Shown here piece after piece: positions 1 to 32,389 of a stretch of DNA of 32,389 nucleotides. Within the stretch, counting starts at the first letter, position 1, and every line of letters begins with the position of its first letter. The stretch comes from a virus: IMG/VR virus record IMGVR_UViG_3300049149_000006, positions 1 to 32,389 of that record. The stretch is one strand, 5' to 3'. A program made the position numbers and the translations under genes. A model generated the notes under the pieces. That model was not told the origin of the DNA and searched no databases. It worked only from the letters and a program-made list of their open reading frames with translations.

Positions 1-62
1 ACAAGGGTGCGGTGGACGAGGCGAGGGCCGGCATGGGTCGGAGTGAAGGTGGTCCGACATGA
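1..62 (+). CDS. 3' end of an unidentified early gene
   Basis: An open frame enters from the left edge (codons in phase from base 3) and stops at the TGA at 60-62. The last 19 residues are Gly/Glu/Arg-rich and carry no recognisable motif. The stop overlaps the ATG of the next gene (ATGA), the same junction used throughout the early operon, which is the main reason to believe the frame is real. Function cannot be judged from this fragment. Confidence 0.55.
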   Translation, partial: KGAVDEARAGMGRSEGGPT

Positions 63-301
63 GCGCGCAGTCATCCGCGAGAATGACCAGCGGCGCGCCG
101 AAGCCGCTCAACGCAGCCCAGACGCAGGCGGCGAGGGAGTGGCAGCAAGCGCTATGGGCTCTTCAGGACATTCGGCGTGTGAACGCAGCAGCCCTCTCGC
201 CTGAGGCGCGGAGGAGCCACAACAACCGGCAGGCCGAGGCGCATCGCAGGTGCGACGCGGCGAGGCTGGGGATGGCGGCGCTGCTCGAGGAGGACTCGTG
301 A
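59..301 (+). CDS. Small hypothetical early protein (80 aa)
   Basis: An 80-residue protein rich in Ala, Arg, Gln and Glu, with a predicted helical middle (about residues 17-75) containing AREWQQALWALQDIRR and a His/Arg/Glu-rich stretch. No membrane segment, Cys cluster or enzyme motif is visible. The ATG at 59 overlaps the upstream stop, and an AAGGTGG-like ribosome site lies just before it. It ends with GTGA, where the downstream methyltransferase can start. I do not recognise the family; helical content and position suggest an accessory early protein, but this is only inference. Confidence 0.6.
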   Translation: MSAQSSARMTSGAPKPLNAAQTQAAREWQQALWALQDIRRVNAAALSPEARRSHNNRQAEAHRRCDAARLGMAALLEEDS

Positions 302-789
302 CGAGCATGCCGAAGCAAAAGCCGGGCAAGAGCAAGCAGGACGTCGGCACCCCGGTAGAGTTCATCGCTGCGTGCGCCAGAAGGTTCGGGCTTATCGACT
401 GGGACCTCGCCGCGCACGCCGAGAACACGAAGTGTGGCGCCTCCTACTACGGGCCGGGCAGCGAGCACTGCGGCGATTCGCTGTCGGTCAACTGGGCCGA
501 GCGTCATCCAACAGGAGTGCTATGGCTCAATCCGGAGTTCAGGGACATCGAACCGTGGGCAAAGAAGTGCGCCGTCGAGTCGACGCGCCGACACGGGATG
601 ATCTTGATGCTGACGCCGGCCAGTGTCGGTACCGAATGGTTCGCCGATTACGTCGCCGGAAAGGCCATGGTGCTCGGACTGAGGCCTCGGCTCACCTTCG
701 TCGGCGCGTCGGACCCGTATCCCAAAGACCTTTCGCTGGCCGTCTACAGCAGCGGCTTGCATGGCGTCGACACGTGGAGGTGGAAGTAA
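298..789 (+). CDS. Phage Dam-family DNA N6-adenine methyltransferase
   Basis: Resembles the small phage-T1-type Dam family (about 160-180 aa), which transfers a methyl group from S-adenosylmethionine to adenine N6. The expected order is visible: a TPVEF motif near the N-terminus, a long block ending IDWDLAAHAENTKC, a tryptophan/asparagine segment VLWLNPEF followed by IEPWAKK, and the late block MLTPASVGTEWF. The usual catalytic NPPY is NPEF here, so activity is uncertain. GTG at 298 is preferred over ATG at 307 because GAGGAGG (287-293) lies four bases upstream and GTGA overlaps the previous stop. It may protect phage DNA from host restriction or be a decayed copy. Confidence 0.82.
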   Translation: MTSMPKQKPGKSKQDVGTPVEFIAACARRFGLIDWDLAAHAENTKCGASYYGPGSEHCGDSLSVNWAERHPTGVLWLNPEFRDIEPWAKKCAVESTRRHGMILMLTPASVGTEWFADYVAGKAMVLGLRPRLTFVGASDPYPKDLSLAVYSSGLHGVDTWRWK

Positions 790-1025
790 TGGCTGACCGA
801 AAGAACCTACGCGCCATCCAAGGCGGCAAGTGTCCCTCCGCACTCGTCCCCGGCGTCGAGCGGGCGATGGACTTGATGATCAACACAATGGACACGGAGC
901 TCAAGACGCTGATCACCGCTGCCGAATACGATCTGGATGACGAGGATCTGGCGGCGCGGCTGAGGGATGCGTCGGCGGATCTGAGGCTGGCGCGGGTGGC
1001 GTTGGCGGGGAGGAGGCAGGCTTGA
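789..1025 (+). CDS. Small hypothetical early protein (78 aa)
   Basis: Starts at an ATG overlapping the previous stop (TAATG) and ends at the TGA that overlaps the next gene's TTG. The protein has a basic N-terminus followed by two acidic/leucine-rich helices (YDLDDEDLAARLRDASADLRLARVALAG). No catalytic or metal-binding motif is seen. The frame stays open far upstream of 789, but that part overlaps the methyltransferase and is taken as shadow. Tight coupling on both sides supports it being translated. Function unknown. Confidence 0.65.
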   Translation: MADRKNLRAIQGGKCPSALVPGVERAMDLMINTMDTELKTLITAAEYDLDDEDLAARLRDASADLRLARVALAGRRQA

Positions 1026-1381
1026 CTGCGCACGAGTTCGACGGCTGGCTCGTGGATGAGCCTGGTAATGGGATAGATAGCTGCACTGGCCGCCACGGTA
1101 GATGCGCGGCTGAATGTAGCCACACGCTTGTCTACTTTATCCAAGAGGGCACTGATGGTCCGATCAAGATCGGACATGGATGGCGAGTACTTCGCAGACT
1201 AGTCGGACTTCAGAATGGCAACCCTAGGCCGCTTCGTCTGATAGGAACCTGCCCTGGCGGGAAGCGTCTAGAGAAGACGCTTCATGATCGGTTTGCAGAT
1301 GCCCGAATACGCGGAGAATGGTTTGAGCCAAGTGCGGACCTGATTGCTCTAATCGCAAGCCTTCCGAGGAACGAGCATTGA
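1022..1381 (+). CDS. GIY-YIG / T5orf172 (MUG113)-like protein
   Basis: A 119-aa protein whose residues 35-101 match the degenerate GIY-YIG fold of the T5orf172/MUG113 group: VYFIQ (37-41), IKIG (48-51), RLVGLQ (59-64), the acidic-histidine helix EKTLHDRF (84-91) and the closing GEWF (98-101). Family members are thought to be DNA endonucleases or nuclease-derived DNA-binding proteins; none of this is proven here. The TTG start is set by AGGAGG at 1011-1016, five bases upstream, and overlaps the previous stop (TTGA). Base composition (about 56 % GC by hand count over 1081-1380) is lower than the flanking genes, suggesting later acquisition. Confidence 0.75.
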   Translation: MTAHEFDGWLVDEPGNGIDSCTGRHGRCAAECSHTLVYFIQEGTDGPIKIGHGWRVLRRLVGLQNGNPRPLRLIGTCPGGKRLEKTLHDRFADARIRGEWFEPSADLIALIASLPRNEH

Positions 1382-2394
1382 GATTCGAGGACGAGCAGTA
1401 TGTTCGGCTGTACAAGCGGGACACGACGACGTGGAAGATGCTGCCGTGGCAGGCGAAGTGCATCCTGCCACTCATTCTCCGCAAGATGGACCGCGCCGGG
1501 ATCCTCGACCTCGGCGAGGACGGGCTCGATGCGCTCGCTGTGCATATCGAGATCCCGCGCGAGGTGGTCGATGCGGCGATGCCGGAGATCCTCAAGCGCA
1601 GGGTCCTCGTGCTCCGCGACGACGGACTGCTGGTCTGGCCCCGATTCATCGAAGGCCAGGAGGCGAAGCAGAGCGACAAGGCCAGGCAGAAGGCCGCCCG
1701 GGATCGCGCTCGGGACGTTGCCTCGGCGATCGCGGTCGGGGTTGCCGGAGCCGACACACCCCAGTCTCCACCATCTGAACCACCGCCCACGCCACCGTCA
1801 CAAAACGACCAGCCTTGTGACGCGACCGTCACGCCACGTGACCAACCGTCACGCACCGTGACGGCACCGTCACACGACGTCACGGCAGGTCACACGACGT
1901 CACCGGGTGTCACTCTCAGCTCAGCTGAGCCTAGCTCAGCACAGCCTATTGCGACGGATGGCGCCGAGGGGTGGCGTGTTCCGGAATCGGAGGTCAGGTT
2001 GCACGGCTCGCTCTGGGTCGACGAGTACAAGCGCGCCGTGCTCAAGGCCACCGGCATGCCCGCGTGGTCATTTCCGCCGAAGCAGATGGCCGCGCTGGAG
2101 CGTGTCGTGAGCGATCATTGCCCGTCCGGGCGACGCGCCCGCATCGAAAATTGGGTGTTCGAGATAGTCGGGTTGTTCGTGGTGGCCACCCGATCGGAGG
2201 CCAAGTTCCAGAGCGGGTGGGTGCCCGAGGCCTTGGAGCGGTGGTTGAACAAGGGCGGTGCCGCATCGGGCACATTCGTGGCTGCCACGACCACCAACCG
2301 TCCGCCGCTGCTCCGGCGACCGGAGGTAAACCGTAACGCCGTGCCCCCGATCCGTCTTGACGTGCTGGACGTGAAGCCCGAGGTCGGTACTTGA
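1378..2394 (+). CDS. Phage replication initiator (winged-helix, lambda O/DnaD-like role)
   Basis: A 338-aa protein with the layout of phage origin-binding initiators. Residues 1-95 look like a winged-helix domain (WQAKCILPLILRKMD, then helices and a LLVWPRF strand), followed by a basic helix (KQSDKARQKAARDRAR, about 97-112). A long Pro/Ser/Thr linker covers about 125-195, and a second folded domain about 198-292 (YKRAVLKATGMPAWSFPPKQM, RIENWVFEIVGLFVV, ALERWLNKGG). The linker DNA carries the phased GTCAC sites described separately, the arrangement known from lambda O. The DnaB-like helicase follows by a TTGA overlap. TTG start is supported by GAGGA at 1366-1370. Role inferred from architecture and context. 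Confidence 0.75.
   Translation: MRFEDEQYVRLYKRDTTTWKMLPWQAKCILPLILRKMDRAGILDLGEDGLDALAVHIEIPREVVDAAMPEILKRRVLVLRDDGLLVWPRFIEGQEAKQSDKARQKAARDRARDVASAIAVGVAGADTPQSPPSEPPPTPPSQNDQPCDATVTPRDQPSRTVTAPSHDVTAGHTTSPGVTLSSAEPSSAQPIATDGAEGWRVPESEVRLHGSLWVDEYKRAVLKATGMPAWSFPPKQMAALERVVSDHCPSGRRARIENWVFEIVGLFVVATRSEAKFQSGWVPEALERWLNKGGAASGTFVAATTTNRPPLLRRPEVNRNAVPPIRLDVLDVKPEVGT
1797..1940 (+). repeat. Phased iteron array, candidate replication origin
   Basis: The pentamer GTCAC or its reverse complement GTGAC begins at 1797, 1817, 1828, 1838, 1848, 1858, 1869, 1879, 1889, 1899 and 1909. From 1817 on, every step is 10 or 11 bp, one helical turn, so all sites face the same side of the DNA. Because 10 is not a multiple of 3, the array cannot be a by-product of peptide repeats. 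It is followed by a perfect 12-bp palindrome at 1919-1930 and three copies of CTCAGC (1915, 1920, 1935). Position in the linker of the initiator gene matches the origin layout of lambda O. No obvious AT-rich unwinding element is next to it. Confidence 0.72.
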
Positions 2395-3800
2395 ACGTGA
2401 CTGGCACCGTCCCGCCGAATGCGTTTACGGCCGAGGTCGGGCTAATCAACGCGTGCCTTCATTTTGGTCGCGAAGTGGCAGGGGAACTCATCGGAGACGC
2501 GAACGCCGACGACTTCTATTCGGGCGCCCATCGCGCCATCTGGCAGTCGATCGGGCGACTCGTCAACGGCGGCAGCGAGGTCGACACGATCACGATCCTC
2601 GACGACATGAAGGCCGCTAACACGCTCTCGATGTTGCGCGGCGGCTCGTCGTGGTTCGCGACGGTCATGGCCGATCTCCCGATTCCTACCCGCACAGCGC
2701 TTGAGGACTACAAGCGCAGCGTGCGTGACGCAGCGCAACTGCGAAAACTTCTGCTTGCCGCGCAGCGCATCGTCGCAGGATGTCACGACGGACACGCGGA
2801 CGTCGGTGCGTTCCTGGCGAAGAGTGCGGCGGTGGTCGCGGACATTGCCGACAACCGTAAGACCGACACGCTCAAGCCGATGGTCGAGCACTGCAAAGCC
2901 TTCGCGACCGACGTGATCGATCGGGCGAACAGTGGCGGCGCGGCGGGGCTACCGACCGGACTCTCGGCGCTCGATCGGGCGTTCGACGGCGGGATGCTCG
3001 GCGGCGAACTCATCGTCGTCGCGGCCAGGCCAGGCATGGGGAAGAGTGCCCTCGGCTTCGGCCTTGCTGCCTACGCCGCCGTCGACCATGAGCCGAAGCT
3101 TGGAGTCGCGGCGTTCTCGTTGGAGATGCCAGGCAAGCAGGTGGCTGGACGACTTGGGTGCGCAAGGGGGCATGTCGAGCTTGGTCACCTGCGCTCAGGG
3201 AACATGAGTCCGGATGGCTGGCGTCGGCTGAACATGGCGCTATCGGAGGTGAGCTCGTCGCCGGCGTTCTGGCTAGACGACCAGAGCTTCATCTCCCTCG
3301 ACGAGATCCGCAGCCGTGTTCGTCGCGTCCAGCGTTCGTCGGTGGCCAAGGATACCGAGCTCGGCCTCGTCGTTGTCGACTACGTGCAACTCATGAGCGG
3401 CGACGAGGAGAGTCGCGAGCGCGAGGTCGCCCAGATATCCAGAGGGTTGAAGGCCATCGCAAAGGACTTCGACGTGCCGGTCGTCGCGCTGGCACAACTG
3501 AACCGAGGCGTCGAATCTCGGTCTGACAAGCGGCCGATGTTGAGCGATCTTCGCGAGTCGGGTGCCATCGAACAGGACGCCGACAAGGTGGTCTTTATCT
3601 ACCGAGACAACTACTACAACGCGGCATCTACGAAGGGTGAGCGCGGTACTCGCAACGGCGTCGCCGAGCTCAACGTCGCGAAGAACCGCAATGGCTCAAC
3701 CGGGGTGGTCGAGCTTTGGTGGGAGGCGGCAACGACGACCTTCCGCGACATGACTTACGAAGAGTGCCAGCAATACGGCACGCAGGATGGAACAGCATGA
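2391..3800 (+). CDS. Replicative DNA helicase, DnaB-like
   Basis: A 469-aa hexameric replicative helicase of the DnaB family, which unwinds the fork 5' to 3'. An N-terminal helical domain (about 10-150) is followed by a RecA-like ATPase: GLPTGLSALD (186-195), Walker A ARPGMGKSA (212-220), FSLEM with the catalytic Glu (242-246), Walker B LVVVDYVQLM (327-336), and the loop block ALAQLNRGVE through RESGAIEQDAD (366-398), ending VFIYRDNYYN. Length is normal for the family. The TTG start overlaps the initiator stop and has GAGG seven bases upstream. Having its own initiator and helicase means the phage probably replicates by theta-type initiation, not by transposition. Confidence 0.95.
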   Translation: MNVTGTVPPNAFTAEVGLINACLHFGREVAGELIGDANADDFYSGAHRAIWQSIGRLVNGGSEVDTITILDDMKAANTLSMLRGGSSWFATVMADLPIPTRTALEDYKRSVRDAAQLRKLLLAAQRIVAGCHDGHADVGAFLAKSAAVVADIADNRKTDTLKPMVEHCKAFATDVIDRANSGGAAGLPTGLSALDRAFDGGMLGGELIVVAARPGMGKSALGFGLAAYAAVDHEPKLGVAAFSLEMPGKQVAGRLGCARGHVELGHLRSGNMSPDGWRRLNMALSEVSSSPAFWLDDQSFISLDEIRSRVRRVQRSSVAKDTELGLVVVDYVQLMSGDEESREREVAQISRGLKAIAKDFDVPVVALAQLNRGVESRSDKRPMLSDLRESGAIEQDADKVVFIYRDNYYNAASTKGERGTRNGVAELNVAKNRNGSTGVVELWWEAATTTFRDMTYEECQQYGTQDGTA

Positions 3801-3970
3801 CCTGGACTCACGATCTCACCCGCCAGATCCGCGACGACTTCCGCGAGGCCCAGCGCCTGCGTGGTCATGTCAGCGGTGACGACCTGCCTGCGCCGACTGG
3901 GCTGTCTGTTCTAGTCTTGGACTGCGGCGCACCGACGGCGGTGTCGCGGCGCATTGTTGGGAGGAAATGA
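3797..3970 (+). CDS. Small hypothetical protein (57 aa)
   Basis: A 57-residue frame that begins at an ATG overlapping the helicase stop (ATGA) and ends at a TGA overlapping the next gene's first ATG. The N-terminal half is polar and helical (HDLTRQIRDDFREAQRLRGH), the C-terminal half mildly hydrophobic (LSVLVLDCG). The frame is also open upstream of 3797 but there it runs inside the helicase. Support is positional only; the protein is not recognised. Confidence 0.5.
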   Translation: MTWTHDLTRQIRDDFREAQRLRGHVSGDDLPAPTGLSVLVLDCGAPTAVSRRIVGRK

Positions 3971-4278
3971 TGACGAACCTGGAATCGATCCTGAAGCTCA
4001 TTCGCACATGGGGCGGAGCTCACTATACGCAGGTCATCATCCGGCCTGGCGACGAGCCTGCGACGTTCACGGCGACGGCCTATCCTGCGCCGGAAGGCTG
4101 GCGCGATGTGAAGACCATCGGAGAATCACCGGAGGTAGCCGTAGCGATGCTGCTACCCGAAGCCATCGCTGTCGCGGATGAATGGCTGGCGAGTCGACGC
4201 GACTTTGCCAACTGCGAGTTTAGGCAAGTGGTGGCGGCCGAGGACACGATCGCGGCGGTAAGGCGGAGGACTGGATGA
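3970..4278 (+). CDS. Hypothetical early protein (102 aa)
   Basis: Two ATGs occur in tandem at 3967 and 3970. GGGAGG at 3959-3964 sits two bases from the first and five from the second, so 3970 is chosen. The protein looks like a small alpha/beta domain: an N-terminal helix (LESILKLIRTWGG), strands around HYTQVIIRPGD and TFTATAYPAPEGW, then a helix (PEVAVAMLLPEAIAVADEWLASR) and a Lys/Arg-poor tail. No catalytic motif or Cys cluster is visible. It is coupled to the next gene by ATGA. Function unknown. Confidence 0.65.
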   Translation: MTNLESILKLIRTWGGAHYTQVIIRPGDEPATFTATAYPAPEGWRDVKTIGESPEVAVAMLLPEAIAVADEWLASRRDFANCEFRQVVAAEDTIAAVRRRTG

Positions 4279-4469
4279 TAATCGTTTGCATCGGCATATA
4301 TCTGACTCTGTACGCAATCGGGTTCATTCTGGAACTGTATTGGGACGTCAATGGCCGACCGAAGCGGGAGCCGATGGGGTTCGCGGGCGTGATGGCGACA
4401 CTCGCCATCCTTGCGCTCAGCGTCGCGATGAATTGGAAGATCGGCATCTGGGATCTGATGTTCAGATGA
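4275..4469 (+). CDS. Small inner-membrane protein, two TM segments
   Basis: A 64-residue protein with two clear hydrophobic stretches, about residues 2-21 (IIVCIGIYLTLYAIGFILEL) and about 36-52 (FAGVMATLAILALSVAM), joined by a charged loop (DVNGRPKREPMG). This predicts a two-pass inner-membrane protein with the loop, which is positively charged, on the cytoplasmic side. It sits in a replication operon, not a lysis cassette, so a holin role is unlikely; superinfection exclusion or host-membrane takeover are possible but unproven. Start and stop both use ATGA overlaps. Confidence 0.65.
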   Translation: MIIVCIGIYLTLYAIGFILELYWDVNGRPKREPMGFAGVMATLAILALSVAMNWKIGIWDLMFR

Positions 4470-5074
4470 CCACCCTTTCCGATCTCGAGTCCGCGGTCAT
4501 CGCGGCGATCCGCAGCACGGCGTTCGACCTAGCGCGTCGGGCGGAGAAGGCGGAGGCGAGTGTCCCCACCGGCCGACGGATGGAGGTCATCGCCCAACTC
4601 TGCCGGATGATGTGGCGGGTCTCAGAGCATATTGATCCTGAGAGCCACAACCCATGCGACTGCGTCTGCCGCGTGCGATCGGATTATCGAAACAGCGGCG
4701 AGGCGCTGGCCTGGATGGAGCGGGTCATTAGCGCGGCGATTGCCGACCAGGGCGTCAACGTCATGGTCGAGGGCACGGCCAAGCGCGACATGAATGCGGG
4801 GGAGTTCGTGACGACCGTGGACGTGGCGCTCAGTGAGGTTCAGCGCGCGCTCGTCAACGCGCCAGGCGATAAGCCAATCGGCATCCTGCAGCATCCCGAG
4901 ATGGACGTTCCGCCATGCCGATATTGCAATGGTTCCGGACTCGGCTACCCGCTTCTTGGGTACGCGGGCGTCGGTCGGTGCCGAGCATGCAAGGGCTGCC
5001 AGACCTGCGGCGCATTGTGCTGGGACGACCCAATTTCATCAGGTCTCACATGCTGGCGATGCGAAGCGCGATGA
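4466..5074 (+). CDS. Hypothetical protein with C-terminal zinc-finger cluster (202 aa)
   Basis: The ATG at 4466 overlaps the upstream stop; the frame is open further back but that part is shadow. Residues 1-150 are mostly helical and unrecognised. The last 55 residues carry a dense Cys cluster: CRYCNGSGLG, CRACKGCQTCG, then CW and CWRCEAR. The CRYCNGSG element resembles the CxxCxGxG repeat of DnaJ-type zinc fingers, suggesting one or two bound zinc ions and binding of protein or nucleic acid. Phage early proteins of this form are common, but I cannot name a function. Confidence 0.68.
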   Translation: MTTLSDLESAVIAAIRSTAFDLARRAEKAEASVPTGRRMEVIAQLCRMMWRVSEHIDPESHNPCDCVCRVRSDYRNSGEALAWMERVISAAIADQGVNVMVEGTAKRDMNAGEFVTTVDVALSEVQRALVNAPGDKPIGILQHPEMDVPPCRYCNGSGLGYPLLGYAGVGRCRACKGCQTCGALCWDDPISSGLTCWRCEAR

Positions 5075-5373
5075 TCAACGGCTACCTCGTCTGCGATGAG
5101 CCGCGCGGAATGGCATGCTGGTTGGTGCTCTCCGGACCCTTCGGCTACTCGAACTGGACGGGCAAGATCAGCGACGCAACGCCAATGCCCTACTCAACTG
5201 CGCACGCATGGGCCGCGGCAGTCGGCACCGTCGTCAACGGTGAGCTCAGGGCGCGCGTGGTCCCGACGAGCCGAGCGCCTCAGGTTGTGAAGGCGATCAT
5301 CAAACAGGCCGATGATGCGGCAGACCGGATGCTCTCAATGGTTGACCTATGCTGGGATGGAGATGGATCGTGA
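5071..5373 (+). CDS. Hypothetical early protein (100 aa)
   Basis: Begins at ATG 5071 (ATGA with the previous stop) and ends at TGA 5371-5373, overlapping a GTG start. The sequence suggests a small alpha/beta domain: strands MINGYLVCDE and MACWLVLSGP, an aromatic patch (FGYSNWTG), a helix around YSTAHAWAAAVGTVV, a strand (ELRARVVPT) and a C-terminal helix (VVKAIIKQADDAADRML). No known motif is seen. The start is fixed by the overlap, since the longer upstream frame runs through the zinc-finger gene. Confidence 0.6.
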   Translation: MINGYLVCDEPRGMACWLVLSGPFGYSNWTGKISDATPMPYSTAHAWAAAVGTVVNGELRARVVPTSRAPQVVKAIIKQADDAADRMLSMVDLCWDGDGS

Positions 5374-5576
5374 CGACGACCGAGGCGAGGTGCCCGACCT
5401 GCGATCGCGCGATGCCCACGCTAGACGACGTAGCCGTGTCTGTCGGCGAGGCGTTCGATCAATCCGCGCTCGTCGCGATCACGTTCCATGTCCGTTGCGA
5501 TTGCGGCGAGGAGGTTGGGCTCTGCATGCGGACCGAGGACGCCGACGACGAGAAGGGGCCGCACGGTGTCAACTAG
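5370..5576 (+). CDS. Zinc-ribbon-like micro-protein (68 aa)
   Basis: A 68-aa frame starting at GTG 5370 (GTGA overlap) with a GGAG-containing leader. It has a CPTC motif near the N-terminus and a CDCG motif in the second half, spaced as in a small zinc ribbon, with a hydrophobic strand between (ALVAITFHVRC) and an acidic tail (TEDADDEKG). It probably binds one zinc ion; what it contacts is unknown. An upstream ATG at 5349 is in frame but lies inside the previous gene. Confidence 0.6.
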   Translation: MTTTEARCPTCDRAMPTLDDVAVSVGEAFDQSALVAITFHVRCDCGEEVGLCMRTEDADDEKGPHGVN

Positions 5577-6210
5577 CCTGACGAAGGCCGAGCTGCGGAC
5601 GATTCGCGAGACGCTGGCGCCGTTGCTTGTGCCACCGGCGCGCCCGTTGACGGCGGAGCAGATGGTTCAGGTCGGTGCTGTGCTTGAGCGTGTCGACCAC
5701 GTCATTGCGAACACGAGGCCGGCTCCGGAGCGCGGCGAGCTCGTCTTCGAATGGCGGGTGCCTAGAGAGTGGGCGCTGACGCTGAATCAGTACGCTCACA
5801 AGAAGGGCTGGGCGAAAAAGAAGCTGCGCGCTGAGATGGACGCGGCGATCCTCGCGCTGCTCCCTGCGTTCCCCAAGGCGCCGACGCATGGCTCGCAACA
5901 ACCTCGCTGGCTACGCGCGACTCGATTCTCGACGAAGGTGGTGGATGACGTATCGGTCGACGTGCTCGGCGGCAAGATGGCCACCGATGCCCTCGTGCGA
6001 TGCGGTGTGCTCGCGGATGACGACTCCACGCATCTGATCCGAGAGGCCAGGAGCGAGAAGACGAAGCCGGGCAACACGCACCTTCTCATGCAGGTCTACA
6101 TGGTGGTGTCCGAGGGCGCAGCGGCCGACGAGCCTAAGGATGCATGTGTCGAGCAGGTTCGACGCGAGGCAGGATTCTTTACGAAGGCGATTGTGGAGGG
6201 CTTGGAATGA
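5566..6210 (+). CDS. RusA-like Holliday-junction resolvase candidate
   Basis: A 214-aa protein; GTG at 5566 is chosen because AAGGGG lies just upstream and it overlaps the preceding gene by 11 bases. Residues 60-180 fit the RusA pattern: an N-terminal strand (ELVFEWRVP), a central acidic block with D127, D128 and D132, K137, and the typical DALVRCGVLADDD stretch (141-153), followed by strands and Lys residues (SEKTKPGNTHLLMQVYMV). RusA enzymes cleave four-way junctions using Asp-bound magnesium and are frequent in phage early regions, where they debranch DNA before packaging. The N-terminal 60 residues are extra and unassigned. The match is by pattern, so moderate confidence. Confidence 0.6.
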   Translation: MSTSLTKAELRTIRETLAPLLVPPARPLTAEQMVQVGAVLERVDHVIANTRPAPERGELVFEWRVPREWALTLNQYAHKKGWAKKKLRAEMDAAILALLPAFPKAPTHGSQQPRWLRATRFSTKVVDDVSVDVLGGKMATDALVRCGVLADDDSTHLIREARSEKTKPGNTHLLMQVYMVVSEGAAADEPKDACVEQVRREAGFFTKAIVEGLE

Positions 6211-6410
6211 AAGCGACGTTGATCACGATAGCGGACGAGTGGAACTGGACGCCAACATGCTCCGCATGCCAAACGGGCGTGTTGCCAATAGTTCAGGTCG
6301 GCGAGCGGTTCGAGCACGATTCGATGACGGCGTATCTCTGCGAGGGCTGTGTTCGGGAGGCGGTGGCGCTATTCGACAGCGCGGCGATCTCGAGCGAGGC
6401 GACGGCGTGA
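6207..6410 (+). CDS. Zinc-binding micro-protein (67 aa)
   Basis: ATG at 6207 overlaps the previous stop (ATGA). The protein carries CSAC at about residues 18-21 and CEGC at about 46-49, a spacing typical of a treble-clef or zinc-ribbon fold, with intervening strands (VLPIVQVGERFEH) and a C-terminal helix (REAVALFDSAA). One structural zinc is predicted. Partner and role are unknown. It ends at a GTGA junction with the next small gene. Confidence 0.6.
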   Translation: MKATLITIADEWNWTPTCSACQTGVLPIVQVGERFEHDSMTAYLCEGCVREAVALFDSAAISSEATA

Positions 6411-6607
6411 AAGGTCACGGCTGGGAGGCCGAGGAGGATGAACATGGCGCGGTGACCGTCACCTATGACGGTCGACTCATCGCGCTCATGAGCCGGGAGA
6501 CATGGGACAGGCTCGACAAGGCGCTCACCGGGCGACCGCATTGCGCCTGGTGTGCGCCCGGTATCGACTGCCCGAGGCATCCGAGCGACGATGAAGCCAA
6601 GCGTTGA
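6407..6607 (+). CDS. Small protein with CxxC...CxxH motif (66 aa)
   Basis: GTG at 6407 overlaps the previous stop. Residues 1-40 form a short beta-helix region (AVTVTYDGRLIALMSRETWDR) and the C-terminal part holds CAWCAPGIDCPRH, a compact CxxC-x5-CxxH zinc knuckle candidate. It is the last gene of the overlapping early chain; a gap of about 90 bases follows. Function unknown. Confidence 0.58.
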   Translation: MKGHGWEAEEDEHGAVTVTYDGRLIALMSRETWDRLDKALTGRPHCAWCAPGIDCPRHPSDDEAKR

Positions 6608-6655
6608 TTACTGGCGCCCCATGTCCGGGCTAATCGTCGAGACGTCGCCCATGGC

Positions 6656-6686
6656 ACCTGCGCAGTTTGACAACCTGCCCTAAGGT
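6656..6686 (+). promoter_or_regulatory. Promoter-like element shared with 8287-8317
   Basis: In the 91-base gap before the UDP-glucose dehydrogenase gene, ACCTGCGCA (6656-6664) is followed after 16 bases by TAAGGT (6681-6686). The same nine-base box and the same 16-base spacing to TAGGTT occur before the gene at 8337. The spacing between CTGCGC and the TA-box (17 bases) is that of a sigma70-type promoter, though the boxes do not match the consensus. A TTGACA lies between the boxes at 6667-6672 but has no good -10 partner. Function inferred from repetition and position. Confidence 0.4.
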
Positions 6687-6698
6687 GCTCTCTGCGCA

Positions 6699-8021
6699 AT
6701 GCGACTTGTCATCTTCGGCGCCGGCTACGTCGGCCTCGTCACGGGCACGGGCCTATCGGATCTCGGGCACGACGTGCTCGTTTACGACATCGATGCGGCG
6801 AAGCTTGCCATGCTCGCCGAGGGGCGCATCCCGATCTACGAGCCGGGGCTGGCGGATCTGGTCCACCGGAATCAGCGATGTGGGCGTTTGCAATTCGCAA
6901 ATGTCATCGAGTCCCCGTGGGATGCGGCGGATGCCTACTTCATCGCCGTAGGCACGCCGCCAGGTCCGGATGGAGCGGCGGACCTCAGCGCGGTCATGTC
7001 GGCGGCGGACATGATCGCGAAGATCGCGACAGAGCCGGCCCTCGTCGTCATGAAGAGTACGGTGCCGGTCGGGACGTGCGACTCCGTCCAGAAGCGCATC
7101 GACAAGTCGATGATGGCGCTCGAGGTCGTGTCTAACCCTGAGTTCCTGAAGGAAGGCGACGCGGTCAACGACTTCTTCAAGCCGGATCGCGTCGTCGTTG
7201 GCGCACGGAGTGGGGCGGCCAAGCAGGCGATGTCCGACCTCTACGCGCCTCTGCAGCTTTGCGGCGATCGAATGGTCATGACCGATCCGCGCTCGAGCGA
7301 GTTGATCAAGTACGCGGCGAACACGATGCTGGCCGTGCGCATCTCGTTCATGAATGAACTGTCGCGCCTCTGCCATGCGACGGGCGCAGACATCCATTCG
7401 GTTAGGCTGGGCGTAGGCTCGGACTCACGCATCGGACCGCGGTTCCTCTATGCCGGGCCTGGTTACGGCGGCTCGTGCTTCCCGAAGGACGTGCAGGCGC
7501 TGTCTGCGATGGGGCGCGAGCATGGCGTGGCGATGAGCATTGCCGACGCCGCGCACGCGGCCAACGAATCGCAGGCACTCTTCCTCGCGGAGCTCGTCGA
7601 GAAGGCGCTCGGTGGGCTCGCTGGGAAGCGCATCGCGCTATGGGGGCTGGCATTCAAGCCGGAGACGGACGACATTCGGGAGGCGCCGGCGGTGAAGCTT
7701 GCGCGCGTGCTGCTCGACAAGGGCGCCAGTGTTGCGGGTCACGATCCGGAGGCCGGGGCGAACTTCGCCAAGCTGTTCGGCGATCGGGTGACTGTGTGCG
7801 ACCGGGATTACGATGCGCTGGATGGGGCGCATGCGCTGGTCATGCTGACGGAGTGGCGCAGCTATCGGGCGCCGAGCTTCGGCGAGATGCGACGGCGGCT
7901 AGCGGGCGACGGGCTTGTCGTTGATGCGCGGAACATATGGCGTCCGGCGGACGTGGTGCGGGCGGGGTTGAGGTATCGGGGGATTGGGGTGGCAATCGAC
8001 GCAGACCGGGAGACGAAGTAA
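6699..8021 (+). CDS. ugd: UDP-glucose 6-dehydrogenase
   Basis: A full-length (440 aa) member of the UDP-glucose/GDP-mannose dehydrogenase family, which oxidises UDP-glucose to UDP-glucuronate with two NAD+. Seen directly: the Rossmann motif GAGYVGL (7-13), the acidic end of strand 2 (VYDID), YEPGL (47-51), STVPVGT (120-126), NPEFLKEGDAVNDF (146-159), ELIKYAANTML with the catalytic Lys204, GPGYGGSCFPKD with the catalytic Cys260, and the C-terminal UDP-binding domain (LWGLAFKPETDDIRE). Nothing essential is missing. It lies between phage early genes with no other sugar gene nearby; possible roles are altering host capsule or surface polysaccharide or draining UDP-glucose. GDP-mannose dehydrogenase is less likely from the motifs. 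Confidence 0.92.
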   Translation: MRLVIFGAGYVGLVTGTGLSDLGHDVLVYDIDAAKLAMLAEGRIPIYEPGLADLVHRNQRCGRLQFANVIESPWDAADAYFIAVGTPPGPDGAADLSAVMSAADMIAKIATEPALVVMKSTVPVGTCDSVQKRIDKSMMALEVVSNPEFLKEGDAVNDFFKPDRVVVGARSGAAKQAMSDLYAPLQLCGDRMVMTDPRSSELIKYAANTMLAVRISFMNELSRLCHATGADIHSVRLGVGSDSRIGPRFLYAGPGYGGSCFPKDVQALSAMGREHGVAMSIADAAHAANESQALFLAELVEKALGGLAGKRIALWGLAFKPETDDIREAPAVKLARVLLDKGASVAGHDPEAGANFAKLFGDRVTVCDRDYDALDGAHALVMLTEWRSYRAPSFGEMRRRLAGDGLVVDARNIWRPADVVRAGLRYRGIGVAIDADRETK

Positions 8022-8269
8022 TGGGCTACATCCACGAGCATATGGCTGCGGAAAACGCGGCGCTCGACCGGGAAGAGATCGAGCGCTTGGAAGCTCGCGC
8101 CGCCGAGCTCGAGGATGCGCTCGTCGCGCTGCGCGGATGGGCCGAGACCATCTACGTGGCCAAACCGCGAGAGAACAGTGACCTATGGGACCGCCTGCTG
8201 GACGCTATCGGGAAGGCCAATGAGGCTATCGGTGTCCGAGATGTGTCGGAGCCCGCAGCCAACGAATGA
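8021..8269 (+). CDS. Small coiled-coil protein (82 aa)
   Basis: ATG at 8021 overlaps the dehydrogenase stop (TAATG), so the two are translationally coupled. Residues 8-45 are a strong amphipathic helix (ENAALDREEIERLEARAAELEDALVALRG) likely to form a coiled coil; the rest is a shorter helical region (LWDRLLDAIGKANEAIGV). No catalytic residues are seen. The coupling raises the possibility of a partner role for the dehydrogenase, but small coiled-coil proteins are also common as unrelated phage early genes. Confidence 0.62.
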   Translation: MGYIHEHMAAENAALDREEIERLEARAAELEDALVALRGWAETIYVAKPRENSDLWDRLLDAIGKANEAIGVRDVSEPAANE

Positions 8270-8284
8270 CCGCAGACATCGACT

Positions 8285-8318
8285 CAACCTGCGCAATCGC
8301 GTCGCTTGCGCTAGGTTG
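8285..8318 (+). promoter_or_regulatory. Inverted repeat with promoter-like boxes before gene 8337
   Basis: CAACCT-GCGCAA (8285-8296) and TTGCGC-T-AGGTTG (8306-8318) form an inverted repeat with 12-base arms, one bulged base and a nine-base centre. Within it lies the ACCTGCGCA-N16-TAGGTT arrangement shared with the gap before 6699. It has no T tract, so it is not an intrinsic terminator; an operator overlapping a promoter is the simplest reading. AGGAGGG (8324-8330) follows as the ribosome site of the next gene. Confidence 0.42.
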
Positions 8319-8336
8319 GACGCAGGAGGGTGAGTC

Positions 8337-9152
8337 ATGGCGATCGCGTTCCCGCCCGAGTTCTTCACGGGCGTAGGTCACGGCGGTGAGACGAGCGGTC
8401 GCGAATGGCGGCTCGCTCCGGATCGCATCCAGGATCTGCGCGATGTCGCAATGGGCATCGAGGAGGGGCGGTCAGGCGTCTGCTGCCGCTACCTCATCGA
8501 CCATATCGCGGGCGGCGGGGGAAACGAGGTCGACGACGACGGGTATGTGCATCGCCTGGCCGACCTCGAGAAGTTCGTCGACCGCTTCGTCGACTGGGGC
8601 AAGCATGAGGTGGTGCGGGACTGGCGGAACAGGATCGCCCGGTGCCGTCGGGCCATGACCCGTCTGCGCAATGCCGGCGACCATCGGAGCGCGGATGTGC
8701 TCATGGTGGCATATGGGCATCCCGATCCGGCGGCGGCGCATCTGGTGGCCATCCTCGGTCGCGACTTGGCCCCGCTCGCTCGGTACGTGGACCTCGTGGA
8801 GGCGAAGCGGCAGGAGATGGTCCGGGAAGAGGCCCGCCGTGCAGTCGGCGGCGTCGTGGACATGGGGCTCTATCGGGCCAAGCTCGCTCGAGCGGATCGG
8901 ATTCTGACGTCGATGGATGCCCTATCGGCTGCGGTCGCCCCATGCGTGGAGCCGGCGGCCGCGCGAGGTCCGGACGAGGGTGTCTTGGCGTTTGAGGCGC
9001 GGAAGGTGGCGCGGAGGGAGCGCCTCGACGCGCACAAGGACCGGGTCGAGGGGTTCCTGCGGGAGATACGGGGCGAGGCGCGGGAGATGCTCGTCGGGGC
9101 GGAGCGGAAGTATTGGGTCGCGTGGCTGGCCAGTGCATCGGAGTGTCCATGA
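8337..9152 (+). CDS. Hypothetical protein (271 aa), helical
   Basis: A 271-aa protein with an excellent ribosome site (AGGAGGG, six bases before the ATG) and its own promoter-like element, so it probably heads a transcript. It is mostly charged and helical: a CCRYLIDHIAG segment near residue 50, WGKHEVVRDWRNRIARCRRAM near 90, EAKRQEMVREEARRAV near 155, and a long Arg/Glu-rich C-terminal helix (about 215-262). No nuclease, kinase or DNA-binding signature is clear. I do not recognise the family; a structural or regulatory early protein is all that can be said. Confidence 0.7.
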   Translation: MAIAFPPEFFTGVGHGGETSGREWRLAPDRIQDLRDVAMGIEEGRSGVCCRYLIDHIAGGGGNEVDDDGYVHRLADLEKFVDRFVDWGKHEVVRDWRNRIARCRRAMTRLRNAGDHRSADVLMVAYGHPDPAAAHLVAILGRDLAPLARYVDLVEAKRQEMVREEARRAVGGVVDMGLYRAKLARADRILTSMDALSAAVAPCVEPAAARGPDEGVLAFEARKVARRERLDAHKDRVEGFLREIRGEAREMLVGAERKYWVAWLASASECP

Positions 9153-9409
9153 TCTGGAAGCTCGAAGCGATCGACATCGCCGCACCGGACCCTCGGCGCC
9201 CCAACGACCCCACCGGGCTTTGGACGTATGGCTGCAACACGGAGGTTGTGGTTCGCGCTCAGAGTGCCCATCGCGCGAGGGAGATCGCGGCGGAGAATGC
9301 CGCGAACGAGGGTGCAGCCGCCTGGCTCGATGCAGGGCTCACGAGCGTGGAGCCGGTGCTGGATCAGGGATCCGAAGGACTGGTCGTCGCGAGCAACGTG
9401 GGTGCGTGA
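9149..9409 (+). CDS. Small hypothetical protein (86 aa)
   Basis: ATG at 9149 overlaps the previous stop (ATGA). The protein resembles a small alpha/beta fold: strand IWKLEAIDIAAP, a turn with WTYGCN, strand TEVVVRAQS, a helix AHRAREIAAENAANEGAAAWL, then SVEPVLDQGSEGLVVASNVGA. This order (strand, strand, amphipathic helix, strand) is seen in many small phage proteins of unknown role. No metal or catalytic site is visible. Confidence 0.6.
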   Translation: MIWKLEAIDIAAPDPRRPNDPTGLWTYGCNTEVVVRAQSAHRAREIAAENAANEGAAAWLDAGLTSVEPVLDQGSEGLVVASNVGA

Positions 9410-9410
9410 C

Positions 9411-9572
9411 ATGTCCGAGTGTTCGCACCGAGCCAGCCAACTCACCGACGACGGCTGGGTCTGCATGGACTGCCGCAAGCTGGTCCACCGCTACAACCCG
9501 TACACGAGGCCGAAGGACTGGTTTGATATCCCGTCGGTCATTCGGGTCGAGGCTATCGACGGTCGGTCGTGA
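9411..9572 (+). CDS. Zinc-binding micro-protein (53 aa)
   Basis: ATG at 9411, two bases after the preceding stop. Its sequence begins with CSH and has CMDC 13 residues later, a CxH...CxxC pattern typical of a tiny zinc knuckle, followed by a basic/aromatic tail (KLVHRYNPYTRPKDWF). It ends with GTGA shared with the next gene. A longer upstream frame exists but runs inside the previous gene. Function unknown. Confidence 0.5.
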   Translation: MSECSHRASQLTDDGWVCMDCRKLVHRYNPYTRPKDWFDIPSVIRVEAIDGRS

Positions 9573-9928
9573 GCGCCGTCGCCACCATGCTGTCCGTCGA
9601 GATCGTGGCCGCGGTTGTTCCGACGATGCATGAAGAACGGTTCATGGTCGGGCCCACCAAGATGGGCCGCATGTATGGGCATTCGCGTCGCTGGGCCAGA
9701 CGCCAGCTGCTGGAATGGTGGGAAGAGCAGCAAGTGGGCGGTCCTGTTCGAGTCTTCCGCCGACCGTCTGGCTACCTGTATACGACCCTTGCGGTGCTCG
9801 ACCAGATCATGCCGCCGAGGCGTCGAGATGCGGTCTTAGAGCGGTGGCGGGCGTCGGTCGATGCAAACCTGGACGAGACGTTCAGGCGGCTAGCCGAACT
9901 CGAGCGCGCAATCGGCCGCAGGCGATAG
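9569..9928 (+). CDS. Putative small DNA-binding protein (119 aa)
   Basis: GTG start at 9569 overlaps the previous stop. Residues 35-85 look like a winged-helix or excisionase-type DNA-binding fold: GHSRRWARRQLLEWWEEQQ as helices, then VRVFRRPSGYLYTTLAVLDQIM as wing and last helix. A C-terminal amphipathic helix (about 88-115, RWRASVDANLDETFRRLAELERAI) could mediate dimerisation. Being the last gene before the gap that leads into the packaging/head module, it is a reasonable candidate for a regulator of late genes. That role is inference. Confidence 0.58.
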   Translation: MSAVATMLSVEIVAAVVPTMHEERFMVGPTKMGRMYGHSRRWARRQLLEWWEEQQVGGPVRVFRRPSGYLYTTLAVLDQIMPPRRRDAVLERWRASVDANLDETFRRLAELERAIGRRR

Positions 9929-10231
9929 TCCATCCGGACGACATGTCCAATGAGCGCGCCCAAACCCGGACGCGCGGCCGCATTGCGCCCACACGCAGTC
10001 GGTCAACCCCAAAAAAGCGCGACATGGCCGCATAGGGTTTGCCGCATCGATGTACGCAAAAGCGGGACAAACTGGCCAGGGGGCCGGAAGCGAGCCGAAA
10101 TAGTGTAGGGGTCAAAAACGCCCCGCCGTCGCACGACGTTGGCTTGTGCGCGTCCAGGGCGGCCAAGGCCGGCCAGCGGATGTCCAGAGCCAAAGGCTCG
10201 CATAGGCCAAATACGGCCGAGCAACTAGGCA
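9929..10231 (+). other. 303-base gap before the methyltransferase/terminase module
   Basis: No convincing gene. Two weak frames exist: 9943-10035 (30 aa, very basic) and 10039-10263 (TTG start, 74 aa, basic, overlapping the next gene); neither has a good ribosome site or domain pattern. The stretch contains three GCCGCAT copies (9977, 10027, 10041), an A6 run near 10011-10016, and repeated GGCC/GGCCA elements between about 10070 and 10220. It is the longest non-coding piece in the window and separates early from late functions, so a late promoter or packaging signal could lie here; I see no consensus promoter. Confidence 0.45.
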
Positions 10232-11554
10232 ATGCCAACTCGCGCTCCAAAGCCCAGCCATAAGCACGCAAGTCCGCGTAATCAGGTGCCACTGGCGAAA
10301 CCCAAACCAGCCGAAACCGTGTCACTGGAACCGGCGGCCGAATGGGTTCCGATCGAGAAGCTGACGCCGTGGGTGAAGAATCCGCGGAAGAACGACAAGG
10401 CGGTCGACAAGATCGCGGAGTCGATCAAGACCTTTGGCTTCGGAGCTCCACTGCTCGCGCGGAAAGAGAACGGCGAGGTCATCGCCGGGCACACGCGGAT
10501 CAAGGCGGCGAAGAAGCTCGGGATGACGCGGCTGCCGGTCCGGTACATGGACCTGGACGAGGCGAAGGCTCACGCACTGGCGATTGCCGACAACAAGCTG
10601 GGGGAGATCGCGGCTTGGGATGATGCGCTGCTGGCCGATGTGTTGGCAGAGATTCGAGACGCAGGCGTCGCTCCGGAAACCACTGGCGTTGCCGATGCGG
10701 AGTTCAGGAAACTCCTTGAGCTAAACGACTCGACGCCCGACGGGGCCGCTTTGGAATCGCCTCCGGAAAAGCTCCAGCGGAAGTGGAAGACGAAGCTCGG
10801 TCAGCTCTGGGAGATCCCGAGCAAGACCACGCCGGGTGGAATGCACCGCCTCGCCTGCGGATCATCCACGGACGCCAATGTCGCACGGCGTGCCGGGGGG
10901 GGGCTTGAGTGCGACATGATGTGGACGGACCCGCCGTATGGCGTGGCCTATGTTGGAAAGACCGATGATGCGCTTCGCATCGAAAACGACGCGCAGTCGC
11001 CGGACGAACTCCGGGCATTCCTCGTCGAATGCTTCAAGGCGGCGCCGCTGAAGCCAGGCGCGGCCTGGTATATATGCCACCCGGCGGGTGGCATACACTT
11101 GCAGTTTCGTCTTGCGACAGACGCAGTCGGCTGGGTCTATCGGCAGGGCCTCGTGTGGGTGAAGGACTCGATGGTCCTCGGCCGGAGTGACTACCACTAC
11201 AAGCATGAGCCGATCATCTTCGGCTACGCACCAGGCAAAGGCCGTCGTGGGCGCGGTGGTGCCGGCTGGCACGGCGGCAACGCCGAGACATCGGTGTTTG
11301 ATGTCGAGCGTCCGAAGGCAAACGAACTCCACCCGACAATGAAGCCGGTGGAACTTGTGGCGCGCATGGTCCGCAACTCCAGCGCGCCAGGCGAGAACGT
11401 CTACGAGCCGTTCTCCGGCTCAGGCAGCACCATGCTCGCATGCGAGATCACCGGGCGCCTCTGCCGAGCCATCGAGCTCGATCCAAAGTACGTCGCCGTT
11501 GCGCTCGAGCGCATGGCGGAAGTCGGCTGCAATGGGCAACTCAGCGAAGCGTGA
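10232..11554 (+). CDS. ParB-like domain / DNA methyltransferase fusion
   Basis: A 440-aa fusion common next to phage terminases. Residues 35-125 are a ParB/Srx-type domain (VPIEKLTPWVKNPRKND, then GEVIAGHTRIKAAKKLG at 81-97 and DEAKAHALAIADNK). Residues 185-435 are an amino-methyltransferase of the beta order: catalytic DPPY (233-236) first, LVWVKDS and KHEPIIFG in the middle, HPTMKP (367-372), then the SAM-binding EPFSGSGST (392-400). It is predicted to methylate adenine N6 or cytosine N4. The basic N-terminal 30 residues are unassigned. The ATG at 10232 has only a weak leader (TAGG). Virion-DNA protection or marking of packaging substrate are possible roles. Confidence 0.9.
   Translation: MPTRAPKPSHKHASPRNQVPLAKPKPAETVSLEPAAEWVPIEKLTPWVKNPRKNDKAVDKIAESIKTFGFGAPLLARKENGEVIAGHTRIKAAKKLGMTRLPVRYMDLDEAKAHALAIADNKLGEIAAWDDALLADVLAEIRDAGVAPETTGVADAEFRKLLELNDSTPDGAALESPPEKLQRKWKTKLGQLWEIPSKTTPGGMHRLACGSSTDANVARRAGGGLECDMMWTDPPYGVAYVGKTDDALRIENDAQSPDELRAFLVECFKAAPLKPGAAWYICHPAGGIHLQFRLATDAVGWVYRQGLVWVKDSMVLGRSDYHYKHEPIIFGYAPGKGRRGRGGAGWHGGNAETSVFDVERPKANELHPTMKPVELVARMVRNSSAPGENVYEPFSGSGSTMLACEITGRLCRAIELDPKYVAVALERMAEVGCNGQLSEA
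11073..11095 (+). repeat. Perfect 10-bp inverted repeat, 3-base loop
   Basis: TATGCCACCC (11073-11082) and GGGTGGCATA (11086-11095) are exact reverse complements around GGC. The hairpin lies inside the methyltransferase domain coding region (residues around 281-288). There is no T tract. It could be an operator, an RNA stem affecting translation of the gene or its downstream partner, or a chance palindrome; perfect stems of this length are rare by chance in a window of this size. Confidence 0.6.
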
Positions 11555-12053
11555 CGCCCGCCGCCTCGAGCGCGCCGAGATGGCTCGGAAGGTCCTCGAG
11601 CTTCGTAAGGCCGGCGCCGGCTTCGAGCAGATTGCCAAGCAGCTCGACCTCGCCAACAAGAGCGTTTCCTGGAAGCTCTTCGCGTCGGCCATCAAAGAGG
11701 TCATCCGCGAGCCGGCGGAGACCGTCCTGCAACTCGAGCTGACGCGCCTCGATGCGATGCTCCTCGGGATGTGGTCGAAGGCAAAAACAGGCGACCCGCA
11801 AGCCGTTGACCGCGTGCTCCGCATCATGGAGCGTAGGTCGTTCTATCTCGGACTCGACCAGCCGAAGGCGCTGAAGGTCGAGATGGCGCGGGAGATCGAA
11901 GGATTCCTTGCGCGGCTGAAGGGCGCACTGCCGGATGATGTCTACGAGCGGGTCCTCGCCGTCGCTGCTGGCCTCGATAGCCCGCCGACAGCTCGACCGG
12001 ATCCTGAAAGCGAAACTGGCGACGGGCCAGCGGAACGATCCGGCGAAGCTTAG
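11532..12053 (+). CDS. Terminase small subunit candidate
   Basis: A 173-aa basic protein directly before the large terminase. Residues 10-50 look like a helix-turn-helix (RKAGAGFEQIAKQLDLANKSVSWKLF), followed by helices (VLQLELTRLDAMLLGMWSKAKTGDPQAVDRVLRIMERRSFYLGLD) like the oligomerisation region of TerS-type proteins, and an acidic/polar tail. Small terminases bind the packaging start and hand DNA to the large subunit. The ATG at 11532 overlaps the methyltransferase end by 23 bases; a later ATG at 11580 is possible. Identification rests on HTH plus position. Confidence 0.72.
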   Translation: MGNSAKRDARRLERAEMARKVLELRKAGAGFEQIAKQLDLANKSVSWKLFASAIKEVIREPAETVLQLELTRLDAMLLGMWSKAKTGDPQAVDRVLRIMERRSFYLGLDQPKALKVEMAREIEGFLARLKGALPDDVYERVLAVAAGLDSPPTARPDPESETGDGPAERSGEA

Positions 12054-13365
12054 CCTTCTCAAGTTCATCCCGCTGATCTCGCCGCGGTATAGCGAGCCGT
12101 ACCACCTGGCCCCGCTGCTCGACGCGTTGCAGCGGACGGAGACAGAGGCGGTGCGGGCGCTTGTCAGCGTGCCGCCGCGATTCGCGAAGACGGAGACGCT
12201 GCTTCACTACATCGCCTATCGGCTCCTGCGCAGGCCATGGGAGACGATTGCCTACGTCACATATGCAGACCGACTGGCGAAGACCAAGTCTCGCCTAGCT
12301 CGCATCTACGCCCAGCGGGCAGGCATCCAGCTCCGAGACGACGCGAGCGCACTCAACGAGTGGCGCAATGCCGACCTCGGCGGCGCGATCTTCACGTCGG
12401 TAGGAGGTGCGCTCATTGGTCAGGGCTGCAACGTCCTGATCATCGACGACCCTCACGCCGGTCGCGCCGCCGCCGAGTCGACGCTCGAGCGAGAGGCGGT
12501 GTGGGACTGGTATCAGGGCGTCGGCGCAATGCGCGTCGAGCCCGGCGGATCGATCGTCATCACACACACCAGGTGGCACCCCGAGGATCTCACCGGGCAC
12601 GCGATTCGCGACCACGCCCACGAGAACTGGGAACTCATCAAGCTGCCTGCGTTGAATGAGCGCGGCGAGTCACTCTGGCCGGAACGATGGTCGGCAGCGG
12701 CCCTCGAGTCCAAGCGGCTCACCGCCGGCGAGTACGAATGGGCGTCCCAATTCATGGGGGAGCCCAGGCCGCGCGGCGACAGCGTCTTCCGCGGCTGCGT
12801 CTTCTACGACAAGCTCCCGGACCGATTCCAGATCGGGAAGGGCATCGACCTAGCAAGCACCGCGAAGACGCGGGCCGACTGGTCGTGCGGCGTCATCCTG
12901 CTCCGTGCCGACGATGAGCGCGGAGAGCCGCTCTACTACGTCGCCGACGTCCAGCGGGCTCAAGTTGAGGTCCCCACGTTCGTGAGAACGATGGACGCGA
13001 TGAGCGTGTCATGGCCTGGCACATGGCACTGGTACACGTCAACGACCGAGAAGGGCACCGCGCAGCTTCTGACGAGCATCGGCACCTATGTCGAACACGA
13101 GCTTGCGTCGGCCGACAAATTCCAGCGGGCTGGGCCCGTAGCGGCAGCCTGGAACGCAGGTCGCGTTCTGGTTCCGAGACAGGCGCCTTGGCTAAAGGCC
13201 TTCGTTGACGAGCTCGGCGCGTTCATCGGCAAGGGCGACAGGCACGACGACCAGGTCGACGCACTGGCCTCCGCATTCGGAACGCTAGCTGGAACCGCTG
13301 GCAAACCCCGCACCGTCACCGGCTCCGGCTCCCGATGGGGAGACGAAGCGCGCGGCTTCGGCTGA
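11935..13365 (+). CDS. Terminase large subunit
   Basis: A 476-aa packaging motor. ATPase domain: VPPRFAKTE (79-87) in the Walker A position, TYADRLAKTKSR (109-120), Walker B VLIIDDPH (167-174), and the coupling motif THTRWHPEDL (210-219). Nuclease domain: GIDLASTAKTRADWS with D305 and D315 (303-317), and DRHDDQVDALA with D438, D439 and D442. The Walker A has AKT where most relatives have GKS/GKT. The gene overlaps the small subunit by 119 bases, more than usual, so the true start could be later, but no better start codon with a ribosome site follows. Confidence 0.93.
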   Translation: MMSTSGSSPSLLASIARRQLDRILKAKLATGQRNDPAKLSLLKFIPLISPRYSEPYHLAPLLDALQRTETEAVRALVSVPPRFAKTETLLHYIAYRLLRRPWETIAYVTYADRLAKTKSRLARIYAQRAGIQLRDDASALNEWRNADLGGAIFTSVGGALIGQGCNVLIIDDPHAGRAAAESTLEREAVWDWYQGVGAMRVEPGGSIVITHTRWHPEDLTGHAIRDHAHENWELIKLPALNERGESLWPERWSAAALESKRLTAGEYEWASQFMGEPRPRGDSVFRGCVFYDKLPDRFQIGKGIDLASTAKTRADWSCGVILLRADDERGEPLYYVADVQRAQVEVPTFVRTMDAMSVSWPGTWHWYTSTTEKGTAQLLTSIGTYVEHELASADKFQRAGPVAAAWNAGRVLVPRQAPWLKAFVDELGAFIGKGDRHDDQVDALASAFGTLAGTAGKPRTVTGSGSRWGDEARGFG

Positions 13366-13383
13366 CCTTCGCCGATCTTAGTG

Positions 13384-13406
13384 CCGCGTCGGCCCGTCCG
13401 ACCGCG
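13384..13406 (+). other. Stem-loop in the gap after the terminase gene
   Basis: In the 79-base gap between terminase and the next gene, GTCGG and CCGAC pair around CCCGT, and flanking CGC/GCG extends the stem with one bulged C. No T run follows, so it is not a standard terminator. It may shape or stabilise the late transcript. Confidence 0.3.
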
Positions 13407-13444
13407 CCAGGAACTTCCAACAACGAGACGAGAGGTAGATAGGC

Positions 13445-14134
13445 ATGAGCGCACTCAAGTACGGCGATGCGGCGGCCCGTCTCGTCTCGCAGCGCGTTGC
13501 TGCGCCTGAGACGTCGATCGCGACGCTCAAGCAGATCCCGGCGGACAAGCGCGCCCAGGGCATGGTCGTCCAGATCATGACCGGCGATGCGCGCAACACG
13601 CTATGGCAATACGAATCGACGTCTGCCACGACTGGCGATGACGTGCTCTGCATCACGCCGAGCGATGCGCCCTCGGCTGGACGCTGGATGCGCATGCCTG
13701 GCTATGCGCTGCTCCGACTCCCCTTTGCGGCCACGACGCCGACGGGAACGAACCTGCTCACGGTCCCGTCCAACTCGATCCTCCGGCTCGAGGACTTCGC
13801 CTGGGGCGGCGTCTCTCTCGTCTTCACGGGCGCGGCGAACTGCGGGGTCGCGGTCTCGAGCTCGAACCACCCGACCCATACCGGAGTCGGCGCGTTCCTC
13901 CCGAGCGCGGTCGCCACGAACCTGAACAACTGGTTCAGCGGCACGGCCAACGGCACCGGAATCCCGTTCAACATGGGTCTGGTCGCCTCGGGCACGTTCG
14001 ACACGCACAACAACAAGCGTCCGTGGATGAAGGGCGGCGACACGATCCGACTCGACGTCATCGGCGCGCAGTTCGGCACCGGCATCGGCGCGGTCCTCGT
14101 CGCCTGCAACGTCCTGCAGAACCCGGGCACCTAA
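13445..14134 (+). CDS. Virion-associated protein with fibre-like N-terminus (229 aa)
   Basis: A 229-aa protein with GAGAGG upstream of its ATG. Residues about 20-85 (TSIATLKQIPADKRAQGMVVQI, then TLWQYESTSATTGDD and PSDAPSAGRWMRM) follow a pattern often seen in phage fibre and appendage proteins, where an 'ALKAVPAADR...W' module ends in a GRW turn. The rest is Gly/Thr/Asn-rich and beta-like (NLLTVPSNSILRLEDFAWGGVSLVFTG; GAVLVACNVLQNPGT). This suggests a surface-exposed virion protein. Its place between terminase and portal is unusual. Family not recognised with certainty. Confidence 0.65.
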   Translation: MSALKYGDAAARLVSQRVAAPETSIATLKQIPADKRAQGMVVQIMTGDARNTLWQYESTSATTGDDVLCITPSDAPSAGRWMRMPGYALLRLPFAATTPTGTNLLTVPSNSILRLEDFAWGGVSLVFTGAANCGVAVSSSNHPTHTGVGAFLPSAVATNLNNWFSGTANGTGIPFNMGLVASGTFDTHNNKRPWMKGGDTIRLDVIGAQFGTGIGAVLVACNVLQNPGT

Positions 14135-14146
14135 GCGGAGGTCGTC

Positions 14147-14647
14147 TTGGCCATCCGTTTCAGTGCTTCGATCGACCAGCGTCTCGCGCCGGGTAGCGGA
14201 TCCGCCTATGCGGAAATGCTCGCCGGCGCGAGTGAGCCGATCTCCGTCCGCAGCATTCGCATCACGACCCTGACCGCGCTCGGCGGTGAGGTCGGGCTCG
14301 CGAGGTCGTTTGCGATCGGAACGGGCGCCGCGAGCGGTCTCGCGACTGGCGTTGCGCATCGCATCGGCGGCTATGCGCCGACGAGCATGCCCACGTCGGC
14401 GGCGCGTCTTCAGTGCGCATGGTCTTCCTCTGGCGTCTCGCCAACGGGCTATGGCTCGCTGCTGCGAAGCGTGATGCTCACGGCGGCCACTGGTGCCAGC
14501 TATGAGCTCTGGCGAGACGAGGACGGACCGCTCGCGGTCGAGCCGAGCAATTCGCTGCTCATTCTGAACCAAGCCTCAGGGGCAATCCCAGGGCTGGGCC
14601 TTCGCCTCAACTTCACGTGGGAGAAGGGCCCCGCTTCCGACAAGTGA
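14147..14647 (+). CDS. Probable virion protein, beta-rich (166 aa)
   Basis: TTG start at 14147 with GGAGG about seven bases upstream, 12 bases after the previous gene. The sequence is rich in Gly, Ala, Ser and Thr with alternating strands (MAIRFSASIDQRLAP, EPISVRSIRITTLTALGG, ASYELWRDEDGPLAVEP, LGLRLNFTWEKG), which suits a capsid-exterior or decoration protein. The sequence around YELWRDEDGPLAV and the final LRLNFTWE strand suggest a compact sandwich. It travels with the preceding gene. No database family can be named from sequence alone. Confidence 0.62.
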   Translation: MAIRFSASIDQRLAPGSGSAYAEMLAGASEPISVRSIRITTLTALGGEVGLARSFAIGTGAASGLATGVAHRIGGYAPTSMPTSAARLQCAWSSSGVSPTGYGSLLRSVMLTAATGASYELWRDEDGPLAVEPSNSLLILNQASGAIPGLGLRLNFTWEKGPASDK

Positions 14648-14658
14648 GCTGAGGCCCA

Positions 14659-16071
14659 ATGGCGAAGAGCGCTCGAAAGAAGACGGGCGCGGCGCCTCGC
14701 GTCGAGAAGGGCAAGCCGCGTGCGCCAAAGGGGCAGGTCACCACCGACCTTTCGCTTTGGAATTCTGCGACCCGGATCGGCGGCGGGATTACACCGCAGA
14801 AGATCAGCCAGATCATCCGCGCGGCCGATACCGGCAGCATCTACCAGCTCCTCGACCTCGCCAACGAGTGCCGGCAGCGCGACCCGCATCTCCACGCCGT
14901 CCTGGCGACGAACGAGGAGTCCATCGCCGGTCTCCAGTGGGACATCAAGCCGGCCGAGGATGCCCGCGCGAAAGACAAGCGCGCCGCGAAGTGGGTCGAG
15001 AGCGTCCTTCGCGAAACGGACGGCCTCCACAACCTCATCGCCCATCTTGCCGGCGCCATCTACTACAGCTTCTCTGTCAGCGAGATCGTATGGACGAAGC
15101 GCGACGGCAAACTCGTCCCGGATCGGTTCGCCCACCTCGCCCATAGGCGGTTCGCCTTCCGGCGAGAGAACGGCAAGCTCGCTTACACGGACATCCCCGG
15201 TGCCTTGCCGGTGGCCACCGATCTCCAGGATGCATTCCCAAACAAGTTCATCTTCAGCCAGCCCCGGGTAACCGGCGACGTCCCGAGCCGCGAAGGGCTC
15301 TGCCGCAGCCTGGTCTGGATCTCGGTGATGCGGAACTGGGACATCGCCGACTGGCTCAAGTCCGGCGAGCTGACCTGGAAGCCGTGGCGGACCGGGACCT
15401 ACAAAAAGACAGGCTCCAGCGCCGAGGACCGTGAAGATCTCGAGACCGTCATGCGCCGCATGACGACGGACTTCACGGCGGTCATTCCGGACACCACCTC
15501 GATCAAGGTGGAGTGGCCCGGTGGCCGCGCAGGCGCAGGATCACCGCACGCGGAACTATGCCGAGTTCTCTCCGCCGAGATGAGCAAAGCCGTCCTCGGT
15601 CAGACGGAGACGACGGAGAGCTCAAAGTCGAGCGGCTACGCTCAGGCAGCGGTCCACGACGCTGTTCGCCGCGACCTCCGCGAGAGCCGCGCGATGCAGG
15701 TCGCCGCGGACCTCACGCGTGACCTGATCGAGCCGATGATCCGGCTCAACTTCGGCGACACGGTCAAGCTGCCTCGGTTCGAGTTCAACACCGACGAGGA
15801 CGCGGATCTCACGGCGTTCAGCCTCGCGCTGGTGAACCTGCGCAAATCGGGTGTCCGGATCCCGGAGGCGTGGGTCTACGACGAGGCCGGCATCCCGCCG
15901 CCGAAGGATGGCGAACCCGTCCTCAGCGGTGGCGATCCAATACAAGGCGACCAGGGAGCGAATGGCTCAGGCACACCCGATCAAGGCGAGCCACAGGCGA
16001 ACCCCTCTGCGGACCAGCCATCGACAGCCGAACCAGCGCCAACCGAAGAGCCGTCCGTCGCGGAGGAATGA
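14659..16071 (+). CDS. Portal protein, Mu gp29/DUF935-like
   Basis: A 470-aa portal, the dodecameric gate through which DNA enters and leaves the capsid. Features of the DUF935 group are visible: a basic N-terminus, ITPQKISQIIRAADTGSIYQLLDLANE (44-70), RDPHLHAVLATNEESIAGLQWDI, VSEIVWTKRDGKLVP, a wing with FRRENGKLAY, and the long stem region SAEMSKAVLGQTETTESSKSSGYAQAAVHDAVRRDLRESRA with DLTRDLIEPMIRLNFG. The C-terminal 60 residues are a Pro/Glu/Gln-rich tail. Position after the terminase agrees. The tail DNA is overlapped by the next gene in another frame. Confidence 0.92.
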   Translation: MAKSARKKTGAAPRVEKGKPRAPKGQVTTDLSLWNSATRIGGGITPQKISQIIRAADTGSIYQLLDLANECRQRDPHLHAVLATNEESIAGLQWDIKPAEDARAKDKRAAKWVESVLRETDGLHNLIAHLAGAIYYSFSVSEIVWTKRDGKLVPDRFAHLAHRRFAFRRENGKLAYTDIPGALPVATDLQDAFPNKFIFSQPRVTGDVPSREGLCRSLVWISVMRNWDIADWLKSGELTWKPWRTGTYKKTGSSAEDREDLETVMRRMTTDFTAVIPDTTSIKVEWPGGRAGAGSPHAELCRVLSAEMSKAVLGQTETTESSKSSGYAQAAVHDAVRRDLRESRAMQVAADLTRDLIEPMIRLNFGDTVKLPRFEFNTDEDADLTAFSLALVNLRKSGVRIPEAWVYDEAGIPPPKDGEPVLSGGDPIQGDQGANGSGTPDQGEPQANPSADQPSTAEPAPTEEPSVAEE

Positions 16072-16273
16072 CGTTCCGATCGTCGACCGGATCCTCCGCG
16101 AGGGCGATCTGGTGACGTGCGGAGAGGCCAAGGGCCAGGTCCTCGAGGACCGCGGGCCGATCGGGATGAACGGACGCCGGCTCTACTTCGTTCGCTTCGA
16201 CTTTCCGGACGATGGCGACGAGTGGGGTCTCGAATTGCCCGGCGAGATGCTGAGAAAGCGAAAAGGCCAGTGA
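15962..16273 (+). CDS. Small protein overprinting the portal tail (103 aa)
   Basis: A frame ending at 16273 whose C-terminal half (DRILREGDLVTCGEAKGQVLEDRG through LYFVRFDFPDDGDEWGLELPGEML) looks like a small SH3-like beta barrel. The ATG at 15962 is preceded by AGGGAG, giving a basic 35-residue N-terminal arm coded over the portal's Pro-rich tail in another frame. The only later start, a GTG near 16111, would remove the first strand. It ends in GTGA overlapping the protease gene. Overlap on both sides suggests translation coupled to the portal and protease. Function unknown; start uncertain. Confidence 0.6.
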   Translation: MAQAHPIKASHRRTPLRTSHRQPNQRQPKSRPSRRNDVPIVDRILREGDLVTCGEAKGQVLEDRGPIGMNGRRLYFVRFDFPDDGDEWGLELPGEMLRKRKGQ

Positions 16274-17400
16274 GCGCTCGCACGCAGATCACAAAGGAGA
16301 TGGTCGGCGCAAGCGGCGCGCTCGCCCTCAAGTCCATCCGCGCGAACCAGCGCGAGGCAGACTTCATCGCCTCGACGGACGCGGTCGACTCCCATGGCGA
16401 GGTCATCGACCAGTCGAGCTGGGTGCTCGAGCACTACGTCGCGAATCCGGTCGTGCTCTATGCGCATGACAGCCGCGAGCTGCCGATCGGGAAGGCGACC
16501 AATGTGGGCGTCCGCTCTGGGCGACTCGAGGCCACGATCCAGTTTGCGTCCGCTGAGTCGAACCCGATGGCCGAGCAGGTCTGGAGGCTCATTCAGGAGG
16601 GCTTCCTTCGCGCGGTCTCCGTCGGCTTCGTCCCCACTGATGGACGGTACGAGGTTCGCGACGGCGCCGAGGTGTTTGTCTGGACGAGCCCGGTGCTGAA
16701 GGAAATCAGCGTCGTGCCGGTCCCTGCAAACCACGAAGCGCTCTCGCGGATGAAGAGCGCCATTGCAGAGAAGACGTTCGGTCGGCTCGAGCATGGCGAG
16801 ACGGCGCTCTACCGGCAAAACGACAAATGCCGAGTCCTGCTCAAGGCGGACGGCTCCATTGACATCAACCCCCCGGCGCCGCCGGAGAACACCAACCCAA
16901 GCGGCAACGCCGAAGAGGAGACGGACATGAGCGACGCAACCATGAAGAGCCTTCAGGACAAGGTCGAGGCGCTCACGAAGGACTACGCGAAGCTTGAGGT
17001 CGAGCGCGACAACGCGGCCCAGATGGCCGCCAAGTCCGAGGACGGCATCAAGACGCGCGATGCGCAGATCAAGACGCTGACGACCGAGCGCGACGCCTTC
17101 GAGGCTCAGGCCAAGACGTTCGCTGCCGAGCGCGATGCGGCGAATGCGAAGGTCGCCGAGTTCGAGGCCAAGACCCTCGAGCTCGAGGTCGACGCGCTCG
17201 TCGGCGAGAAGATCACGCCGGCGGAGAAGGATATCTTCCTCGATCTGCGGAAGTCGAATCCGGACCTCTTCAAGAAGATGGTCTCGCAGCGCGCCCCGAT
17301 GAAGCTCACCACCTCGGTCACCGAGAAGAGCGACGGCGGCGCACTCGCCTCGACGTCGGACGACGCGATGGCCGAGATCGAGAAGCTCGGGAACGCCTGA
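16270..17400 (+). CDS. Prohead protease with C-terminal scaffold
   Basis: A 376-aa fusion. Residues 20-165 are a HK97-type prohead protease: IASTDAVDSHGEVID (33-47), the catalytic His66 in VVLYAHD, and Ser117 in LRAVSVGF, followed by VLKEISVVPVPAN. A linker (about 195-219) leads to a long coiled coil (220-330: KSLQDKVEALTKDYAKLEVERDNAAQMA and repeats with ERDAFEAQ, ERDAANAK) and a C-terminal capsid-binding-like end. This is the protease-plus-scaffold organisation of Mu gpI/Z and lambda C/Nu3. The GTG start at 16270 overlaps the previous stop. Confidence 0.9.
   Translation: MSARTQITKEMVGASGALALKSIRANQREADFIASTDAVDSHGEVIDQSSWVLEHYVANPVVLYAHDSRELPIGKATNVGVRSGRLEATIQFASAESNPMAEQVWRLIQEGFLRAVSVGFVPTDGRYEVRDGAEVFVWTSPVLKEISVVPVPANHEALSRMKSAIAEKTFGRLEHGETALYRQNDKCRVLLKADGSIDINPPAPPENTNPSGNAEEETDMSDATMKSLQDKVEALTKDYAKLEVERDNAAQMAAKSEDGIKTRDAQIKTLTTERDAFEAQAKTFAAERDAANAKVAEFEAKTLELEVDALVGEKITPAEKDIFLDLRKSNPDLFKKMVSQRAPMKLTTSVTEKSDGGALASTSDDAMAEIEKLGNA
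16927..17400 (+). CDS. Nested scaffold protein (in-frame internal start)
   Basis: Inside the protease gene, GAGGAG (16915-16920) stands six bases before the in-frame ATG at 16927. Starting there gives a 157-aa protein consisting only of the coiled-coil scaffold region, which would be made in excess over the protease fusion. The same arrangement is known for Mu Z within I and lambda Nu3 within C. The internal start is inferred from the ribosome site and the domain border; it is not proven. Confidence 0.6.
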   Translation: MSDATMKSLQDKVEALTKDYAKLEVERDNAAQMAAKSEDGIKTRDAQIKTLTTERDAFEAQAKTFAAERDAANAKVAEFEAKTLELEVDALVGEKITPAEKDIFLDLRKSNPDLFKKMVSQRAPMKLTTSVTEKSDGGALASTSDDAMAEIEKLGNA

Positions 17401-17407
17401 GACCACC

Positions 17408-17421
17408 GGCGCTCCGGCGCC
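17408..17421 (+). other. Short stem-loop after protease gene
   Basis: GGCGC and GCGCC pair around TCCG just after the protease stop. The 108-base gap to the decoration gene holds no gene, and no T tract follows the stem. GGAAGG just before 17509 is the ribosome site for the decoration gene. Confidence 0.3.
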
Positions 17422-17508
17422 TCCCAACCAGCCGACGAACCTGCCGCGCAGTCGATGCGCGCGTGGGGCGGCGCCGATTTGCCCATCTCACACGGAAGGT
17501 AGACCCTC

Positions 17509-17916
17509 ATGAGCACCGCAGGATCGAGGCCCGAAGAGGGCACCATTGCGAACTTTCTCGCCAAGAACGGCGCCTCCATCGTGAAGGGCGTCGGCGTCTA
17601 CCTCTCCGCATCTGGCGAGGTCGACGTCGCTGTCGCGAACTCGAAGGTCATCGGCGTCGCTATGGAAACGGTCACCGGAACGGGCACCAACCGCGTCGAC
17701 GTCCTGCTTGCCGACGGCGGCACCTACCGCTGCAAGGTCTCGACCGGCGGCGCGACGCGCGGCGAATACGCGATCGCGGGCACCGATGGCTTCGAGAGCC
17801 AAACGATCGGTGCCGGTACGACCGTGAAGTATCTCGTCGGTCAGTTCCTCGAGAGCGGCGTCGACAACGACTTCGTCGAGATCCGCATGGGCGCATTCGC
17901 GGCCGGCTGCGCGTAA
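17509..17916 (+). CDS. Capsid decoration protein, DUF2190-like
   Basis: A 135-aa protein with the small all-beta pattern of DUF2190/head-stabilising proteins: IVKGVGVYLSASGEVDVAVANSKVIGVAMETV, then VDVLLADGGTYRCKVSTGG and GEYAIAGTDGFESQ, ending FVEIRMG. Such trimers bind the outside of the shell and stabilise it. It lies between the protease/scaffold and the major capsid gene, the normal place. GGAAGG precedes the ATG. Confidence 0.82.
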   Translation: MSTAGSRPEEGTIANFLAKNGASIVKGVGVYLSASGEVDVAVANSKVIGVAMETVTGTGTNRVDVLLADGGTYRCKVSTGGATRGEYAIAGTDGFESQTIGAGTTVKYLVGQFLESGVDNDFVEIRMGAFAAGCA

Positions 17917-17937
17917 ACCCTCATTCTCCTCGATTCT

Positions 17938-17976
17938 CCCGCGAGGGTTCGCGGGCGCCGCCGCCGCGTAGGCGGC
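17938..17976 (+). other. Two tandem stem-loops before the major capsid gene
   Basis: CCCGCGA / TCGCGGG (17938-17944 and 17949-17955) pair around GGGT, followed at once by GCCGCC / GGCGGC (17960-17965 and 17971-17976) around GCGTA. No T run follows, so read-through is expected. Stems at this place could protect the capsid message from decay or mark a processing site. The rest of the 143-base gap holds nothing recognisable except AAGAGG before the capsid ATG. Confidence 0.4.
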
Positions 17977-18059
17977 TCCACCCCAAGAATCCAACACCCT
18001 GCCACGCCTCGGCGCGTGAGCGGGGCAGCGGCGATTTCAACCCTGCAAGAGGCAAGGTC

Positions 18060-19187
18060 ATGAACAGCGATCTCGTCACGTCGAAGCTCTACACGATGGG
18101 CGACATCGTTCGCCAGCAGCGCTCCGAGCGTGGTCTCGCATACGAGGCCATGATGAAGGGATACCAGAAGCTCCGCGCGTCGAAGACGCCGCAGCACAAG
18201 GCGATGTATGACGCCCTGGTCGCGGACGTCGAGAGCATGCGCCAGAAGGGCGTCAGCCCGTCGACGGTCCACTCCAACACGTTCCTCTCGAACATGTCCG
18301 TCATGTATGCCAACGACGCATACATCGGCGAGCAACTCGTGACGGTCGTGCCGGTGTCGAAGCGCAGCGACACGTTCGCGATCTACCCGCAGCGCGAGCG
18401 CTTCGAATACCCCGACGACAAGCTCGGCGAGCGAAGCATGGCGCAGGAGATCAGCGAGTCGCGCACCAGCGATACCTACTCGCTGCTCGACTATGGCTTC
18501 TCGAACTTCGTCTCGCAGGCGACGCTCGACAACCAGGACCCCATCTTCGACGAGATGGCCGACCTCCTCGGGGCCATTCTCGAGGGCATCGCCAACAAGC
18601 GCGAGCAGCGCATCTCTTCGACGCTCACCACGGCGTCGAACTACTCCGGCAACACGACGACGCTCGCCGGATCGGACCAGTGGGACTCGACCTCGGGCGG
18701 GAACCCGATCAAGGACATCCAGACGGCCATCGCCTCGCTCTTCAACGGGCCGGGCATGACGCGCGTTGTCGGCTTCACGTCGCTCAACGTCTTCAACGTC
18801 CTGGCGCGGCACCCGACCATCCTCGACAACCTCAAGTACACGCGGGCCGGTCTCGTCTCGAGGGCGGAGCTTGCGCAGTACTTCGGCCTCGACGATCTGC
18901 TCGTCGGCGCAGCGCGCAAGCAGACGGCGAACGAGGGGCAGACGGCGGCATACTCGCGCATGTGGGGCCTCGACTTCGGCGTCGTCCGCGTTGCGTCGAC
19001 CGCATCGAAGCGCACGGCCTCCTTCGCCTCGCTGTTCCGCGAGAACGGCGACCCGGTCACGACCGAGTGGTTCGAGCCGAATGCCGGAAAGAAGGGCGGA
19101 TACTTCGCCAAGGTCGGCGTCTCGGAAGACTTGAAGGTGGTAGCCGCGAACGCGGGCTACATCATCAAGGCCGCGACGGCGGCGTAA
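18060..19187 (+). CDS. Major capsid protein
   Basis: A 375-aa protein with the long, evenly mixed composition of HK97-fold capsid subunits. It has an N-terminal arm (SDLVTSKLYTMGDIVRQQRSERGL, helix to about residue 65), an entry strand block (NDAYIGEQLVTVVPVSKRSDTFAIYPQRERF), an E-loop-like segment with SESRTSDTYSLLDYGFSNFVSQ, spine helix DEMADLLGAILEGIANKREQRIS and a C-terminal region (TAAYSRMWGLDFGVVRVAS; SEDLKVVAANAGYIIKA). It follows scaffold and decoration genes. The frame is open upstream but the ATG at 18060 with AAGAGG is the sensible start. About 40 kDa. Confidence 0.9.
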   Translation: MNSDLVTSKLYTMGDIVRQQRSERGLAYEAMMKGYQKLRASKTPQHKAMYDALVADVESMRQKGVSPSTVHSNTFLSNMSVMYANDAYIGEQLVTVVPVSKRSDTFAIYPQRERFEYPDDKLGERSMAQEISESRTSDTYSLLDYGFSNFVSQATLDNQDPIFDEMADLLGAILEGIANKREQRISSTLTTASNYSGNTTTLAGSDQWDSTSGGNPIKDIQTAIASLFNGPGMTRVVGFTSLNVFNVLARHPTILDNLKYTRAGLVSRAELAQYFGLDDLLVGAARKQTANEGQTAAYSRMWGLDFGVVRVASTASKRTASFASLFRENGDPVTTEWFEPNAGKKGGYFAKVGVSEDLKVVAANAGYIIKAATAA

Positions 19188-19192
19188 GCGGC

Positions 19193-19573
19193 ATGAACCT
19201 TCCGACCAAGGGCAAGCAGCGGGCTGGCGACACTACGCCGCCGGCCTCGGCGCCCGCAAAGCTCGAGGCGGACGGCGCGGAGAAGCCTCCTGCTCCCCTC
19301 GCGGCGCCCGCGCCGTCCGCCGCCGAGACTCAGGCCGAGCAGGCCTCGGCCAAGTCGGAGCGAGCGAAGGTTTTCGCCGATGCCATTGCCGACAAGCCAG
19401 CCGGCAAGCTCGCGCATCCCGAACTCGCCCCCGAAGCGAAGGCCACAAGCCTCCGCTACAAGGTCTGGGCGCACGGCACGCTTCAACGCGATGGCAAGAC
19501 CTACCAGTCCGGCGACGAGCTCACTCTGCTCGTCGACGAGGCTGCGAAGATCCCCTGTCTCGAGCCGGCCTGA
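19193..19573 (+). CDS. Small head-associated protein, FluMu gp35-like
   Basis: A 126-aa protein with a Pro/Ala-rich disordered N-terminus (to about residue 70) and a short C-terminal fold (SLRYKVWAHGTLQRDGKTYQSGDELTLLVDEAAK). The Y-V-hydrophobic...G...Y..GD.L.L..DEA pattern is that of the small gp35/HI1506-type domain found between major capsid and gp36 in Mu-like phages. Its precise function is not known. ATG at 19193 is chosen because it follows the capsid stop by five bases; the longer frame is shadow. Confidence 0.65.
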   Translation: MNLPTKGKQRAGDTTPPASAPAKLEADGAEKPPAPLAAPAPSAAETQAEQASAKSERAKVFADAIADKPAGKLAHPELAPEAKATSLRYKVWAHGTLQRDGKTYQSGDELTLLVDEAAKIPCLEPA

Positions 19574-19578
19574 GCGCA

Positions 19579-19860
19579 ATGAGCCGCTTCTGCAAAGCCT
19601 GCGGCGACCCATTCACCCCGGCCGCCGTCGGTCAGCGGACATGCTCGTTCCGCTGTGCCCGCGACCTCGTCCCACGCGTCCTTGATGACGAGGACGATGA
19701 CGGGCCACGCGTCGTCTCTGCGATGCCTGAGGTCCAGACAGTTCCGGTCGAGCGCGAGAGCCCGGCTCAGGCCCGCGCCAAACGGCTCACGAGCCTTCGC
19801 GCCTCACACGAAGCGCGTCTCGAGCTCTATCGCGCGATGGCCCGATCGCGTCTGAACTGA
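19579..19860 (+). CDS. Small zinc-ribbon protein (93 aa)
   Basis: Starts MSRFCKACGDPFTPAAVGQRTCSFRC: two Cys pairs (CKAC at residues 5-8 and C22/C26) separated by a hydrophobic turn, the hallmark of a zinc ribbon. An acidic middle (LDDEDDDGPR) and a basic C-terminal helix (RAKRLTSLRASHEARLELYRAMARSR) follow. It sits among head-completion genes, so it may act in assembly or package regulation. Function unproven. Confidence 0.6.
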   Translation: MSRFCKACGDPFTPAAVGQRTCSFRCARDLVPRVLDDEDDDGPRVVSAMPEVQTVPVERESPAQARAKRLTSLRASHEARLELYRAMARSRLN

Positions 19861-19869
19861 GGCGTCCCA

Positions 19870-20367
19870 ATGGCCGACTACATCAGCCAGACGGACCTCG
19901 AGAACGCGCTGGGTGTCAAGATCGTCCGCGCCGTCTATGACGACGATGGTGACAAGGTCGTCGACACCGGCCCGATCGCGGCATGCATCGCCTACGCGAA
20001 CGCCGAGTGCAACAGCTTCCTTCGGAACGTGCTGGTCACGTCGAGCGGGACGCCAATCACGATTCCGATTTCGAATGTGCCCGACGAAGTGAAGTTCGCC
20101 GCGCTCGACTTCGGCATCGCCTACACGCTCAGGCGTCGGCCCGATGTGATCAAGGCGATGGCGGGCGAGATGTCCTTTGAGGCTTACTACAAGCTGGCGA
20201 AGGAGAAGATGGAGCGCTACTGCGAGTCGGTACAGCGCGTGCCGCTGACGACCGGAACGCATGCCACGGCCGGAGCTGCGATCCACAATCCGGACAGCGA
20301 CGACGATGGCAACGAGGAGGATCTGCCGACCGAAGGTCGATGGACCGACTTGGGCGACTTCGCATGA
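19870..20367 (+). CDS. Neck/head-completion protein, DUF1320 (Mu gp36-like)
   Basis: A 165-aa protein of the DUF1320 type, a head-tail connector adaptor in Mu-like phages. The typical features are present: an N-terminal YISQTDLENALG, the acidic DDDGDKVVDTGPIAACIAYANAECNSFL helix with DG/D metal-like residues, VPDEVKFAALDFGIAYTLRRRPD, then KEKMERYCESVQ. The acidic C-terminal tail (DSDDDGNEEDLP) is disordered. It is followed at once by the tail-completion gene (ATGA overlap). Confidence 0.85.
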   Translation: MADYISQTDLENALGVKIVRAVYDDDGDKVVDTGPIAACIAYANAECNSFLRNVLVTSSGTPITIPISNVPDEVKFAALDFGIAYTLRRRPDVIKAMAGEMSFEAYYKLAKEKMERYCESVQRVPLTTGTHATAGAAIHNPDSDDDGNEEDLPTEGRWTDLGDFA

Positions 20368-20822
20368 TGGAAGTGCAGGTCGATCCGCACGCGCTGGTGG
20401 AATGGCTCCGAAGGGCATCCGCCGAGCTGCAGTCGGGTGCACGCCAGGCGCTCGGCCAGTCCGTGGCGCTCGCGTTGCGGCATGCACGGCTATCACGCTC
20501 CTTCGATGATCGCACCGGCGCCCTGCGTCGCAGCATCGTCCGCGGCCAGACGGGCCCATGGGTGCAATTCATCCGGGCCGGAGACGCCCGCGTGAAGTAC
20601 GCCAGGTTTGTCGAGGGCGGCACCAAGGCCCATGAGATCACGCCGAAGGCATCGAACAGGAGCGGACTCCTCCGGTTCCGCGTCGCCGGCCAATGGGTTT
20701 CGGCGCGCAAGGTGAACCATCCGGGCACGATCGCGGCGAACTACATGCGGGATGCGTCGCGAGAAGGCGCTGAGGCGCTGCTCGACATGATGGATCGCGC
20801 CGTGAATCGCGCGCTCCTCTGA
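20364..20822 (+). CDS. Tail/neck completion protein, HK97 gp10- or Mu gpG-like
   Basis: A 152-aa protein with an N-terminal helical part (ALVEWLRRASAELQSGARQAL), a basic strand-rich core (TGALRRSIVRGQTGPWVQFIRAG), the segment KYARFVEGGTKAHEITPK and a final NHPGTIAANYMRDASREGAEALLDMMD helix. YARFVEGGTKAH and the HPG motif are typical of the HK97 gp10 / Mu virion-morphogenesis group that completes the neck. Starts at ATG 20364 (overlap) or 20367. Confidence 0.75.
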   Translation: MMEVQVDPHALVEWLRRASAELQSGARQALGQSVALALRHARLSRSFDDRTGALRRSIVRGQTGPWVQFIRAGDARVKYARFVEGGTKAHEITPKASNRSGLLRFRVAGQWVSARKVNHPGTIAANYMRDASREGAEALLDMMDRAVNRALL

Positions 20823-20829
20823 GGCTTCC

Positions 20830-21816
20830 ATGGGCTATCCGCGTCGGTTTCGGCATGGGCAGGTCCTATACCCGCTCACCGACGACACGACGAATAGCCT
20901 CCTTCTCGATGCCGACCCCGCTCTCTTCTATGCGATTCAGTTCTTCTCCTCGGTCCTGAACACCTACGTCAAGCCGAGGCTGCTCATGCAGGCGGCGCTC
21001 GAGGACTACAACCTTCCTAGCGCGGTCGAGGCGACTATTGCCTACGAACCGACGCCGTTCCTGCTCTCCGGCGACTTCACCTGGCCGCTCTTCTGCCTCT
21101 ATCGGGTCGAAGATGAGTGGAGCCGGCCGAACCAGAGCAACCCGACCTGCAAGTCGTCATGGGAATGGTCCTACGTCCTGCCGCCGCTGACGCCGCAGGA
21201 GATCCCCGAGATCCTGCCGATCCTCCGTACCGCCGCAGTGGCCATCTCTCACGCTGCGATGGTCGGCTATGACGCCGGATACGAGAACGGCGCGACCCTT
21301 CGCGATCTGGCCGGCATCGTCAAGATGGTGCCAGGCCGCATCAAGTACGGCGCATTCGAGCCCGTCGACGGCGAGCCCAAGTGGTGGCGAGCGGTCAGCG
21401 GACAGCTCAGCGTCGAAGAGCGTGACGACTTCGTGCTTGAGGATGAGCTCGACTTCGCCGGCGCCGACATCAATCTCGATCTGGCGAATAAGGACGTCCA
21501 AACGGTCGTCGACTTCGTCCAGCTTGTGCAGCAGCCAAAGCCGGTCGCTGAGATCGTCGCTCCGAACTCCGGGACGAAGGCCGGCGGCGCGCTCTTCTAC
21601 GTCTACGGCACCGGCTTCGTGCCGGGCTCGGACACGAAGGTGCTCATCGGCGGCGCCTATGCGAGCAACGTCGTCGTGACGCACGAGACGAAGCTCCAGG
21701 GCTATTCGCCGTCCCACGACGCCGCGCCTACCTACGCCGCCGACGTCCAAGTCATCGGGCCAGACGGGCAGGTCTCAGACCTGCTCGAGGCTGCCTACAC
21801 GTTCACGACGCCATAG
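20830..21816 (+). CDS. Probable tail-terminator-region protein with C-terminal TIG domain
   Basis: A 328-aa protein. Residues 1-240 form a folded domain of unknown family (GQVLYPLTDDTTNSLLLDADP, PFLLSGDFTWPLFCLYRVEDEW, LVQQPKPVAEIV). Residues about 243-328 are an IPT/TIG immunoglobulin-like fold: IVAPNSGTKAGGALFYVYGTGF, then VLIGGAYASNVVV and YAADVQVIGPDGQVSDLLEAAYTFT. TIG domains are common as surface decorations on tail proteins. The position is that of a tail terminator or neck collar in Mu-like phages. Its exact job is not clear from sequence. Confidence 0.65.
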   Translation: MGYPRRFRHGQVLYPLTDDTTNSLLLDADPALFYAIQFFSSVLNTYVKPRLLMQAALEDYNLPSAVEATIAYEPTPFLLSGDFTWPLFCLYRVEDEWSRPNQSNPTCKSSWEWSYVLPPLTPQEIPEILPILRTAAVAISHAAMVGYDAGYENGATLRDLAGIVKMVPGRIKYGAFEPVDGEPKWWRAVSGQLSVEERDDFVLEDELDFAGADINLDLANKDVQTVVDFVQLVQQPKPVAEIVAPNSGTKAGGALFYVYGTGFVPGSDTKVLIGGAYASNVVVTHETKLQGYSPSHDAAPTYAADVQVIGPDGQVSDLLEAAYTFTTP

Positions 21817-21829
21817 CAGTCGGCGCCAC

Positions 21830-21870
21830 CTCGCACCGCGAGCCAAAGACCGTCGCGACCTCGTGACGGT
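21830..21870 (+). other. Two stem-loops before the sheath operon part
   Basis: CTCGC / GCGAG (21830-21834, 21838-21842) pair around ACC, then ACCGTC / GACGGT (21849-21854, 21865-21870) pair around a ten-base loop. GAAGGG (21871-21876) follows directly as ribosome site of the next gene, so the second stem might affect its access. No T tract. Confidence 0.35.
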
Positions 21871-21884
21871 GAAGGGACCACTCC

Positions 21885-22274
21885 ATGTCGAACCGACCGA
21901 GGCTTCGTTTCTTGTGCCGTGGTACGGCGCAGGTCGCCGATCCGAATGCGCAGCTGAATGGCAATCGCCGCTGCATTGGACGTCGCTGGCAGGAAGTGGT
22001 GCCCGGCACCTGGTCCTGGTGCCCGACCGACAAGGCGGACGAGACGGACTACCACCCCGACCTCGTGCAGGCCTGCAAAGAAGGCGACCTCTGGGCTGCC
22101 GACGACGCTACTGCGAAGGCGTGCGGTGTTGCGTTCGATCCGACGTTTGGCGGCGAGACGACCCAGACCATCAAGGACTTCAAGGCCCAGCAGAGTGGCG
22201 AAGCGCCTAAGGCGGAAGAGCCGGTGAAGAAGAGCGAGCAGTCGGCGAAGGCCGGCGGGAAGGGTGAAGTCTGA
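21885..22274 (+). CDS. Small protein before the sheath gene, DUF2635-position (129 aa)
   Basis: A 129-aa protein with GAAGGG eight bases before the ATG. Residues 5-75 carry strands and aromatic residues (RLRFLCRGTAQVADPNAQLNGNRRCIGRRW; VPGTWSWCPTDKADE) and end in an acidic helical stretch; the last 45 residues are a Glu/Lys/Ser-rich tail (EAPKAEEPVKKSEQS). Mu-like phages have a small DUF2635-type gene at this place before the sheath; the pattern here is looser and I do not claim the family. Overlaps the sheath start by one base (TGATG). Confidence 0.6.
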   Translation: MSNRPRLRFLCRGTAQVADPNAQLNGNRRCIGRRWQEVVPGTWSWCPTDKADETDYHPDLVQACKEGDLWAADDATAKACGVAFDPTFGGETTQTIKDFKAQQSGEAPKAEEPVKKSEQSAKAGGKGEV

Positions 22275-23860
22275 TGCCCGGCGCAATTACCCTCACGGGA
22301 TTCACTAGTTCGGACCCAGTGCCCGGCAGTTATCTCGAGATTGCATTCGCCCAAGGCGATGCAGCCGGATCGGGCTCGCCAATCGAAGTCCTACTCATGG
22401 GCAACATGCTCACGAGCACGGGCTCGGCGACGCCGGACACGACGGTCTACGGGCCGGATACGGCGGTCCAGCTCGTCACCGAGCAGGACTGCATCAACCT
22501 CTTCGGCACCGGATCCGAGCTCCACCGGATGTTTCGGCGGTTCACGAAGGTGAACAAGTCGACGACGGTGCGCGCGATCGCCGTGTCCGAGTCCGCCGGT
22601 GCACAGGCAACGGGCACCATCACGTTCGTCGGTACCGCAACGGCGGCAGGCACGGCGCGCATCTTCGTCGGCGACGAGTATGCGGACGTCGCGATCGCCA
22701 ACCTCGACACCTCCTCGACGGCGGCGACGAACGCGGCAACGGCGATCAACACGAAGACGCACTGGGGCGTCACGGCTACAGCCACGGCGACCGGCGTCTG
22801 GGGCTACCTCCGGATCACCGCGCGCCAGAAGGGCACGCGCGGCAACGAGATCCGCTATATGCCGCAGATCACGCCGGCGATCGGAATGACGATCCCCACG
22901 GCGGTCGATCAGGCGATGGCCGGTGGCACGACGGCAGACGACAACACCACCGCGCTCGCGACGATCAACACGTCGAAGTACTACTACATCGCCTCGGCCG
23001 CGGGCGACGCGACGCAGTTCGGCGCCCTCGTCACGCAGATCGGCACGAACGCGGCGCCGACGGTCGGTATCCGCCAGCGCGCGATCGCAGGCAGCGTCGA
23101 CACCATCTCGAACACCAACACCATCGCCACCGGACGCAACTCGGCTCGAGCCGACCTCGTCTGGATGAAGTGGTCCCCGTGGACGGGTGGCGAGCTCGCG
23201 GCAAACCTCGCGGCGGTCATCACCGCCTTCGAGACGAAGCCGAACCCGCGGACCAACTTCTGCGGCTTCGGCAATGACGCACTCACGGCGCCCTACTGGC
23301 TCGTCCCGCGCCCGCGACTCGACAGCGCGATCCCGAGCCGATCGCAGGTCCAAAGCGCGCTCCTCAACGGCGTGACTCCGATCGGCATCAACCCGAACGG
23401 GTCGACCTACCTCGTCGACCTCATCACGACGCGCAGCCTCAACGGCTCGGTCAACGACTACCGCATCGCCGACCATCACAAGGTCACGATCTGCGACTTC
23501 TTCGGCGAGGACTTGCTCGCCAAAACAATCCTCAACCACCCGGGGATGCGCATCATGGACGATGCGCCCGATGGCTCGCCGCAGCCTGGTGATCAGGTCG
23601 TCACTCCGAAGCGCTACCGCTCGACGGTGTTCGGTCTCATCGACACCTACGCGGGCAATGACCTTCTGCAGGATGTGCAGTTGATCAAGGACGGGACGCA
23701 GATTCAGCGAGAGCAGAGCCCGCGCACGCGATTGGCGTGTCGGATTCCGCTGAGGCCGTGCGACAACGCCAAGCAATTCGCGATCCTGGTCCAACAAGTG
23801 TCTGCCTTCGCTCTTGGCGTTGGCCTCGCGGCATATGGAGTCCTTCAGCACCTCGCGTGA
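22274..23860 (+). CDS. Contractile tail sheath protein, Mu gpL-like
   Basis: A 528-aa sheath subunit. It has an N-terminal strand arm (PGAITLTGFTSSDPVPGSYLEI), a variable Thr/Ala-rich inserted domain (about 105-210, with FVGTATAAGTARIFVG and ATNAATAINTK), and the conserved C-terminal core: GFGNDALTAPYWL, PIGINPNGSTYLVDLITTRSLNGS, DYRIADHHKVTICDFFGEDL and FGLIDTYAGNDLLQDVQLIKDGT, closing LPLRPC-like IPLRPCDNAKQFAILVQQ. It forms the outer tube that contracts to drive the inner tube into the host cell. This is the decisive sign for a myovirus. Confidence 0.93.
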   Translation: MPGAITLTGFTSSDPVPGSYLEIAFAQGDAAGSGSPIEVLLMGNMLTSTGSATPDTTVYGPDTAVQLVTEQDCINLFGTGSELHRMFRRFTKVNKSTTVRAIAVSESAGAQATGTITFVGTATAAGTARIFVGDEYADVAIANLDTSSTAATNAATAINTKTHWGVTATATATGVWGYLRITARQKGTRGNEIRYMPQITPAIGMTIPTAVDQAMAGGTTADDNTTALATINTSKYYYIASAAGDATQFGALVTQIGTNAAPTVGIRQRAIAGSVDTISNTNTIATGRNSARADLVWMKWSPWTGGELAANLAAVITAFETKPNPRTNFCGFGNDALTAPYWLVPRPRLDSAIPSRSQVQSALLNGVTPIGINPNGSTYLVDLITTRSLNGSVNDYRIADHHKVTICDFFGEDLLAKTILNHPGMRIMDDAPDGSPQPGDQVVTPKRYRSTVFGLIDTYAGNDLLQDVQLIKDGTQIQREQSPRTRLACRIPLRPCDNAKQFAILVQQVSAFALGVGLAAYGVLQHLA

Positions 23861-23876
23861 TCTGACTCGACATCCA

Positions 23877-23894
23877 GCGCGCTTCTGAGCGCGC
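23877..23894 (+). other. Stem-loop after the sheath gene
   Basis: GCGCGC (23877-23882) and GCGCGC (23889-23894) pair around TTCTGA, 16 bases after the sheath stop. No T tract follows; it stands upstream of the intrinsic terminator. Confidence 0.4.
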
Positions 23895-23926
23895 GATTAG
23901 AACTCGGTGCGAAAGGCATTCCCTGG

Positions 23927-23971
23927 GCGCCCGGGCTCTTCCGAACGACCGGAGGAGCTCGGGCGCTTTTT
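23927..23971 (+). terminator. Intrinsic terminator between sheath and tube genes
   Basis: GCGCCCGGGCTCTTCCG (23927-23943) and CGGAGGAGCTCGGGCGC (23950-23966) form a 17-bp stem with two G-U wobbles, a six-base loop AACGAC, and a T5 tract (23967-23971). This is a textbook Rho-independent terminator. Placed in the middle of the late tail operon, it should cut read-through, unless antitermination or a new promoter lies in the 39 bases before the tube gene. AAGGAG (23997-24002) serves the tube gene. Confidence 0.88.
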
Positions 23972-24010
23972 GTCATTTGAGCGGGCGATGAGCCTGAAGG
24001 AGTAATTGAG

Positions 24011-24385
24011 ATGGCGGACAGTCAACTGTACTCGCTCGCGTATGTCCTGGTGAAGGGCTCGATCCTCACCGAGGAAGGCAGCGTCACCGTCAACCGCGCG
24101 ACGAACTCGCAAGCGGTCAACACCGTGGCGAAGGGCTATGCGGGCGAATCGCCAGGCGCCCCGACGGTCGAGATCCAGGTCACGAGCGCCGTGCCGAGCG
24201 CCGACTTCGAGATGAACCCGGGCCCGTACATGGCCGGTCTGAAGGAAGTCGAGATCGCGGTCCTCGCAGCGGGCAAGCAGCTCACTGCGAAGGGCTTCAT
24301 CATCAGCGACTCGTTCAAGCACTCGGTCAACAACGAGAGCGCGCTCGACTTCACGTTCCGCGGCGCCTTCACGGACTGGCAGTGA
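24011..24385 (+). CDS. Tail tube protein, Mu gpM-like
   Basis: A 124-aa tail tube subunit following the sheath. It shows strand-loop-helix-strand order (LYSLAYVLVKGSILTEEGSVTVNRAT), a central VEIQVTSAVPSADFEMNPGPYMAGLKEVEIAVLAAGKQLTAKGFIIS and the final strands DFTFRGAFTDW. AAGGAG with eight-base spacing marks the ATG. Hexameric rings of this protein stack into the inner tube. The shared SAVP segment with the next gene suggests the two are relatives. Confidence 0.85.
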   Translation: MADSQLYSLAYVLVKGSILTEEGSVTVNRATNSQAVNTVAKGYAGESPGAPTVEIQVTSAVPSADFEMNPGPYMAGLKEVEIAVLAAGKQLTAKGFIISDSFKHSVNNESALDFTFRGAFTDWQ

Positions 24386-24729
24386 TCAAGATGCCGGCAC
24401 TTCAGATGTACGCAAAGCTCGGCGTCGTGTTGAACGGCGACCTGCTCATGGAGCAGTGCGGCGTCGTCATCGATGACCATGTCAACCGGCCGTGTCGAAT
24501 CCACGTGGAGTCGGCTGTTCCGATGACTGGTCACGAAGTCGACGCTCGCGTGCGCCTTGGAGATGTCGTGAAGCTTGCCATCCTCATGCTTGGACCTCGA
24601 CGTGGCGAGGTCGGACCAAGCATCCTCGAGATCGAGGGCCCAATCGTCTCGTCGGTCACGCGCCAGACGCTCGATGACAGCCCAGTAATCACTTCCTTCA
24701 CCGTCGAACACCGACCTTCAGAGCGCTGA
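24382..24729 (+). CDS. Tail-tube-like protein or tube paralogue (115 aa)
   Basis: GTG at 24382 (GTGA overlap) or ATG at 24391. It lines up with the preceding tube protein by eye: LQMYAKLGVVLNGDLLMEQ against SLAYVLVKGSILTEEG, HVESAVPMTGHE against QVTSAVPSADFE, KLAILMLGPR against EIAVLAAGKQ, and ILEIEGPIVSSVTRQT...ITSFTVEH against TAKGFIISDSFKHS...DFTFRG. This suggests duplication of the tube gene, with a role such as tube initiator or tail-tip adaptor. The identity level is low, so this is a hypothesis. Confidence 0.65.
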   Translation: MIKMPALQMYAKLGVVLNGDLLMEQCGVVIDDHVNRPCRIHVESAVPMTGHEVDARVRLGDVVKLAILMLGPRRGEVGPSILEIEGPIVSSVTRQTLDDSPVITSFTVEHRPSER

Positions 24730-24731
24730 GC

Positions 24732-25487
24732 ATGAGCATCGATGAGGCGGTCGCCGCGACCGCAAAGGGCAAGCTGCCCGCGCCGGAAAAGGACAAGGAG
24801 ATGGACCCGAGCGAGCTTTGGCTCGCTCTCACGGCCATCCCGCGTCCGCATCGCGAGGTCCCCTTCCCGCGCAACATCCCGGGGACCGATCAGACCATCG
24901 GCATGATCGCGATGTGGCCTCTCTCGCAAGAGGAGCAGCACGCCTCGAACGCAGCCGCCGACAAGTTCGTCCGCGAGCTGTTCAAGGATCCGCAGCGGAA
25001 GGAAGATGCGAACCTCGGATATCACAACGCGTTCACGAACGAGCTGGCGATCCAGGTGCTGCACCGCGCATGCCGTGACGTGACCGACATCAAGCGGCCA
25101 GCGTTCCCGTCGACGAAGAAGATGCGGGCGAACTTCTCGACCGACGAACTCGGCGTGCTCTTCTCGACCTACTGCACCGTGCAGAGCGAGCTTGGGCCGA
25201 TTCGGGCGTACATGAGCAAGCAGGAGGAGGAAGCGCTCATCATCCGGCTCGCTGAAGGAGGGAGCGCCTTCCCTTTAGCTTCTATCTCCTCGGGAGCGCG
25301 GGAGAGCCTGGTGCTTTCTATGGCGTCCCGACTCGTCAACTCGTGGACGCTCACATCTTCGCTTGGTGGGCAGCCCGACGTGAGTACCTTCGCGCTCGAG
25401 CTGCTCTGTGAGCTGTGCGCCGCAAAGAAGCCCGTCCATGACGATGCTGACGGCGTGAACGCAGACTCCGATTCGGAAGGCGACTGA
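24732..25487 (+). CDS. Tail assembly chaperone candidate (251 aa)
   Basis: A 251-aa mostly helical, acidic protein between the tube genes and the tape-measure gene, the usual place of tail assembly chaperones (Mu gp41). Segments include MIAMWPLSQEEQHASNAAADKFVREL, GYHNAFTNELAIQVLHRACRD, DELGVLFSTYCTVQSELGP and a C-terminal ALELLCELCAAKKP with an acidic tail. No slippery frameshift site with an open downstream frame is found; the stop is only nine bases before the tape-measure start. Family assignment is from position. Confidence 0.65.
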   Translation: MSIDEAVAATAKGKLPAPEKDKEMDPSELWLALTAIPRPHREVPFPRNIPGTDQTIGMIAMWPLSQEEQHASNAAADKFVRELFKDPQRKEDANLGYHNAFTNELAIQVLHRACRDVTDIKRPAFPSTKKMRANFSTDELGVLFSTYCTVQSELGPIRAYMSKQEEEALIIRLAEGGSAFPLASISSGARESLVLSMASRLVNSWTLTSSLGGQPDVSTFALELLCELCAAKKPVHDDADGVNADSDSEGD

Positions 25488-25496
25488 GAGCATCCA

Positions 25497-28430
25497 ATGT
25501 CCGTCCATGACGTCGTGATCCGGTTCCTCGTGCAGAATATGCCCGAGGTGGATCGCGCGATGCAGTCGGTCGCACAGTCGGCCGCGCGCGTGTCTCGGAC
25601 GACGAGGTCCCAGACGCCGCGCCGCGCCACGAACGCCCCGTCGGCGCAGACCGACCGCGACGAAGCGAAGCGGGCCGCCGTCACGATCGCCGAAGAGCAC
25701 CGACGCGCGACGGATCGCGGCCTCGGCATGAGCCGGCCTGCGAACCGCATTCGGTATCCGCAGACGCGCGCCGAGGCCCGCTACGAGGGCACGCAAGAGC
25801 CGCCCCGACCGCCGAAGGCGCATGCTCCGAATGCGCCGCAGACGACCAAGGAGAAGGTGCTCGCGCAGATCCAGTCGGACATCGCATCAAAGCACGCGCG
25901 ACCCGAGCATGAGCCGGCGGAGATGCCTCAGCTCAGGCCCTTGGCGAAGGCCGAGGACCGCTCGCATGAGCGGACGCCTCTCAAGGCAGAGCGTCCATCG
26001 GGCCGCGACGAGACGCGAGTGCGTGAGCAGATCACGCGCCGGATCACGCCAAAGCAGCGCGTTGAGGCCGCACTAGAGGGGCCGCCGGAGCCTACGCATG
26101 CGCAGAAGATGGCGCACTTCGAAGGTCCGCCGGCTCCAACGGACGCGCAGATGCGTTCGTCACACCGCGCAACGGAGAAGCGATCCGAGGCCGAAGCAAA
26201 GGAGAAGCTGCGCGCTCAGCTCCGCGCCGATGCAGATCTCAAGCGCCTTCGCGACCGAGAGGCGCGAGACGTCGAGAAGCGCGCGGCGGCGGAGAAGCGG
26301 ACCGAGGATCGCCTTGCACTAGAAAAGGTCCGGGCCGCAAAACAGGTCGTCATCGAGAAGCTCCGGAGCAAGCGCCAGGAAGATGCGGAGATGATCCGCA
26401 CGAACCGCTGGCGAGAGCGGGAAAACGAGAAGCTTCTGAATGAAGGCCGGCGGCTCGAGGAGCGCACGCACCGCGAACAGACGCGGAAGATCGAGAAGGA
26501 AACCGCCGCACGTCAGGATGCGAAGGAAACGTTTGCCCGTGGCGTCGGTCAGGGCGTTGTCAACGTGGCGAAGGGCGTGGCTGGCGGCGTCGTAGGCGGC
26601 ATGCAGAAGGCCGTCGGGATGGTGACTCAGCTCGGCGGCGGATTCGATGTCGGTTCTAGCGTACAGCGGGCCGCGGAGAACACGGGGCAGCTCGAGGACA
26701 TTCTCAACTCGGCGCAGAACGCAACATCGCCTATCGCGGCCAACCAGCGTCGTCATCAAGCCGCGGAGGTTGAGCCGGAGATCCAGGGCACGTCCGTGCG
26801 CTACGGCATGGAGCGAAAGGACGTTCAGGCCGGTCTAGGCAGCATCGTTGGAATCACGGGCGACCTTCAGACGAGCATGAAGCTCCTGCCACAGCTTGCA
26901 GAGTACGCGCGCGCTACAGGCTCGAGCTTCGATCACGTAGCGCAGGCCGCCGGCAACGTGGGCCTCGCATTCGGCGACATGACCGACTCCGGCAAGAAGG
27001 CCGAGAAGATCATGCAGGTCATGCGAGGCGTCGCAGGTCAGGGCAAGGCCGGCAACATCGAGGTCAAGGACAACGCTGTCCAGATGGCGAAGATGGTCGC
27101 CTCCGCGGGCAAGTTCGAAGGCGACAACGCCGAAAACATCCTCAAGATGGGCGCGTTGATGCAGTTCTCGCGCGGTGGCGGCGGCGCATGGAATGCTGCG
27201 AGCGCCGCGACGGCAATGACGGCGTTCACCGGCACGTTTGGCAAGGGAGCTCGCCTCGATGCGTTCGAGGACAAGAAGATCGACGTCTTCGCCGACAAGG
27301 AGAAGACGATGATTCGGCCACCGGAGCAGATCATCGCGGATGCGCTCGAGAAGACGAAGGGCAGTCAGCCGGAGATGACCCAGCTCTTTGGTTCGGTCAT
27401 GGGCATGCGAGCCGTCAATCAGTTCACGACGACCTATACGAAGGCCGAGAGGGAAAAGCCTGGCTCAGGCCGCGCAGCCGTCCTCGGCACCTTCAATGAC
27501 ATGGTCCAAAAGACGATGATGACCAAGGGCCAGGTCACCGCGGCAGCCAGTATGCGAGTAGGTGCGCTCGATGCCCAGATGGCATCCGCTCGAGAGCAGT
27601 TCGACCAGGCGATCCAGACCCGTCTCGTTCCGGCCCTGCTCAAGCTTGTCCCTGTCATCGAGGAGATGATCCCCACGTTTGTCGACCTGCACGCTCAGGC
27701 GATGCCGGCGTTCGTCGACCTGATCAAGACGGTCGCCGACTTCGCCGACAAGAACCGCGACATTATTCAGGACATCGCCGCGCACCCCATTGGCGCTCTC
27801 ATCGCAGCCGAGATCGGGAAGGCTGCGCTCCCGGCCATCTTGGAAAAGGCGATCGGTGGGCCGTTCACGTCGCTCGCGACCACCACCCTCGCTGCGGCTG
27901 GGCCCATGGCGACTCTGGGTGCCGCGGTCGTGGCCGCCGCGGCTGCGATCTACGGTGCCAAGAAGATGATCGACGCCGAGTTCGGCAAAGAGAAGGAAGC
28001 CAACGACACCCAGCTCGGCCATCAGATGGAGGCGACCAACCTCGCGTCGAAGCTGAGGCAGGGCGGCACGCTGTCCCCAGATGATGCAGCAAAAGCGCAG
28101 AAGCTCATCACGGACATGCAGGGCGACGTGAAGCAGCAGGTCGATCTCCGGGAGAACCCCGGTATCGCCAAGACTGCATCGGCCGCGATGGCGAACATCA
28201 TCGCGCCGGAGGCAGCGAAGGAAGCGGCCGATTCCGAAGAGCACGCTCGGCAGGACGCCATCCGCGGGCTCAACGACTCGATCAAGATGCTGCAGCAAGC
28301 GCTGGAGAAGAACACCACGGCCACCGAGACAAACAGCAAGTTGCCTAGCGGAGGCGGAGGCGCGCCTCCCACCCCCGCAGGCCGACCCGCCTCAGCCAGC
28401 GCCGGCATCGTGCAGAGGACCACGCCCTAG
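25497..28430 (+). CDS. Tape measure protein
   Basis: The longest gene (977 aa), in the right place after the chaperone. Residues 1-340 are hydrophilic, rich in Arg/Glu/Ala helix with long coiled-coil runs (about 225-345) and a short internal duplication (EGPPEPTHAQKMAHF / EGPPAPTDAQM). A Gly-rich hydrophobic part follows (about 350-380, GVVNVAKGVAGGVVGGMQKAVGM). Helical core blocks with NAASAATAMTAFTGTFGKGA are near 565-585, and a hydrophobic segment of about 60 residues (ALIAAEIGKAALPAILEKAIGGP to AALGAAVVAAAAAIYG) is near 765-825. At about 0.15 nm per residue it predicts a tail of around 145 nm. Scaffold for tube length and DNA channel. Confidence 0.9.
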   Translation: MSVHDVVIRFLVQNMPEVDRAMQSVAQSAARVSRTTRSQTPRRATNAPSAQTDRDEAKRAAVTIAEEHRRATDRGLGMSRPANRIRYPQTRAEARYEGTQEPPRPPKAHAPNAPQTTKEKVLAQIQSDIASKHARPEHEPAEMPQLRPLAKAEDRSHERTPLKAERPSGRDETRVREQITRRITPKQRVEAALEGPPEPTHAQKMAHFEGPPAPTDAQMRSSHRATEKRSEAEAKEKLRAQLRADADLKRLRDREARDVEKRAAAEKRTEDRLALEKVRAAKQVVIEKLRSKRQEDAEMIRTNRWRERENEKLLNEGRRLEERTHREQTRKIEKETAARQDAKETFARGVGQGVVNVAKGVAGGVVGGMQKAVGMVTQLGGGFDVGSSVQRAAENTGQLEDILNSAQNATSPIAANQRRHQAAEVEPEIQGTSVRYGMERKDVQAGLGSIVGITGDLQTSMKLLPQLAEYARATGSSFDHVAQAAGNVGLAFGDMTDSGKKAEKIMQVMRGVAGQGKAGNIEVKDNAVQMAKMVASAGKFEGDNAENILKMGALMQFSRGGGGAWNAASAATAMTAFTGTFGKGARLDAFEDKKIDVFADKEKTMIRPPEQIIADALEKTKGSQPEMTQLFGSVMGMRAVNQFTTTYTKAEREKPGSGRAAVLGTFNDMVQKTMMTKGQVTAAASMRVGALDAQMASAREQFDQAIQTRLVPALLKLVPVIEEMIPTFVDLHAQAMPAFVDLIKTVADFADKNRDIIQDIAAHPIGALIAAEIGKAALPAILEKAIGGPFTSLATTTLAAAGPMATLGAAVVAAAAAIYGAKKMIDAEFGKEKEANDTQLGHQMEATNLASKLRQGGTLSPDDAAKAQKLITDMQGDVKQQVDLRENPGIAKTASAAMANIIAPEAAKEAADSEEHARQDAIRGLNDSIKMLQQALEKNTTATETNSKLPSGGGGAPPTPAGRPASASAGIVQRTTP

Positions 28431-28442
28431 GAGACTCCCGCC

Positions 28443-29384
28443 ATGGCCGACACCGGACCGGACGTTCTGGGCGATCTCCTCGCCGCGAAATGGCGCGACA
28501 TCGAATTCCCGACGACACGCTTTCGCCTGTCGATCGCTCATGACCTCGTGGAGCACAAATATTGGGGCGTGGATGGAGCTCGAGTCGAGTCGACCGGCCT
28601 CGCTCCACTCCGCTTCACCTTCTCCTCTCCGCTCCTGAACGGCATCAGTCCTGGGCGCCGCGAGACATGGGCGGCGCTCTACCCGAACCAGTTTCGGATC
28701 CTCGTCGCAGCCTTCCAGAAGAAGGAGCGCGGGACTCTCCAGCATCCCGAGTTCGGACCGATCGTCTGCAAAGCCGAGCGATTCGATGTCGACTGGGAGG
28801 CGTCTCGGCGTGGCGGTGTCGACGCCGAGCTATCGTTCGTGGAAACGACTGTCGCCGACATCGAGGTCCGGGATGGCACGCCAGTCTCGGCGGTGGATAT
28901 CGGCGAGATCGACGATGAGACGTTCAAGGCGGACCTAAAGACGCTGCTCCAGGCGGCCGGATTGTCGCTTCCGCCCTATCTGCAAGGCAACAAGGTCTCA
29001 CTGACTGACTTCTTCAACTCGGTGAAGGCCGTCGCTGACTATCCATCGCTTCTCTCCTACCGCGCAGGCGGGCGAATCAACTCGATCCTGTATCACGCGA
29101 AGGCGATCCAGAAGTCCGCCGACAAGGCACGCGACGCCACGACATGGCCGGTCACGCAGAACGTCGAGCGGATCAAGGAAGGCGCCTTTGGTCTTCGAGA
29201 GAGGCTCGTGCAGGCGAACCGGACAATCGGGAAGTTCACCGTGCCAGCTGCGACGACGCTCGCTGGTGTAGCGCGGCAGATCGAGGGCGCCAAGATCGGC
29301 GATCTCATCGCGCTCAATCCAGGCCTGATGCGCGGGCCGGAGATCGATAAGGGCACCGTCGTCCGTTATTACAAGGCGGCCTAG
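28443..29384 (+). CDS. DNA-circulation-like (Mu gpN) protein with LysM-like tail
   Basis: A 313-aa baseplate protein. Residues 20-140 match the gpN / DNA_circ_N pattern: FPTTRFRLSIAHDLVEHKYWGVDGARVESTGLAPLRFTFSSPLLNG, QFRILVAAFQKKERGTLQHPEFGPI, VDAELSFVETT. The last 55 residues (FTVPAATTLAGVARQIEGAKIGDLIALNPGLMRGPEIDKGTVVRYY) have the LysM layout, TL...IA...G...L..LNP...I..G..V.Y, which binds peptidoglycan or anchors other tail proteins. TAGGAGA at the preceding stop is its ribosome site. Confidence 0.85.
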   Translation: MADTGPDVLGDLLAAKWRDIEFPTTRFRLSIAHDLVEHKYWGVDGARVESTGLAPLRFTFSSPLLNGISPGRRETWAALYPNQFRILVAAFQKKERGTLQHPEFGPIVCKAERFDVDWEASRRGGVDAELSFVETTVADIEVRDGTPVSAVDIGEIDDETFKADLKTLLQAAGLSLPPYLQGNKVSLTDFFNSVKAVADYPSLLSYRAGGRINSILYHAKAIQKSADKARDATTWPVTQNVERIKEGAFGLRERLVQANRTIGKFTVPAATTLAGVARQIEGAKIGDLIALNPGLMRGPEIDKGTVVRYYKAA

Positions 29385-29404
29385 ACGCCCCGGACAGGTG
29401 CCGG

Positions 29405-30727
29405 ATGACCATTCCCTATCGACCCGGCGACCCGGACTCGCAGACGGTCCGGATTACGTTCCCGGACGTCGATAATCTGCTGCTCGAGCGCTGGACCTCC
29501 TACGACTTCTCGAGCGACTTCCTCACGCCAGCGGACAGCTTCAGCTTCACGCTTGGCCTCGACGAGGATGGCCTCTCCGAAGAGCTGAAGGATGCTCTCC
29601 GATTCGGCGCACGTATCCGTCTCGACCTGGACGGGAGCGTACTGGCGACTGGGCACATCGACGTCATGGAGAGCACGGCCGATCGCGGTAATGGCCTTCA
29701 GATCACAATCCACGGACGCGACCGGCTCGGACAGACTCTCGATGCGGTCGCGGACCCCACCTACCAGCTCAAAGAGGGCGGCTCTCTGGCGGATCTGCTC
29801 AAGGACCTGTTCGCGCCATTCGGATGGTCTGGTGAGGACCAATTCCAGATCGACCCGACGGCGAATCGCAACGCGAAGACGGGACTCCGCGGTACACCGA
29901 CTACAAGCAGCGGTGGCGGCGGGGGCAGCGGCAAGAGGCGACGTCATCGGAATCGAAAGGCGAGCGGCCCGAAGCCTCTCAAAAGCTTCGTCCTCCACCA
30001 AACGAAGCCATACAACCACGAGAGCGTCTACCACTTCGCCTCTCGCGTATCCCAAAGGCACGGGCTCTGGATCCGGTGCAGCGCCGATGGCGAGACGCTC
30101 ATCGTCGGCAAGCCAGACTTTGAGCAGGAAGCCTCCTACTCGCTCTTCCGGACACGGAATGGCAATAGCAACGTCCTGTCCGGCACCGTTACGCTCGAGA
30201 TGACGAACCAGCCATCGATCCTCGTCGCCGATTCCTTCTCCGGCGGCGGCGAATACGGCAAGGGACGGCACCGCTCCTACTGCGTCAACCCGCTGCTCGG
30301 ATATGACGAGGATCACAACCTGCTGCCCGAAGTGCAGAAGATCATCGACGGTCTGAAGGGCGCTACCGAGGTGAAGGTGCCCTCTTCCACATTCTTCTAT
30401 CGCGCTCGCAAAGGCATTCCGCCTCGGCCGATGTACCTGCACGACGACGAGAGCAAGACGCAGGAGCAGCTAGAGAACTTCGTCAAGCGAGAGATGAGTC
30501 TGCTCGTCCGGCAGGGCGTCCGCGCTCACTACGTCGTCGAAGGACATGGTCAGGAGACGGATGACGGTTTCCTCATCTGGGCGCCGGACACGGTCGTCCA
30601 TGTGCAGGACGACGCAGCCGGACTCGACGACGATCTCTACGTTCTCGGCTGCCATTACTCCAAGTCGCGGCATGGCGGGACGACCACACGTCTCGATCTG
30701 GTCTTGAAGAACTCGCTCGCCTTCTGA
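29405..30727 (+). CDS. Baseplate hub protein, Mu gpP-like
   Basis: A 440-aa hub of the gpD/gp44-like group that forms the base of the tail spike. Seen: a beta-barrel N-terminus (QTVRITFPDVDNLLLERWTSYDFSSDFLTPADSFSFTLG, RIRLDLDGSVLATGHIDVMES, GLQITIHGRDRLGQTLDAV), an intervening Gly/Ser/Arg-rich linker (about 170-192, GGGGGSGKRRRHRNRK), then VYHFASRVSQRHGLWIRCSADGETLIVG and the final DLVLKNSLAF. The basic linker is unusual in the hub. Sits before the spike gene as in Mu. Confidence 0.88.
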   Translation: MTIPYRPGDPDSQTVRITFPDVDNLLLERWTSYDFSSDFLTPADSFSFTLGLDEDGLSEELKDALRFGARIRLDLDGSVLATGHIDVMESTADRGNGLQITIHGRDRLGQTLDAVADPTYQLKEGGSLADLLKDLFAPFGWSGEDQFQIDPTANRNAKTGLRGTPTTSSGGGGGSGKRRRHRNRKASGPKPLKSFVLHQTKPYNHESVYHFASRVSQRHGLWIRCSADGETLIVGKPDFEQEASYSLFRTRNGNSNVLSGTVTLEMTNQPSILVADSFSGGGEYGKGRHRSYCVNPLLGYDEDHNLLPEVQKIIDGLKGATEVKVPSSTFFYRARKGIPPRPMYLHDDESKTQEQLENFVKREMSLLVRQGVRAHYVVEGHGQETDDGFLIWAPDTVVHVQDDAAGLDDDLYVLGCHYSKSRHGGTTTRLDLVLKNSLAF

Positions 30728-30739
30728 GGGGTCATCGCA

Positions 30740-31666
30740 ATGGCAGCACCCGACGCACGCGGCCAGGTCAAGGTCGGACAGGACGTGCTCAACACGCGCA
30801 TCCATCCGAAGACGAAGAAGATGCTCGCCCAGCTCGGCGACGTCGTCCATGAGACGACGGATACTGACAACGCCGAGATCTGGTTCGCGCCAGGCATGTT
30901 CGCTCGTCCGTCGAAGCCCGAGGCTGGCAAGACGGCGCCGCAGTCCGTGTCGCTCTGCGCTGGCGATCACGACATCGTCATCGCGATGACGGATGAGCGA
31001 GGGCGCGAGCTGCAGGCCACGCTCGACTACGGCGAGACGGGCATGTATGCGGCCGGCCCGGATGGCACCGCGCAGGCGCGAGTGCTGCTGAAGAAGAACG
31101 GCACCATCGCGATCTTCACGAAGAAGGGCAACACCAAGGACGGCGTCGGCATTCAGATTGCCGTCAACGCCGACGGGTCGATCACGATTGCTGGGTCGGA
31201 GGGCAACGCGATCCTTCTCGGCAGCGACGGATCGATCAAGGCCTTCAACAGCTCCGGAGGCTTCTCGGTCTCCTCGAGCGGAGTGGTCAAGGTATCCGGA
31301 AGCACGCAGCTCGCGCTATCCGCTGGCTCCGTCGCGATCGGTGGGCCCGCCGGACTGCCGATTGCGATCGGACCGAACGTCGTAACGGCGATCACTGCGC
31401 TGCAATCGCAAATCACGACGCTGCAGACCGAGGTAACCGCGCTGAAGACCGAGCTCACGATCATGGCGGTCGCATGGGCAGCGCTTGGCGCACTGTCCGG
31501 GCCGATCCTTGGGGTCATGGTGGCTCCCATCGCAGCACCCGTCGCCGCTGCCGAGGTCGCAGCGCTGGCGTCCGTGATTTCTGGAGCCGGTGCGGTCGCA
31601 GCGAGTACCGCCGCACAATCCGCAGCCTCCGCCATCATCCCGTCGGTTCGCACGACCTCCGACTGA
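30740..31666 (+). CDS. Baseplate spike protein, Mu gp45-like, with hydrophobic C-terminus
   Basis: A 308-aa spike. Residues 66-115 are OB-fold-like strands (SVSLCAGDHDIVIAMTDERG), and 116-212 a stack of short beta repeats (KKNGTIAIFTKKGN, NADGSITIAGSEGNAILLGSDGSIKAFNSSGGFSVSSSGVVKVSG) like the trimeric beta-helix of Mu gp45. Residues 213-240 are a heptad coil (ITALQSQITTLQTEVTALKTEL). Unexpectedly, residues 241-282 are strongly hydrophobic (IMAVAWAALGALSGPILGVMVAPIAAPV and AALASVIS), and the end is Ala/Ser-rich. Mu gp45 is much shorter (about 200 aa). A membrane-seeking tip is one reading. Confidence 0.85.
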   Translation: MAAPDARGQVKVGQDVLNTRIHPKTKKMLAQLGDVVHETTDTDNAEIWFAPGMFARPSKPEAGKTAPQSVSLCAGDHDIVIAMTDERGRELQATLDYGETGMYAAGPDGTAQARVLLKKNGTIAIFTKKGNTKDGVGIQIAVNADGSITIAGSEGNAILLGSDGSIKAFNSSGGFSVSSSGVVKVSGSTQLALSAGSVAIGGPAGLPIAIGPNVVTAITALQSQITTLQTEVTALKTELTIMAVAWAALGALSGPILGVMVAPIAAPVAAAEVAALASVISGAGAVAASTAAQSAASAIIPSVRTTSD

Positions 31667-31672
31667 AGCGTC

Positions 31673-32002
31673 TTGTGCAACTTCAAGCCCCTCGCATTCC
31701 CCGATCTCCCAGAGCTGCCGAGCCTTGGCCTCCCAACGCTCGCCATCCCGTTCAAGATCGAGCTGCCCTCGTTCGATCCAGATCTCCCGGGCGTCAGTCT
31801 CTCCTTCCCGGATCTCCCCGAACTGCCAAGCCTCGGCCTTCCGACGCTCGCGTTCCCATTCAAGATCGAATTGCCATCATTCGATCCGGACATCCCAGGC
31901 GTGGCGCTCTCCTTTCCGGATCTCCCTGAGCTACCGAGCCTAGGTCTCCCTGCCCTGACGATCCCTTTCGAACTCCCCGCCTTCCCCTGCCCGCTGGACT
32001 GA
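31673..32002 (+). CDS. Pro/Leu-rich tandem-repeat protein (109 aa)
   Basis: TTG start at 31673, six bases after the spike gene, with no strong ribosome site. After a short N-terminus (MCNFKPLA) come two almost identical 36-residue units, FPDLPELPSLGLPTLA-[IF]-PFKIELPSFDPD, and a shorter third that ends in a Cys-Pro turn (FPCPLD). Prolines recur about every three residues, so the chain is probably extended, not helical. Cys lies at residue 2 and near the end. The family is not recognised; the position after the spike and before the baseplate wedge gene suggests a tail-tip or baseplate accessory part. Confidence 0.7.
   Translation: MCNFKPLAFPDLPELPSLGLPTLAIPFKIELPSFDPDLPGVSLSFPDLPELPSLGLPTLAFPFKIELPSFDPDIPGVALSFPDLPELPSLGLPALTIPFELPAFPCPLD
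31697..31999 (+). repeat. 108-bp coding tandem repeat
   Basis: Units at 31697-31804 and 31805-31912 each encode 36 residues, with a partial third at 31913-31999. Protein copies are nearly identical (differences I/F, L/I, S/A), while third-codon bases differ between units (ctcccagagctg / ctccccgaactg / ctccctgagcta), showing selection on the protein after an old duplication. Confidence 0.85.
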
Positions 32003-32020
32003 TCCTCAGGAGATCGACCG

Positions 32021-32389
32021 ATGCCCGGAGCAGGAATGCAAGCCGCCGGAACGACGAGCGGCGGCTATGGCACGTCTCCGGTCGCGACCGGCTTCGGCGG
32101 CGCCTTCCTGCGAGACATCCGCACCGGCGAATCGCATGCGGCTCGCTTCATCGATCCGGTGACGCGCGACTACGTAATCGACGAGTACGGACGCCTCCTC
32201 GGTATGAGCCCCGTGCGGCAGGCGGTGCAGCTCAGCGTCCACACCGAGCGCGGCACAGCCGCAGTGCAGGCCATGGGGCAGCGGCTGCGTCAGCTCCAGC
32301 GCATCACCGCCGGCTTCGACCGCATCATGCTCAACGTCCTCACCGAGGCGGTGCAGCCGCTCATCGATCAGGGCCTCATCGAGGTCGTC
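32021..32389 (+). CDS. Baseplate wedge protein, gpW/gp25- or Mu gp46-like (5' part)
   Basis: The reading frame runs from ATG 32021 (CAGGAGA upstream) to the window edge without a stop: 123 codons. After a Gly-rich start it reads FLRDIRTGESHAARFIDPVTRDYVIDEYGRLLGMSPVRQAVQLSVHTERGTAAVQAMGQRL, then RIMLNVLTEAVQPLIDQGLIEVV. The DYVID..GR......R.A.QLS..TERG order matches GPW_gp25-type wedge proteins, which join the baseplate around the hub. Continues outside the window. Confidence 0.75.
   Translation, partial: MPGAGMQAAGTTSGGYGTSPVATGFGGAFLRDIRTGESHAARFIDPVTRDYVIDEYGRLLGMSPVRQAVQLSVHTERGTAAVQAMGQRLRQLQRITAGFDRIMLNVLTEAVQPLIDQGLIEVV

Follow-up and report, generated by a model that had tools for sequence, protein, structure and literature searches.

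PAAR-repeat proteins (PF05488) are the tips of the VgrG spikes of the T6SS and of some phage and CIS spikes, with a metal site of three histidines and one cysteine at the point, binding zinc. In the trimeric gpV/gp45-like spikes of P2, Mu, phi92 and Milano, the membrane-piercing end is the HxH apex, which belongs to the spike chain itself and holds iron (PMC10811340, PMC11448403, PMC11915804). The HxH motif coordinates this iron in P2, phi92, Mu and probably Milano (PMC10811340; PMC11448403), and the Mu spike apex is described with presumed Fe and Ca (PMC11915804). The way in which contractile phage and secretion spikes end, and in which a single-chain tip fits a threefold spike, is known mainly from PAAR and the HxH apex. 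Mu gp43 to gp48 comprise the tube initiator, the hub, the spike and the wedges (PMC11915804), which leaves no further gene between gp45 and gp46 in Mu.

The stretch of DNA analysed here (the window) is a 32,389-base IMG/VR virus record from a contractile-tailed phage with a terminase, a portal and a tail sheath. Its baseplate genes run in the order gp43-like, gp44-like hub, spike, repeat ORF and gp46-like gene. This is the gene order of the gp43-gp47 block of Mu, which has the same contractile tail type and whose gp45 is matched by the spike profile; the difference is that a three-unit protein is inserted here exactly between the gp45 and gp46 positions. The relevant features are:

22274..23860, + strand: contractile tail sheath (phrog_165, 4.7e-64)
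28443..29384, + strand: gp43-like baseplate hub protein with a DNA circularisation N-terminus (PF07157, 7e-8; phrog_184)
29405..30727, + strand: gpP/gp44-like baseplate hub (Pfam PF21683, 3.1e-10; phrog_177, 3.7e-37)
30740..31666, + strand: gp45/gpV-like trimeric spike without HxH apex (16-spike profile against Mu gp45 and gpV-like spikes)
31673..32002, + strand: Pro-rich three-unit protein of 109 aa with a TTG start, proposed spike tip (ORF, period of 36, pS/pN and gene order)
31673..31780, + strand: unit 1, residues 1-36, departing from the repeat at its N-terminal end, around Cys2
31676..31678, + strand: Cys2, proposed half of a closing Cys pair (Cys within the first 12 residues in all family members)
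31781..31888, + strand: unit 2, residues 37-72
31889..31996, + strand: unit 3, residues 73-108, departing from the repeat at its C-terminal end, around Cys106
31988..31999, + strand: CPLD motif at the C-terminus, containing Cys106 (all members found end in CPL[DEN] or something close)
32021..32389, + strand: gp46-like baseplate wedge protein, truncated at the contig end (assigned by gene position and by alignment to its counterparts in relatives)

The gp46-like gene of the window has no profile match.

The repeat ORF noted in the initial annotation was confirmed at 31673-32002, directly behind the spike gene as described there. Translated from its TTG start, it reads MCNFKPLAFPDLPELPSLGLPTLAIPFKIELPSFDPDLPGVSLSFPDLP...FELPAFPCPLD, with the expected cysteines near both ends at residues 2 and 106. 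When the protein is compared with itself, the best shift is 36 residues, at which 51 of 73 positions agree, a score reached by none of 300 shuffles. The near-identical units of 36 residues therefore stand, whereas their number was put too low: at 3.03 periods, the protein consists of three units with altered outer ends and not of two and a half. Likewise, a proline about every third residue holds only locally, since proline makes up 23% of the residues overall. As also proposed, the protein is preserved while its codons have diverged. Among the 51 identical residues the codon differs in 28 and is the same in 23, and between the units pS is 0.65-0.70 against a pN of 0.02-0.11 (pN/pS 0.02-0.16). 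Synonymous sites that have diverged while the amino acids have barely changed indicate that the repeats are old, translated in the + frame and selected to stay alike. An overlapping open frame on the - strand was rejected as a real gene on this codon evidence, because a pS far above pN marks the + strand frame as the translated one.

Database searches returned no relatives. The window protein has no match in Pfam, PHROG, NCBIfam or PDB sequences, with nothing convincing in the family libraries, and a sequence search of viral contigs retrieved no relative. The tblastn matches in Acinetobacter and Microbacterium phages fall on Pro-rich stretches of other proteins, whose genes have unrelated surroundings. 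Profiles of the family described below gave only chance matches against PDB sequences; no relative was found in the bacterial genomes scanned or in plasmids searched by the J protein, and cultured phages contained neither relatives of the protein (tblastn with three other members) nor relatives of the spike. The only annotated record that carries the gene is from an uncultured phage (MW202476). A spike tip is a known kind of part; the family is new, and no description of the three-unit protein was found in the literature.

Relatives were traced by gene order and not by sequence, first via the hub and then via the baseplate J protein, reading the ORFs that precede J. The hub first gave two relatives. 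In one of these genomes, L007, the gene behind the spike encodes MSCGFPSFSLPG...DFPCPLD, also with a period of 36, and a later hub relative, L011, encodes MSACNFPSI...FCPLD with a period of 37. In total, the same gene (called the cap gene below) was found in 28 further uncultivated phage genomes, giving 29 distinct phages with the window; near-identical copies in further contigs were left out of this number. Gene order thus recovers a family missed by the profile libraries, because its sequences are too simple for profiles. In these 29 distinct, divergent phages the gene lies directly after a gp45-like spike gene and before a gp46-like wedge gene, with one extra ORF between the spike and cap genes in L057. 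The cap gene starts between 4 nt inside and 11 nt past the spike stop (a gap of -4 to +11 nt) in 21 of 21 cases measured. Members are Pro-rich ORFs that begin with M-x(0-4)-Cys (the Cys is at residue 12 in L071) and end with CPL[DEN] or a variant close to it; the window gene likewise combines a gp45-like spike upstream, an N-terminal Cys, a CPL[DEN]-like end and three units. A contractile sheath is encoded in all 27 carriers tested. Downstream of the gene, L007 (8408-8989) and L013 (5900-6478) have an extra ORF of about 190 residues before the gp46-like gene.

Three main kinds of member can be distinguished. The three-unit kind has 17 members, the window among them. The short kind, of 46-60 residues with one helix-like stretch, occurs in L015 (6314-6496), L018 (6349-6489) and L023 (6371-6520); these relatives have one unit with Cys at both ends and might form homotrimers in place of the three fused units of the window protein. 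The third kind has 81-96 residues and an internal Cys-Cys pair, and its C-terminal half looks helical (L006 8062-8346, L022 6270-6515 and L025 6252-6506; also L040 6238-6528, L053 5694-5954 and L071 3413-3703). Besides these, L024 and L027 encode long members without clear repeats. A profile built from eleven members matched a single site in each genome, always the correct one, and found one member from outside the set (L027, 5.7e-5); the exception was a weak second match (0.003) in the L014 record, which covers the gene itself but on the opposite strand. The apparent start codon of the three-unit gene in L052 (6225-6524) is ATT (MSCIFELP...), as with the usual start codons part of unit 1 would be lost. 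In L029 (MW202476, 3263-3574) the three-unit gene is unannotated, an overlapping ORF in another frame (UOF77303) being annotated instead.

The number of units is nearly constant, with three in 17 of the 18 repeat members. In these 17 proteins the length divided by the period is 2.91-3.17, with periods ranging from 33 to 46 and quite different repeat sequences. The exception, L085 (4616-4840), has only two units, nearly identical in DNA, which may be a true two-unit form or an assembly collapse. Similarity among units is 77% within a protein but averages 43% between proteins, which indicates that the three units changed together in each lineage. Moreover, three times the period minus the Cys-Cys distance leaves 3-5 residues in 16 of the 17 three-unit members, whatever the period. 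Exactly three units together with this Cys spacing argue for a closed ring on a threefold axis, as an open solenoid would need neither.

The neighbouring gene encodes a spike. Single spike sequences had almost no match, apart from a weak Pfam Gp45 match in L007 (E 0.036). However, when 16 of the spikes are combined into one profile, it matches the PDB chain of Mu gp45 (9ki1_V, E 0.0035) and other spikes, and hhalign pairs it with gpV-like spikes from Bordetella and other phages at a probability of 95.9. Neither HxH nor any His is present in the last 60 residues of the window spike. In this terminal part, HxH occurs in 1 of the 29 carriers, compared with 7 of 14 non-carriers at the apex (Fisher p 0.0007). 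This table does not count independent events, as the phages with HxH are a clade apart in which the J protein is shorter. L057 is the carrier with both HxH and a cap gene. Six relatives with a long J protein (L016, L020, L044, L069, L081 and L083) have neither a cap gene beside the spike nor HxH at the spike end; some such spikes therefore seem to manage without a cap or to keep it elsewhere. Two of these, L016 (5370-6517) and L083 (5298-6457), have typical spike tails with HIH about 50 residues before the spike end and two small unrelated ORFs in the place of the cap gene. In the window, the spike ends (31370-31666) in a coiled-coil-like part and an Ala-rich hydrophobic stretch that are absent from the aligned relatives.

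That the protein is not a PAAR protein, as suggested at the outset, was borne out. The PAAR_motif model (PF05488) has no match in the window protein (Pfam) nor in the 35 records searched, which include all 29 carriers. Histidine is absent from the window protein and from 15 other three-unit members (L061 has one), and with no His and only two Cys the His/Cys zinc site of PAAR cannot be built in the window protein. The two are alike in being small, of about 100 residues, with a single chain on a trimeric spike (proposed here), and the job is likely the same; they differ in that the window protein consists of Pro/Leu repeats. The HxH apex would share with it the position at the membrane-piercing end of the same trimeric spike, but it is part of the spike chain, whereas here a spike without HxH is followed by a separate gene.

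The fixed place in 29 contractile phages, the absence of PAAR and the lack of HxH in 28 of the 29 spikes favour the suggestion that this is an undescribed tail-tip or baseplate component. Most probably, it is a separate one-chain, pseudo-threefold tip that caps the trimeric spike and acts like PAAR or the HxH apex while belonging to neither. Spike and cap would be made together, and the single polypeptide would place its three like units round the spike axis as a pseudo-threefold cap at the far end, bound to the spike in the virion. The units would be held alike because each faces one of three identical spike chains. The N-terminal Cys and the Cys of the CPLD motif would adjoin and seal the ring, either through a disulfide or by sharing a metal site. 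Upon sheath contraction, the hydrophobic, proline-stiffened cap might then reach the host membrane ahead of all other parts and pierce it. AlphaFold2 gave no confident model for the window protein or for L047 (pLDDT 42 and 34), and these models do not show the threefold fold; such low confidence is not surprising for a Pro-rich chain that is proposed to fold only on its partner.

The strongest of the alternatives, although still unlikely, is a baseplate protein that is in the virion but is not its tip, e.g. one that plugs or clamps the junction of hub, spike and wedge. The position of the cap gene ahead of the gp46-like wedge gene is nearly as constant as its position behind the spike gene, and since the hub shares the C3 symmetry of the spike, against C6 in the wedges (PMC10811340), threefold units could sit on the hub too. 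However, it is the spike gene that the cap gene overlaps or nearly overlaps, while the gp46-like gene is separated from it by another ORF in L007 and L013, and the missing HxH leaves the tip and not the hub without its usual part. Less probable again is a non-virion assembly helper or membrane-active peptide (a spike chaperone, lysis accessory or host-directed factor) that merely travels with the tail genes. Such a role would suit a very hydrophobic, proline-rich protein that is poorly conserved in sequence, has short forms of 46-60 aa and gives no AlphaFold2 fold as a single chain, but the constant number of three units, the strong selection that keeps them alike and the Cys spacing suggest a structural part that is stiff and symmetric. 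Recent duplications or low-complexity DNA in which symmetry plays no role, e.g. an open Pro-rich stalk or solenoid, are very improbable and already disfavoured, for although the units of L007, L047 and L061 are nearly identical in DNA too and the Pro/Leu-rich sequence draws tblastn matches in unrelated phages, the units of the window and of most members have stayed alike despite strong divergence at synonymous sites, and the count of three recurs in all repeat members except L085.

If the spike-tip reading is true, uncultivated phages would have a separate and widespread family of tips as one more way of ending a spike; this would name a gene that is now blank in these genomes and would open the symmetry argument to a direct test. 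A more far-reaching version, which we put somewhat short of an even chance, is that this is a third, independently evolved spike tip of contractile machines, in which a single chain of three fused units closed by a Cys pair replaces both PAAR and the HxH apex. The one-unit proteins of L015, L018 and L023 would then be the homotrimeric form, showing a passage from three chains to one fused chain.

Some further genes were observed alongside. In L044, an ORF at 6603-6962 that looks SET-domain-like by eye lies between the gp46-like gene and J, inside the baseplate block. The early part of the window phage encodes a full-length UDP-glucose dehydrogenase-like protein (6699-8021; phrog_9148, 6.1e-91), perhaps serving sugar modification, and at 10232-11554 the window carries a ParB-like domain fused to a DNA methyltransferase (phrog_498, 4.2e-114; phrog_620, 3.9e-42).
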